The notes under the pieces were generated by a model that saw nothing but the letters and a program-made list of their open reading frames with translations, was not told the DNA's origin and searched no databases. A stretch of DNA of 64,000 nucleotides from Diplonema papillatum (taxonomy: Eukaryota > Euglenozoa > Diplonemea > Diplonemida > Diplonemidae): assembly GCA_030068145.1 (NCBI GenBank), contig JAPJBO010000144.1, positions 248,001-312,000 of the forward strand, read 5' to 3'. Positions 1 through 64,000 of this stretch are shown here, piece after piece. Position 1 is the first letter of the stretch; each line of letters opens with the position of its first letter. A program made the position numbers and the translations under genes.

Positions 1-1263
1 AAAGGATGCTACGTGTGCTGTGTTCATTGTTGTTGTCATCGGTTTCCTTGCAAAAGGGGGACCACAAAACGTTCGTTTTTTTTTTTCTCTCTTCTTCGAA
101 CATCAGTGCAAGAAGTATTTCGAAGCCAGGCTCGAGCTGGGTGGAAAGACTTTTCGCGACCCGTGAGCGCTCAAGGAGACGCCCACCCTAGAACAGGCAT
201 GCTCCCGCAGAAAACACAGCGAAAACCGCACCGAAGCTCAGTCTTAACCGCCGAAACTCGCTGGTTGTCTTCGCCGAGGCGCAAGGAGCGCGGCCATCTC
301 CACTGGAACATCCGGGGGGAAGCCTCATACCACATAATAGAGAAAATAGCAGGGGACTTTAGCAACCCGGTTTCCCGGTTTCAGAAACCGGGGTTTTCCG
401 GTTTCGGTTTTCATAACAATAAAAATATTTTATAAAACTCGATTTCAAGTGGGCCCCCTCTACCTGTACTGTACAGTACTGCATATTCGAAGCTTGTCAC
501 CCACCATCTCCGTAGTTTGATAGACGTGCACACCGCCACGACAAGCCTATATCTCACCACCCCCTCCGTTCCTTAGTTTGCGTGCGCGGGGCGACGGTTC
601 CAGGCACTCAGACACTCACAGGCCCAAAACCGGGGTTTTGGCTGAAACCGGCTCTTTTGCTCGGTCAGACAAAGTGCTAAAGTCTCCTGGAAAATAGAGA
701 GGGTAAAAGAAATAAATCACGTGTGTGTTGTGTGGATCCGTCAGGTGATTCACCGTATGTTTCCCCGACGGGAAGGGGCACCAGGTACACTGTAGAAGTT
801 TTTGCATACGCTGCTCGGACCGGCGGGCAACACCTTCGGGGTTTTGACCGGTGGAGGTGTGTGTTGACCAGGCTTGCAGGAGACACTCGAAACCTGCCCC
901 CGGAGGAAAACGTGACTATTCAAGTCGCAACCATACGTTTCGTCCTTATTGGCACCAAATGGCTCCACCCAAGGCGGCATTCAGTCCAAAGTTCAAACCC
1001 TGCGTTTTTTGTTGCCGGATGCAAGCGTTCAACAGCCTCGTATCGGAACTCTGTACGTTCGAACAATCGTGAGATAAACTTCTCGCGATCACCAATCGAC
1101 GAGACGCTGCAGCCGGTCTTTTTCCTTTTTCTTTTCCCGAAGACAAAATCCTGGGTAGATCCTGGCTCGAAACAAGGTTTTGTACACATTTTGCGATCTA
1201 CACCTTCGTGCGTGTTATAGTCATGCGGCATCACCCCCGCTAGTACAAACTGCGGAAAAACGG

Positions 1264-1767
1264 ATGAAAAGAAAGAGGATTGGCGAGAAACTCTGGAAAC
1301 TGGTTGCATTGTCGTGCGTGGTGTTGCTTTGTGTAGCACCGCTTGTTCCAGAGAGAACAACACTTCTCCAGAAAACACAAATAATCGGAAAGGAAAATAG
1401 TTTGAGAAGTCCTACAGGGGGGACGAGGACAATTGAGCACAAAGACGAGCGGCGTATAAAGAAAGTATCCTCCAAAGTTGCAAGTGAAGCTGAACTTCCA
1501 GCTGCCTATTGTGCAGAAAGCATTATATACAACAGTGATATTGTAGTTGACGCCTGTAGGACTGTATCTTCACCCCCCTACCCCCCACCTGCTGATCCCG
1601 CAGGCGTCACTTTCTTCTTCTCCCTTTTGAGAGAACCGCGACAGAGATATGATGAGTTTCCTTTTAGTCTCCTGCTTGTCTTCCCCAAGCAACTTGCTCG
1701 CAAGCAACGTTCGACCCCCAAAACAGTAAATTCCCCCACCCATCCACCCACCTACACATCACATTGA
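1264..1767 (+). CDS. Possible small membrane-anchored or secreted protein (weak candidate)
   Basis: An uninterrupted 167-codon frame from an ATG. The N-terminus is strongly basic (MKRKRIGEKLWK) and is followed by a hydrophobic stretch (LVALSCVVLLCVAPLV), the pattern of a signal peptide or type II anchor. The following 80 residues are polar and charged; after about residue 100 the frame becomes proline-rich and low in complexity, so a splice donor may lie in between. I recognise no family. The frame could be open by chance, because other unconvincing frames of this size occur nearby. The N-terminal pattern is the only positive evidence. Confidence 0.25.
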   Translation: MKRKRIGEKLWKLVALSCVVLLCVAPLVPERTTLLQKTQIIGKENSLRSPTGGTRTIEHKDERRIKKVSSKVASEAELPAAYCAESIIYNSDIVVDACRTVSSPPYPPPADPAGVTFFFSLLREPRQRYDEFPFSLLLVFPKQLARKQRSTPKTVNSPTHPPTYTSH

Positions 1768-2023
1768 AGAAGGAGCCGCAGCTGTATCCAAATAGGGTCA
1801 GCGTCTGTGGTTTCCGCGCCATACGAGCAAAGCAGCACTTCGGGTCGCTTTGCCTGCACACTGGCTCTGGGTGCACTTGCCCGGTGGCGGGGGCGGGGGG
1901 GGGGTGCGCAGGGATTTTCCAAGTCGTTTTTTCCCTGTGGGTTGGCTAGTCCACTGCACGAACGACACAGGGACAAACGGCCGGGGAAGGGTGGTCGGCT
2001 CAAATTTTCTACACAAAACGACG

Positions 2024-2132
2024 ATGTCTCTTGCCAAATTTGGTTTCTCTGCGACGCCGCGCAAACCCGGTCCGGAGTTGGGACTTGCACTGATAAACGA
2101 AGCGACGGACGATCAGCATCAACTGACCAAAG
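2024..2132 (+). CDS. Possible first coding exon (weak candidate)
   Basis: An ATG preceded by an A-rich leader opens a frame beginning MSLAKFGFSATPRKPGPE and running 36 codons to a plausible donor (CAAAG|GTGAAT). The composition is protein-like and the frame closes immediately after the donor, as expected if splicing occurs. I could not identify the following exon or any homologue. Confidence 0.22.
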
Positions 2133-3580
2133 GTGAATAAAATGATAAGGCAAAAGTTTCGTACAGATGTAATCTAATCCACAAATAACGCTAGATGTAC
2201 TACTAAAACAAAATTTGCAGCATCATTTTACTTTTTCCCCGGCAAAAATCCATATTCTCGGGGGCCAGGAAAACCCCGGTCTCTCACTGCGGCGTAAAAA
2301 AAAACACCGGAGGACGATGCACAGCACCGTTTCTTTGTCTGTGTCTCGTGCATATTTGGCTGAGCCCGCCAATGAACGAAAGCACAAAATCACTGATACC
2401 AATCGGCCGTTCCAGCTTGCTCGGATGCCACAAAAGCTCAAGCGCTGCGTCGGGGAAACTTTGCGCCGGAGTCAGCGGAATTCCATCTGGTTCGTAGGTT
2501 TCCAGGTTTGCCGGGACCTCAAACGCGCGTGTTTTTGGAAGAATCGTGCCGCTTCCTCGTCATCCCTTGGCTGTCCGACTGCCTCAGGGAAAACCCCCCG
2601 GATTCTCAAGCGAGCTCCACTTCAAAAAATGAACTAAACTCGGAATCAGCCTCGGCGAGCGAAGGTTCGCTCTTGGTGTACTCAGACTTCTCCTGGATCA
2701 GCAGACCCACGGCCCAGTTCGAAATCAAAGAGTTGCTGACCCCGCCACCACCCGCCATCGCCCTGGATCAAGGAAAAAAGAAGACCCACACCGCCAAAAG
2801 CGAGAACTTTAACTCAAGAAAACGAGAAAAAAAGAACGAGAATAATGGACAATCTTTCAGTCAAAGAAAAAAACAGTAGCAACTGCTATGTAACAGTAGC
2901 ACGCTGTGCTGTGTACGCCGAAGGCCTTACAGTATGAAGCTGTCTAGCCGGAGCCATCTTGCCCCACTCACGTCCCATGTAGCCACGCCTGCACTCACAA
3001 ACACACTGAACGCCCTCCCCCCCAGCCCCCTCCGGCGGTCGTCGGTGCCACAAAAACCTTTCACTCTAAAAATAAGCTACTACTTCCAACCAGCTCGTCA
3101 AATTACAAAAAAACAAAACAAAAAAAAAAAAATGAAAGGCACTGGCCAAAGAACTACTGGGGGAGGGGGTTCTATTTATTAGTTCTAGCAGTAATAATAA
3201 CAGGACATGCCACGCAAAATCTGTCACAAGCAAGAACGTCACAAAAAAAAAAAAAAAAAAACGACTTTCTTTCGATTTTCGCCAGGTTTTGCCATCTGTA
3301 GGTCCGAATATTGGTCGGTTCGGATATTTTGAGAACACGATTCAATGCAACCATTAGATATCGCACTACATAAGCAACGTTCAACGAAGAAACGTTGATA
3401 GTAACATACCCCGTTAACCCCAATGTTCTGTTTAGTAATTAGCCGTTGGCCACCATGTGGAGGGGGTTGATCCGCCCTGTTTTTACCCCCCCTAGACCCC
3501 TTCCATGCTCCCGCATGCTCCTCGGAAGGCACCACCCCGCCTGAAGCTGGCGCCCTGTCACAGCCTGTAATGATTGTGAC

Positions 3581-3581
<1 letters not shown>

Positions 3582-3618
<37 letters not shown>

Positions 3619-3652
3619 ACCCCCCACCCCCCCCCCCCTTTTTTTTTTTTTT
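3582..3652. repeat. Poly-C tract running into poly-T
   Basis: An almost pure run of C, broken by two A residues, followed by about 14 T. Similar shorter C or G runs occur near 6,620, 22,388, 37,243, 37,370 and 44,838, so long homopolymer C/G tracts are a general property of this genome. Several sit at the edges of inserted elements. Confidence 0.9.
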
Positions 3653-3834
3653 AAATCCCTCACGTCCCAGAGTCGTTTGGTCTCACCTGCGGCAGAGGCA
3701 GCCCATACCCCCCACCACCCTCTAACCTTATTTCTTAATCACGCATCGTTTTCGTATTCCTTTAGGGGCAGCTGCTGGATCCGGCCACTCCAGGACGGCC
3801 CTGGCAGGTGAGCAGCGACACCTCCCTTTTTGGC

Positions 3835-4110
3835 GGGCACAACTTGTACCGTGGAAAGCCTGCCACACGGGAGCCAGTCTGCACGCGTTCGGCGGTACCG
3901 CGACGGGTCCAAATGGCTCCCGATGTCCCACATCCAAAGCATCAAGGCGTGGCGTGCCTTATGCTAGGCGCTTTGCGCTGAACAGAAGCTCATATAGAGA
4001 CGGCAAAGGGCATAGCGGCGACGAGGTAATGGCGGTCTCACCGTACGTTCCTCGGCTCAAGCTTTGCATGCTGGTTGACCGTCACGCTCTGGCACCGGAG
4101 CGAGCTTCTT
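3835..4110 (+). mobile_element. SINE-like dispersed repeat, copy a
   Basis: Diverged copy of a repeat of about 290 bp also found at 8,391-8,677 (opposite strand), 35,325-35,560 and, as a fragment, 61,700-61,750. Shared landmarks in order are GAAAGCCTGC, CACGGGAGCCA, AAAGCATCAA, CGCTGAACA, CTCAAGCTTTGCA and a TTGAC.GTCACG block, then a pyrimidine-rich tail (CTTCTTTTCTCTTTTTCC). This copy is the most diverged and so probably the oldest. No protein is encoded. Confidence 0.65.
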
Positions 4111-4812
4111 TTCTCTTTTTCCTCTTTAATCACGCACCGCTCCGACCTCCCGATTCCTTTTGTGAACTGTTAAGCGTGGGGGGCCCAAGACTAAGTTCAT
4201 AGCTAATTTGTTCGTGGTGTCGGTCTCCTTAGTCACAAACTTGGCTAGCCGTAGTTATAGTGTGCAAACATGTCTACATCCCTTTCACTACCGATCCCAG
4301 CCTCAATGGTCAACCGGACCTAAAACACAATATGCTACTACAACAAAACGTTCACACTAAACCTACGCACTTCTTCACGAGCACACGACAAATCACACAA
4401 ACACAACAGGTCAAAGTCCTGAGTGAGAAAACAACACACGGTGGTGTAAGCGAAGAACAAATCAGATTGTGTTTGTATTGTATTTGCCCCTTACCTCTAT
4501 ATTTCCCCTTCCATTCGGAGTCGAAGCAGCTACGTCGAGTATTTCCTTCTTTTTGTTTTGCTTCCAGCTTTTCCTCTTTACTTTACCACCCACCCTCCGA
4601 ACGCGCCGGTGGCCATCCAAATGGCGAAGAGCGGAACGTAGCGCCTCTCCTCTCCTGCCGGCAGACGGCGTGCAACGCGCGCCGTTGAAGTGCAAACGAC
4701 ACCTCTCCACCTCCCCCCACCAAACAATGTGAGGGGCCCAGGGGTCGCAGTCATTGTGAATGTGGTCGTGGTTTGCAGGTGGGCGGGGACTGGCTGCTGA
4801 CATTTCCAAACT

Positions 4813-5035
4813 ACTGGGTATAGGGGCGAAAGACCCATCGAACCATCTAGTAGCTGGTTCACTCCGGAGTTTCCCTCAGGATAGCTAGAACCAAAACAGG
4901 AGTTACGCCAGGTAAAGCGAATGATTGGAGGCATTGGGGAAATCGCTTCCTCGACCTATTCTCAAACTTTAAATGGGCGTGAGCTCGGGGTTACTTCATT
5001 GAACCCTGATGTAGAATCCTGGTTCTAAGAGGTCC
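4813..5035 (+). rRNA. Isolated fragment of nuclear 28S (LSU) rRNA
   Basis: The stretch reads as the conserved LSU core beginning TATAGGGGCGAAAGAC, then CGAACCATCTAGTAGCTGG, GTTTCCCTCAGGATAGCT, GGTAAAGCGAATGATTGG, CCTATTCTCAAACTTTAAAT and a TTACTTCATTGAAC segment. The order and spacing match eukaryotic cytosolic 28S rRNA. Conserved LSU sequence on either side is absent, so this is not an rDNA unit but a fragment of about 220 nt dispersed into other DNA. Some core positions differ from the usual sequence (CCATCGAACC in place of TAATCGAACC), which fits a non-functional relic. Confidence 0.88.
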
Positions 5036-8000
5036 AGATTACCAGGTAATAGAAAGACTGGCTCATGCAGCCACGTGCTGCGAAAAGAAAGGAAGAAGCG
5101 CCTTCTCGTCTTTGTGCGCGAGAAATTCGGCCTACATTCTTCCAAAGCGGACCCAGCATTCAACCCCTCATCCCGTGCGGGCGAGAGAAGAGAACATGAA
5201 GCTTAGGTGCTTCATCCCACTACCTACAGGAGGAGATTGCACACACTTTCTCCGAACGAGGGCTCCCTCTGGGCGCGTTTCGTCAACCGAAATGCACAAT
5301 ACCCTCGTTTTTTTTTTAAAGTTTTGCCAATGCACTTGCGTTTGTAGGAAATACTCTAGAGCTATACTCCAGGAGTCTCAATAGAACTTATATTCTGAAA
5401 AGGCCCAGTTTGTCTTTAAGCTCACCTGGAGAAAACGCTCTTATACACGTTTCCGAGCTTAAACACAAGGGGGGATCAAAGGAGAGCGAACACATCTTTC
5501 GATACCCGACAAAAAAAAAAAGCGTGAATGAAAAAGAGAATAAACCAGAACGGCCCCCCTGCAAAAAAATGTGTTTTTTTGGCCGTGACCAACCTCCCCA
5601 CCCCAAAGACCGCACTAATCCCGGGCTTAGTTGAACCAGCCCACCTTTGACCCTACTCTCCCCTGTACTAGTTTGTCACTGAAGGACAAGGTGCCTCTTT
5701 CCCTCAGCCTGGCCTCTTTGGTGAAACACGGATCAGCGAAACAAGAATCGTTTCTTAAGGAGGCTGTCCGTTGCAAAATCTCAAGGAGGAAGATGTGCTG
5801 TTGCACACGATACACAGGTGAATCTCGGTTTAGTGGAGCGCAAGCGTTCAACAGAAAATCCACTAGCTGTACTGTTTCTCCTCCTCTAGCCTCCTTAGAA
5901 ATACACACAAGACATCACCTCGAGTTTCCGAATGGCAACTGCGCTTTGGGATACGGTCATGGGAGAGGTCTGATTCATTGAACGGGCTCCCAGAAGTTAG
6001 TGCGGCCACCCCCCCCCCCGGAGGCGTCAAAGCTCCGTGGCTGTACAAGGAAGGAAAATGCGCGCCAGGCTTTTCTCCGTCACACTACGTCATGCCCCCC
6101 GGCAACTACTAAAAATCTGTTGGCGCAGCTGCATGCCTGAAAGCAGCAGGAAAGGGCACACATCGAGAAGGAGAACGGGGAAAGCCATCGAGCGCAACAC
6201 ACCCCCCCCCTCCTACCGTATCTTACGAACACGGGCTTACGCTCCACGTAAAACGTGTCGACCCACAGGTAGGTCCACATGCAGGGGGAGTCTAGGCCCG
6301 GCCATCCGGTCGGCCTGACAAGTCGCCAAGGCCGCACAGCCAAGTGTCACCAAGTCCAGGTAGCGGCGCTATTTCTTTTTTCCCGCCGCACCTTGAGCGT
6401 CCGCATGTGGACCACACGATAATCTAAGACCGAAAATGGAGCGTCAGCCCTTGCTTTCAAAACCCTATCCTTTTTGCGCCTCCGATAAGACGACTCACAT
6501 CCGCTGTAGTAGTATGGCGGCGGTGAGGCGACGGACTCCCTGGGTAGGTGGCCCTCGCGTCCTTCTTTCCGAGTGAAGCAGGAGAAGAAACTTGCGCGGT
6601 GGCCAGCAAGGAAAAATACCCCCCCCCCCCCCCCCCCCGCGCAAAGTCACCGCACGCCTTCAGCTCTACCACCTCTCGCGCACTGCAAAGTTATATGCAG
6701 CTACTCTATGCAACCTAATATTGGCAATTCGCAGAGCGGTCAAGATCTGAGCTTCAATCAAAAGGGGAGTGAGCCGCGGAAACTCTGGTAGTAGAACACA
6801 AAGCAAGAGCAAATCTTTCACCTTTTTGCCCCCCCCCCCTAAAATAAGCAAACCTTTTCCCCTGGGACCTCGCCTGTTGTACAAACAGAGCGATCCTGTC
6901 TGCCACTAGCAGTTGCATGTCAATCAGGGCAAGCTCTGACACACCCTACACCATGAGGTAAAACGTTGTGTGTATTCTCCCTGCGCGCAACGTAGGCTAA
7001 AGCAAATGCATCGAGATGAGAAGCGACCAATATACATTCGTTTCATGATGCTCCAGTCAAAATCGTACACGGAGAAGACGAAACAGAAGCAAGAAGCCCT
7101 AACCCCTAGCGAAACACAATAAAGGAGACAACCGTTGCTCAGGCACCCAGTCTACGCAACCACCCGTGCACATGATTTCTGTGGGAATTGGACTGTCAAC
7201 ATTTATGGTTTGGCCATTGCAAGGACTGCCGGATGAAGCAGATGGCAATTCTTTAGTGGATTGGGGGGGCAACCAATAGGTTGAGGCGGGAAGCTGGAGC
7301 TCGAACGGAGTTTTCCGAGACCCGCAGTGCTTACGACTACACACACCCACATCACACCCATATACAGCAGCTATACCTGCAGAGCCAAACCCAAGTTCTT
7401 TGCCTTCAAAGCTATCATCTTGCACTTGTAAGAGTTTTTATTGACACCTTTGGGGCCACCAACCCGCGGAATGCGCGAGCGCTCGCAGTACTCTGTGCGT
7501 GCACACAAAGATGAGAACGAACAAGGAGCCACCGGCGGAAGCAAAATAAATATCTGCAGCATGGGCTGTTCATTTATTATCTTATCTGTAACTACAAACC
7601 CTGTCGCAGAGCCGTCGTGAACCTGCAACATGAAGTGTCGTACAATGGAACAACAACGTCTTTTTGGCGGGGCTGACGGGCGGCGTCGGACATACACGCA
7701 ATATTTCTTGCGGGTTTGCTAGTGCACTACAGTGTTTACTTGAAGGCACTGCGCCCTTTTGACAGAGCCTGCAACCAGGGTTCCACGGACCCATCACATT
7801 CCGAGAAATGAGTTCAAAAAAACAACTCCAGAACTGAGCGAACAAAAGGAGATGGCGCAAAAGAAAACCTCGATCAAAGAGGAGCCTGCTTCCATAGTAC
7901 CAAATACCTGCAGAGACTGTTGGCAGTATTAGCAACGCGCTTTGCACGACAGAATGAGCAAATGTTCGAAGAAAAATGCGGGAAGATGCAAGTCCAAATC

Positions 8001-8390
8001 AATGTTCAAAGGATGAGCCCGAATACGACAAGCAAATGCAAGCTGCAACAACAAAAACTTTGCTCGGCTTGTTTTTGCCCTCAACTCCTGTAACGTTGAA
8101 AGTGACCCACTCTGGAGCTTGAAAGGATCGCAGCAAGCTTCGCCATACTGTGCGGTCCACCCCCGTCTCTTACAAGTTGTCAGTGTTGACAGCTCTATCA
8201 TGATAGTGGGGAGAATAGCGGGGAGGGGCAGCAGGACACTTTGTCCTGTCAACTATCCCTGACCTGATGCTGGATTGCAAGGTAAGCACGCAGACATTCG
8301 CTTCGTCTCGGAGTCAAAACTTATGGTTGATTCCGGCCAGAGGTCACCAAAAAACACGCCCGCTTCGATACCCGCTAACGCAGCCCGGCC
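5036..8390. other. No recognisable gene
   Basis: Frames are short and none resembles a known protein. There are C runs at about 6,008-6,020, 6,620-6,638 and 6,831-6,840. Nothing else here could be assigned. Confidence 0.5.
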
Positions 8391-8677
8391 CGCGAGAAGA
8401 AAGAAAAAGGCCTCCTGGTCCAGGAACGTGACAGTCAACCACAGCTTGCAAGGCTTGAGTCGGAGGCAGCACAGTGCCACAACCCCGTCCGCTCTGCCCT
8501 GCGGCTGACCATCTCGACGAGCTTCTGTTCAGCGCCAGCGCCAAGCCCCAAGGTGCGCCAAGCCTTGATGCTTTAGTTTGGGAAATCGGTAGCCACTTGA
8601 CCCGTAGGCCCGTGGCTCTGCAGTACCGTCAAACACGTGAAGCTTGGCTCCCGTGTAGCAGGCTTTCCCTGGCACCA
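8391..8677 (-). mobile_element. SINE-like dispersed repeat, copy b, with target-site duplication
   Basis: Best-preserved copy of the short dispersed repeat, in reverse orientation to copies a and c. It is bounded by an identical 14-bp direct repeat, AACGCAGCCCGGCC, at 8,377-8,390 and 8,678-8,691, which I read as the target-site duplication of a retroposed insertion. In its own orientation it starts TGGTGCCAGGGAAAGCC and ends in a pyrimidine-rich tail. It has no coding capacity, and I could not find convincing pol III A and B boxes, so 'SINE-like' rests on size, tail and duplication. Confidence 0.75.
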
Positions 8678-9079
8678 AACGCAGCCCGGCCTGCAACAAA
8701 TAGAAACCCCTGCATCGGATGAACACATGCTTGCTTCGCGAACAATGGTGAAACCAAGCGTTTTACCCAGCAATTAGCTTGACCGCGTGTTCCACCTCTC
8801 AGACTCTATGAAAGGGTGGCCTGGCATGCAAACTGAAAAGAGAAATACCAGTGAACTGTTCACCCCTCAGCCTTTCATCTTCGTCGCTCGAGGGAGACAT
8901 AGCGAACGTATTAACAGCTTGCATCCTTTGCAGTCGACTGAACCGGTGCTTAGTTGCACCACGGCTTCTTCAAGGAGTAGCACCGCTTTTTTACCTGATG
9001 CTCATCGTGGGGCCTATCTTTTGTTTCCTAAGGCTCGACAAGCCAGCCACTAGCTGAGTCTTCTCACGAGAATCACCCC

Positions 9080-9180
9080 CCCACCCCCTGTTTTCCTTCA
9101 ACCTAAACATTATACAACGACCCACCCCCTGTTGTCCTTCAAGCTAAACCATTATACACCGACCCACCCCCTGTTGTCAA
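9080..9180 (+). repeat. Short tandem repeat, 41-42 bp unit, also present near 44,585
   Basis: Two full units and part of a third, each carrying CACCCCCTGTTGTCC, then TTCAAGCTAAACCATTATAC and a GACC end. A single diverged copy (CCTTCAAGCTAGACCATTAT) lies at about 44,584-44,622, just outside retroelement E1. The function is unknown. Confidence 0.75.
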
Positions 9181-11003
9181 GTCAAAACGCAACACCTCAG
9201 GCGCAAAACCAAGTAGGCAGCTCCGGCGCTCTCAGCGTCGGCACCTCAACGTCGGCACTGCTTTCAGCATACAGCAAAGCTAGCAACCATTCTGAAGAAG
9301 AGTTGCTCCCGACGCTCAGCCTGCTCGACATCGCGCTCAGAACGCGCGAGTCAGAAGCACAAAAAAGAAAACCGTGCTGTGTGTGGTCGGGAATGAAAGA
9401 AATAATGTGAGGGTTCTATATTGTGTACACGCGGAGAACGATGTCACCATCCATTGGTGCTGTTCGCCTGTTATTTCGTTTTTCCGGAAAATGTTCTTCA
9501 GGTTCTCGGGAGCGATTGCCAACAGTCGGCCGGGGTGTTTTTGTGTAAGAGAGGCAGGCGGTTGCGTGCTGCACGGCACTTGAGGGGGCGAATCAATCAT
9601 AACCTTGTAGCCGCATTCCTCATGACCGCACAGGCACCAATCTGAGCTGATGCTTGCCGCGTCGATTCACTTGCTCAGCCAGAAGTGCGTGCCTCAGTCA
9701 TAGCTTTCTACAGAGAGCCTTTTGCGTCACCGAAAAGCGCAGAGAAAAAGCGTCCATCGCCGACAACACAAAACAAAACGGGTTCCGGAAAGGCGAGCCG
9801 AAGTCATTGGGAATTTGCTTTGGGGAAGGGGGCACCCTTGCAACCCCCCTTCTCGTTCGCGCAAACTCCCGCCATTTGCCTTCCTAACTTCCTTTCCTCG
9901 AAGACCCTCGATTTTGCCTTAGACTACTATACGCAGGCGGGGTATTCACATTGCGTGGTGGGGCGAGCGAAATAATTTATCATATTCACGAGCGCGAGCC
10001 CCCACACCCTGTGCCAGTCCACCCCTATTTCCTGGAACTGCTGTCACAGTCTATCAACAGTCTATCCCAGGCTATCATGGCAGGTAGTCACCTAATGACT
10101 AATGCAGGCCATCGCTACAGATATTCTGTATTCCAACCTCAACAAGCAGTCTATCAGCAGGGGGTGGACCACCCTCCTATTTCACGAAGCCCTTTGGATC
10201 GGTGGTAAAGTAAAAGAATAGTAATTCAACACCCGGAGTTTCATTTCAACCAAAAGGGACGGATTAAACCTGAGACGGGAAGCGAAAGAAAGTCACAAGA
10301 CAACATGACAGCACACCAACCCCGGTTGATCGTCGGCAAAAAGAAAAGAATGGGACAGCACAAAAACTTTCACTCTAATAAAAAACAACCCACCCATTTT
10401 AATTTGACTCTCAAGCAGACCAGAAATTGCAGCTGCCATAGAAGCAGTCCGGAACTAACTCAAGATCAAACAGGAAAAATAGAAAAGCGCCCGTCATGTC
10501 AAACCCTCAAACCCATGCAACTTCCGAGCGGTAGAAACCCTGCCAGAAGGAGAACCAACCACCCTCAGGTGGAAAAGCTGTGGCGAGGGGAAGAAGAGAA
10601 CGAGATCGCACACAAATTCATGGATTTTCCTGCATGGTTAAAAAAAAGGTTTCTGCACCAAAAAAAAAAAAAGTGTTCTCAAAACAGGCCGGCTAAAACC
10701 ACAGGAGTTTGTGGTGAGAACTTTTTTTGTGCTTGCAAAGCCAGAGACACAGAGGCTACAGGACCCGCAGGACCCACACGGTGGCGAAGCAGCAACACGT
10801 CCACAATGGTCGCATACCAGGATTGCAGGCCATTAAGAAAACCTCGCTCAACGTGGAAAAAAAAAATCTTGTCGGCCATATTACTTTTTAACCATGCTTT
10901 TCCCGAATTTCGGGGATTAGAATAACCCCTGAAGAGATTGCAAAAAAAAAAAAAAAAAACTGCGGAACCTGCATGGAGCTACGGACCTCCTCCAAGCACT
11001 CAC

Positions 11004-11108
11004 CTGTAGAGCCATCACGCCGTTCAAAATTCGAACGAGTGCGCCGTAGACGGCTGCTACCACCGAGGAAGTGCAGATCATGTCCTGACGGCTGGCGATG
11101 AACGACAT
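11004..11108 (-). CDS. Candidate first coding exon, minus strand
   Basis: Read on the minus strand, an ATG opens 35 codons beginning MSFIASRQDMICTSSVV and ending in a consensus donor, CTACAG|GTGAGT, in phase 0. The segment VVAAVYGALVRILNGVMAL is hydrophobic enough for a membrane helix. No family is recognised and the next exon could not be fixed; a frame at about 10,680-10,840 on the same strand is a possible continuation but its phase does not fit. Support rests on the strong donor and sequence character only. Confidence 0.3.
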
Positions 11109-13874
11109 ATTCTATGCTACGGACCCGAAGCCAACCGCACGCGCTTCTTTGGACAGAGTGAGGTAACCTACAGACAAATATTAGATGAATTTGTGGCCCG
11201 CAACACAGCAGTCATACTGTCCGTTTGCGCGCGAGTCCGCTATCAGGAGCCCAGCGGGAAAGCAACAGAAGGGCCACTTGGCTAATGCACGAGATCAAGT
11301 CTAGCTCGAAGATACGATACCACAAAACATTTCTTTTGAGAACCCCACCGATCACCACAAGCACGCACTAAGCTGAACTTCACAAGCATACAAAAGGTCG
11401 AAAGACACCAATCTGTACGTCCATTCGGGATCGTCGGAAACACAAAAAAGATGAAAGTATTAACACACGCAACCACCGTGCAGCGTAGCTCACGCACCCA
11501 AAGAACAAACGGAAGACCAACCAATTCCAAAAAAAGCTAGCTTCTAGGGGGGGCGGGGCTTCGGTCTCTGCTATCCTGCTGTGGAGGTAACGCCCGGTCA
11601 GTTCAAGGGATACACCAGCGAACCGATGGCACAAACAGGGACCTTATTTTTGTGCTTCGCTTTTGCCGTCTTGCTCCATAGGCATCCGACTCGTATTGTA
11701 GCGCGAGACTTTGCGTTTTCCGTCGATTTAAGCTCCACCAGAGAAAGGCTACGCACCAGTCCCGACACTCTGTCGGGCTACCGCGTTGCAAACTAAGCGA
11801 CGGTTTTCGCAGGGCAAACACCCCGGTAAGAATGATCTCCGCGTCATGCGGTGTCACTTACCTGCCTCGCGAAACAGCCCTTCTAGCTGAGAACCACCAG
11901 TGATAGAGGAAGGCCCCTGTCAGGTCGTTGTGCAAGCCGTCTGTACAATGGAAAGAAGCTACCGGCTTTTGATATGGTGATATCGAAGGCAGCCCCTTCC
12001 TGAATGTAGCTGAACGATGAATGATGAATCCATTCATTCGACACGATCCAACCTCGAATGCGGGTTTCTTTCCTCGTGAAACAACCTTACTAGGTTCTAG
12101 ACCTGAAGCACTGCCGCCGCAGCGAGAATCTTGCAAGGGCAGAAAAGCACTCTTGAAACTGCGGGGGGAGGGCTTGCGCAATTCTTGCAGCAGAAACCCA
12201 ATCTATCTCTTCTTGCCCGCTATCAAGAAATCAACCCATGGCTCGCTCTTACTTCGAGCTACTTGGGAGTCACCTCTCGGGCTTTCCGTTCCCTCGGTAC
12301 GGTCAATGCGTGCGTGGTACCACCGCGAGCCCAGGGACGGGAATCAAGTGAAGCGGGTACCATGTAGCGAAGACACTTTCTCCCCCCCCCCATTTTTTTT
12401 CTTCTCATCACGAATCACGTCAGTAGAAAGGACGCCAAACTCAAAATAAAAAGAAGTATACTATCAACAAAGCAACCTGCCAGAGGAAAACAACGCCAAT
12501 CAGCCTCAAAGAGTACCAATCTATGCTCAAAGTAAAGAGAGTAGGTTGGCCGTCAATACTTGGTTGGAACTTCACGGGACAGAAGCATTGATTTCTTGCC
12601 ACAAGTATGGTTAGCGTTGTCATACCGATGGCACAAGACCTCGCACGTTTGTGGCATTCTGTGGCAAGATTTGCTTGAAGGTAGTTGGGCCCAAAAGCTT
12701 GTAGCGATCTACAACACAGACCAAATGCTCACGGCCACCCCTCCCGAAGGGCTTCCACGATTTGGCCGTCGGGGATTTTGCTGTTAGGACGGTTACACCG
12801 AAAAAAGGCAAGGGCAGCCCGCGTGAAAAATAAGACCACGTAACACTGGTCTGTCCGTTTGCTTATATATTTATGGGACTATGGGGTTAAGTGCTAGTTT
12901 TAAGGACTCCGTGAGGGCCCCTGTTTTAGCCATTGTGGCCCTTTTATATAGGGTTCTTGAGGAACCATCCTTCTCGTCGCTTATCGAGCATACGATCACC
13001 TTTAATTCGGCCACACAGCACAGTACACGGAGCAAAAAGCCCAGTTTGGTGTCAGATCTCGTCTTCGTCTTCCGCCCATCCCACACGGTGCAGATGGGAC
13101 GAGCGCAGTGTTACCACTGCGCGCAACCCTTCCAAGCACGTTCTTGCATCCCCGCCCCGCACCCCCCTCTCCATTTTCTTCTGAGTTGGTGGGCACCTAC
13201 TCAAAGAAAAGCAAGATGAGCCGACGCTTTTCGCTCCGGCCGTTGCTGATGCCATTTTCCCGGTTGCGTCCAGCCCTGTCGCCGCTACTCGGCATCGTGA
13301 GCATCTTCTTTACTCGTACTTCACCAGGTGACATTAAATGTTTGGGTACCAAACCCCTTCTTTGAGCACGTTGCACCGTGTATCAAATAGTGGAGCGATT
13401 CTTCGAAATTCGGCGCCTTGCGGTGCCGGAGTGGTCTTGTACTTCGCTTGGGGCCAGGACACTCTGACTAGTTCAGAGCTATCCAGCTGCTGCCTCAAAA
13501 AGAAAAAAAACGTTAAGAAGCAGAGTCTCAAGAACACAGAAGAACATGAGCAGTTCTCTTCATCTTTTTTTTTTAACTGAGTTGTGTTGGGGCCATCGGG
13601 CCCCCCGGATTCCTTTACGACCCGCCACATACGACAAATCAAGTGCTTGGCACATGGCCTGGAACCCGTGGAATATGCGTTTGTCACTCGAATAGCAACA
13701 GGCAGTTTGGGGGGTGGTTGATCAGAGCCGCCAACACAACACCCCGCTCTCGCATTTCTTTTTTCCTACTGTTTTGTCTCTGCCCCCCTTCTCACCAAGA
13801 CACCGCCTCTCTCTTTCCCTTGTCGTTCCAGCTGTCAAAACAGATTCCATCTTGCCCGACGTAGTTGCTCTTAC

Positions 13875-13918
13875 CTCATACGCGAAGCAGGCGAGTCGTT
13901 CCGCGACAACTCGATTTC
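13875..13918 (-). CDS. Candidate micro-exon, minus strand
   Basis: On the minus strand a polypyrimidine acceptor (CCCCTTTTCCAG) is followed 44 nt later by a consensus donor (ATGAG|GTAAGAGC). One frame through it reads EIELSRNDSPASRM. The paired signals make a small internal exon plausible, but no parent gene was identified. Confidence 0.2.
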
Positions 13919-16900
13919 CTGGAAAAGGGGATGGGGGCCCAATGGGGGGGCAGGACACTCTGACCAGTCCAATCCCGGTATTGCCGCCCTTAGTGATTGC
14001 CGTGACGGCTGCCGGCAACGGCGCCTCGGGCCGACATCACTGAGTGCTTCGAGGGGCTTCGAGGGGTTGATCCATATGCCGATTGCTATCTGAACCCGCA
14101 CTCACGTGGCGTTGACTGTGGCTGACCTTCGATGAGCGTAAACGTCTTCAACGGGGGGCTCAGGCGTGCCCTGCCTATAGACAGTTGGTGAAGTGTCGTA
14201 GCTGCGGCTCCACCATCACCTGGAGTTGGACTGGCTCAAAGAACCCCCCCCTTCAAAATCATGGCTTTCAGTGGTGCAAGCACCACGCACTTTGAACATC
14301 AACAAACTTCCGCCTCCATCTACAGCACGAAACGGACAGAAAATATTATGGAGTCTGTTTAGGCTGGTTTGTCTAACCCCCCGGCTTTCATTTTTCACGA
14401 ACGAGCAGCATTCTTTACACCGCATTCCAACCCGAGCAAGAAACCACACAAAATGTTCTTTAACTACAAAATGAACAACAAGACACGAAGCAGTCTATAC
14501 AAAAAGAAATCGCAGCGGGAGTCGAAAAAGTCCCCTGCAGTCGAACCATGTAGTCTCCTTCAAATCTTGATACGTATGAGCAAAAAGCCCTCTCAAACGT
14601 CATTTTTATCGACTCCAACTTTGCTCTCCCATTGTGCCAATTCCTCACAGCGGCCAAACACCACACATGTCGCCGCTAAGCCCCAACAGTACCCCTTGAT
14701 TCGAGGATTTTAACACAGTTCAGAAAGCAACTGGAAGCATACCTACGAGTGTAGAGGGGCGAATCAAACGAAACGAACACCGCTGAACACAAGCCCGTAG
14801 CGACGGTAGCCACAGAACAGAGTGGACGGGACTGTGGCACTATGCTAACTCCGACTCGAGCTCTGCCTGCTGCGGTTGCCCGTTTCCGTTCTTGCCACCA
14901 AACGAACTTCTTCTTCGTCTCGTGCATATAGCTGTGAAACCTTTCTGAAGATTCTATCGTACCACCCTTCTGAACGGCGGATTCAAAATATCTTGATTCC
15001 TGTTTTTGTTGACTCGTCGTCGCAGTGGCGTGTTACCGCCGGTCACCCCCTCGTCAATAACACATTGCCATACGATAGCAAAAAAGGACGCGACACACAC
15101 CACCCCAAAGCACATGTCTCACTTTATTTTTTCCGCTTCCGTGACGAGGACCATCGTATCTCTTGGCTTTCTCTCTCTCTCTCTCTTGTGTTTTTTGTCA
15201 GAGATCCCTGGATCTTCGAAGATTAATAGTTGAAGACGAATTGCAACCCAGGGTTTCTCTCCCTCGAAACCTTTCTTGCTCCTTGCAATCGCCCCTGACG
15301 TGGGACTGAAGTACAGAACATGCAACCCGGAGGAGAGGACTGGTCTTTTTTTCTACACGTAGTGACGAGCCATGTCGACCGAGATGTGAAGGTAACCCGG
15401 CGATTCTAAGAAAGAATCGAAGTTTCAGGCGAACCCATAATACAGGTCCTTGGCGGGCCCGTACCCGGTTCACACACAGGTCGTAAAGCGGGAAACACAA
15501 CCTTCACCCACTGCAGGCTGAGCAAGTGCTAACTTCTTCCCTTGAAAAAGAAAAAAACGTATCCCACTCTCCCCCGGCAAAGGTTGCCCTGGAAGTGGAA
15601 GTCACAGAACGATTTCCAAACGTTAGTGTGGCAAACCGGGCTGTCGACGAACTTCTTTTTCTTTCTCTTTCGGGTTTGTTTTTGCTTGCACATGGATACT
15701 AGCCCTGACCTTGACCCCGAAGCGGAAAACTGGTCATCTGCTTGGGTAGCCACTTCTACCAGTAACGGAATGTACTCGGTGCATTCCAGGAGGCGAATGC
15801 AACGCAGCAGTCTGCGAGCGTCTGCACTACCGTAGCACCTGGGCCCACCAGCCAACAAAAACCTGCATTAACGTGACCAGTCTTTCGGCAAAATGCAAAA
15901 TTTACGGAGTTGACAAGCATCCCTTGATCCTTAGAAGCTGGTGTCTCTCCTGGCACCCTGTCGTGGTTCGAAGATACTCCTTTAATTTCAGTTCCACCAG
16001 CGCATGCTGAAGGAAAAGTGATGCACCGTAACCCTAAGAAAAGCTTCAAGATATTAATTTGTCCACAGGTAGTGCGTTGCATCATTCAGGCACTGAGCCC
16101 ATTTTTACTGGAGGTCACTCGCACTCAAACCCCCGGAGTCGCAGCCATTTTCACTAATGGTCTGAACAATGCATGCCATAGCTGCTGCAAAGTGCTGTCC
16201 GATCCGTGCACTGTGACATTGTTGGAGTCTTTCCAACTGGACACGCAATTGCGAACAAGTGATTCGCCTGAGAAGACCGTACTGGGCATGCAGTGTGAGG
16301 TGTCACACGTCAAAACTAGACAACTGCAGCGCACAAACATGCTCTTGGTACCTTGGCTGGTTTCCTGGATCGTGACAAAGGTGCTTGACCAGTGCACACA
16401 GCACTGTGTTGGGCGCCTGTTGAACCGAATTCCCGTTTCTGACGGCCTCGTATCTCGGTAAACGTGTCTCTCTTCTCTCATTGAACGTTAGCAAGCTGAA
16501 CCATATCACTCAGCGCAGGGAGAAAGTGAGAACACGCAGCAGCGAGTGCACAGGGACCAACCCTATCAACCGCTTCTGCCGTTTCTTCTTTTTCTTTTTT
16601 ATTTAAGTAGAACTGTCCTGAAGGGAACATTTCTGGAACAACGGGGCGCACACGAGAAAGATAAACGAAATCAAGCGAACTTTAACTCTAAAAAGAGTCA
16701 TCCAGACACTTTAAACCCGGTCTTCATAATTTTCACCATTATTGCTCAGCTGATCGCGTTCGTTGTTTCGTTTATCAGTGCAAGATCCTAACTCCGGAAG
16801 CATTCCTTTTTTGACGAGCGTATAGTAACAAAATACGCCGAGAACTGACCTCCCTTTCTCCGTCTTCAGCCGCATATTAGCTTATGCAGGGGGAGAAAAA

Positions 16901-18103
16901 GAAGAAGTTTCGCTCAGACGCTCATACCCATGAACGTCCGAAAGGATGCCGCGGGTTCACTACGAAACACCCGGAGAACAGATACCACATTTTTGGCTTA
17001 GACACGACCCAACTTTCCAATTTCTTTCTTGATACCACCGCCCCATCCGGGGAAATACATTTCTTTCCGCTCCTTGTAGATTGCTGGGGACTCACCGTCC
17101 GAGAGCTCCACATCAGGCCACTCCAGAAAGCGTGGGTGCCATTGCCCTGCCATTTAGGCGGCGCAAAGGAAGTGCGCGATGCCGTGATTATATGCTCGAA
17201 ACCGTACCGTACCGTGCCGGCAGGTACTTCATACTTTCGTATCTCGACAGAGCAGTCTCAGAAGATACAGGGCAGGCAAAGAAGCTTTCTTCACGCACGG
17301 AATACATGCGCGAATCCTCTGAACAACCAAACCGGCCACCGGAGTCACGCAAGGTGCCTACTCCTTCCGACAAATGACATCACTTGATCGCAAAAGTGCA
17401 CCATTTGCCCTGCAGCGAAACAATTCGTTAAGCCAATAATAAAAGCAGCTGACGTTGTCGTCGGAGACGCAAAAGAACAAGGTACTGGCAGTCTGACACG
17501 AGATTCGCTCCTTGCGCAGGCTACAGCGGGCCTCTTCACGGAAGAGGAGTAAGCCAAACCGTGCTCTTAGAGAGTTTTCAGTGTCCACATTCTCACCCCA
17601 AAGAGTACTAGCCAACACCAAACAAAGTTCTCGAGGCTGTGTGATGTCGAGAGTTACCGTCTACATGGAAAGCAAGCAAAGCAGATATTGTTTGCCTGCC
17701 CGCATTTTCTTCTTGCAAGAAAGCGAGTATCAAGCGAATCACATCCAGCTACGCAGAGCTAATAAATGGAACCAGAGGCAAACATGCATTTTTCTTGCAT
17801 TCTTAGAAACAAGGTTACCTGCAACAAGGTGCCACATTTGTGCGGCGGTGTCAGTCAAAAGAGAGCAGGGGTGTAGCTAGCGCAGGTAAACCTCTACAGT
17901 TGAAGGCACCGACACCATGGGCCAGCCCCGGGCCGAAAAAAAGAAGCAGCCTGAGGAGGAGTTTTATCTCAGATCCATCCTCGTGTTGTGGCCGTGCCGT
18001 GCATGGTAATTCATGTGGTTCATGTACGCAAAACATCCCAGTGCTGTGCAGAAACGTGGACCCAAAGCACGACACGACGCGTGCAAAAACGTAGTCGGTA
18101 GCG

Positions 18104-18163
18104 ACTTGTGCAGTCTATCGTCATAGATTGTTGCTGCATATCAAGCTCAAACTACTACTACTG
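18104..18163 (+). repeat. Dispersed repeat, copy 1 (second copy near 62,422)
   Basis: About 60 bp containing ACTTGTGCAGTCTATCG, then ATTGTTGCTGCATA and TCAAACTACTACTACT. The same blocks in the same order recur at 62,422-62,481 with a few substitutions. A partial third copy of the CAAACTACTACCACTAC end lies near 18,200. The function is unknown. Confidence 0.7.
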
Positions 18164-19030
18164 CCTTGATGTTACTTTGATCAAACTCACACTAAGCTCA
18201 AACTACTACCACTACGTCGGAAGACTGTGCGCAAGTATCTAGTTAGTTAGAAACCTGGCTGAATGTGTGCCACTAGAAACCGGGTACAAACGTGGCTCTG
18301 CTTGCTAGCCACCGTGCTGCCAACGTTGCTTTTTGGTAGACACTTTTCGTTCTGTGCGATCACTCTCCCGCTCCAGCACATGATAATCCTACGCGCATCA
18401 TCACAAGCACACGCAGGTGCCGTACACAGATACCGGGACCAGTGTCCACTCTCGCGTAATGTCGATGTGCCTCCTGCGAATCATGCATGCCATGATCCGG
18501 AGAGGCGACATGGATGACACTACGCTGCCCAACACCAGCCTGCCACTCTTTTACGGCTTGTCTTCTGCACAAACGTCTGACTAGCGATCTTTCGGTTCCA
18601 GACAACCTTATTGTACCCCGCGTCGCGTTCTTGCTTGCGAGAAGCGACCCACTTAGAACCTCACGGTTCTATCGCCAATGAAGTACCTCCGAGCTCACAC
18701 CCGATCAACAAGAAAACAGAAGCGCAGACCGCGCCCCCCGCTGCGGCTGCACTCACCCAATATAGCTCGACAAAACAAAAAATAACAACGAGATGCGAAG
18801 AAAGGTGACGGGTGGAGGAGCGACGGAGCGAAACACCTCCCTCTTGGCGAAACATTGCGAATGAGTGGTCCGACACTGGACTCACGGCTTAGAATTTACT
18901 TCTCTGTTTGCGATATCGGAACTAGTAGCAGGCACCCAACTAAAAACGAAAACATATAGCGGTGTGTTGCCTTTCCTTTTGAGCCAATTCACCTATCCCC
19001 CTGAAAGCGACCTGAGCTCGATTACGTGGC

Positions 19031-19330
19031 GATGCAGATTATCGCCACAGATTCTTTGCATTCTAAGCTAAACGATTACGTGGCGATTCCACTCTACGAA
19101 ACTCCGATGCAGATTATTGCCACATATTCTTTGCATTCTAAGCTAAACGATCACGTGGCGATTCCACTCTACGAAACTCCGATGCAGATTATTGCCACAT
19201 ATTCTTTGCATTCTAAGCTAAACGATCACGTGGCGATTCCACTCTACGAAACTCCGATGCGGACTTTCGCCACAAATTCTTTGCATTCTAGCCCAAACTA
19301 CAAGGCTCGACAACATTCGATCGGGCAGGG
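19031..19330 (+). repeat. 75-bp tandem repeat, four units, open in one frame
   Basis: Units start at 19,031, 19,106, 19,181 and 19,256, a constant 75-bp period. Units 2 and 3 are nearly identical, while units 1 and 4 are diverged at the array edges. Because 75 is a multiple of three, one plus-strand frame repeats a 25-residue unit containing HSKLNDHVAIPLYETP. No start context or flanking coding sequence supports a gene, so I treat it as a minisatellite. Confidence 0.8.
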
Positions 19331-22300
19331 GGTGAATGAGCTCATCTTTTCTTTTTTTCGCCCCTTTTTTTGCTGCTGACCAGGTCAGACCGACAAAAGA
19401 AGACAAGTAAGAAAAAAAGATTGCAACACAAAATGTAATATTCAAGAAGAGACATGCGGGAAACCCAAGCGTCTTTCATCTGAGACTTTCAGAAACTTCT
19501 TTTAGAGCGCGATGCCAAATCAACTGCACCCCCCCCCCGAAAAAAATAAAATAAAATAAAAATAAAATAAGAAGCAGGGCAATTTGGGAGAACACTCCAA
19601 TGGAGGGAAAATAGTAGTGACCGTGAAGCGAGAGCGATGCAATATTTCAGTGCTTGCTATCACAATAAAGGGTTGAGAAGAATCTGGCAAAGAGTCTCCT
19701 ACCAAAGCAAAAAAGAATCTCCGGCGATATGCAAAACTGCCTGCGGCATCAATACCAGTGACTCAGCGAGCCACGGTTCTGTACACAGTTCCAGCTTTGC
19801 AGCAATGCCCCGGTTTGCGACTTTTTCTTGAACAAATGGAGTGACTCGGTGCATTATCTGCATCTCTGAGCCGGTCCATCCCCTCATGATAGACCGTGAT
19901 AGACCGAAGAATACAGCACGGGGCAATTCGATGCAGCTCTAGGGACTAGGGATGGACCTGATAGACTGTGGTGGACCGTGATTCACTGTGATAAACAGCT
20001 GCAGGCACTTCGATGCAGTTTCAAGAAATAGGGACGGACCGGCTCAATCTCGGCTCTGCTGCACACGGTTCCACGTTTGTTGAAACCACCACTCCAAATT
20101 TGTTCAGCATCAAGAGGCTGTTCTGGCGTCTCTGGAACTCTTCCAGCCAGCTCTCTTCCAATCAACCCGGTCACCTTTCAACACCCTCTTGAAGATGTTT
20201 TGTTGCTCCCCACCCACGTCCCTGCTCACGAATACCCCATCTGTTGGGAGCTCGTGTCATACCCACCGCCGCCCTCGAAAAATGTACACGAATGGGATTG
20301 TGAAGGATCTCGTGATATTGTGTGGGTTACCATCCCCGCATCTCCTCTGTACTCCGTTGCGTGCAGCAAGTGAGACGAGTCAAACTAACGGGGCAAGTAC
20401 AAAGGGGCAGTTTGAGAGAAATATTCTGGCAATGTACGATGTTATGCCGGGTATGCGACCTGAGCAAGCAAAGCATAACAGAACTTCATGCTCAGAAGCC
20501 CCGAAATCGGCCTCAGAATACGGGTTCTCGAGAATCACATACATACACGCACACGCATCGTACGTTGCCACACGCTTTCCCCCTTTGGCACCCGACCGTG
20601 CCAAAAGAGGGCAAACCCACATCGCAAGAGACACAACAGCACCAGGCTCTTTACTCTGCTGATTTCCCGCTGTTATTCCGCACCACCCGGAAACAGTTTC
20701 AAGGTAGTCATGGGGAATACCGGCGTTCCAACGAACTCCCACAACAAAAAAAGAATTCACGTAGTATAATAGATTAAGAAGCAAACCCACGTGGTACTTG
20801 ATGCGATTTCAAAAAAAAGCACACTTTCTTTTACCCGACGAATCTGTTGTAAGGTTGCTCAGTTTCTTAAAGAGTCTCTGAGGCGAACGGTTCTACCACA
20901 TTACCTGACTCCCCCTCACCCTCCCAACCCCATCGACCTTTTTTTTTTTTTAAACCTTGTTCTCTCCCCCTTTCTTTTTGTTTTGAGCTGCACCCCCCAC
21001 ATGAGGGGGGGTGTTGCTCCCTCGTTTCTTCTTCCTCTTTCGCTTCGGGCACTTTAGTGGGCCGCTGGCTGTGTGTCGAAATGCGCTTGATGGCGTATCA
21101 TAATATCGCCCAGCTCAAACATGAACACTTCGTTGTGGTCACGCTCCGGGAACGGCTACTGTGAGAGAACGAGAGAGAGAGAGTGTGTGAGAGAGTATGG
21201 GAGAGAGTGAGAGAGAGAGAGATTCGAACTGTTTTTCTTTTTCTACCCCCCCGTCCCCTTTTCCCCTTTCACGTTTTAGACGTTTTAGTGACACGAATCA
21301 TTGTTTTCTTTTCAGCTTCCCGCCTCAATAGATGCGTACAAGGGCAAGACTTTCCAGACCAGCTTGAAGTCCAGTCCCAAAGCTCAATAGACCCCAACAC
21401 CAGGCTTCGTTGACCTCTGCATCAGGGTCGAGGGTAGACAGACACCTGTGAAGTGAACGCATCCTACACGAGGTGCGCTAATCTTGGACAGCTTCTCCCG
21501 ACGGAATCTTCATTGACACAACGAAGAATCACGTTCGCCAATACCGTCTTGCAGCCACAAACAGCTCAATCGGTGCGGATAAACACCACCACATTCTTGC
21601 TTGCACGCAAGGCCCGCCCGGAAGAACGTCCGCTACTTTCGAACAGCAAGCAAGTTCGGAGTGTCCGATGGATGCGCAAACCCGCATGAACCCATTGCGA
21701 GGTACTGAAACGGCGGTTGCCACAGCAACTTCAACCGACATAGCTTGGGTGGGCCTCGCGTTGCGGTACGTGTTCTCTTTTCTTCAACAAACCTACGCAC
21801 TTCTTTCAATCCTTTTCTGCTTTCTCTCTTTCTCTCTCTCTCTCTCTCCCTCGGTCCTACAAAGAACTCTCACTATAAAACCTTGGTGTACCTCGGACTT
21901 GTGGCTACTGGTCTAGTACCACAGTGCGCGAGCACGATGCCGCTGTGTGCGCCCACTCGCAACTCACAGCGAGAGCACGCGATTGCATGAAAAGGGAATT
22001 TGGTGGACCGAAGCACACTCCATAGGTACCTTGTTTCCCAAAGCCCTGGGTGTGGCGAGCGAAGATCAATCGGCACTGCCCACGATGTCTGTACAGCATG
22101 AATCACCAAGCCTCACGGCCAACCGAGACTTTACAATACCGACCATTCGTCCACAATTAGACCGCCACAAAATACGACTCGTTTTGTGTAGTGCCGAAAA
22201 CAAAGGAAGGACATCATAAGTGCTCGCCAGCCCAGCGCTCTGCTCGTGTATCCCCCGCTATCTACATGTTGCGGATATGAGACAATCCATTTGCCGAAGG

Positions 22301-23526
22301 TCACCCGGAGACTCTAAAACCCCGGAGGTTCAAGCGAACTTCTCACTCTGAAAGTAAAGGAAAGTTGCTGACTCGGCGCCTCCCCACCCCCCCCCCCCCC
22401 CCCCCCCCGTCCGTTTCCTGAACATCTTTCCAGTTTTAAACATGGCCTCCAGTGGTGCAAGCATCACGCGCTCTTCAAATGCCAACCCCCCCATCAGATC
22501 TTGGCGAAACTGCATGTACAAGTAGGGTCCTGCTTTTTATATCCAAAAAGCGAACTCACGCTCTAAAAGAAATGATTCTCAGAAGTCCAGTCTGCTCTGT
22601 CCTTTCTTGCGCAAGAGACAAGGTGATGCTGACCGTACACCGCGTCAAAATAATGCCTCGGCAAGGCCACACAGGCGAGGTCCTCACTTCACTGGCGGGT
22701 GTCAAGTGCTTAGTGAAGCAAGAGCCTTGTTTCTTTTTACTTTCTGGGCAACTTCTTTGCTGAACCCCCCCCATACCGAAAATGACCCAGACGAGGAAGT
22801 CTGCTTGTCGGCATAGGGGGCTGAGCTTTTAGTGGCCATAAACAATCGGTATCCTTGTTCATGACAATGTCCACTGTGCTAGACTCAACGCGACATCTCC
22901 CACGAAAAATTAAAATTGCGTGGGTGATGTGTCGAATCATACCGGGGATACCGTGTATCGCCTGGACTGCGTTTGTATGCACAGTATCCGACAAGAAACA
23001 CGATCAGCACCTACGCGTAATTTTCTGAAGAACACAAACATCGATATGTGTAAAGAAGGATCCTACTCTTTGCGTGCTCTGGCTCAGGACCTTGCGTATG
23101 CCGAACTCGCTTCGATCTTTTGCTTTTTCTTTGTTTTTTGCTTGTTCAGCTCTCTCGCTCTCTCTCTTTCTCTTTCTCTTCTCTCCGCCGTTTCCCGAAG
23201 ATGGGTTGTTCCCTCAACTCCGTTTTTTTCTCTTTCTTGTCTTCACTCTTTTCCAGGTCGCTGTGAGCAATTGTTTTTTTCCTCCACTTTCTGCCTAATG
23301 TGATCATACGATTGTGTAAAGAGCAAACTGTGCCAGCCAGCGCTGCCATCCATGCGGTCCGCTTTAACATTTTGCTCAAGAAAGGGGTATACTTCACGCC
23401 CATTCACGAACCTGCAAATTAATGAAGATGACAATAGTTTTAGCACCCGACCGGTGCTGCGTTGTGAGCATTAGCGGGGATGTGGCCACGACAGAACAAA
23501 CACAAACCAAGCTCTTAAAAAGGCAA
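19331..23526. other. No recognisable gene; simple-sequence tracts
   Basis: The stretch contains an A/T-rich AAAAT-type tract (about 19,540-19,570), a degenerate GATAGACCGTG-like series (19,880-19,990), GA-rich repeats (21,170-21,222), CT runs (21,826-21,848 and 23,150-23,185) and a C tract (22,387-22,408). A short block near 22,441-22,482 (CAGTGGTGCAAGCA) is repeated, diverged, near 14,262-14,300. No coding sequence could be assigned. Confidence 0.5.
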
Positions 23527-23527
23527 G

Positions 23528-23599
<72 letters not shown>

Positions 23600-23600
23600 T
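23527..23600. repeat. (AGT)n microsatellite
   Basis: About 24 uninterrupted AGT triplets, about 330 bp upstream of the methyltransferase-like gene. It would encode polySer or polyTyr in some frames, but there is no sign that it is translated. Confidence 0.95.
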
Positions 23601-23932
23601 GTGTCGTCTGCCGAAGCAGCCGGGGACAGCAGGCGCAGGGGGCAGGTCTTGCTGTACAATTTTCTTCTTCATGGAGACCCGCCCCCGGCAATCCCGACTG
23701 TCCAATCACTGTCGAGAAAGGTTTGTGCCCTATAGTGATGAGGTGGTTGACCAGGCCCCCACGAGTGTATGTAGGCGATCCATACAACAGCTGCATCAGA
23801 CGCAGCTTGATCCGAGAGCTCGCTAGGGGAGGTGACGCTGCTCACCTGCCAGTCTCACAACTGACTGCTGCCCCAAAAAGGCAAGGAAAAAAGTAAAAAA
23901 AAACGTTTGACACAAGTACACCCTAGCCAACG

Positions 23933-24733
23933 ATGTCGTCCGCGTACATTAGAGAGACGATGCGGCTCAGACCCGCGAAGGATTTGCTGTCGAGAGTGGC
24001 GAAACGATCGATGAACCCTCGCGTAGTGCATCTCGGTTGTGGTGACGGGTATGTCATCCCGGTGTTGAGGCAGCATTGGCCCGGGGCCCAGTTGCTTTGT
24101 GTTGGCGAAAACCGCCAGAAGCTGCAGGAGGCGATGACGAACAGTATCGACAGCAGTGTGTCCTTCGAGCACTCCAGCATCGAGGATTGGAAGCCCCGCG
24201 AGGAAAGAAAGGTTGACGTCATCTTCGTGAACAGCGTGCTCCACGTTGTCGAATCGCACGTCGAACTCCTCTCCAAACTGTTTTCCATGCTGCCGCAAGG
24301 CGGTGTTCTCGCCGTACAGATGCCCATCTTCCAAGGCTCAACATACCTGAACCTCATGAACGAAGCCGCCAATGAATCGGGCTGCAAGAGTCTCCCGTAC
24401 CAGATGACCGTCCACCCTGTCGAAAAGTACTACCAGACCCTTGCACCCATTTCTTCGACGTTTGAGACGTGGACGTCTGAACACCACTTCTTCACCCCCC
24501 CCTCAAACGTGGCTCCACTACTCTCAGCGACGGGTTCGTTGTGGCACCGATACCTGGCAGCGGTAGGCAAGCAAAACGAAGCCAAGTTTCTTGACATCTT
24601 CAGCCAAAAGGTGAAATCCGAGATGCCCGTCATCGACCCTTCGACAAATGAGTGCCGCGTGACGGTGAAGCGGTTTTACATGGTCGCCACGAAGGAGGGC
24701 CACGGTCCCACCATGGGCCTGCGCTTTGCGTAG
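23933..24733 (+). CDS. Trans-aconitate 2-methyltransferase-like SAM-dependent methyltransferase
   Basis: A 266-residue intronless frame from an ATG in the context CAACGATG. A class I SAM-binding glycine motif (VVHLGCGDG, residues 31-39) follows the N-terminal RPAKDLLSRV segment. Acidic and hydrophobic strands (VDVIFVNSVLHVV) come next, then LPQGGVLAVQMP near 120-131. The C-terminal half has EKYYQTLAP and a tyrosine/histidine-rich stretch before SATGSLWHRYL. The order RPA..LL..V, hLGCG.G, LAVQMP and the late ATG.. block matches the bacterial Tam family, which methylates trans-aconitate using S-adenosylmethionine. The length is typical of the family (about 250-265). Substrate identity is inferred from family resemblance; another small carboxylate or a related methylation is possible. 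Its lack of introns, in contrast to the multi-exon neighbours, and its bacterial-type affinity make lateral origin possible but unproven. Confidence 0.78.
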   Translation: MSSAYIRETMRLRPAKDLLSRVAKRSMNPRVVHLGCGDGYVIPVLRQHWPGAQLLCVGENRQKLQEAMTNSIDSSVSFEHSSIEDWKPREERKVDVIFVNSVLHVVESHVELLSKLFSMLPQGGVLAVQMPIFQGSTYLNLMNEAANESGCKSLPYQMTVHPVEKYYQTLAPISSTFETWTSEHHFFTPPSNVAPLLSATGSLWHRYLAAVGKQNEAKFLDIFSQKVKSEMPVIDPSTNECRVTVKRFYMVATKEGHGPTMGLRFA

Positions 24734-27014
24734 GTCGCACCTCTGCAGTTTTGGCTGAGCCTAACCCCGCACTGCTCCATCATCCATGGATAAGGCTGCG
24801 GCCGCAGCAGTTTTCCTGCTTCCCAGGGAACATTTCCAAGTACGTGCTTCTTACACACCAGATCGCGTTCACAAATCATGCACGACTCGACACTAAGTGC
24901 TTGTTGTGCACTGGCACATGTGTTTGCGCAGATCGTGTATATTCGTACGTGCTTTTCGCATGCCAAACAGACCGCCGCAACAGAAAGTATCCAAAAAAGC
25001 AGCTACAGCGCCGGAGGAGTATTTGGATTCTCACGAGTTTCGTTGCGCACGGTTGGTGCAGCCGACAGTGACGAGTTGGTGTCGTTCATGATCTACAAGT
25101 ATGCTCGTTGTAGCTACCCTCATCCAACCACTACGACCAGGCGCGTCTTGGCCTTTGTTTGTGGCCGCTCCGCGTGTGGCAGTCAAGCCACGATTTCCGC
25201 TCGGCTGTGACTGCCTGCTGCAGTTGCTGTGCGGGTGTGTCCGAAGTCAGGTTCCTACGCATATGACATCCATCGTTACGCGTGCTTAGGCGCCGACCTT
25301 CGTCATTCTTCTAAGTTTTCTGGTCTTTTCCCCTTTGTTTTTTTGGCAGCTTTACCATGCAAATACGCCGCGCCGACGTCCGTAAAACTCCGTTGTCAGT
25401 ACTGGCTGGGACTCTAATTTTCTGTGATTGCGTTTTTAGCATCGTCAACCCGTGGGTTTCGTTCGCAGAGGGAGGAAGGCACCCGCAATTCTAATCTCCT
25501 GCTTGTCCACGGGTCTGGCGATGCTATCCTCAAGCCGGCGCTTTCTTCTTTTTGTTTCTTGGTTGTGTTTTTTCTGGTTCCCATCTCTCGGACCCAAGGT
25601 CCAGCAACATCTGAATTTTCCATCAGTACAGCGCCGATTGATTTTTTGAATACAGCAGTTGTCCGTTTGCAAACATGCTGGGCCCTGTTAGCTTCGCTCG
25701 TTAGCCCTGTGAATAGCCGGTGACTGGCCTCGCGGACAATTTTCTAGCCTAGCCGTCTTCGACAGTACACAACTCTCTCAGGTGTGACAGCACGAGCTCC
25801 GCAGCGACCCACTTGGGAAGACACATAACAGGTCACTCTAGCAACCGGGCTTTTGGCCCCCCGAGGCAAAGTGAACACACCTGTTTTTTTTTGAAGCTTT
25901 CTTGGCCGCAAAAGGTCTGGTTTGAGTGCCTTGCTTCGGGAAAAAGCCTGTAGTCGACCGTGAACGAGGTTTCGCGGTCAGACCGCTTCTTTAATGACCT
26001 AAACGAGGGGGTTTTGGTCCTCAGACACTTCTTTTCATGATCCAAACGAGGGGGAGAACCAGTTCTCTGTATCCCCTCTGTACACCGCCCAAAAGATGGG
26101 CTTGGAGTTTGCAGCTGTGGCTCGCGCTTGTTCTGCAGGAACAGCCGGGTCCGACTCTCAAGAGACAAACTGCCACTTCTCGCTTGAGACGCTTCGTCCC
26201 GCTTCCCCCGAGATAGCGGAAGCCTGCCCCGTCGTGCCAGTCGAAGCCTTCTGACTCAGACAGACAGCAGACGGCGGGCCGGGTCCAGGCATTGTTAGTT
26301 ACCCACCAGCACGTGAACAAGTTGAACAGACATAGCCGCAGCAGCATCTTTTGTTTGCCGTCGTCTGACCTCAAGGTAAAGCACGCACGTGGTCATTTGC
26401 CACCGACCAACTATTTCAAGAAGGATGGGAAAACCACTGCAGACACGGGCCTGCGAGCATTTGTCCATGTCCGGCCGACGGGGCAAGGGCGGTCCCCCTT
26501 GACGCCGACGCAGTTTAGTAAAATGCATTTTATTTATGCTCTGCCTTCGCTTGTCTCTCCTTCCGCGTTCAACTAAAAGTAAAAAGCGCGCCGAAGTACA
26601 CGCGGCCGGAAAGGAGCCGCCGTGCGGGAGTTATCAGGTTCTACAGGCAGAGTGTTATGCAGTCAATGAGCAGCGAGTTCCGACAACGCTATGCCCAATC
26701 AGCAAGTCAAAACATGTGCAGATTAGCCACGTCATGCCCAGAGCGGGCTCAATGCCCTGAAAGCATTCACTGCGGGCAACACAGCATTGCTCAAATAAAC
26801 GTCAAGCTTCCTCAGCACCGAGCCGATGCCTGCACCTCGTGAGCTAGGGGGGCTGACACGAGTGACATTTCTGATGACAAAAGGTTTGTCTGCAGCCGAT
26901 CTCACATGCAAACACCGGAACGAATACAGCTTTGGTCGTCTTACACTCAGGCGATGTAGAGATTCGGCACCGCATGGGGTTCAGCAAGGCACCAAATCAA
27001 GAAAGAACCACACT
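24734..27014. other. Intergenic or unassigned sequence
   Basis: No gene recognised. A short frame at 26,095-26,256 (beginning MGLEFAAVARACSAG) and a stretch ending at 26,375 with a good donor (CTCAAG|GTAAAG) have protein-like composition and may be exon fragments, but neither could be connected to a gene. Confidence 0.4.
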
Positions 27015-27116
27015 ATGAACTCGATCACACGGACAATCACCCACTGCGCAAGAAGGGCGTACTGTAGCGAAGCTGCAAGCTCCGGCGATGTCGACATTGC
27101 TTTTAAGCCGAACAAT
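27015..27116 (+). CDS. Candidate first exon with a mitochondrial-presequence-like start
   Basis: An ATG opens MNSITRTITHCARRAYCSEA and continues 34 codons to a possible donor (AACAAT|GTATGA). The arginine-rich, acid-free, hydroxylated N-terminus resembles a mitochondrial targeting peptide. Downstream, a CACAG acceptor near 27,329 opens a protein-like frame (GWGYNKNYGSSFDRIFGG) ending with TAA near 27,448, which could be a terminal exon. I could not join them in a consistent phase, so this remains a candidate. Confidence 0.22.
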
Positions 27117-27452
27117 GTATGAATGCATTTTCTTCTGTATCAACAATGTATTGCAGGCGCGAAAGAGACTTCCCCGATAGCTCTGTTCCTGGGCCGAGAA
27201 CGAGTATTGCATATCTGTGGTCCCAGCAGGTCCTTCCGGATCTTCCTACGTTCACGCAAGGGTTCTCTTAGCCTCCAATTTATCCACCGAGTACCCACCG
27301 TCCCGCACCGAAACGCGCACAAACACAGGATGGCTGGGGCTACAACAAAAACTACGGCTCCAGTTTCGATAGAATCTTTGGCGGAAAGTCGAGCACTGAA
27401 GGCAGCGCCGAGCAGCCGACGACGAAGGAGGCTGAGAGCAATTAAGGGCCGC

Positions 27453-28250
27453 TCTTCACCGGACCACCCACCAAGCCCCCACCCGTATGCGCCCAGTTAA
27501 CGCAGGTGTTTGGGTGCTATCCCCCCTCTGCGGCTGATCGAGCATTGTCCGATGCAGCGTGAGCTGCTTTCCGTCGACAGAAGCGTAGTCTGTTTAGACA
27601 CGCGTCCCCTCCACGCTGAGTTTGCATGCCTTTTCCCGGCAAGCTCGCGGCCCGGTTTTTGGGAATGCAAGTTTGTTTAATTAATTTAGGTTCTCCATTG
27701 CATCTTAGATTCGATCACTGGGTTTGTTACGACGTTACCGCTTCCTTCATTCGCTTTCTCTCTCTCTCTCTCTCGCACTTAGCATCTGCGGTATCAAGGG
27801 CGAGACGTTTTTCGCCGGCCTGGCCGCCCCAGGTTGCGCCTCCTCAGCACCATCACCTGCCACGCAGAGCCACAGCCCACACTCCTACGTGTTGGAGACC
27901 CCCCGTTGGGTCGCTGCAGGCCAAAAATATCAGTTCCCACTCCCAGTGTAGTCGTTGGCCGGCACCAAACGACAAGAGATCAGAAGTGTCAACTCCCACA
28001 AGTCAACTCTTCCAAGATTGGTGCTTCGTGGACAGAGAGGAAGAGCAAGGGCGAAGAGATTTATGACTTCAGAATAGGAACCGGGATGCATATTGACACG
28101 ACACAGAACACAACACTGCACTCCTGTCGATCATGTCATTTAGGCACACATTTAGACAGGTCCACAACCCTGATTCTGCAGGCGGGCGTGGGTTGAGGGG
28201 TGAGGGGGCAGGAAGGCCACAAGCGAGAGGAGAAGCAAAGCCTCGCTGGT
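27453..28250. other. Upstream region of the 5-phosphatase gene
   Basis: Contains a CT-rich tract (27,757-27,775) and no recognisable gene. The promoter and 5' leader of the inositol polyphosphate 5-phosphatase gene should lie here, but no core promoter element is obvious. Confidence 0.4.
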
Positions 28251-32878
<4,628 letters not shown>

Positions 32879-34126
32879 GAATGCACTCGGGCGGGTGCCG
32901 CCCGCGCTCATTTCGAAGAGGGCTACCACGCCAGCGCGGCCATGCAGCTACAAAGCGGGTCTTTTACCACTGAACCCATTTACCCGCGTATTTTGGACCA
33001 ATACGTTCTGGGCGTGTTCAGCCCCAAGGTACGTCACGTCTCGACGCTGCGGTAATCACTTGCTGTAATCCTGCGAACACACGCAACTTGGGCCAACTGC
33101 TGCCCACATCGGTAGTCTGCAAGAAACAGGCTAAAAAGGTGGTGCTTCGACCAGGCAGTCTCTGAACAACAGTCAGAGAATGGGAGAAAATCGTGTTCGT
33201 GTGCGTGCCTTTTGCTTGCTCCATTGTCATTGAACTTCGACAGTGAGAAATGTGTTTTCGCATAACATTCACTGCTGGATTTGCGTGCCTTCCCGGTGCG
33301 CGTAGAATTGTCTTGTCTGTGTGGATGAGCTGTTGCATTGAGCCAGCTGCAGTTCCGCTTTTCTACCTGAAAGCGGGTAGTTTCTTGTAGATCTTCATGC
33401 ACAGGGGCTCGTTATGTCAGCTTGACTGATCTCTTGTTCCTGCGATGTGTGAGACGTAGAGCTGTGTTCCCTTTGTTGTTGCTCGCATGCGCTCGTTCCA
33501 CCCTCCGCCCAGTGCTTGTTTTCGTGTATCAAAGCAATGTGTAATTTGTGTACAACTCCCCATTTCTTCTTCCGCTTCCTGCTAGTTCGACCTTCATCAG
33601 TTCTGAGACGGCTGTATCACCCATTCTTGTGGACGAAAGCGCATTTTCATACCAACCGGCCCCCAACCGTCGTCTATGGGAATCAGGTCTTGTTGCAGGG
33701 CTCGTTGAACTAGCAAAGCAGAGCCGCTCTCGTTAAACGTTTCGCCTACAGTGAGTCACACTCGAGCATCCTAGGTTGTCCGCGACACAGACTGAAGGCA
33801 AATACGTTATGCCACAGTGTGCGGCGGAATCGGGAACGGGATGGACATGAAAAATTCACGGCCTTTTCTTGCAGTTAACCTTTCGAGCCGCTTCACCAGC
33901 TTCGGCTGACACCATTGCGCACTTGACCAGGCTAAGAAGACGAACGAAAACATAGACACAAATATAGCTCAAAGCATCTACAGAATAACACGAAAAACAA
34001 ACGCTAGAAAAGCCTCTGGGCAAAACCCCGTTTTCACATTTCTTCTGAAGGTTAAAGCCAGGCGGGCTTTCAAAGGAAAAGGGCGAGCATTGCCCGTTCG
34101 CATTTTGCGAAAGGGTCTTGCCAATC
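32879..34126. other. Intergenic region between the 5-phosphatase and WDR70 genes
   Basis: About 1.25 kb with no coding frame that resembles a protein and no large repeat. It must contain the 3' end of the upstream gene and the promoter of the downstream gene. No specific site is recognised. Confidence 0.5.
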
Positions 34127-35274
34127 ATGGACGACAAAATCGCGAAGGTGATGGGCTTCGCTAACTTTGGGAAGAAAGGCGACGGGGCCAAGAAGCGAGG
34201 CGGCGATTCATTCTCGAAGGGGATGATGGGTGTCATCGGCAAGAAAGCAACTAAAGGCGCAGACGCGAAACTTAGTAAAGAAATCGAGCGTAGAGTCGAA
34301 GTCGCAGAGGAGATGGACAAGCAGGCAGTGAAGAATGCACACCTCACCGAAGAAGCTCTCGGCAGTGAAACAGGCGCGGCTTTGCCGGTCACTCACACCG
34401 CCGTATTGCGCGCGCGCGACAAAGCCGTGACCGCCCTAGCCATCGACGGCACCGGCTCACGGTTAATCATGGGTGGCATGGACTTCAAAGTTTCCATGTT
34501 CCACTTCGCGGGTATGGATAGCCGGCTTCTGCCGTTCAAAGAGCATGAACCGCACGAAGGATACCCAGTGAACGATCTTTCTTACTCGCCATCGAGTGAC
34601 AGGTGTGTCCATGCTTCACTTCCTTCGGAGTAGTTTCGTGGCATGTGGGCAAGCGGCAAGCGATCACTTGAGGGCATACTGCATCGGAACATGTCAAGTG
34701 GTACGCCGAGAGAGACGTTATGACAGGAGTTGATAAACGCAACGAAGCCGATTCGTAAGGGAATCAACTATAAACCAGGCCAAACGGCTCATGAAAACCG
34801 TCTCATCCAACCTTAAAAACGTAGGTACGTCGCTTCCGTGTCGTATCAACGGCCACTCATATTTGACCGTGAAGGGAATGAGAAGGCTGAGTTCGCAAAT
34901 GGTGACATGTATGTCGTCCAGGAGCAGAAGACGAAAGGACACACAGCGAGAACATCGACCGCACGCTGGTTTTCGGACGACTCGCAGACGATCATCACCT
35001 CATCAGCAGACGGAACAGTTCGCCTGTGGGATGTAGAGCGGGTGGACAAGCGGCAGCGTGAGGTTTTTGTACACGGCGCACGAAACACCGGGAAAAAACC
35101 GGCGGCAACCTACGCAGATTTGAACGGTGCGAAGAGTGCCATCATCTCAACGGGAGCAGACGGCCGCGTGTGCGTGTGGCCGCGGGCTGGACCCTACAAC
35201 AAGCCGAGCCTTCAGTTCCAAGCCCACGCCGTCAACACCACCATTACCTCCGCTGCAACCTCAGCAGAAGGAAG
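34127..35274 (+). CDS. WDR70: WDR70 (gastrulation-defective) WD40 protein, exons 1 and 2
   Basis: Exon 1 (34,127-34,602) and exon 2 (34,825-35,274) are joined by a GT-AG intron in phase 2. The start at ATG 34,127 gives MDDKIAKVMGFANFGKK, matching the VMGF.GFGKK N-terminus of WDR70. A charged linker follows, then LPVTHTAVLRARDKAVTALA, DFKVSMFHFAGMDSRLLPF and the GYPVNDLSYSP blade. After the splice come DREGNEKAEFANGDMYV, KGHTA and the WD blade SSADGTVRLWDV, then ADGRVCVWPR. Family members are nuclear WD40-repeat scaffolds linked to DNA repair and ubiquitin signalling. The protein totals 506 residues with exon 3, shorter than animal WDR70 mainly in the N-terminal region. The last codon is split (AG|G) at a donor, GAAG|GTACAC, that begins an intron of about 27.4 kb. 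Confidence 0.9.
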
Positions 35275-35324
35275 GTACACTTTCCTGTCTGGATATCGGG
35301 CGTTTTTCTTTCCTTCAGTGAGTC

Positions 35325-35560
35325 CAGGTACCAGGGAAAGCCTGCTACACGGGAGCCAAGCTTCACGTGTTCGGCGGGCCTACGGGTCAAGTGGCTACCG
35401 ATTTCCCAAACTAAAGCATCAATGCTTGGCGCACCTTGGGGCTTGGCGCTCGCGCTGAACATAAGCTCGTCGAGACGGTCAGCCGCAGGGCAGAGTTGTA
35501 GCACTGTGCTGCCTCCGACTCAAGCTTTTTTTTTGCAAGCTGTGTTTCAGGGGTTTATAA
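35325..35560 (+). mobile_element. SINE-like dispersed repeat, copy c
   Basis: Close match in direct orientation to the reverse complement of the copy at 8,391-8,677, running from CCAGGGAAAGCCTGCTACAC through CGTCGAGACGGTCAGC to CTCAAGC and TTTGCAAGCTGTG. It then loses similarity after a T run. It lies about 50 bp inside the 5' end of WDR70 intron 2. Confidence 0.75.
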
Positions 35561-35608
35561 TTAGACACAGCTGGCCCAAGCACGTTACCGAGAGCAAGCA
35601 TATGGTAC

Positions 35609-37209
35609 GATGCCAAAAGGGGGGGGGGGGGGTTTGGGCGGAAAAATCCCCGCATAGTTCACCAGGGTCTGACGGGTACTGAGGCCCCATACCCTTCCTA
35701 AAACATCATTCTGCGTTCAAATACGCCCTCAGAAGCCTCCGGAGAGCCTTCTATGATGTCCCAAATGCGATTTTGTGGGGTTTTAGGGGGTCCCCCCGTC
35801 TGCTGGCCGTAAACCGCCATAGTAGAAACATATGCAACCTGAAGCTGGGTCGCTTCTCTGTGCAAGATCCCAGCCCAAACACACGTTTTCGGCGTTCTCT
35901 AGCACTCTCCAGGCGCATTCGACCCTCGGGCTTCGTGGTTTCTTTCACTCACAGGTGTTCCGGGACGTGCAAAGATAAGGAGAATGGCCCCCTGCATTGG
36001 GGACAGACCGAACTACGCCCTGCCTGTCTATACAGGCTTTGGGGTCAAATTGCACCGGCTTTGGCGCCACATCCACCGTTTCGGGCTTCGGTTGTGCTGC
36101 TTTGGGGTCCATTAAGAACTCTGGTCTGATTTGCGGGACGCTTTCCTCGGTTTTGGCGCCCACTTTCACTGTTCTAAGGCCTGTTCAGGCTTCTACCTGC
36201 ATCATGTTATGCTATTCTGGTGATTCTGCAAGGCTTGGTGAACGAAGTAGGACAAGCGTTAAGTAACAGGCGATCATCAGCCGTTCTCAATCGTCGTCGA
36301 AGCGGTTGACTACGACGCGTTCACTTCATGATTTTGAAGCAGGCTTCACCGCTTTCAGGGCAGGCTTTCAGAGCTTTCCTGGCAATGTCTTCCCTTCTGG
36401 CACCTTTCTCACCCATGGCTGCAAAGTGCTTCTCGCTGGATGACTTTGCACAGGCGGCACATGACCCGAGGGATGTGTGGCAAGCTCCTGTGCAGTGAGC
36501 TTGGTCAGACAAACTGTGTGGCGCACACACCCGCCATGGTCGGCAGTATCACCTGGGCCAGTTTGAGTCCTGTTCCGAGACCCGCTCACGGTGAAGTGGC
36601 GCCTACTGGGTCGCTTCCTCTCCAGCTTCGGCGCAAAGTCTTCACCACTGGATGCACTTTGAACGGTGAAAGTGGGCACCAAAACCGAGCAAAGCGTCCC
36701 GCAAATCAGACCAGAGTTCTTAGTGGATCCCAAAGCAGCACAAACGAGACCAAAACGGTGCACATGGCGCCAAGGCGGCGCAATTCGACCCCAAAGCCTG
36801 TATAGACAGGCAGGGCGTGGTACGGTCTGTAGGGTCCATTCGCCTTGTTTTTGCACACCCCGGAACACCTGTAAGCGAGATAATTTATGAAGTCCGAGGG
36901 TCGAATGCACCTGGAGAATGATAGAGAACGCCGAAAACGTGTGTTTAGGCCGAGATTTTGCTCCGAGGAGCGACCCAGCATCAGGTTGCATATGTGTCTT
37001 CTATGGCGGTTTACGGCCAGCAGACGGGGGGACCCCCTAAAAACCCACAAAATCGCATTTGGGACATCATAGAAGGCTCTCCGGAGGCTTCTGAGGGCGT
37101 ATTTGAACGCAGAATGATGTTGTAGGAAGGGTATGGGGCCTCAGTACCCGTCAGACCCCGGTGAACTATGCGGGGATTTTTCCGCCCAAACCCCCCCCCC
37201 CCAGGCATC
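35609..37209. mobile_element. Fold-back element with about 560-bp terminal inverted repeats
   Basis: The left arm (35,609 to about 36,175) and right arm (about 36,661-37,209) are inverted copies with scattered differences. Paired landmarks include GATGCC/GGCATC at the ends, long G or C runs just inside, TTTGGGCGG, GGTCTGACGGGTACTGAGGC and CCAAATGCGATTTTGTGGG. Further in are GCCTGTCTATACAGGC and CAGACCAGAGTTCT. The central loop of about 485 bp holds no coding sequence I recognise. This is the structure of a fold-back or non-autonomous inverted-repeat DNA transposon. No target-site duplication is obvious, and arm divergence argues against a cloning artefact. Confidence 0.82.
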
Positions 37210-37384
37210 TTTGTTAAGAACCATCCATCCATCCATCAGCCGGCTGACCCCCCCCCCCCCCCCCCATTTTGCATCCCTTTCCTAGACGACATCTTCCTCG
37301 AAGAAGACTTGATGCTAGCATCAACCATGCATGAGAGGCAGTGCTCTGCCTAAACATTAAACTAAGATTTCCCCCCCCCCCCCC

Positions 37385-39824
37385 CTCGGAAGAGATTTCT
37401 AATACCATCGACGAGGCTTTTGCGGCGGAAGCCGAACGGCTTGGCATACGGGTTGAAGACCTAGTCCTGGTACGACCGAAGAGCCAGCACGGGCCGCAAA
37501 GGAAGAAACGCTGTTTTACTTTCAAGCTATCGACGGAGCTAAGTTCGCAGCAGGCAGCGTATTCCGCGCAGGACCTCAAAGCTCTCCTTGCCTTCTGCCT
37601 AGCGAACACGTATGTACTGGTGAATGGCACCCTCATGCGGCAAATACTGGGCATCCCGATGGGTGCTAACGCCTCCCCGGACATTGCAAATCTCTTCTGC
37701 TACGCAAAGGAGAAAAGGTACATGCTGAAGCTCCTGGCTGAAAAGGAAATCCGACGGGCTACACTCCTCAGCATGACGCGCCGTTTCATCGATGACCTAC
37801 TGTGCTTCGGGACGAAACCCCCGCCCGAATCCATCTACAGCATGCGATACAAGCAGACGAACACATGCGTAGGGGATTCCACCTTCCTTGGCATACGAAT
37901 AAGACACGAAGTCTCCGACGCGTCTGGAAGGAGGTACATGCGACTGTCGGTTCTGGACAAAGCGAAAGCCTACCCATACCGCCCCCTCGCGTACACGTCG
38001 GTCCTCTCGACGGCCCCGTCCAACTTCGGTTCGAGTATCCTCATTGGGGCCCTCGTTCGTAACGGTAGGATCGCCAACAACCTGTATGACTTCAAAACTG
38101 AGATGAACAACACGGTTTTGAAACTCATGCGACGCGGTTACCGTAAGAGCGTACTAAAGAGCGGTTTCCGCAAGTGGCTACTAGATACGTATCCGGAGGC
38201 TAAGTTTGGCGAGCATTGCGGGAAAGTGCGTGCACATTTCTTTTGGCTGATCCACGAGGTGGAACGTGTCCTGTTGATGCTAGAACCGGCCGCGATGGAC
38301 CAGGCGATTGAGCGCCTTCTGGCTGAGAAGCCCTTTGTGAAGTACAGAGGCCACCCCCAACCCGTTCCAGAAGCCGACTCCCCCCCACCGCCATCCCCCG
38401 AGACGTCGGCCCGACAGGCAGACTCGACCACCCCCCCTGAGTCCACACGGAAGGGCCACAAACGAAAGGCTGAAGGGGACGAGCAACGTGACTCGAAGCG
38501 ACGCCGGGCGAATGCCTGTAAACCAGCTCATGCAGTTCCCCCGACATCCACACGCTGCCAATCGGTCATCTGTGCAAGTCCGCCTTTCGTGAAGCATGAT
38601 CCGGCACTGTTTGGTCCTGCCGGCCTCCCAAATCTGGGGAATACGTGCTTCCTTGGTGCTGTGCTGCAACTCCTCATACGGGTTGAACCGATCAGGGAGA
38701 TGTACTGGAGCCTTGCTCAGGACCGCCTCAACTGCTGTGGGTTCCTCCGGGACTTCCTGGCTTACTTTGCCGTATTAGCAAGCTCGCGCGACAGCGGGGA
38801 CCAGCGCAGCCAGGACTGTCGAAGAATGGGTGTGCAGGCCGTCTTAAACATGTTCCCAAACTTCTGCGATGCGCTGCAGCACGATGCACACGAAGCATTG
38901 GTAGCGATCCTGAACGCGACTGAGACGACGCTGGGACCGGACGAAACCGAGGCCCCCTGCCCGGGCTACCAGCTCTTCTTAGCATGCGTGGAGAACCGTT
39001 GGACCAACACGACACGATGTGAGGCATGTGGACGAACTAGTTCCAGCCCTCAGGCGGTACAATGTCTGCAGATCCCCTGCGGAAAAAGGCTGGAAGATTC
39101 TCTCTGCGTACGCGGGTTTGTAAATCCGAAGAGAGGGTGCGACTGCGAAGCTGTAGGGACTGTGGCAGAGGATACGAACCTCCGGCTAACGGCTGATTGT
39201 GTACTGATGCAATTTGGCATCTACACGAGAAATGGCGCTAGACGCCGGAATGACGTTGGGTTACCTCTCCTCTTAGAGCTACCGGGCCACCTACTGCGCC
39301 TCGCTGCAGTCGTGGTGCACTTGGGGGAGAGTACGGCTAGTGGGCACTTCGTCACGTACGTTGCGCAAGACTCAGGTTGGATCCTCTTCGACGATCTACG
39401 GGTCAGCCTCGTCGAGGACATTCCTTGGGACAATGTTTACCTCGCGGCCTTTGTCCGGGTCCCCCAGATTGCCCACAGCGTGACTGTCCGTGCGCCGTCA
39501 CCCTCCATGATACTTCCTGCTCAAGATCAGCTACGCGGCTCGTCTACGCCCCCAAATTCTGCCGGTGTTGTGGTGAACCGACAGTCGGAAGAATCACCTA
39601 ACCTGCTCTACCCTTCTGGTAGTCCATTGCCCTGCCCGCCCTTGCCGGACTCCTTATGCCCGACCCCGCATGGTCAGCTGTTGGAGCAGCAGTGGGCGGG
39701 ATCCCCTGCGCTGCGGTGTCAACACTGCGCCATCGAGTGTACCAAAGATGGGCAGAAGTTTCAGGGTTTGAAGGGACTCCGTGCACATGAGAGACGTTGC
39801 CGCCTCGCGAGTGAAAGACTCTGA
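37385..39824 (+). CDS. Penelope-like reverse transcriptase fused to a ubiquitin-specific protease and zinc finger (5'-truncated)
   Basis: One frame, open from an upstream ATG-like start at 37,341 but with credible homology only after a C run ending near 37,385. Numbering from 37,341, residues 16-320 are reverse transcriptase: SAQDLKALLAFCLANTYV, QILGIPMGAN (101-110), IANLF, RRFIDDLL (147-154), a STAPSNFGSSILIGALVRNG block and LMRRGYRK. This resembles Penelope-like RTs. The motif A aspartate expected just upstream is missing, so the 5' end is truncated. A linker (340-400) with a basic KRKAEGDEQRDSKRRR stretch follows. Residues 428-705 form a ubiquitin-specific protease (C19): Cys box GLPNLGNTCF with Cys436, QHDAHE (514-519), CEAC finger cysteines (560, 563), His box SGHFVTYV with His669 and WILFDD. 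A C2HC finger (RCQHC...HERRC, 792-820) ends the protein. No GIY-YIG domain is present. There is no stop or frameshift between the domains. Confidence 0.85.
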
Positions 39825-40372
39825 ACCGTCGTTTGGGCCTCATCGAATTCCTGACTGTTGGCTGGTCTATTTTACGCTCTGCACCCGTTCACCCTGACTA
39901 ACGGGAAACAACTGGAAGTGTTCTATACGGGTGAATGCGCACTATCATGAGAGGATGAAGGCACGCATATCCCGCCTGGCCCTGTGCTAGGCGTAGTTTT
40001 AGGTTGTACTTATTTCCGAACAACCTACCACGAGCTTATCCACCCACACACCCAACTTTTTCCCCTTTCTTCTAAATTCTTTTTTTTTTTTTTTTTCCCC
40101 CGCTGATGACTAACGGACCGTCGGACCCGTCCCAACGGGGATACTTATGGAAGTTACAATGAAGGCTTAGACCGGTACGGGCTACATGGCAACTCCTGCT
40201 CAACATGTAGAACGTGGGGAGCCCTTGGTCACATTCAATACGGGTGTGATCGTGGTGTCGGTCGCAACAGTCGTTTGGTAGCCAAAGAGAGAGATAGAGA
40301 GAAAAAGAGCGCCAGAGAGAAAAGAAAAGATAACGTTATCTTCCGGAAAAGAAGGGTTACGCGAACCCCCGA
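39825..40372. other. Presumed 3' flank of the RT-protease element and spacer to E1
   Basis: Non-coding sequence with a T run (about 40,080-40,096) and a GA-rich tract (40,287-40,331). A CTGATGA box near 40,104 was inspected as a possible hammerhead ribozyme core but lacks the matching GAAA segment. No recognisable gene. Confidence 0.4.
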
Positions 40373-40877
40373 TATTTGTGTGTGCGAAGGACCTGTTTTG
40401 TATCTTTACATGGCAGGTTCCAACGCTGCCAACTTTCTTTTTTGTACTGACATGTCCAGCGTGGTATGTTGTTCCAAAAAAGAAAAGGCGTCGTTGAGCA
40501 CGTGTACCCCTTTTACGTCGGTAAGTACAAGAGTCGTTGGAAGTTGGAAGAGGAAGATCGCCGAACCACTCTTCGGTCTTTTTTAGTACTGCTGTTTGTT
40601 GGCTCTTGCCGTGCAGTAATTTTAGTCTTGTCATATAACAACTTCGCTCGTTGTGGCCTCTCGGCATTGTTTGCTGGAAAACTCTGTCGGGACTGCCGAA
40701 AGAATCTTCGCAGGCTGGTCCTCAGTTCTTACTGGGGACTGTGAGACATGTTGCAGACGCGTCACATCACTCGGAGAAGCGCTTGTGATAACGGCAATGA
40801 GCTGCCAGTAAGGCGCTACGAGGCCGAGGTCAAGCAAGGGCCAGCACAATGGGTTGCGTCAAAGAAAATCAAAGCTT

Positions 40878-43400
40878 CTAGAGGAGGGACCCAGACCAGC
40901 GTCTTTGGTAGGCCATCCGGGTGAATTTATCGGCCACATTAAGGGATCCAGGGACGTGCATAGCCTCGACAAAATTTCGGTCCAGAAGTTCAACCAGCTC
41001 ATCGAGTAGTTCTTGCGTCTCAGATATCAGGGAATAACCTTTATTCAGGATAGCGACCACAGTTGTGTTGTCCACCTCGATCTGAATCCTGAACCGGATG
41101 CCCGGTACGCAAATTCGTTTTACTGCCTGGACCGCCGCGTATAACTCTTTTATGTTGATGTGGCTTTTAGTATAGCGATTCGGGAAAACACCGTGGGCAA
41201 TGCTCTTTTCGGTAAGAACGTAAGCCCATCCCGACATAGACGCGTCGGAGACAGTCCGAACCGTGCATTCCGGCCGCAGCCACCGTTTCCAGCTGTTCGA
41301 GGCTAGTATGTCGACCTCTCTCGTGAGTATGGAACGGACAGGGTCCGGGATATCGCAGAGGGCGCTCCAAGCGATGTCCGGAGCGGAAACGGAGGACATC
41401 CAGCCCAACAACGTCTTGACGTGGTGGAGAGGCCGAGCCATGACGTGGTACCGCCACATGATACAGCCTGCGACTCGCCAAAAATCTCTCAACGGGGACC
41501 TGCAGCGGAGTACCAATTGGAGGGCTGGCACAACGTTTTGAACCCACGTAGTGCTCAGTCTCCACTTCTTGTCTTGGAGATTCACTTCCATTCCAAGGAG
41601 CGAGGCTTCGGACGTCGGTCGGCCTTCCTCACCAAGTACAATTCCGTATCGGTCGCACAGCGAACACAATCGTCTTTGGGTGTTCCACAACTTTTCCTCG
41701 TGTATGTCTCCGAGTATGAAATTGTCGATCCACTCGATGTGAACCGAAGAAGGAGAACTCTTCGCCGCAAGTCCACCGATAGACTCGGCCACAGCTTGGC
41801 TCGCTTGAGGTGCTGGCGAGTAACCCATCGGTAGCCGAGTTAACCTGCGTTTCGCAGACCCGACTCTAAACGAGAAAAACTTTCTCACTGAGGTCGGCAG
41901 CAAAAACTGGTAAAAAAAACCTTTCGCGTCATTCTCACAAACGAAGTTACATTGCATGAGTTTCAGCAGCATTGAGTTGTACGAGGGAAGGTGGCATGGC
42001 GGAACCGGGTGTCCCGACATTCTCACCGCTTCATTCACCCCCTTGCACGAGAGAATGAACCTGAGTACCCCGGCCTTCTTTTTAGCAACTGTGAAGGCGC
42101 CGTGGAACCAGGATCTTTCCGCCTCCGACCGGGGGACTGCCTCACAGAGACCGATTTCCTCTAGTCTTTTAAGGTGCTGTTTCAACTTAGTGTTAGGGGG
42201 GCCTGGGGCGTTCTTGAACTCGGTCGAAAGGATATCCTCGAGGAAAGCGGGATTTCGAAACCACTTCAAATTGATCTCTAAGGCAGGGAAGTCTCGTAGC
42301 AACAGGTCAGTGTCCACCCACGATTCAGTGATGCTGTCGACGAGGCCCTCAAAGCAGGCCTTTGTGGCACGGGAGCCTCGGGGCATCTCGTGGTCCACCC
42401 ACCTCATGGCGTAATCATATGTATGCAGTTTACTTAAGCTGCGGGCCACATTAGGAGCCCAGAAGGGACGGTCGAAACCTACTGCAGAATTCCGGCCCCC
42501 CGGATTGTTCCGCTCGTCGACTCCCAAGTCTCCATCGGGGTATAGAACCTCACGTTCTTCACGTCTACGTGCCTCCCCATTGCTTGCGCCGCTTGTTCGC
42601 CACCCACCCGGGCGATCTCGGTGAGTGCACTGTGGCGAATCATGTGACTGGTGACCCCAAGATGGCCTCTGAGCCACTTGTTGTAGGCTGCGATGCTTAG
42701 GCCCGGAAGCAGGAGAGTTGATCTCTGTCGTCTCCACCAGCTGATCACGGTCTGGAACACCCATCCCGTCTTCGGTATGAGGATCCCTTGACCTTGGTGC
42801 GTAGGGTCGGTCTTCCCCCCTACGAGAAGTACGAGGAAAAACTCTTGTTTCTCCTTTATGTGTCCGACCTGGAGACGTTCCAGGTCCACAAAACGAGACG
42901 CGAGGCTCCATTGGGCGGCCAACGCCACCTTGTATAACCCTGTGGATTTCGCCAGCAGTCCAAGAACCTGGCTCTTGGAGACCAGTTTCGTCTCCAGGAG
43001 TTCCCTTCTCTCGAGCTCTCTCTCCTTCAAGTGCAGTGCTTTTCGAAAAGCCTTTAGCGGGGGGATATCGGCCATCATCCAGTATGTCACGTACTGGCTG
43101 GCTGAGCCTGGTTGGATTTCCTTCGCATCGATTTTTCGTTGCAGCCACATGAGGAAACCCATCTCTCTTGAGATTTCCGGGTCCAACTGTCGTAGCTGCT
43201 GAATGAATAGCTGAGCCCGGGTCACCACCGACGTCATAGCCGAGGAGGTAGTGTCTTTGTAACACTCGGCCAGCGTTCTCAACGTCTCTTGACGCAGCCC
43301 CTGGACAGCCTCTGGGCTGATCAGGTAGTCGGCCTTCTGGGGGCGGCCCCGACTCCGCTTCAGCGGTTGGAGAGGACTTGGCGCGGGGGGAGTCGTTCAT
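40878..43400 (-). CDS. E1 reverse transcriptase-RNase H
   Basis: An 840-residue open frame starting at an ATG that overlaps the ORF1 stop (ATGA). The first about 300 residues overlap the recombinase gene in another frame and have no domain. The RT domain follows: SWFHGAFTVAKKK, motif A NDAKGFFYQF, motif B RLTRLPMGYSPAPQ and motif C EWIDNFILG, in which the usual second Asp is Asn. The RNase H domain has VSDASMSGWAYV, HINIKELYA, VDNTTVVAIL and PGSLNVADKFTR. It is intact and could be functional. It makes the cDNA of the element in the cytoplasm or nucleus. Whether translation starts at the overlapping ATG or by frameshift is not known. Confidence 0.85.
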   Translation of the reverse strand: MNDSPRAKSSPTAEAESGPPPEGRLPDQPRGCPGAASRDVENAGRVLQRHYLLGYDVGGDPGSAIHSAATTVGPGNLKRDGFPHVAATKNRCEGNPTRLSQPVRDILDDGRYPPAKGFSKSTALEGERAREKGTPGDETGLQEPGSWTAGEIHRVIQGGVGRPMEPRVSFCGPGTSPGRTHKGETRVFPRTSRRGEDRPYAPRSRDPHTEDGMGVPDRDQLVETTEINSPASGPKHRSLQQVAQRPSWGHQSHDSPQCTHRDRPGGWRTSGASNGEARRREEREVLYPDGDLGVDERNNPGGRNSAVGFDRPFWAPNVARSLSKLHTYDYAMRWVDHEMPRGSRATKACFEGLVDSITESWVDTDLLLRDFPALEINLKWFRNPAFLEDILSTEFKNAPGPPNTKLKQHLKRLEEIGLCEAVPRSEAERSWFHGAFTVAKKKAGVLRFILSCKGVNEAVRMSGHPVPPCHLPSYNSMLLKLMQCNFVCENDAKGFFYQFLLPTSVRKFFSFRVGSAKRRLTRLPMGYSPAPQASQAVAESIGGLAAKSSPSSVHIEWIDNFILGDIHEEKLWNTQRRLCSLCDRYGIVLGEEGRPTSEASLLGMEVNLQDKKWRLSTTWVQNVVPALQLVLRCRSPLRDFWRVAGCIMWRYHVMARPLHHVKTLLGWMSSVSAPDIAWSALCDIPDPVRSILTREVDILASNSWKRWLRPECTVRTVSDASMSGWAYVLTEKSIAHGVFPNRYTKSHINIKELYAAVQAVKRICVPGIRFRIQIEVDNTTVVAILNKGYSLISETQELLDELVELLDRNFVEAMHVPGSLNVADKFTRMAYQRRWSGSLL
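42479..43396 (-). CDS. E1 tyrosine recombinase (in frame with ORF1 after a UGA)
   Basis: The 306 codons between the ORF1 TGA (43,397-43,399) and a stop at 42,479-42,481 are in the ORF1 frame. Early residues include RSRGRPQKADYL, an AT-hook-like patch. The catalytic domain shows ASRFVDL (first arginine), a GGKTDP turn, SHMIRHSALTEIAR (HxxR), MGRHVD and VRFYTP with the nucleophilic tyrosine. Such enzymes integrate circular cDNA by site-specific recombination without target duplication. There is no ATG near the start of this frame, so expression by UGA readthrough as an ORF1-YR fusion, or from an internal start, must be assumed. The gene lies wholly inside the RT open frame. Confidence 0.8.
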   Translation of the reverse strand, partial: TTPPAPSPLQPLKRSRGRPQKADYLISPEAVQGLRQETLRTLAECYKDTTSSAMTSVVTRAQLFIQQLRQLDPEISREMGFLMWLQRKIDAKEIQPGSASQYVTYWMMADIPPLKAFRKALHLKERELERRELLETKLVSKSQVLGLLAKSTGLYKVALAAQWSLASRFVDLERLQVGHIKEKQEFFLVLLVGGKTDPTHQGQGILIPKTGWVFQTVISWWRRQRSTLLLPGLSIAAYNKWLRGHLGVTSHMIRHSALTEIARVGGEQAAQAMGRHVDVKNVRFYTPMETWESTSGTIRGAGILQ

Positions 43401-44377
43401 ACGGACTTCCGCCCGTTTCCCGACTTCGAGAGGGTTTCGGTCCTTCTCCTCTTGGAGAATTCACCTTCGGACGAGGCTCTCTTGAGCCCGTCCGTGTTCC
43501 TCCTTCTCCTGTCCTCCTCGTTGGCCACCTCGACAGCTCGCAGGGCGTTTCTTAACACTGTGCGAGAGAACTCAGAGGCATCTACCAACTGCAGCTTGGA
43601 CTCCCAAGCCAGTTGTTGAGGCATACCCTGCAGCTTGCGGATTCTTAGGGCCTCGAGGCGAACCAGCAGTTGATGGGCAACCTGTAGGACTTGTCTCGAG
43701 TCCTTCGGCACAGGGAGGAGTCTGTCCAAGACAGAAAACAGGACACGGGTCTCGTGCACGTACGCAGGTACACTGGCCTTGAAGTCTTCTTCAATGGGCC
43801 CGTAACGGTAGCGCACTTCGGTCATCATCTGACTCTTCTGGTTAGAGGTTGCAACCTTCGGTACCCATGAGTTTGCCATTCGTATGTCAAACTCTCCAAT
43901 TCCCTCTTGGGTTTTGGTTTGGGCAAGAAGATGTTCTACGAGCGCCTTTAAGGGCCCTGGTGGTGTTTGTTCGAGCAATTCGTCGACGTCGACGCCGGCG
44001 ATGTTTGAGCCCGGGTTCGGACGGCTCTCGAGTACTGCGTCCACGCCTTCCATCTCCCGATCGTCCTCCCACTTCTGACCCCGCTGCAGAAGCCACGTAC
44101 AGACCGGGCAGACCCATTCGTCTTCCCCCATTCGGTCCACGAAGCCCTGGGCAGTGCTCTTGCACCCCAGGTTTGCCTTCAGGCAATACGCGATCGCCGT
44201 GAGGCCGCATCTGAAGCAGTGGGTCAGCCCTTCCCCGGCATGGCTCTTTGAGCACATCGGGAAAATGCAAGCGCCGTCTTCCTCGGCTCGGATAATTCCC
44301 GGGGGCACCGACACCTTCGTCTGGATCGAAGACCAGTCGAAAGAGCCCCCGTCGAAGTCGCTTCTCAGAACGGACAT
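43397..44377 (-). CDS. E1 ORF1: gag-position protein with PHD/RING-like zinc finger
   Basis: 327 codons from an ATG about 20 bp inside the A1 repeat (MSVLRSDFDGGSFDW). Residues about 35-95 carry a cysteine/histidine array: CSKSHAG, HCFRCG, YCLKANLGC and EWVCPVCTWLL, resembling a PHD-type finger, which usually binds histone tails. The remainder is mostly helical and charged, ending in a basic KRRRTE segment. The E2 and E3 proteins in this position lack such a finger, so the domain was gained in E1 or lost elsewhere. The stop is a TGA overlapping the ATG of the RT frame (ATGA). Reading beyond this TGA in the same frame enters the recombinase region without another stop. Confidence 0.7.
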   Translation of the reverse strand: MSVLRSDFDGGSFDWSSIQTKVSVPPGIIRAEEDGACIFPMCSKSHAGEGLTHCFRCGLTAIAYCLKANLGCKSTAQGFVDRMGEDEWVCPVCTWLLQRGQKWEDDREMEGVDAVLESRPNPGSNIAGVDVDELLEQTPPGPLKALVEHLLAQTKTQEGIGEFDIRMANSWVPKVATSNQKSQMMTEVRYRYGPIEEDFKASVPAYVHETRVLFSVLDRLLPVPKDSRQVLQVAHQLLVRLEALRIRKLQGMPQQLAWESKLQLVDASEFSRTVLRNALRAVEVANEEDRRRRNTDGLKRASSEGEFSKRRRTETLSKSGNGRKSV

Positions 44378-44503
44378 ATTTTTAGCACGTGTTTTATTTG
44401 TGTGTGCGAAGGACCTGTTTTGTATCTTTACATGGCAGGTTCCAACGCTGCCAACTTTCTTTTTTGTACTGACATGTCCAGCGTGGTATGTTGTTCCAAA
44501 AAA

Positions 44504-45253
44504 AAAAAAAAAAAATAATAACAAAAAAACAAAAAAATACAAACCGACGAAGACCCCAAAAACCTTTTTCAACCTCTCCAATTCCCTTCAAGCTAGACCA
44601 TTATACAACGACCCCCCCCTCAGGCTATTTTCACTGTGGAGGGGGGAGACGCTACCTGTCACACTCGAAGGTGGTCACCACGGTGGGCGGTCAGAAAAAA
44701 AAAATTTTTTTTTTGCCCCAAATACCCCAAATACCACACTTTGGAAAATTTTTGTGGGCCCACTTTTGGCAGGGAATTTTGACCATTTCACCTTAGAGAA
44801 TTTGACCACCCAGCCTCCAAGGCAACTGCACTGTAGAGGGGGGGGGGGGGGGGGGGGGGTCTGGTTTATCCGGCCATCCGGCCAAAGTGGCTGATCCTTA
44901 ACAAGAGCGCTGCCCCCCCCCCATAGATGGAAACATAAAACCCAAAACCCAAGGCCACCAGACACCTAGTATTTGGTGGCCAGCCACTACTGGGCGGCTG
45001 GTCCTTTTTCCCGATCGAATATACACACCTCCGAATCTAAACGGGCGAAGCCCGGCTTTTCTTTGCACCAATCCTTCCAAAAAAGAGGGGGGGATCCGGG
45101 GGGCACCGCCCCCCGGCCGAACGGTACGGTACAGCGACACAGATCGTGCGGTGAAAAACCTCAAGCTTCACGGATTTCCAAGGGAATCTGTGAAGCTTTA
45201 CGAACCTTCTCACACTCGTATTTCTTAGTTTCGAGTCCCCCACCAACGAGACC
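44504..45253. other. Spacer with a G/C-hairpin dispersed repeat
   Basis: No coding sequence. It contains a G run (44,838-44,859), the phrase GGAAACATAAAACCCAAAAC (about 44,929) and, at about 45,085-45,135, a G/C palindrome-like block (GGATCCGGGGGGCACCGCCC) followed by ACGGTACGGTAC. The same phrase and block recur, the block inverted, at 60,885-61,050, indicating a short dispersed element. Confidence 0.6.
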
Positions 45254-47438
45254 TGTAACCGAGTTTAACTAGTGCGTACCCAGTCTGTAACCACTGTAAC
45301 CACTTGTAACCGGGTGTAACCAGTCTGTAACCGGGATGTAACCGCTGTAACCACTTGTAACCAGCATGTAACCGCTGTAACCGAGTGTAACCAGTCTGTA
45401 ACCGGGATGTAACCGCTGTAACCACTTGTAACCAGCATGTAACCGCTGTAACCGAGTGTAACCAGTCTGTAACCGGGATGTAACCGCTGTAACCACTTGT
45501 AACCAGCATGTAACCACTGTAACCGAGTGTAACCAGTCTGTAACCGGGATGTAACCGCTGTAACCACTTGTAACCAGCATGTAACCACTGTAACCGAGTG
45601 TAACCAGTCTGTAACCGGGATGTAACCGCTGTAACCACTTGTAACCAGCATGTAACCACTGTAACCGAGTGTAACCAGTCTGTAACCGGGATGTAACCGC
45701 TGTAACCACTTGTAACCAGCATGTAACCACTGTAACCGAGTGTAACCAGTCTGTAACCGGGATGTAACCGCTGTAACCACTTGTAACCAGCATGTAACCA
45801 CTGTAACCGAGTGTAACCAGTCTGTAACCGGGATGTAACCGCTGTAACCACTTGTAACCAGCATGTAACCACTGTAACCGAGTGTAACCAGTCTGTAACC
45901 GGGATGTAACCGCTGTAACCACTTGTAACCAGCATGTAACCACTGTAACCGAGTGTAACCAGTCTGTAACCGGGATGTAACCGCTGTAACCACTTGTAAC
46001 CAGCATGTAACCACTGTAACCGAGTGTAACCAGTCTGTAACCGGGATGTAACCGCTGTAACCACTTGTAACCAGCATGTAACCACTGTAACCGAGTGTAA
46101 CCAGTCTGTAACCGGGATGTAACCGCTGTAACCACTTGTAACCAGCATGTAACCACTGTAACCGAGTGTAACCAGTCTGTAACCGGGATGTAACCGCTGT
46201 AACCACTTGTAACCAGCATGTAACCACTGTAACCGAGTGTAACCAGTCTGTAACCGGGATGTAACCGCTGTAACCACTTGTAACCAGCATGTAACCACTG
46301 TAACCGAGTGTAACCAGTCTGTAACCGGGATGTAACCGCTGTAACCACTTGTAACCAGCATGTAACCACTGTAACCGAGTGTAACCAGTCTGTAACCGGG
46401 ATGTAACCGCTGTAACCACTTGTAACCAGCATGTAACCACTGTAACCAGTCTGTAACCGTGTAACCAGTCTGTAACCGGGATGTAACCGCTGTAACCACT
46501 TGTAACCAGCATGTAACCACTGTAACCGGGTGTAACCGCTGTAACCACTTGTAACCAGCATGTAACCACTGTAACCGAGTGTAACCAGTCTGTAACCGGG
46601 ATGTAACCGCTGTAACCACTTGTAACCAGCATGTAACCACTGTAACCGAGTGTAACCAGTCTGTAACCGGGATGTAACCGCTGTAACCACTTGTAACCAG
46701 CATGTAACCACTGTAACCGAGTGTAACCAGTCTGTAACCGGGATGTAACCGCTGTAACCACTTGTAACCAGCATGTAACCACTGTAACCGAGTGTAACCA
46801 GTCTGTAACCGGGATGTAACCGCTGTAACCACTTGTAACCAGCATGTAACCACTGTAACCGAGTGTAACCAGTCTGTAACCATGTAACCATGTAACCGCT
46901 GTAACCGAGTGTAACCAGTCTGTAACCGGGATGTAACCGCTGTAACCACTTGTAACCAGCATGTAACCACTGTAACCGAGTGTAACCAGTCTGTAACCGG
47001 GATGTAACCGCTGTAACCACTTGTAACCAGCATGTAACCACTGTAACCGAGTGTAACCAGTCTGTAACCGGGATGTAACCGCTGTAACCACTTGTAACCA
47101 GCATGTAACCACTGTAACCGAGTGTAACCAGTCTGTAACCGGGATGTAACCGCTGTAACCACTTGTAACCAGCATGTAACCACTGTAACCGAGTGTAACC
47201 AGTCTGTAACCGGGATGTAACCGCTGTAACCACTTGTAACCAGCATGTAACCACTGTAACCGAGTGTAACCAGTCTGTAACCGGGATGTAACCGCTGTAA
47301 CCACTTGTAACCAGCATGTAACCACTGTAACCGAGTGTAACCAGTCTGTAACCGGGATGTAACCGCTGTAACCACTTGTAACCGGGATGTAACCACTGTA
47401 ACCACTTGTAACCACTTGTAACCAGCATGTAACCACTG
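45254..47438. repeat. 71-bp higher-order minisatellite of GTAACC boxes, array 1
   Basis: The period is 71 bp (for example 45,507 to 45,578). Each unit holds seven GTAACC boxes separated by spacers ACT, GAGT, AGTCT, GGGAT, GCT, ACTT and AGCAT. Most units are identical; irregular units lie near 46,441-46,545 and 46,880-46,900. Because 71 is not a multiple of three and the minus strand has no stop, all three minus frames are open for over 700 codons; I treat these as non-coding. The array ends abruptly at the boundary of element E2. Confidence 0.97.
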
Positions 47439-47921
47439 GAATGCTTTGTGCGCTTCACTCGGTGACAGTGATAAGTTCAATGATAATGAACGCGAAAGGA
47501 AGAAAATTAAACGAATTGCACTTACGATGGGGTAACCCCCCGAGATAGCCGCTGAATGGTGAGAGAAACAGGCTAGCCCAGGAGGTCACGGGGGACGGAG
47601 GGCGGGAACCCAGGTCCCCTGGACCTCGCGCTGAACGCGGACACGAAAAACAAGACAAGCAAACCGGTGTGGGTGGGTGGGAACTTTTGTTGTCTGATTC
47701 CTTTGAATCCGGTGCCCAACACCTTCCTAGAGAGTGGTTCGTTACGCGCTTAGCATTCCCACGATGAATCGACAGAATGCTTTGTGCGCTTCACTCGGTG
47801 ACAGTGATAAGTTCAATGATAATGAACGCGAAAGGAAGAAAATTAAACGAATTGCACTTACGATGGGGTAACCCCCCGAGATAGCCGCTGAATGGTGAGA
47901 GAAACAGGCTAGCCCAGGAGG

Positions 47922-50900
47922 TCACACCACCAAACCCATATCGCCAGTCAGGAACTGCCTAACTGCAAGTGCCATGTCGGCCATATTCTTATCGGAAATT
48001 GCCGATAACGGAACCCGTGACGGAAGGTCAGCAGGATTCCCGGCGCTTTTTACCCAGCGCACAGATAAGGAAATGTTCATGTGGCGCAGGCGTGTGAGCC
48101 CGTTCACCACGGCATCGTTCAAAGTCTGCGATCGCAGACATGCCCCTTTCCGAGCAACACCCTGCACCGTCGTGTTGTCGACCACGACGGTGACCGTGCC
48201 GCCCGCGTACTTGTCAGGCACTGCCGACACACAAAGTTCAAATGCAAGGGCCTCCAGCTCGTTGATGTGAAGGCCCTTTTCTTTCCTGGACCACCGCGAG
48301 CCCAGAACTTCGATCGCGTTGGTGGCGACGTCAACCAGCACGCCGCCCCATCCCTCGAGACTTGCGTCCACAAACACGGTGAGCGACGGCACCCGGGCCG
48401 CCACTGGCATTCTTCGCTTCTCCAACACCGCGCGAACCCAGCCGTCGAGTAGCCGCTGCACACTACCCGAGAGGCGAACCGTCTGGTCGACGGCCTTCTC
48501 GCCCCGGTTCAGCGCATTCGTCAACCGGCGAAGAAACTTCAAGGCGAAGTAGAACTCGCCGACGAAAACACCCACGATGGCCGACGCGTGCAGCAACCGA
48601 CCACCCAGCGTCTCCAGACCGGACGCGGACATCGCACCCTTGCGCACCTCTACCAGATCCCGTGCCAATTTCTTCGACAACCTTGCCGAAATGCCGACCT
48701 TCCCGCTCTGGTGGTCCCAGTCCACCCCGATAAACTCGTACCGGGTGCTGGCGGTTCTCGTGTCGGCGTCCTTCCACGTAACCTTCGAACGCGCTGCCAA
48801 TTCGTCGACCTTGCGGGACGCCTCGAGCACGTCTTTCCGGGACCCCGCGTAACGCACGTTGTCGACCCACGTGTGCACCGTCACAGCCGCTGGCACCGCA
48901 TGCGCCGTCTTAACGAAATCGGGGTGCCCGGCGATCGTCGAAGTCAACGTGTGCATCAATTCCGGTGCACACGTGTGGCCCATCGGCAGGCGGGTGAGTT
49001 CCCACCAATCGCCTGCGTCGTCCTGGAAGCGAAAGGCATCCCGTGCCCCCCGCGGAACTTCTACGCCGTAAAAACCGCAGCGGAGGTCGCGTGTCGAGCC
49101 ACACTCCGCGTGCACCGCGTCGAGGTACGTGCTGACGTGCTTCAGCGGTACCTGGGCCTCGTAGCCATCCGCCTCGATCGCGTCGTTCGCCTCGTGCGTC
49201 CACAAAATAAAACGTTGGCGCAGAGCGCCTTCCTTTTCCTCCACCACAGTGAAGGGGACGTTGACCGACCTACCCGGGCCGCTAGCCCGTTGCGCAATGC
49301 CGTTCAACTCCAGCTCCTCCGCATGCTTCGCTTGCAGCCGCGAAACCCGTCGAGAAGAAGACGGCCGCAATTTCGCCACATCGAACGTCCGCCGCCACGT
49401 CTCATCGAACCTGGCCCGCGTCGTCTCGCTCATACGCCCACGCAACAGCCCCACGTTCATGGGTCGCACGTTGTCGACGTGCAACGGCGAAGCCTTCTCG
49501 TCCTCCGTCTTCGGTAGGCGCGTCTGTTTGCCGCGCTTGAACACCGAGTGGTGCTGCCGCATGAACCGTCTCGGATCATCGTGGCCCCGCTTCCGGCCCT
49601 TCACAGGTGTTCGGTCACCTCCGCCGTCCTCAACACGCGCGCCAGTGCCACCACATCCGATGTGTACCGCACCGTCATTTGCGCCAACGTCGGGTCGACG
49701 TTGTCGGTGGTGTGTTTCGCCAAGCGCGAAATCAGGTGCTCGGGAAACGGAGCTCCCGCCGCTTTCGCGCACACGAGGTGGTCGACCGCCCCTCGTTTGA
49801 TACTGTGTGCCGAGTACCGGCACATCCGCGGTTCGCGCGCCCACATCCCGTCGAGCTGCGACGTTGTCACCGGCGTCAGCGGGCTGAAATTCCCCGCGCC
49901 ACGTACCAACGCCGCGATCTCCTCCGTCAACGCCCCGCGAATCACTGCTGTTTTGCTCAGACAATACGGGTTTCTGGAACGCCCCTTCGGAAGCGTTCCC
50001 CAGTCGATGATCACCTCCGTGGTGCTCACCAGCACAAAACACGGGCGCGTCAACAGTCTCACCTCCGCCCAGCGCGACGCCGTCTTCCACGCCACGAACG
50101 CTGCCAAACGCAGGTGCGGCACCTGCCGCCTCGCCCACGAAATCAGCGTCTCCCTCGGGATACCCTCCGCCTGGGACAGGGGGATAGACGCCCCATCCCC
50201 ACGAAGCACCGACGCCAGCACCTTCAACGGCTTGCTGTCCACCCCCATATGGCCAAAAACTGCCGAAAGGAGGCGGGAATACCCCAACATCCCCTGGGGT
50301 TCCACTGACGTTGCCACAACAAAAAGCACAGCCACATCCGGGTTGAGGCCCAGTCCACGCCCACTGGCCCACGCCTGGAACCGGCGCCACATATTGCGCC
50401 GGTCGTCCACCGTAGAACTCGCCCATGCCCGACCAACTGCCTGCTGCAAACGGCGGTGCGCCTCCGCCACCGACACCCCATTCTCCTTGTGTCTCGCCGC
50501 AAGAGCCCGGGAAATCCCCACGCCCGCCTTCGACGCAACCAACTCGTGGATCGCCTGCCCGATGACTGAGGCTGCGCGCGCCGACGGTTTCAGCACGTCT
50601 GCTACCCCGAGCGAGGATGCGGGAAACTGCGAAGAGTTGGTTCTCCCGCTCTCGCGTGAAAGGCCGGTGGTCGGGTTCTGATCGGACCGGTCGCTCGGGA
50701 GAAGATGGTCCGCGTCTAGGGCGCGCCGAACGGCCGCCAAAACCATCTCGGTCTCCACTTCGAGAGGAAGTCTGTGGTTGGTGAGGGGAGGGGCCGGCGG
50801 CACCGTGACTGCCGCGGGGGTGGGAGGATTGCTTAAAAGAGGGGGAGGAAGAATAACTGGCCGTGCAGGGGTAGCCCCGCTTACTTGCCGGGGGAACGCC

Positions 50901-51350
50901 AGTCACTTCCCCCCGTAACCGTTTCCCTGACCATACCAAGACTTGCCCCCTTTTCCGCCTTTGCCTTTCTTCCAAGCAGGCGTCGCGTTCCACTTTGGCG
51001 TCCTGTTCTTCTCCTTCTCCAGGTCCCCTTTGACCTTCGCCATCAACCGCTCGACCAAGTCGCCGGACTCGGCTTCCATTTCCCGTAGCATCCGGGACCG
51101 CGGGACCTTCTCCACGCACCAACCGTAGTTGAGGCGGACATCCAGCAACAGCTCGTTGCCCAGCCGGACCAGCTCTTCGTTGGCCGACCACCCCGCCGAC
51201 CCGGCTGCGACCCCAAGGATCCACGTCTTCAGCTTCTCGAAGCTCGCCTTCAAGAACGCGCCCCCCGGGGCTCCGACGTACCCAGCCACGTACTCCGAAT
51301 GCAGGTCGCGAACAAGCCCGTGCGGGTCGGACGCCGCAACATCCGCCCAT
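47922..51350 (-). CDS. E2 reverse transcriptase-RNase H (N-terminal extent uncertain)
   Basis: The frame is open over 1,142 codons, but only the last about 520 (from about 49,480) look like protein. Upstream it overlaps YR and part of gag in another frame. RT: SVNVPFTVVEEKEG, FILWTHEAND, FYGVEVPRGARDAF, RLPMGHTCAPELMHTL and motif C VHTWVDNVRYAGS, with Asn for the second Asp. RNase H: LTVFVDASLEGWGGVL, HINELEALAF, VVVDNTTVQGVA and KSAGNPADLPSRVP. The TGA stop (47,922-47,924) lies inside the end of the B1 repeat. Homologous along its length to the E3 enzyme. Confidence 0.87.
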   Translation of the reverse strand: MGGCCGVRPARACSRPAFGVRGWVRRSPGGRVLEGELREAEDVDPWGRSRVGGVVGQRRAGPAGQRAVAGCPPQLRLVRGEGPAVPDATGNGSRVRRLGRAVDGEGQRGPGEGEEQDAKVERDACLEERQRRKRGQVLVWSGKRLRGEVTGVPPASKRGYPCTASYSSSPSFKQSSHPRGSHGAAGPSPHQPQTSSRSGDRDGFGGRSARPRRGPSSPERPVRSEPDHRPFTRERENQLFAVSRILARGSRRAETVGARSLSHRAGDPRVGCVEGGRGDFPGSCGETQGEWGVGGGGAPPFAAGSWSGMGEFYGGRPAQYVAPVPGVGQWAWTGPQPGCGCAFCCGNVSGTPGDVGVFPPPFGSFWPYGGGQQAVEGAGVGASWGWGVYPPVPGGGYPEGDADFVGEAAGAAPAFGSVRGVEDGVALGGGETVDAPVFCAGEHHGGDHRLGNASEGAFQKPVLSEQNSSDSRGVDGGDRGVGTWRGEFQPADAGDNVAARRDVGARTADVPVLGTQYQTRGGRPPRVRESGGSSVSRAPDFALGETHHRQRRPDVGANDGAVHIGCGGTGARVEDGGGDRTPVKGRKRGHDDPRRFMRQHHSVFKRGKQTRLPKTEDEKASPLHVDNVRPMNVGLLRGRMSETTRARFDETWRRTFDVAKLRPSSSRRVSRLQAKHAEELELNGIAQRASGPGRSVNVPFTVVEEKEGALRQRFILWTHEANDAIEADGYEAQVPLKHVSTYLDAVHAECGSTRDLRCGFYGVEVPRGARDAFRFQDDAGDWWELTRLPMGHTCAPELMHTLTSTIAGHPDFVKTAHAVPAAVTVHTWVDNVRYAGSRKDVLEASRKVDELAARSKVTWKDADTRTASTRYEFIGVDWDHQSGKVGISARLSKKLARDLVEVRKGAMSASGLETLGGRLLHASAIVGVFVGEFYFALKFLRRLTNALNRGEKAVDQTVRLSGSVQRLLDGWVRAVLEKRRMPVAARVPSLTVFVDASLEGWGGVLVDVATNAIEVLGSRWSRKEKGLHINELEALAFELCVSAVPDKYAGGTVTVVVDNTTVQGVARKGACLRSQTLNDAVVNGLTRLRHMNISLSVRWVKSAGNPADLPSRVPLSAISDKNMADMALAVRQFLTGDMGLVV
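49601..50902 (-). CDS. E2 tyrosine recombinase (in frame with gag after a UGA)
   Basis: Open from the codon after the gag TGA to a stop at 49,601-49,603, about 433 codons; the recombinase fold begins around 50,700. Motifs: WASSTVDDRRNMWRRFQAW (N-terminal core), WKTASRWAEVRLL (first catalytic Arg), YSAHSIKRGAVDHL (second box), ISRLAKH and MTVRYTSD with the tyrosine. The second box is HSIKRG, with Lys where HxxR would place Arg. No ATG precedes the domain, so readthrough of the UGA or another non-standard start is required. It carries out integration without target duplication. Confidence 0.82.
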   Translation of the reverse strand: MAFPRQVSGATPARPVILPPPLLSNPPTPAAVTVPPAPPLTNHRLPLEVETEMVLAAVRRALDADHLLPSDRSDQNPTTGLSRESGRTNSSQFPASSLGVADVLKPSARAASVIGQAIHELVASKAGVGISRALAARHKENGVSVAEAHRRLQQAVGRAWASSTVDDRRNMWRRFQAWASGRGLGLNPDVAVLFVVATSVEPQGMLGYSRLLSAVFGHMGVDSKPLKVLASVLRGDGASIPLSQAEGIPRETLISWARRQVPHLRLAAFVAWKTASRWAEVRLLTRPCFVLVSTTEVIIDWGTLPKGRSRNPYCLSKTAVIRGALTEEIAALVRGAGNFSPLTPVTTSQLDGMWAREPRMCRYSAHSIKRGAVDHLVCAKAAGAPFPEHLISRLAKHTTDNVDPTLAQMTVRYTSDVVALARVLRTAEVTEHL

Positions 51351-52012
51351 TCGCGGACATCCTTCAGACTGTACCGCACGGGCAGCGCGTACTGTGCTGC
51401 CGCCCCCTCAAAGGCAGCAGCCGACAGGTTGGCCGCCGGTAGCCCCGAAAGCCGTCCGTGTAGCGAGGCGATCTCCGCCTTCTGCTGCTCCACCACTGCG
51501 TACAGGTCCTTGACCAACGCGGCTAGGCCCCCGCTCGCGTCCACGGACGCCCCAGCAACAGGGGGCGGAGGGAGAACCGGTGGCGCCACCGGCTCAATGG
51601 GATCGGCCTCGGCGTCCCTCCGCTCCGCCTCGGCCCACATGCGGCACGCGGGCACGCCTTCCTTCCAGCATCCACTCGCCTTCATCACGCGTCGAAACAA
51701 TGGGCCGTTCGTGACCCCGACCTCCGCCAGCACAGCAATGAGCTTCCAAGGCTCCCAGGACTCTACGAAGCCTAAGCCCTCCGAGGCAGCCGCAAACTCG
51801 AAAACTTCGCACGCAACCTTGCGCGCCAACGCAACGGCGTCTCCGGCACCCCCAAAGAAGAACACGGCCCACCTCTCTAACTCCGGCAGGTTCACGGTGC
51901 GGCGAGGAAGGACGGGTCCTACCGCATCTTCGAACGCACTGCGGACATCCGCCGGCACCGCGAACGTGGTGTATCCAGTGGTCGTCGCCTTTCGGAAGGG
52001 GCTTGCTGCCAT
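50903..52012 (-). CDS. E2 gag-like protein
   Basis: 369 residues from an ATG 22 bp inside the A1 repeat (MAASPFRKATTTGY). It is clearly homologous to the E3 protein in the same position: FAVPADVR.AFED, VGPVLPRR, LERWAVFFFG, and a WEPWKL...LAEVGV stretch. The central region is Ala/Pro-rich; the C-terminus is basic and Gly/Lys-rich (GKGGKGGKSWYGQGNGYGGK), as in RNA-binding gag tails. No zinc knuckle is seen. It ends AAG TGA CTG GCG, and the frame continues open into the recombinase. Confidence 0.72.
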   Translation of the reverse strand: MAASPFRKATTTGYTTFAVPADVRSAFEDAVGPVLPRRTVNLPELERWAVFFFGGAGDAVALARKVACEVFEFAAASEGLGFVESWEPWKLIAVLAEVGVTNGPLFRRVMKASGCWKEGVPACRMWAEAERRDAEADPIEPVAPPVLPPPPVAGASVDASGGLAALVKDLYAVVEQQKAEIASLHGRLSGLPAANLSAAAFEGAAAQYALPVRYSLKDVREWADVAASDPHGLVRDLHSEYVAGYVGAPGGAFLKASFEKLKTWILGVAAGSAGWSANEELVRLGNELLLDVRLNYGWCVEKVPRSRMLREMEAESGDLVERLMAKVKGDLEKEKNRTPKWNATPAWKKGKGGKGGKSWYGQGNGYGGK

Positions 52013-52127
52013 GTTTTCTTTAACTTGCGTAACAAACTTTTGTTGTCTGATTCCTTTGAATCCGGTGCCCAACACCTTCCTAGAGAGTGGTTCGTTACGC
52101 GCTTAGCATTCCCACGATGAATCGACA

Positions 52128-52672
52128 TAACCGGGTGTAACCAGTCTGTAACCGGGATGTAACCGCTGTAACCACTTGTAACCAGCATGTAACCACTGTA
52201 ACCGGGTGTAACCAGTCTGTAACCGGGATGTAACCGCTGTAACCACTTGTAACCAGCATGTAACCACTGTAACCGAGTGTAACCAGTCTGTAACCGGGAT
52301 GTAACCGCTGTAACCACTTGTAACCAGCATGTAACCACTGTAACCGGGTGTAACCAGTCTGTAACCGGGATGTAACCGCTGTAACCACTTGTAACCAGCA
52401 TGTAACCACTGTAACCGAGTGTAACCAGTCTGTAACCGGGATGTAACCGCTGTAACCACTTGTAACCAGCATGTAACCACTGTAACCGAGTGTAACCAGT
52501 CTGTAACCGGGATGTAACCGCTGTAACCACTTGTAACCAGCATGTAACCACTGTAACCGAGTGTAACCAGTCTGTAACCGGGATGTAACCGCTGTAACCA
52601 CTTGTAACCAGCATGTAACCACTGTAACCGAGTGTAACCAGTCTGTAACCGGGATGTTAGCGCTGTAACCAC
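52128..52672. repeat. 71-bp GTAACC minisatellite, array 2
   Basis: Continuation of the same 71-bp higher-order repeat, separating the 5' ends of the divergently oriented elements E2 and E3. Some units carry GGGT rather than GAGT spacers, and the last unit has GATGTTAGC in place of GATGTAACC next to E3. The same GATGTTAGCGC variant recurs at 57,486 in array 3. Confidence 0.96.
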
Positions 52673-52784
52673 TGCAGTTTACTGAGGGAATTGGCGCATT
52701 GAATTGCCGTCAGTGCTCGGAACCAATGTGAACCACTCCAACAGGAGGTCAACCTTAGCTAGTTAAAACGTTAAACAAATTTAA

Positions 52785-53828
52785 ATGCCTGCGTTCTCGA
52801 AGCAGTCGCAAACCGGCTTTCAGAATTTTGCCGTACCCAACGACGTGCGCGATGCGTTTGAGGAGTCGATTGGACCGACTCTCCCTCGTCGAAACATCCG
52901 CCTTTCGGAGGTAGAGCGCTGGGCAGTATTCTTTTTCGGCGACACACCAGGAGAAGACAGACTGCGCGCGCACAAGATTATGTGCGAGCTGCTCGAGTAC
53001 GATGCCGGCTCTCCTGGCGCCGGCGTCGTTGGAGCGTGGGAAGGATGGAAGCTGGCGGCTACGCTAGCTGAGGCTGCTGTCGCCAATCCGCAGCTAGTTC
53101 GTCGCGTACTGAAGGGGGCGGGGCTCTGGAAGGACGACGCTCCGGAGCTACCCACGGTAGCTGGTGCCAGATTGCGGGCGACGGTGATTGCGCCGTCGGA
53201 GCCGAGCGATGCCTACGTACCCGAGGCACTTCCAGAACCAGTAACACCACCTGGAGAGATCGAGCGAGAAGGTCGGGGAGCGGAGGTGGCGGATTTGAAG
53301 GCCGAGCTGAGGGTGCTGACGGAGGTGGTCATGTCGTTGGCAGGACGCGCCCCCCCAAACATGAAGGCTGCGCGGGCCGCTAGGTTCCCGGTTGAGGAAA
53401 CGGATGTCACGAAGTGGAGTGATGCTCTGGAGAAAGACCCCGAGGGACTTGCCCTGGCCTTGGAAGTGCGGTACGTGGCTGGCCGGAAACATCTGCCAGG
53501 CGGAGAGCAACTTGAGAGCGCTTTCTCGGCGCTCAAGTGCTGGCTTCTCGCCTCTGCCCAATTTGAGAACTGGGTCGAGTGCGCGGAGCAGGTGCGCCTT
53601 GGCCAGGAGCTCTTGATGCAGCTCCGTGTCCAGTTGAAGTTTGTGGAGGAGGGCGCGCCGCGCCGAGAGCTGCTAGACCGTATGCGGCAGCGCGACGATG
53701 ATGAGCTGGAACGGGCCACGGCTGGCTGGAAGAGAGACACACACCGGACGGAGAAGAAGAAGTTCGGCTTCAAGCCGAGAGGCAAGTCCGGATGGAAGCC
53801 GGGAAACGCCAAGGCCGGGGAAAAATGA
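52785..53828 (+). CDS. E3 gag-like protein
   Basis: 347 residues from an ATG 3 bp after the A1 repeat (MPAFSKQSQTGFQNFAVP). Homologous to the E2 gag-like protein through NDVRDAFEESIGPTLPRR, VERWAVFFFGD and WKLAATLAEAAVANPQLVRR. A middle helical region (DLKAELRVLTEVVMSLAGR) and a basic C-terminus (KKKFGFKPRGKSGWKPG) fit a nucleic-acid-binding capsid-type protein. It ends AAA TGA CTG GCG; the TGA overlaps an ATG (ATGA) that opens the RT frame, and the gag frame itself continues into the recombinase. Confidence 0.73.
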   Translation: MPAFSKQSQTGFQNFAVPNDVRDAFEESIGPTLPRRNIRLSEVERWAVFFFGDTPGEDRLRAHKIMCELLEYDAGSPGAGVVGAWEGWKLAATLAEAAVANPQLVRRVLKGAGLWKDDAPELPTVAGARLRATVIAPSEPSDAYVPEALPEPVTPPGEIEREGRGAEVADLKAELRVLTEVVMSLAGRAPPNMKAARAARFPVEETDVTKWSDALEKDPEGLALALEVRYVAGRKHLPGGEQLESAFSALKCWLLASAQFENWVECAEQVRLGQELLMQLRVQLKFVEEGAPRRELLDRMRQRDDDELERATAGWKRDTHRTEKKKFGFKPRGKSGWKPGNAKAGEK

Positions 53829-56701
53829 CTGGCGGCTCCCCACCAAGGCCTAGATGTGCCAGTTCCAAAGCAACAAGCCCCCCTACTAAAGATACCAACC
53901 AAGTTCGTACTTCGTCGCCTCCCGGTGTCTTCCAGGGTACCTCGCCCAAAGTCCGCTCCGTCTCCCCACCCGACTGTCGAAACTGCGATTCCTTTGCCGC
54001 AACCCTCGCTCTTTTCACTCAAACCGTCCATCGACTCTTCGCGGGCCGTAGTGATGCAGCAACAGCCACCGACGAATGTGGGTCGTGCGGTTCAGCGAAT
54101 GCTGACAAGCGGAGCTTCTGGTCCCACCGGCCGTACGATGGAGGTTCGAGTGACGCGTACGGGTGCCGAGGCACGGCTTGTGGCTCTGATGCAACAAATG
54201 TGGGCGGATTCTACTCTGCAGGACCGCCGCAGACTGTGGCGCCGACTCTGTGCATGGACCGTACAGCAGCAACTGCAACTGAATGCGGACACAGCCTGCC
54301 TGTTTGTTGCGGCGACAGGGGTTCGTCCTCAGGGCCTCCTGGGGTACGCGAAGGCGCTTTCAGCGACATTTGCGGCGATGGGATTAGAGAACCAGCCATT
54401 GCGGATGATGGCTTCGGCACTGCGCAACTCGGGGGCGGCGGTGCCGCGGGCTCAGGCAGTACCTGTGGACAGAGCGACACTTGTGCAGTGGGCGTTATCG
54501 CAGGCGCCGGCGGTGAAAATGTGCACTCTGCTGGCATGGAAATCGGCGTCGAGGTGGGCCGAGGCTGCCGCCCTGTCCTCGAAGCAGTTTCTGCGTGTCG
54601 CGCCGGAGGAGATCGTGATCGACTGGGAGCAAACCCCGAAAGGCCGACGGCGGAACCCGTTCAAACCGTCGAGGTTTGCCGTGATAGTGGGCCCTCTGAC
54701 GCCCGAACTGGCCGAGATGTTCCAGGCGAGTGCCCCCTTCGACGAACTGTGTTCTCTGACGACAACGGGCCTGGATTCGATGTGGACGCGATCCCCCGAG
54801 ATGCGACGCTACTCGGCGCACTCCATCAAAAGGGGTGCAGTGACGCGTCTGTTCGACCTGATTGCGAGTGGCGTTTCGATCCCGCTGTGCAGCGTACACC
54901 GGCTCGCCAAGCACGAAGAACCGGGTGGGACGGAAGGAGCGATCTCGGAAACAACGATTCGTTACGGCGGCAATCTGCTCGCCCTCGCCCGGGTCCTCGG
55001 AACCGCGAAGGCGACGAAGCATCTCTGAGTCGCCATCTGCGGTCGGATCAGGCGTTTCGGACGCTGCGGGCACACTCGGTGACGCGTCGCGGTGGGTCGA
55101 CTCGGCTGCCTCGGACGCCGGCAGAGCGCCAGTCCCCTTTGCATGTGGCCGCAGTCAAGCCGATGGACGTCAACAAACTGCGTGCCCGCATGACCGAAAG
55201 CGTTCGCTCGCGCTTCGACGACACGTGGCGGAAGACGTTTTACCCGGACGTGAGCAGCATTCTGCCGTCGCTTGGATCCCCGTCGAGGCTGGTTTTGGGT
55301 CACGCGAAGCAGCTCGAGGAGTACGAGATAGCCGCGAGGGCAGCAGGCCCGGGCCCCTGGGCCTCGGTGCCGTTCACGGTTCTTGAGGAGAAAGACGGTT
55401 CTCTTCGGCAACGGTTCATTCTTTGGACCCTCGACGGAAACCGTGCGGCTGAAGCCGCCGGTTATGTTGCGTCCGTTCCGTTGGCTCACGTGTCCCACTA
55501 CTTGGGCGCAGTACATGAAGAGTGCGGGACTACTCGTGACTTCCGCACGGGATTCTACGCAATAGAGATCCCGAAAGCCGTTCGACACTTGTTCCGTTTC
55601 ACAACGGACGACGGCAGCTGGTGGGAGTTGAACCGTCTCCCGATGGGCCATGCATGTGCGCCCGAGCTCATGCACACGCTGGCAGCGGTGTCAGCCGGGC
55701 ATCCCGACTTCGTGTTGCCGGAGCTCGTTGAGGGTGAAGTTGTTGTCCATGTTTGGGTCGACAACATTCGCTACGCTGGCTCAAGGCAGTGCGTTCTTGC
55801 AGCGACGCGGCGGTTGGACCAGACGGCGGTGGACTGCTCGCTGACATGGAAAGACGCTGATTCCCGGACGGCTGCACCCCGTTATGAATTCATCGGGGTC
55901 GACTGGCGACACAGTGTCTCGCAGGTCTCGCTGAGCAGCAAGCTTTGCAGAAAGCTGATGACGACGCGGTACGAGCTCCAGGCTTCGTCGCTTTCTGCCG
56001 GTGATATCGAAGCCTTGGGGGGCAGGCTGCTCCACGCATCTGCAATTGCGGGCATTTTCCCCGGCTCGTTCTGGTTTGCGCTGAAATTCATGCGCAGAGT
56101 AACGAACTCGTTGAACCGAGGAACGAGGATGCCGACGGAACAAGTTTCCCTGTCTCCATGCATACGCTCATCTTTGCAAGGTTGGATAGACGCGGTCATG
56201 AGGCCACGGGCAATACCGACGAAGCTCCCTGTACCGTCGTTGACAGTGTTCGTTGATGCGAGCAAGAAGGGATGGGGTGGTGTTCTCGTGGACTCTCGTA
56301 CGGCGGAGATAACCATCTTGGGGGCTCCCTGGTCAGCCGAGGAATCGAGGCTGCACATTAATGTTCTAGAGGCCATGGCCTTCGAACGTTCGGCAATGTC
56401 GATCCCGGACGCCTTTGCCGGTGGACGGATCGATGTTGTGGTGGACAATACCACCGTGCAGGGAGTAGCGCGGAAAGGGTTCAGCATGCGAGACGCAGAC
56501 CTGAACAACGCGGTGGTTTCTGGTCTTGCCAGGGTGCGAACCCTTGGTTGCGCACTCTCTGTCCGCTGGGTGCGGAGCGAAGGGAACCCTGCAGATCTCC
56601 CATCGCGGGTGCCCCTGACGTCGCTGACTCCGAAGTCTATTGCTTCCGTCACACAGGCGGTGGTGGCATTCTTTACTGGCGGCGGGGTGGAAGGAAGGTG
56701 A
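53825..56701 (+). CDS. E3 reverse transcriptase-RNase H
   Basis: 958 residues if started at the ATG overlapping the gag stop; the first about 400 overlap the recombinase in another frame. RT: DVNKLRARMTES, VPFTVLEEKDGSLRQRFILW, GFYAIEIPKAVRHLF, LNRLPMGHACAPELMHTL and motif C VHVWVDNIRYAGS, with Asn in place of the second Asp. RNase H: LTVFVDASKKGWGGVL, HINVLEAMAF, VVVDNTTVQGVARKG and RSEGNPADLPSRVP. The frame is intact. Its TGA stop (56,699-56,701) sits at the first bases of the B1 repeat, mirroring E2. Confidence 0.87.
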   Translation: MTGGSPPRPRCASSKATSPPTKDTNQVRTSSPPGVFQGTSPKVRSVSPPDCRNCDSFAATLALFTQTVHRLFAGRSDAATATDECGSCGSANADKRSFWSHRPYDGGSSDAYGCRGTACGSDATNVGGFYSAGPPQTVAPTLCMDRTAATATECGHSLPVCCGDRGSSSGPPGVREGAFSDICGDGIREPAIADDGFGTAQLGGGGAAGSGSTCGQSDTCAVGVIAGAGGENVHSAGMEIGVEVGRGCRPVLEAVSACRAGGDRDRLGANPERPTAEPVQTVEVCRDSGPSDARTGRDVPGECPLRRTVFSDDNGPGFDVDAIPRDATLLGALHQKGCSDASVRPDCEWRFDPAVQRTPARQARRTGWDGRSDLGNNDSLRRQSARPRPGPRNREGDEASLSRHLRSDQAFRTLRAHSVTRRGGSTRLPRTPAERQSPLHVAAVKPMDVNKLRARMTESVRSRFDDTWRKTFYPDVSSILPSLGSPSRLVLGHAKQLEEYEIAARAAGPGPWASVPFTVLEEKDGSLRQRFILWTLDGNRAAEAAGYVASVPLAHVSHYLGAVHEECGTTRDFRTGFYAIEIPKAVRHLFRFTTDDGSWWELNRLPMGHACAPELMHTLAAVSAGHPDFVLPELVEGEVVVHVWVDNIRYAGSRQCVLAATRRLDQTAVDCSLTWKDADSRTAAPRYEFIGVDWRHSVSQVSLSSKLCRKLMTTRYELQASSLSAGDIEALGGRLLHASAIAGIFPGSFWFALKFMRRVTNSLNRGTRMPTEQVSLSPCIRSSLQGWIDAVMRPRAIPTKLPVPSLTVFVDASKKGWGGVLVDSRTAEITILGAPWSAEESRLHINVLEAMAFERSAMSIPDAFAGGRIDVVVDNTTVQGVARKGFSMRDADLNNAVVSGLARVRTLGCALSVRWVRSEGNPADLPSRVPLTSLTPKSIASVTQAVVAFFTGGGVEGR
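53829..55028 (+). CDS. E3 tyrosine recombinase (in frame with gag after a UGA)
   Basis: 400 codons from the gag TGA to TGA at 55,026-55,028. Motifs: QQMWADSTLQDRRRLWRRL, WKSASRWAEAAALS (first Arg), YSAHSIKRGAVTRLF (second box, again Lys at the HxxR position), HRLAKHE and TIRYGGNLLALARV with the tyrosine. It is homologous to the E2 recombinase throughout. There is no ATG before the conserved region begins; the first codons after the UGA are CTG GCG GCT, so readthrough is the simplest route to expression. The gene lies wholly within the RT open frame. Confidence 0.82.
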   Translation: MAAPHQGLDVPVPKQQAPLLKIPTKFVLRRLPVSSRVPRPKSAPSPHPTVETAIPLPQPSLFSLKPSIDSSRAVVMQQQPPTNVGRAVQRMLTSGASGPTGRTMEVRVTRTGAEARLVALMQQMWADSTLQDRRRLWRRLCAWTVQQQLQLNADTACLFVAATGVRPQGLLGYAKALSATFAAMGLENQPLRMMASALRNSGAAVPRAQAVPVDRATLVQWALSQAPAVKMCTLLAWKSASRWAEAAALSSKQFLRVAPEEIVIDWEQTPKGRRRNPFKPSRFAVIVGPLTPELAEMFQASAPFDELCSLTTTGLDSMWTRSPEMRRYSAHSIKRGAVTRLFDLIASGVSIPLCSVHRLAKHEEPGGTEGAISETTIRYGGNLLALARVLGTAKATKHL

Positions 56702-57414
56702 TCGTCTTGGTCGGCGTTGGTACGTCTGGACCACTCCTTTCATCCCGTTCGCAAGTCAGTCTGTTGCTAGGTTCAGTGCATGTTTCCTTCCTCTTGACAG
56801 GCCTCGAAGATAGCGCATCAGTGGATTAGTTGAAATGGATTTATCTTAGCTTGAAGATACACGTAGCAGGCGTGGAGTTGCCATGACCTTCCTGGAGTTA
56901 GTTGAAATGGTTTTGAGTTGTTATCTTGAAGAGACCCAGCAGAATCCCCGACGTATCGAGCAGCAGGCAAGGAGATACCGCGACCATTCCTGCAGTTTAC
57001 TGAGGGAATTGGCGCATTGAATTGCCGTCAGTGCTCGGAACCAATGTGAACCACTCCAACAGGAGGTCAACCTTAGCTAGTTAAAACGTTAAACAAATTC
57101 CCACCCACCCTTGCCCCCGGGTGATCGTCTTGGTCGGCGTTGGTACGTCTGGACCACTCCTTTCATCCCGTTCGCAAGTCAGTCTGTTGCTAGGTTCAGT
57201 GCATGTTTCCTTCCTCTTGACAGGCCTCGAAGATAGCGCATCAGTGGATTAGTTGAAATGGATTTATCTTAGCTTGAAGATACACGTAGCAGGCGTGGAG
57301 TTGCCATGACCTTCCTGGAGTTAGTTGAAATGGTTTTGAGTTGTTATCTTGAAGAGACCCAGCAGAATCCCCGACGTATCGAGCAGCAGGCAAGGAGATA
57401 CCGCGACCATTCCT

Positions 57415-58136
57415 TGTAACCAGCATGTAACCACTGTAACCGAGTGTAACCAGTCTGTAACCGGGTGTAACCAGTCTGTAACCGGGATGTTAGCGCTTTA
57501 ACCACTTGTAACCAGCATGTAACCACTGTAACCGGGTGTAACCAGTCTGTAACCGGGATGTAACCGCTGTAACCACTTGTAACCAGCATGTAACCACTGT
57601 AACCGAGTGTAACCAGTCTGTAACCGGGATGTAACCGCTGTAACCACTTGTAACCAGCATGTAACCACTGTAACCGAGTGTAACCAGTCTGTAACCGGGA
57701 TGTAACCGCTGTAACCACTTGTAACCAGCATGTAACCACTGTAACCGAGTGTAACCAGTCTGTAACCGGGATGTAACCGCTGTAACCACTTGTAACCAGC
57801 ATGTAACCACTGTAACCGAGTGTAACCAGTCTGTAACCGGGATGTAACCGCTGTAACCACTTGTAACCAGCATGTAACCACTGTAACCGAGTGTAACCAG
57901 TCTGTAACCGGGATGTAACCGCTGTAACCACTTGTAACCAGCATGTAACCACTGTAACCGAGTGTAACCAGTCTGTAACCGGGATGTAACCGCTGTAACC
58001 ACTTGTAACCAGCATGTAACCACTGTAACCGAGTGTAACCAGTGGATGTAACCGCTGTAACCACTTGTAACCAGCATGTAACCACTGTAACCGGGTGTAA
58101 CCAGTCTGTAACCGGGATGTAACCGCTGTAACCACA
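57415..58136. repeat. 71-bp GTAACC minisatellite, array 3
   Basis: Resumes immediately after E3 with TGTAACCAGCATG and runs about ten units. Units at both ends are irregular: a GATGTTAGCGCTTTAACC variant near 57,486 and a truncated unit near 58,044. It abuts a differently organised array in the opposite orientation at about 58,137. Confidence 0.96.
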
Positions 58137-59127
58137 TTAAGGTTACACTGTTTTTCAGGCAAATTAGGCTGGTTACATTGAGGTTACACTGTTTTAGACT
58201 CGGAATCTGCGGGTTACATTGAGGTTACACTGTTTTTCAGTCAAATTTGGCTGGTTACATTGAGGTTACACTGTGTTTCTGTCAAATTTGGCTGGTTACA
58301 TTGAGGGTACACTGTTTTTCAGTCAATTTAGGCTGGTTACATTGAGGTTACACTGTTTTTGACTCGGATTCTGCTGGTTACATTGAGGTTACACTGTTTT
58401 CAGTCAAATTTGGCTGGTTACATTGAGGGCACACTGTTTTTCAGTCAAATTAGGCTGGTTACATTGAGGTTACACTGTTTTTGACTCGGATTCTGCGGGT
58501 TACATTGAGGTTGCACTGTTTTTCAGTCAAATTTGGCTGGTTACATTAAGGTCACACTGTTTTTCAGTAAAATTTGAATGTTTTTCAGTCGAATTCGGCC
58601 GGGTACACTGTTTTTCAGGCAAATTAGGCTAGGGTACACTGTTTTTGACTCGGATTCTGCTATTTACATTGAGGGTACACTGTTTTTCAGTCAAATTAGG
58701 CTGGTTACATTGAGGTTACACTGTTTTTCAGTCAAATTTGAATGTTTTTCAGTCAAATTTGGCTGGTTACATTGAGGTTACACTGTTTTTGACTCGGATT
58801 CTGCGGGTTACATTGAGGTTGCACTGTTTTTCAGTCAAATTTGGCTGGTTACATTGAGGTTACACTGTTTTTCAGTAAAATTTGAATGTTTTTCAGTCGA
58901 ATTCGGCCGGTTACATTGAGGGTACACTGTTTTTCTGTCAAATTTGGCTGGTTACATTGAGGGTGCACTGTTTTTCAGTCAAATTTGGCTGGTTACATTG
59001 AGGGCACACTGTTTTTCAGTCAAATTAGGCTGGTTACATTGAGGTTACACTGTTTTTCAGTCGGATTCTGCTGGCTACATTGAGGTTACACTGTTTTTCA
59101 GTCAAATTTGGCTGGGTACATTGAGGG
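58137..59127. repeat. 41-bp GGTTAC-containing tandem array
   Basis: The unit is 41 bp (for example 58,212 to 58,253): GGTTACATTGAGGTTACACT then GTTTTTCAGTCAAATTTGGC and T. A variant has GACTCGGATTCTGC in place of the TCAGTC segment. Each unit carries two GGTTAC boxes, the reverse complement of the GTAACC box of the adjoining arrays, so box orientation flips at about 58,137. Units are more diverged than in the 71-bp arrays. Confidence 0.93.
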
Positions 59128-59260
59128 CAGTTGCGTTTCCGCGTTGGTGTTGTTGCTTCGCTTTTGGACTCCTTCTTCGACTTTGCACGGTCCCAACGTC
59201 CTGGTCTGCCCTTGGCACGTCTTGCGCTCAGTCTGCGCAGTTCGTCTCTCCTGCTTGACT

Positions 59261-59886
59261 TCATGCTTCCATCGAGCCTGCTTGCGCTCCCATCCCGACG
59301 GGTATTGCGTCTGCGGTCGAAAACTGCCATTCAGTGTTGCAGCTTTGCGGAGCTCCGGCTCGCACCTTGTCGCCGGCCTTCTTCGCCGTCTGCTCTTGTG
59401 CGGCGGCTTCGTAGGCGCGCATCACAGCTTCAAACGGCTGGTTTGCTATTTGTGGTCTCTTGTTGAGTCTGGCCATGTTCCCGCCTCCGAGAGACGTCAG
59501 GACGTTGACTTGCATCTCAAGCGCCGGGTGCATCGGCGTCTGCACGATACTCGTCAGCCGTCGCATCGCGCTCTTCATCGCGTACGATTTCGAGGTCGCC
59601 GAGTCCCGATACTCGGCTGTCGCTCGTCTCTGAACCTCATCCATCGCGCGATTCGAAAGAGCATCGGCGTCGATATTCTGCTCGCGCGGCACGTGCTCCA
59701 ACTTGATGTCGGTGCCTTTCTGCCGCAGTTCCGCCACCTCTGCCTGCGCCCTCGTCTTGTACGGTCGCCGAGCTTCGGAACAGCGCGCGTTTCCTGTCAT
59801 CTGGTCAACGACAACTCCGCTGTCCCCCCGAACAACCAGCTCTCCGCTCAGCCCTGGCTGGTCCGCCAACGCAGCTACCTCATCGC
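59261..59886 (-). pseudogene. Truncated RNase H domain coding fragment
   Basis: On the minus strand the frame reads GLSGELVVRGDSGVVVDQM and then LEHVPREQNIDADALSNRA, the second half of a type I RNase H domain of the plant/retroelement kind (GDS...V.Q and VPREQN..ADALSN). The first half, with the initial DGS and GLU motifs, is missing. Upstream, the same frame runs into 84-bp tandem repeats and is cut by in-frame TGA codons. A 120-residue tail of unknown type follows the domain. It is either a decayed cellular RNase H gene or the C-terminal end of another retroelement. Confidence 0.6.
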
Positions 59887-60090
59887 CTGGGCAGCAGCCG
59901 AAAGCTCAAAGCACCCCTTCCGCGGGTGCTCGATCACAAGTTGCCCCGGCTGCCAAAGCATCTACCGCGTCGCAGCCCATCGCCACCCTAAGAAGCACCC
60001 CTTCCGCGGGTGCTCGTTCACGAGTTACCCCAGCCGCCAACGCAGCTACGTCGTCGCCTGCCATCACTGCTCAATCAAGACCTGCCCCTT
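59840..60090. repeat. 84-bp tandem repeat upstream of the RNase H fragment
   Basis: GCACCCCTTCCGCGGGTGCT recurs at 59,911 and 59,995, 84 bp apart, and CCGCCAACGCAGCTAC recurs near 59,860 and 60,030. The period is a multiple of three; one minus frame reads ERAPAEGVL repeatedly and one plus frame reads an Ala/Ser/Pro-rich repeat (STPSAGARS). A plus-strand frame continues past one TAG (60,147-60,149) to about 60,374. Which strand, if either, was coding is unclear. Confidence 0.6.
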
Positions 60091-60621
60091 CTCGGCCAAG
60101 AGGGTCCATATCAGCCTCTGCAGCGCCGTCTGCCGTAGCAGCTCCATAGCAGCCTGCATCTGCTTCGCCTATTCTGCTCCCTGTTGTTACGGCTTCAGCG
60201 AAATTTCATTTTTTTGGTAAAAACAAAGACGGCTTGCTTGCTAGGACTTTTCACTTTGGTTCTCACCCTGACCTGGAACTGGGGAAAACTGAAAGCACAG
60301 CTTCGGAGTTTCTTTCCTTGTCTTGCCATTCGGGACGTTGTCCGCAAGCATACTCTGCGTCTGATGATAGATAATGTTGAATATTCCGGCTATCCCATAC
60401 GAGTTGAAGGTTCGGAGGGGTAACTTGCGGGGAATGATTGTATTTTGATATTCCCGCAAATATATGCCACATACTGTAATATATTGTATAGTCCGAGACT
60501 AGAGGTATGCTAATAGCTCTATCGAGCCAACCCCACTTTTTAGGGGGTCTGCGGGCGAAGCCCGGGGGCACTTTTTTATAGTGTCGTTTCGTAAAGGGTC
60601 TCCTTAGGAAGTTTTCCCCCC

Positions 60622-60711
60622 TTGGAACTGGTACCGTAATGGCAGAGTGAACGGTGCACGTCTTCGGGGCTTGAAGACCCCGGTTCGAACCCGGCCGAGG
60701 ACACTTTTCCG
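60622..60711 (+). repeat. tRNA-like pol III promoter boxes (possible SINE head)
   Basis: TGGCAGAGTGAACGG resembles a pol III A box and GGTTCGAACCC about 35 nt later is a perfect B box. A TCTTC/GAAGA hairpin lies between them. A complete tRNA cannot be folded: there is no 5' acceptor partner for CGAGGAC, and the anticodon loop lacks U33. A tRNA-derived SINE or tRNA relic is the likeliest reading. Confidence 0.45.
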
Positions 60712-60884
60712 GTCGATAATGATTTTTCGGGGTTTGTTGGTTTTCAGGTCTAATGTGCCCTTTACTTTAACTGCTGCCTCTAGTCTCGCTGGGCGCCGGT
60801 CTTTACCGGCGCAAATGTACTTTTCGGGACAACCACTAGAAGCACTGGGTTTCCGAAGATCAACGCGAAAAAACGCCGAAGGCG

Positions 60885-61050
60885 TACCTTGGCGTACCGT
60901 ACCGTCCGGCCGGGGGGCTTGGCCCCCCGGACCCCCCATTCTTCAAACTTTCACAAAATCCGTGAGGTGGGCCTCGAATTCTTCTAAGTACAAACGCTGG
61001 TGTCCTGGACAAGCCACCCCCCCCAGGAAACATAAAACCCAAAACCCAGA
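60885..61050 (-). repeat. G/C-hairpin dispersed repeat, second copy
   Basis: Contains GTACCGTACCGTCCGGCCGG, a C/G-rich hairpin (GGGGGGCTTGGCCCCCCGG) and, about 110 bp on, GGAAACATAAAACCCAAAAC. The G/C block is the reverse complement of that near 45,085-45,135, and the AAACATAAAACCC phrase matches that near 44,929, so the two loci share a short dispersed element in rearranged order. Confidence 0.6.
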
Positions 61051-61699
61051 CGGGCCAGATTCAGTTTCCACCCCTGCCCCCCCCCCTTTTGGCATCGACT
61101 CATATGGAAAGCTGGGTCCTCTGTATTCTACCACATGCCTGTGGGGGTGGTTAACTTTTTACCAAGAAAGTGATTTCTAAGTGTGGTTGCGGAGCTGCAA
61201 CCAAGGACCCCCCAGTGTAGCATAGCGCAGCCCAGCAAAGCCGAATTGTCTCGTTCGTGTCTCGATCATAAAGGAAAAGGCGTGTCAAGTGTACGGCAGG
61301 GAACTTCAAGTTAAAACAACGTAAGCTACAAACGGGGTACTACAGGCCTACAATACTAGCCTCAAAAAGGGGCACTGGATGTGCAACAAGCAGGGTTCTT
61401 CTTGTAAGGACAACTGCTGCTGTATCAAAGTATAACGAAGCTCTTGCAAACTTGAGCTGCGTAGGGCGCACATTTGCATAGCCACAACCAAGTACTCCCT
61501 CAAAAGAGTCAACGAAGTCCGCTGTAACTGGCTTATTCCACTGAAAGTGGACGCCAAGAACAAGCAAGCTGGCTCCCCGGGCCCGGCCCCCTTCAGTGGC
61601 TGGTCCCCCAGTGCTGGCCACTCACGGCGGCCCCCCGACAGTTTTCTTTTTCTTTTTGGAGCGTGGGGGTTACCCCCACGTAAGACCCCCCTTATAAAT

Positions 61700-61750
61700 C
61701 ACTGCTGTGTTTGACTGTCACGTTCCTGGACCAGGAGCCGCCATTTTTCT
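61700..61750 (+). mobile_element. SINE-like dispersed repeat, 3' fragment (copy d)
   Basis: Matches the reverse complement of about 8,395-8,440: TGCTGTGTTTGACTGTCACG, TTCCTGGACCAGGAG, then a T-rich end. Only the 3' portion is present, consistent with a 5'-truncated retroposed copy. Confidence 0.6.
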
Positions 61751-62421
61751 TGAGTGGGATAAACACGCAGTCTTTTTCCCTCCGAGGTTTTATGTCGAGC
61801 GGGCGGTGCCCACGGCACACGGCACCAAGCATTGAGTTCTTTTAAGTACATGAACCACATGGATTAGCATGCACCAAGCATTCATGCGGAGCTCGTGTAA
61901 CAGCCAGCGCACACCTATCAGGCTGCCACACAAACCCACATCATCGCGCACACATGTATCAGGTTACCACACAACGCGCATACACCCTCTCCGGTAGCTT
62001 CGGTCCACTGACCTCCGCGGCCTTTGAAAAGCTCTTCGATGAGTCGGCTTGCACGACCAGGCAGTCGGGATTGCCGGGGCAGGTCTGCATGTGAGGAAAA
62101 GACAAAAACGGACAAAGAACCACCTGCTCTCTGCGTCTGCTGTCTTCCGCTGCAAATGGAATCCAGCTGGTTACACTACAGCATTTCGCTTCATCAGTGG
62201 TGGCAAGAGAATGTGACTTCACCCAGTGCCCTGGATGTCAACACTGAGAGATCAGGTCAAGTACAGCTGCCTGTGACTCTTACTTGAGTGGACCAATTCT
62301 ATCTTTACTTTGTATCTGTACAAAAGCAGAATAGTCTGACTTCGTGCAGGTATCCAATGCAGCTGCTCCCTCGTGGGGTTGACGTCTTCTGTTTCGTGCT
62401 TCGGCAGCTTACCGACTACTA

Positions 62422-62481
62422 CTACTTGTGCAGTCTATCGACACCGATTGTTGCTGCATACTAAGTTCAAACTACTACTAC
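62422..62481 (+). repeat. Dispersed repeat, copy 2 (first copy near 18,104)
   Basis: ACTTGTGCAGTCTATCG, ATTGTTGCTGCATA and TTCAAACTACTACTACT in the same order and spacing as at 18,104-18,163. It lies about 180 bp upstream of the acceptor of WDR70 exon 3. Confidence 0.7.
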
Positions 62482-62658
62482 TAGAGCTTGTCAGCTTTGA
62501 ACTGTGAGCAAGCTTGCGCTGACCACGCTGGCCACATGTTGCACGCCCTCATGCATTTACCGCTGTCGGGTAAAAAGGACGGAGGGTACCAGCCCCACAG
62601 CTTGTGATGTTCTCCCCCTCGTGCGCATTTTCAGCAGTATTTCCATTTCCTTTCACAG

Positions 62659-63253
62659 GTACATAGCAACCCGAGGAACAGATGACACCGTGAAACTGTG
62701 GGATGTTCGCAATATCTCACGTTCCGTGGCAGAAAGGGGTGGCCTCGAAGCGTATTTCGACAACACGAGCATCATCTTTGGTCACGGCGACAATGTAATT
62801 GCAACCGGCACCGGTGCTGACCCCAGAAAGGGTGAGAAAGGCCGTCTGGTACTCATGAATGCACAAACCCTCGAACCACTGGCAGATCTCCCTGTAGGTA
62901 CAGGGTCTGTTTGCAGAATCGCCTGGCCGTCGATGCTGAATCAAATCTTTGTGACCTCCCAGGATGGCGGGTGCCACATCTTCTACAACCCCATCACATC
63001 AATGAAAGGAGCGCTGCTCGCTGTAAACAAGCACAAGAAGTACGACGGAACAGAGTGCCAGTCTGGGGGGCAGGTCTTCTCGTTGTCGTCGGCGAAAGAC
63101 GTTAAAGAAGCATATCAGCAAGCTCAGGCGAAGCGTACATCAACAAAGACACACCAAAAAGCGCCAACATCAAGACCAGATGCTGCAGGCCCACCTCCAC
63201 CGGGTGCGATGAAGCCCTTGAGTGCCCACGCAGCGTATGCAAATCATCACTGA
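62659..63253 (+). CDS. WDR70: WDR70 WD40 protein, terminal exon 3
   Basis: The acceptor TTTCACAG at 62,651-62,658 is followed by G TAC ATA GCA, which completes the arginine codon split at 35,274 and reads R-YIATRGTDDTVKLWDVRN. In WDR70 this blade follows directly on the one encoded at the end of exon 2, so no intervening exon is required. Later blades include HGDNVIATGTGADPRKGEKG and CRIAWPSMLNQIFVTSQDGG. The tail YNPITSMKGALLAV is followed by a KHKKYDG segment, as expected for the family, then a low-complexity Pro/Ala end and a TGA at 63,251-63,253. The three exons sum to exactly 507 codons. The phase match and domain continuity are strong evidence that this is the same gene despite the 27.4-kb separation. 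Confidence 0.87.
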
Positions 63254-64000
63254 AACTCCATGTCTTTTACTGCCCCCCCGGGGGTACCCCCCTTTTTGGG
63301 TGTTATACACCCCGGACTTCAGCAGCCATAAACTAAGTCAATGCGGGAGTGAAAGAGTGCGGGAGTGCCACTCCCGCCTTGAGGGTCCCACTCCTGCATT
63401 GAGGGAGTGCCACTCTCCATTGAGGGACCGCATTGAGGGGGTCCCACTCCCCGTATTGAGGGAGTGAGGCCGACCGCACAAACGACCGCAAAACCACTCC
63501 CGCAATCCGGAGTGGTGTAGGATTTCTAGAATCAAGTTTCCGAATCTAGAGGTCACGTTAAGTTCAAAATTCTCAACATGAGCTCTCTAGCGAACTACCT
63601 CGCTTACCAGAAGTTCCGCGGTGACGAGGTTTTCGGTTTTGGAGGGGACACGTGGTGTATTCGTTAGGGTGCTGAGGAATGCGTTAGAGAACACAATACC
63701 AACCCGAGTCCAACCGGGTAAACAGCGAGACCAAGGAATCTCTGTATGTAGCTCGCCAAGACTTGAGCACGTGACGACTGCACCATGCCATGCGGAACCC
63801 AAAGCTTCTACTTTAGGTACCTGACATTACCGATAGAGGGATCCTAGTTTCGGATCTTCCCTCCCAGGTGGGGTTGAGCAACATGCGGAAAAAAAAAGAG
63901 TTGCACAAAAAGGTCGTCCGAATCTGCTTGCACAACGAACTACGAGGCGGAGTATTTCGCCTCGGAAAACGCCGGCACAGAACCTCAAAGTCTCAGGGGG
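63254..64000. other. 3' flank of WDR70 with short GAGTG/CACTC repeats
   Basis: Between about 63,340 and 63,475 a degenerate series of GGGAGTG, CCACTCCC and ATTGAGGG motifs recurs in both orientations and could form hairpins. The remaining sequence to the window end shows no gene I can identify. Confidence 0.55.

What the first reader, a model, noticed from the sequence alone, without database searches (positions are those of the whole stretch)
37385..39824. Reverse transcriptase fused to a ubiquitin-specific protease
One uninterrupted frame joins a Penelope-like RT (GIPMG, FIDD) to a full C19 deubiquitinase domain with the Cys box, QHDAHE, His box and terminal Asp motif all present, then a C2HC finger. 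The C-terminal GIY-YIG nuclease usual in Penelope-like elements is absent. Other mobile elements are known with Ulp1 or OTU proteases, but I know of no described RT-USP polyprotein. A deubiquitinase could protect the RT or cDNA complex from host degradation or alter chromatin at the target (inference).
Basis: partly seen in the sequence, partly recalled or inferred. Interest (0 to 1): 0.92.

Follow-up and report, generated by a model that had tools for sequence, protein, structure and literature searches.

The report
Jumping gene carrying a deubiquitinating enzyme
In the marine protist Diplonema papillatum, a family of recently copied Penelope-like jumping genes makes one protein that joins a DNA-cutting domain, a reverse transcriptase and an apparently intact deubiquitinating enzyme, which suggests that removing ubiquitin helps the element copy itself.

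Summary
Window 37386-39824 encodes, in one frame, the C-terminal part of a Penelope-like reverse transcriptase, a ubiquitin-specific protease (USP; Pfam UCH E 1e-20, catalytic residues present) and a C2HC finger. The genome is Diplonema papillatum. This copy is 5'-truncated at poly-C (RT motif A lost) and interrupted near its 3' end by a DIRS-like element, yet 99.8-99.9% identical to intact relatives. Three subfamilies have single frames of 1485-1499 codons: GIY-YIG, CPC, RT, linker, USP, C2HC. Two genome searches list 38 full-length, stop-free places. Copies show graded 5' truncation, 3' ends at poly-C and some head-to-tail tandems. The USP is under purifying selection (dN/dS 0.16-0.23). P0029, from another source, also joins RT and USP. 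My paper searches found no retroelement with a USP, but the key PLE paper is not held, and a DNA transposase with a C19 domain is on record. Most likely the USP protects the RT complex or edits ubiquitin signals at the insertion site; this is inferred.

The parts
37371..37385 (+). poly-C tract at the 5' truncation junction (presumed target-site poly-C)
   Evidence: sequence
37386..40372 (+). 5'-truncated copy of the RT-USP Penelope-like element, subfamily A; colinear with intact copies L025-L028 at 99.8-99.9% identity
   Evidence: blastn
37386..38350 (+). reverse transcriptase, C-terminal part only (GIPMG 37650-37664, FIDD 37785-37796; motif A lost); the end is approximate
38351..38621 (+). 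Pro/Ser-rich linker with a basic NLS-like stretch (38451-38507); among the fastest evolving parts; limits approximate
   Evidence: dN/dS; positions; the NLS label is by eye
38622..39419 (+). ubiquitin-specific protease (Peptidase C19/UCH), catalytic Asn, Cys, His and Asp all present
   Evidence: Pfam PF00443 1e-20; profile against PDB; alignments
39711..39800 (+). C-terminal C2HC finger; a similar finger ends the USP-less relative P0002
   Evidence: sequence by eye; no Pfam match
39822..39824 (+). TGA stop codon of the polyprotein
40373..44508 (-). nested DIRS-like element (RT-like and tyrosine-recombinase-like frames on the minus strand, both below Pfam cut-offs; 114-nt direct repeats 40373-40486 and 44395-44508) inserted in the 3' region of the copy; 3' limit uncertain by about 10 nt
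44498..44611 (+). remaining 3' tail of the same RT-USP copy, ending CATTATACAACGA, then C8 (44612-44619)
   Evidence: blastn and motif search

Best explanation
This is a recently mobile Penelope-like retroelement family of Diplonema papillatum whose single polyprotein has the order N-terminal GIY-YIG endonuclease, Cys-x-Cys motif, reverse transcriptase, linker, ubiquitin-specific protease (USP), C2HC finger. Steps shown: the frame is intact in many near-identical copies; the copies examined have a common 3' end followed by poly-C, graded 5' truncations and, at three contigs, head-to-tail tandem junctions; the USP keeps its catalytic residues and is under purifying selection. Steps inferred: the GIY-YIG domain nicks poly-C/poly-G tracts, the C-rich 3' end of the RNA pairs with the nicked G-strand and primes reverse transcription, and the USP, delivered with the RT, removes ubiquitin either from the RT complex itself (escape from degradation) or from chromatin or repair proteins at the insertion site, so that integration completes. 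I put being an active deubiquitinase that aids retrotransposition at about 0.7; between the two targets I cannot choose (roughly equal). The window copy is a truncated, interrupted offspring of this family.
For: Species: the best protein match is DIPPA_14062 of D. papillatum. Full-length proteins P0024 and P0025 carry GIY-YIG and UCH with RT motifs between. Own-genome searches: 18 places at about 100% and 6 at 86%, full-length and stop-free, of 34 rows; 14 of 31 rows full-length and stop-free for P0025, and 13 of 13 partial rows of that subfamily reach its last residue and lack only the 5' side. In 21 full-length copies (4 A, 15 B, 2 C) the GIY, CPC, RT and USP patterns are present in 21 of 21. 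USP dN/dS is 0.23 (0.16-0.32), 0.16 (0.10-0.23) and 0.19 (0.11-0.30) between one representative each of A, B and C; the GIY-YIG part gives 0.14-0.22, the RT 0.07-0.09, the linker 0.36 and 0.63 where defined. 3' ends: 17 of 19 non-tandem A and B junctions, the window included, are followed by 8 or more C, and 2 of 2 subfamily C junctions; 8 of 15 listed 5'-truncation junctions abut poly-C; 114 of 64000 window positions start a C8. Tandem junctions. 143 genome places match the C9 USP at 52-61%, none with a stop in the matched part. The USP profile matches solved USPs.
Against: No transcription, protein or enzyme data were available. The dN/dS of the USP is about two to three and a half times that of the RT, so the constraint is weaker. 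The relative P0002 has no USP and, if the RT tree is rooted as drawn (midpoint), lies between USP carriers, so an element of this lineage may do without it. The AlphaFold model of the USP is poor (mean pLDDT 50.9), so the Foldseek matches to USPs add little. 2 of 19 A and B 3' junctions lack a C8 run and 7 of 15 5' junctions do not abut poly-C. No named PLE reference sequence was at hand for the RT tree. RVT_1 matches in the lineage are weak, and a profile of 11 such proteins matched no solved chain at E <= 0.01.
Confidence: 0.8

Rival explanations
1. The USP is a passenger: a host gene piece caught by 3' transduction or template switching and carried along without a role.
For: It lies downstream of the RT next to a fast-evolving linker, and the relative P0002 does without it.
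Against: dN/dS of 0.16-0.23 with upper limits of 0.23-0.32 between three subfamilies; catalytic boxes kept in 21 of 21 copies; the same order in P0029 from another source.
Confidence: 0.08
2. The USP works as a processing protease that cuts the polyprotein or an attached ubiquitin-like part, as a retroviral protease would.
For: One long polyprotein with several enzymes is a usual setting for self-processing (general knowledge).
Against: Pfam shows no ubiquitin-like domain in P0024 or P0025, and USPs cleave after ubiquitin-like tails (established knowledge). No processing site was looked for beyond that.
Confidence: 0.07
3. An accidental fusion beside a host USP gene, or a gene-model or assembly artefact, at this locus only.
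For: The annotated protein DIPPA_14062 skips most of the USP, which could suggest an intron.
Against: 38 full-length stop-free frames in the genome, most of those examined with different 3' flanks, 22 places at 99% or more for the window's own USP DNA, the window included, and two annotated proteins that join the parts.
Confidence: 0.02
4. A domesticated host gene family that keeps RT and USP for a cellular role.
For: Long intact frames; proteins annotated as putative ubiquitin carboxyl-terminal hydrolase 16.
Against: Near-identical dispersed copies, 5' truncation, tandems and variable flanks are those of a mobile element; the MBL-USP frame at C9, seen once, is a better candidate for a host gene.
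Confidence: 0.03

Closest known systems
N-terminal-endonuclease Penelope-like elements (Chlamys/Naiad; Craig et al. 2021, features recalled, paper not held; Chlamys PLEs in Ectocarpus, PMC12477816, passages seen)
   Same: N-terminal GIY-YIG, CxC motif before the RT, RT with GIPMG/FIDD, tandem copies, insertion at simple repeats, no hammerhead match found
   Different: A complete USP between RT and C-terminal C2HC finger; target is poly-C; host is a euglenozoan, outside the groups I recall as reported
Canonical Penelope elements (C-terminal GIY-YIG; PMC11167929 and PMC3846280, passages seen)
   Same: RT, GIY-YIG, tandem or partial-tandem copies, 5' truncation
   Different: Endonuclease is C-terminal there; hammerhead ribozyme present in the element of PMC11167929; no deubiquitinase mentioned in the passages seen
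Trichomonas transposase_11 + Peptidase C19 protein XP_001314237.1 (mentioned in PMC2836005, passages seen)
   Same: A C19 deubiquitinase joined to the enzyme of a mobile element
   Different: A DNA transposase, not a reverse transcriptase; different class of element
Ginger1 transposons with OTU or Ulp1 (PMC2836005) and Utopia/NeSL retrotransposons with Ulp1 (PMC4640811); passages seen
   Same: Mobile-element proteins with a ubiquitin- or SUMO-directed cysteine protease
   Different: OTU and Ulp1 folds, not USP; DNA transposons or non-LTR retrotransposons, not PLEs
MBL-USP frame at G000:C9:544600-547640 of the same genome
   Same: USP 51-58% identical to those of P0024 and P0025, closest non-element USP found
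   Different: Joined to a metallo-beta-lactamase fold, no RT or C2HC in the 702-aa frame, one place at 100%

Membership tests
Penelope-like element, N-terminal EN branch | GIY-YIG endonuclease N-terminal to the RT in one frame | tested here: met
   PF01541 at about residues 86-130 of P0024 and P0025, at or just above the cut-off (22.6 and 23.0 against 22.6) and below it in P0001 (20.9); the GIY pattern in 21 of 21 full-length copies. Absent from the truncated window copy.
Penelope-like element, N-terminal EN branch | CxC motif between EN and RT (recalled from Craig et al. 2021) | tested here: met
   CPC at about residue 388-391, in 21 of 21 copies
Penelope-like element, N-terminal EN branch | RT groups with named PLE RTs in a tree | tested here: inconclusive
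   The RT tree has no named PLE; the elements lie apart from 17 proteins of unnamed sources, at least four of them with N-terminal GIY-YIG, which look like Naiads to me
Penelope-like element | Tandem or partial-tandem copies | tested here: met
   Head-to-tail junctions at C230, C1928 and C257; two frames 7.9 kb apart at C230
Penelope-like element | Retrotransposition marks: graded 5' truncation, common 3' end | tested here: met
   13 of 13 partial subfamily C rows reach the C-terminus (a capped list); end CAACG(A/G) then C in A and B and CAACGA then C in C
Chlamys PLEs (recalled) | No CCHH motif in the endonuclease | tested here: inconclusive
   Checked by eye only: no Cys pair in the GIY region of P0024 and P0025, unlike P0016, P0020, P0021 and P0031
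N-terminal EN PLEs (recalled) | No canonical hammerhead ribozyme | tested here: met
   No Rfam match at E <= 1 in L016, L027, L029, L031; CUGANGA cores occur but were not examined, and a minimal hammerhead could be missed
N-terminal EN PLEs (recalled) | Insertion bias for microsatellites | tested here: met
   Poly-C after 17 of 19 A and B 3' ends and 2 of 2 C ends
USP / Peptidase C19 | Sequence match over the whole catalytic domain | tested here: met
   PF00443 1e-20, 1.3e-20 and 5.1e-23; PDB USP12 4.4e-21 with a 4-row profile
USP / Peptidase C19 | Oxyanion Asn, Cys, His and Asp in place | tested here: met
   Invariant in the 6 rows of A1, including two animal USP3-like proteins (roles of the residues recalled); Cys, His and Asp boxes in 21 of 21 copies
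USP / Peptidase C19 | Cleaves ubiquitin conjugates | not testable with these tools
   needs an enzyme assay

The most novel reading that the evidence does not exclude
A reverse-transcribing element has made deubiquitination an integral part of its life cycle. USP capture by this PLE lineage may have happened more than once (Diplonema A/B/C and the P0029 lineage, with USP-less P0002 between them), and the enzyme may act at poly-C/poly-G insertion sites on ubiquitinated repair factors or histones, in the manner of USP1 or USP12/46, so that target-primed integration completes.
Probability: 0.25. Interest if true: 0.9.

Novelty: new variant of a known kind. Interest (0 to 1): 0.8.

Why it matters
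Ubiquitin- or SUMO-directed proteases have turned up in DNA transposons and a few retrotransposons (OTU, Ulp1), and their role there is still a guess. Here another protease fold, the USP, sits in a young, many-copy retroelement of a free-living protist, with intact catalytic residues and measured constraint. That makes an old question testable: whether mobile elements need to edit host ubiquitin signals. It also extends permuted Penelope-like elements to Euglenozoa (as far as I recall, not reported there) and shows that two proteins annotated as 'ubiquitin carboxyl-terminal hydrolase 16' in D. papillatum are transposon proteins: by my hand count 112 of the 149 scored UCH rows in the genome have the element's match shape.

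Tried and rejected
Tried without result. Viral contigs scanned with P0025: no match. Rfam on window 30000-47000: only two matches, both under the gathering score, to an animal miRNA and a human lncRNA family, taken as chance; Rfam on four element loci: nothing at E <= 1. A profile of 11 PLE-like proteins found no solved chain at E <= 0.01. NCBIfam gave only weak matches. AlphaFold on the USP gave a low-confidence model (mean pLDDT 50.9); in Foldseek the 50 rows shown are USP entries, USP1 first at E 5.2e-10 and TM 0.41, but with such a model I give it little weight. The origin of the element USP is unresolved: in a tree with 17 Diplonema USP domains (17 of the first 34 rows, chosen by me) and two animal USP3-like proteins, A/B/C are a clade (97/94) with the MBL-USP of C9 as sister (100/98), and the join with P0029 is weak (62/79) with long branches meeting.

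Considered and rejected: one-off fusion, assembly artefact, gene-model artefact; processing protease (no ubiquitin-like domain). DIPPA_14062 (P0001) lacks most of the USP in its gene model. Its first 685 residues are not in the window, so I take it to come from another copy; I read the gap as a model error but could not check its DNA. The search for the MBL part alone did not complete.

Method slips: the window-against-copy protein comparison at the end was out of register by one codon and was discarded; identities come. The poly-C search hit a different place; the tract was read.

Full report
What is in the window. The frame 37335-39824 (+) is open for 829 codons. Pfam finds a UCH domain at residues 430-695 with E 1e-20. 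From 37386 on, the sequence is 99.8-99.9% identical to four other places in the same genome, L025-L028. In front of 37386 stands a run of 15 C. At 40372 the match stops: a roughly 4.1-kb insert with 114-nt direct repeats at its ends and RT-like and recombinase-like frames on the minus strand, both under the Pfam cut-offs, follows, and the element's last about 110 bases resume at 44498 and end CATTATACAACGA followed by C8. The insert's DNA is itself repeated: 19 places at 100% over the 601 bases asked, the window included, among 38 rows. So the window copy is truncated at its 5' end and interrupted near its 3' end.

Species and family. The best protein match is DIPPA_14062 of Diplonema papillatum, and the window was placed at C144:248001-312000 of a 271-Mb assembly. 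A search with that protein found P0024 (1499 aa) and P0025 (1485 aa), both named putative ubiquitin carboxyl-terminal hydrolase 16, with UCH near the C-terminus and GIY-YIG near the N-terminus. So the nuclease is not absent from the family; it is N-terminal, and this copy lost it with its 5' half.

Copies. With P0024, 34 matches came from 31 scored of 1336 candidates, a lower bound: 18 full-length and stop-free at about 100% (subfamily B) and 6 at 86% (subfamily A, the window's own). With P0025, 31 matches came from 31 scored of 1258: 14 full-length and stop-free (subfamily C), 13 partial ones of the same subfamily, missing the 5' side only (one of them with one stop), and 4 of subfamily A. 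The DNA of the window's USP (601 bases) has 41 rows from 40 scored of 216 candidates: 22 places at 99% or more, one of them the window and two partial, 18 at 82-84%, and one 81-base piece. I fetched 20 places with flanks. 19 gave a full-length frame (15 B, 4 A); L024 lacks its first codons and was left out of the motif and distance counts. With L031 and L032 (C) that makes 21; three further full-length places of subfamily B fetched (L002, L003, L004) were not used in those counts. Mean pairwise CDS distance is 0.00057 in B (15 copies), 0.00026 in A (4 copies) and 0.00022 in C (one pair): recent spread.

Structure and insertion. In one search, 21 ends of A and B were listed, the window's included. 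Two (C230) are tandem junctions with C6. Of the other 19, 17 have 8 or more C after CAACG(A/G); L011 (5) and L013 (6) are the exceptions, and one of the 17 (L027) runs on into the start of another element. L024 shows no such end. Subfamily C ends CAACGA too, followed by C10 (L031) and C12 (L032). Of 15 5'-truncation junctions listed, 8 abut poly-C and 7 do not. In the window, 114 of 64000 positions start a C8. At C230, C1928 and C257 the end of one unit runs straight into the start of the next through CAACGACCCCCCATTCCAGCAGGG; the two frames at C230 are 7.9 kb apart. In L027, a full unit has about 2.85 kb before the ATG. No Rfam family was matched at E <= 1 in L016, L027, L029 or L031. These marks fit target-primed reverse transcription into poly-C tracts; the priming step itself is inference.

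The RT. In an alignment of 11 proteins the RT motifs (DF..Y of motif A, GIPMG, R.IDD) are invariant. A tree of 24 RT rows puts A, B, C and P0004 (Diplonema) together, then P0002, then P0029, then P0005 (a long branch), each fork at 99/98 or better, apart from 17 proteins of unnamed sources, at least four of which have an N-terminal GIY-YIG. The root is at the midpoint, for drawing only, and four rows of odd composition (P0004, P0005, P0024, P0025) were flagged. The tree has no named PLE, so the branch name Chlamys rests on features I recall from Craig et al. 2021 (not held): N-terminal EN, CxC motif, no CCHH, simple-repeat targets, no hammerhead. PMC12477816 (passages seen) confirms that Chlamys is a recognised PLE group now also in brown algae.

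The USP. The oxyanion Asn, Cys, His and Asp are invariant across the window, P0024, P0025, P0029 and two animal USP3-like proteins. A profile of four element USPs finds solved USPs over nearly the full domain: USP12 E 4.4e-21, USP46 1.3e-17, USP36 5.6e-17. dN/dS (Nei-Gojobori, one representative per subfamily; 95% bootstrap) for the USP is 0.23 (0.16-0.32) A-B, 0.16 (0.10-0.23) B-C and 0.19 (0.11-0.30) A-C. The RT gives 0.07-0.09 and the GIY-YIG part 0.14-0.22. The linker gives 0.36 and 0.63, and was not computable for A-C (saturated). dS above 1 in the comparisons with C makes those values rough; A-B (dS 0.57) is the sound one. So the USP is kept by selection, more loosely than the RT and about as tightly as the endonuclease.

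Elsewhere. P0029 (772 aa, contig of 6150 bases, organism not given) has RT and UCH in the same order (UCH 3.6e-15) and is 36% identical to P0025 over 496 columns that span the RT, but its USP is hardly closer to the window's USP (27-28%) than animal USP3-like proteins are (25-26%). P0002 (521 aa, contig of 2518 bases) has the RT and a C2HC-like finger but no USP. If it falls between the two USP carriers, as drawn, either it lost the USP or the USP was taken up twice. Both come from short contigs of unnamed sources, which limits this.

Host USPs. Over the whole genome PF00443 scored 149 rows of 935 candidates; by hand count 112 have the element's match shape and 37 (rows, not genes) look like host genes. 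Subfamily A, at 74.9 bits in the window, is not among the scored rows that I recognise. A search with the odd one out, C9:546040, gave 144 rows of 591 candidates: itself at 100% and 143 at 52-61%, none with a stop in the matched part; 95 of these 143 frames have 740 or more codons and 39 have 1480 or more. C9 is a 702-aa frame with a metallo-beta-lactamase domain (PF00753, 1.1e-8), the USP, and no RT. It is the sister of the A/B/C USPs in a tree with 16 other Diplonema USP domains and so a candidate donor, or a USP taken from an element; this is open.

Novelty. The genome paper (PMC10161547; passages and section 8 read) has no mention of Penelope or ubiquitin in its main text; its supplements were not seen. 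Six full-text searches for RT/retroelement/PLE with deubiquitinase or USP terms showed no paper on an RT-USP element in their listings (of, 15 of 2586 papers were listed; of these listings I opened only PMC2836005 and PMC4640811). A search for Penelope with diplonemids or Euglenozoa listed 12 of 143 papers, none of the 12 with 'Penelope'. The nearest precedent is a Trichomonas transposase_11 with Peptidase C19, noted in PMC2836005, whose authors suggested that such OTU and Ulp1 proteases may act on DNA-repair factors. Ulp1 in NeSL/Utopia retrotransposons is in PMC4640811. So: a new variant of a known kind, a permuted Penelope-like element with a USP as a kept part.

How it probably works. Shown: intact enzyme set in one frame, recent spread, poly-C ends, selection on the USP. 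Inferred: the USP travels with the RT complex and strips ubiquitin from it, or from chromatin or repair proteins at the nick. No result here chooses between these.

Noticed in passing
window 40373-44508 (-): A nested DIRS-like element (114-nt direct repeats, RT-like frame 40878-43460, tyrosine-recombinase-like frame 42479-43396) sits in the 3' region of the copy; a 601-base part of it has 19 identical places in the genome, the window included. Pfam matches are below the cut-offs.
   Followed up: partly
window 35621-37202: A large inverted repeat (arms of 371, 91 and 59 nt, 92% complementary) lies just upstream of the copy.
   Followed up: no
window 45163-46000 and on: A direct tandem array with a unit of about 71 nt, copies up to 99% alike.
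   Followed up: no
L050/L044/L051 (G000:C9:544600-547640): A frame seen once joins a metallo-beta-lactamase fold to a USP that is the closest non-element relative of the element USPs: donor or domesticated copy.
   Followed up: partly
G000:C97, about 318-322 kb and 380-384 kb: Two USPs, one like subfamily A and one like C by identity, lie within about 3.5 kb and both report an open frame of 1459 codons, at two places of the contig; possibly one insertion in another within a duplicated stretch.
   Followed up: no
P0026, P0028, P0030 (Diplonema proteins): Annotated host proteins (ribosomal RNA-processing protein 12, a magnesium/proton exchanger, and a hypothetical protein) contain pieces of the element, which looks like gene models that run into it.
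   Followed up: no
3' flanks of L014, L021, L031 and the window copy: Four insertions share the same 3' flank (CAGGCTATTTTCACTGTGG) after the poly-C, as if a poly-C tract inside a dispersed host repeat were a favoured target.
   Followed up: no
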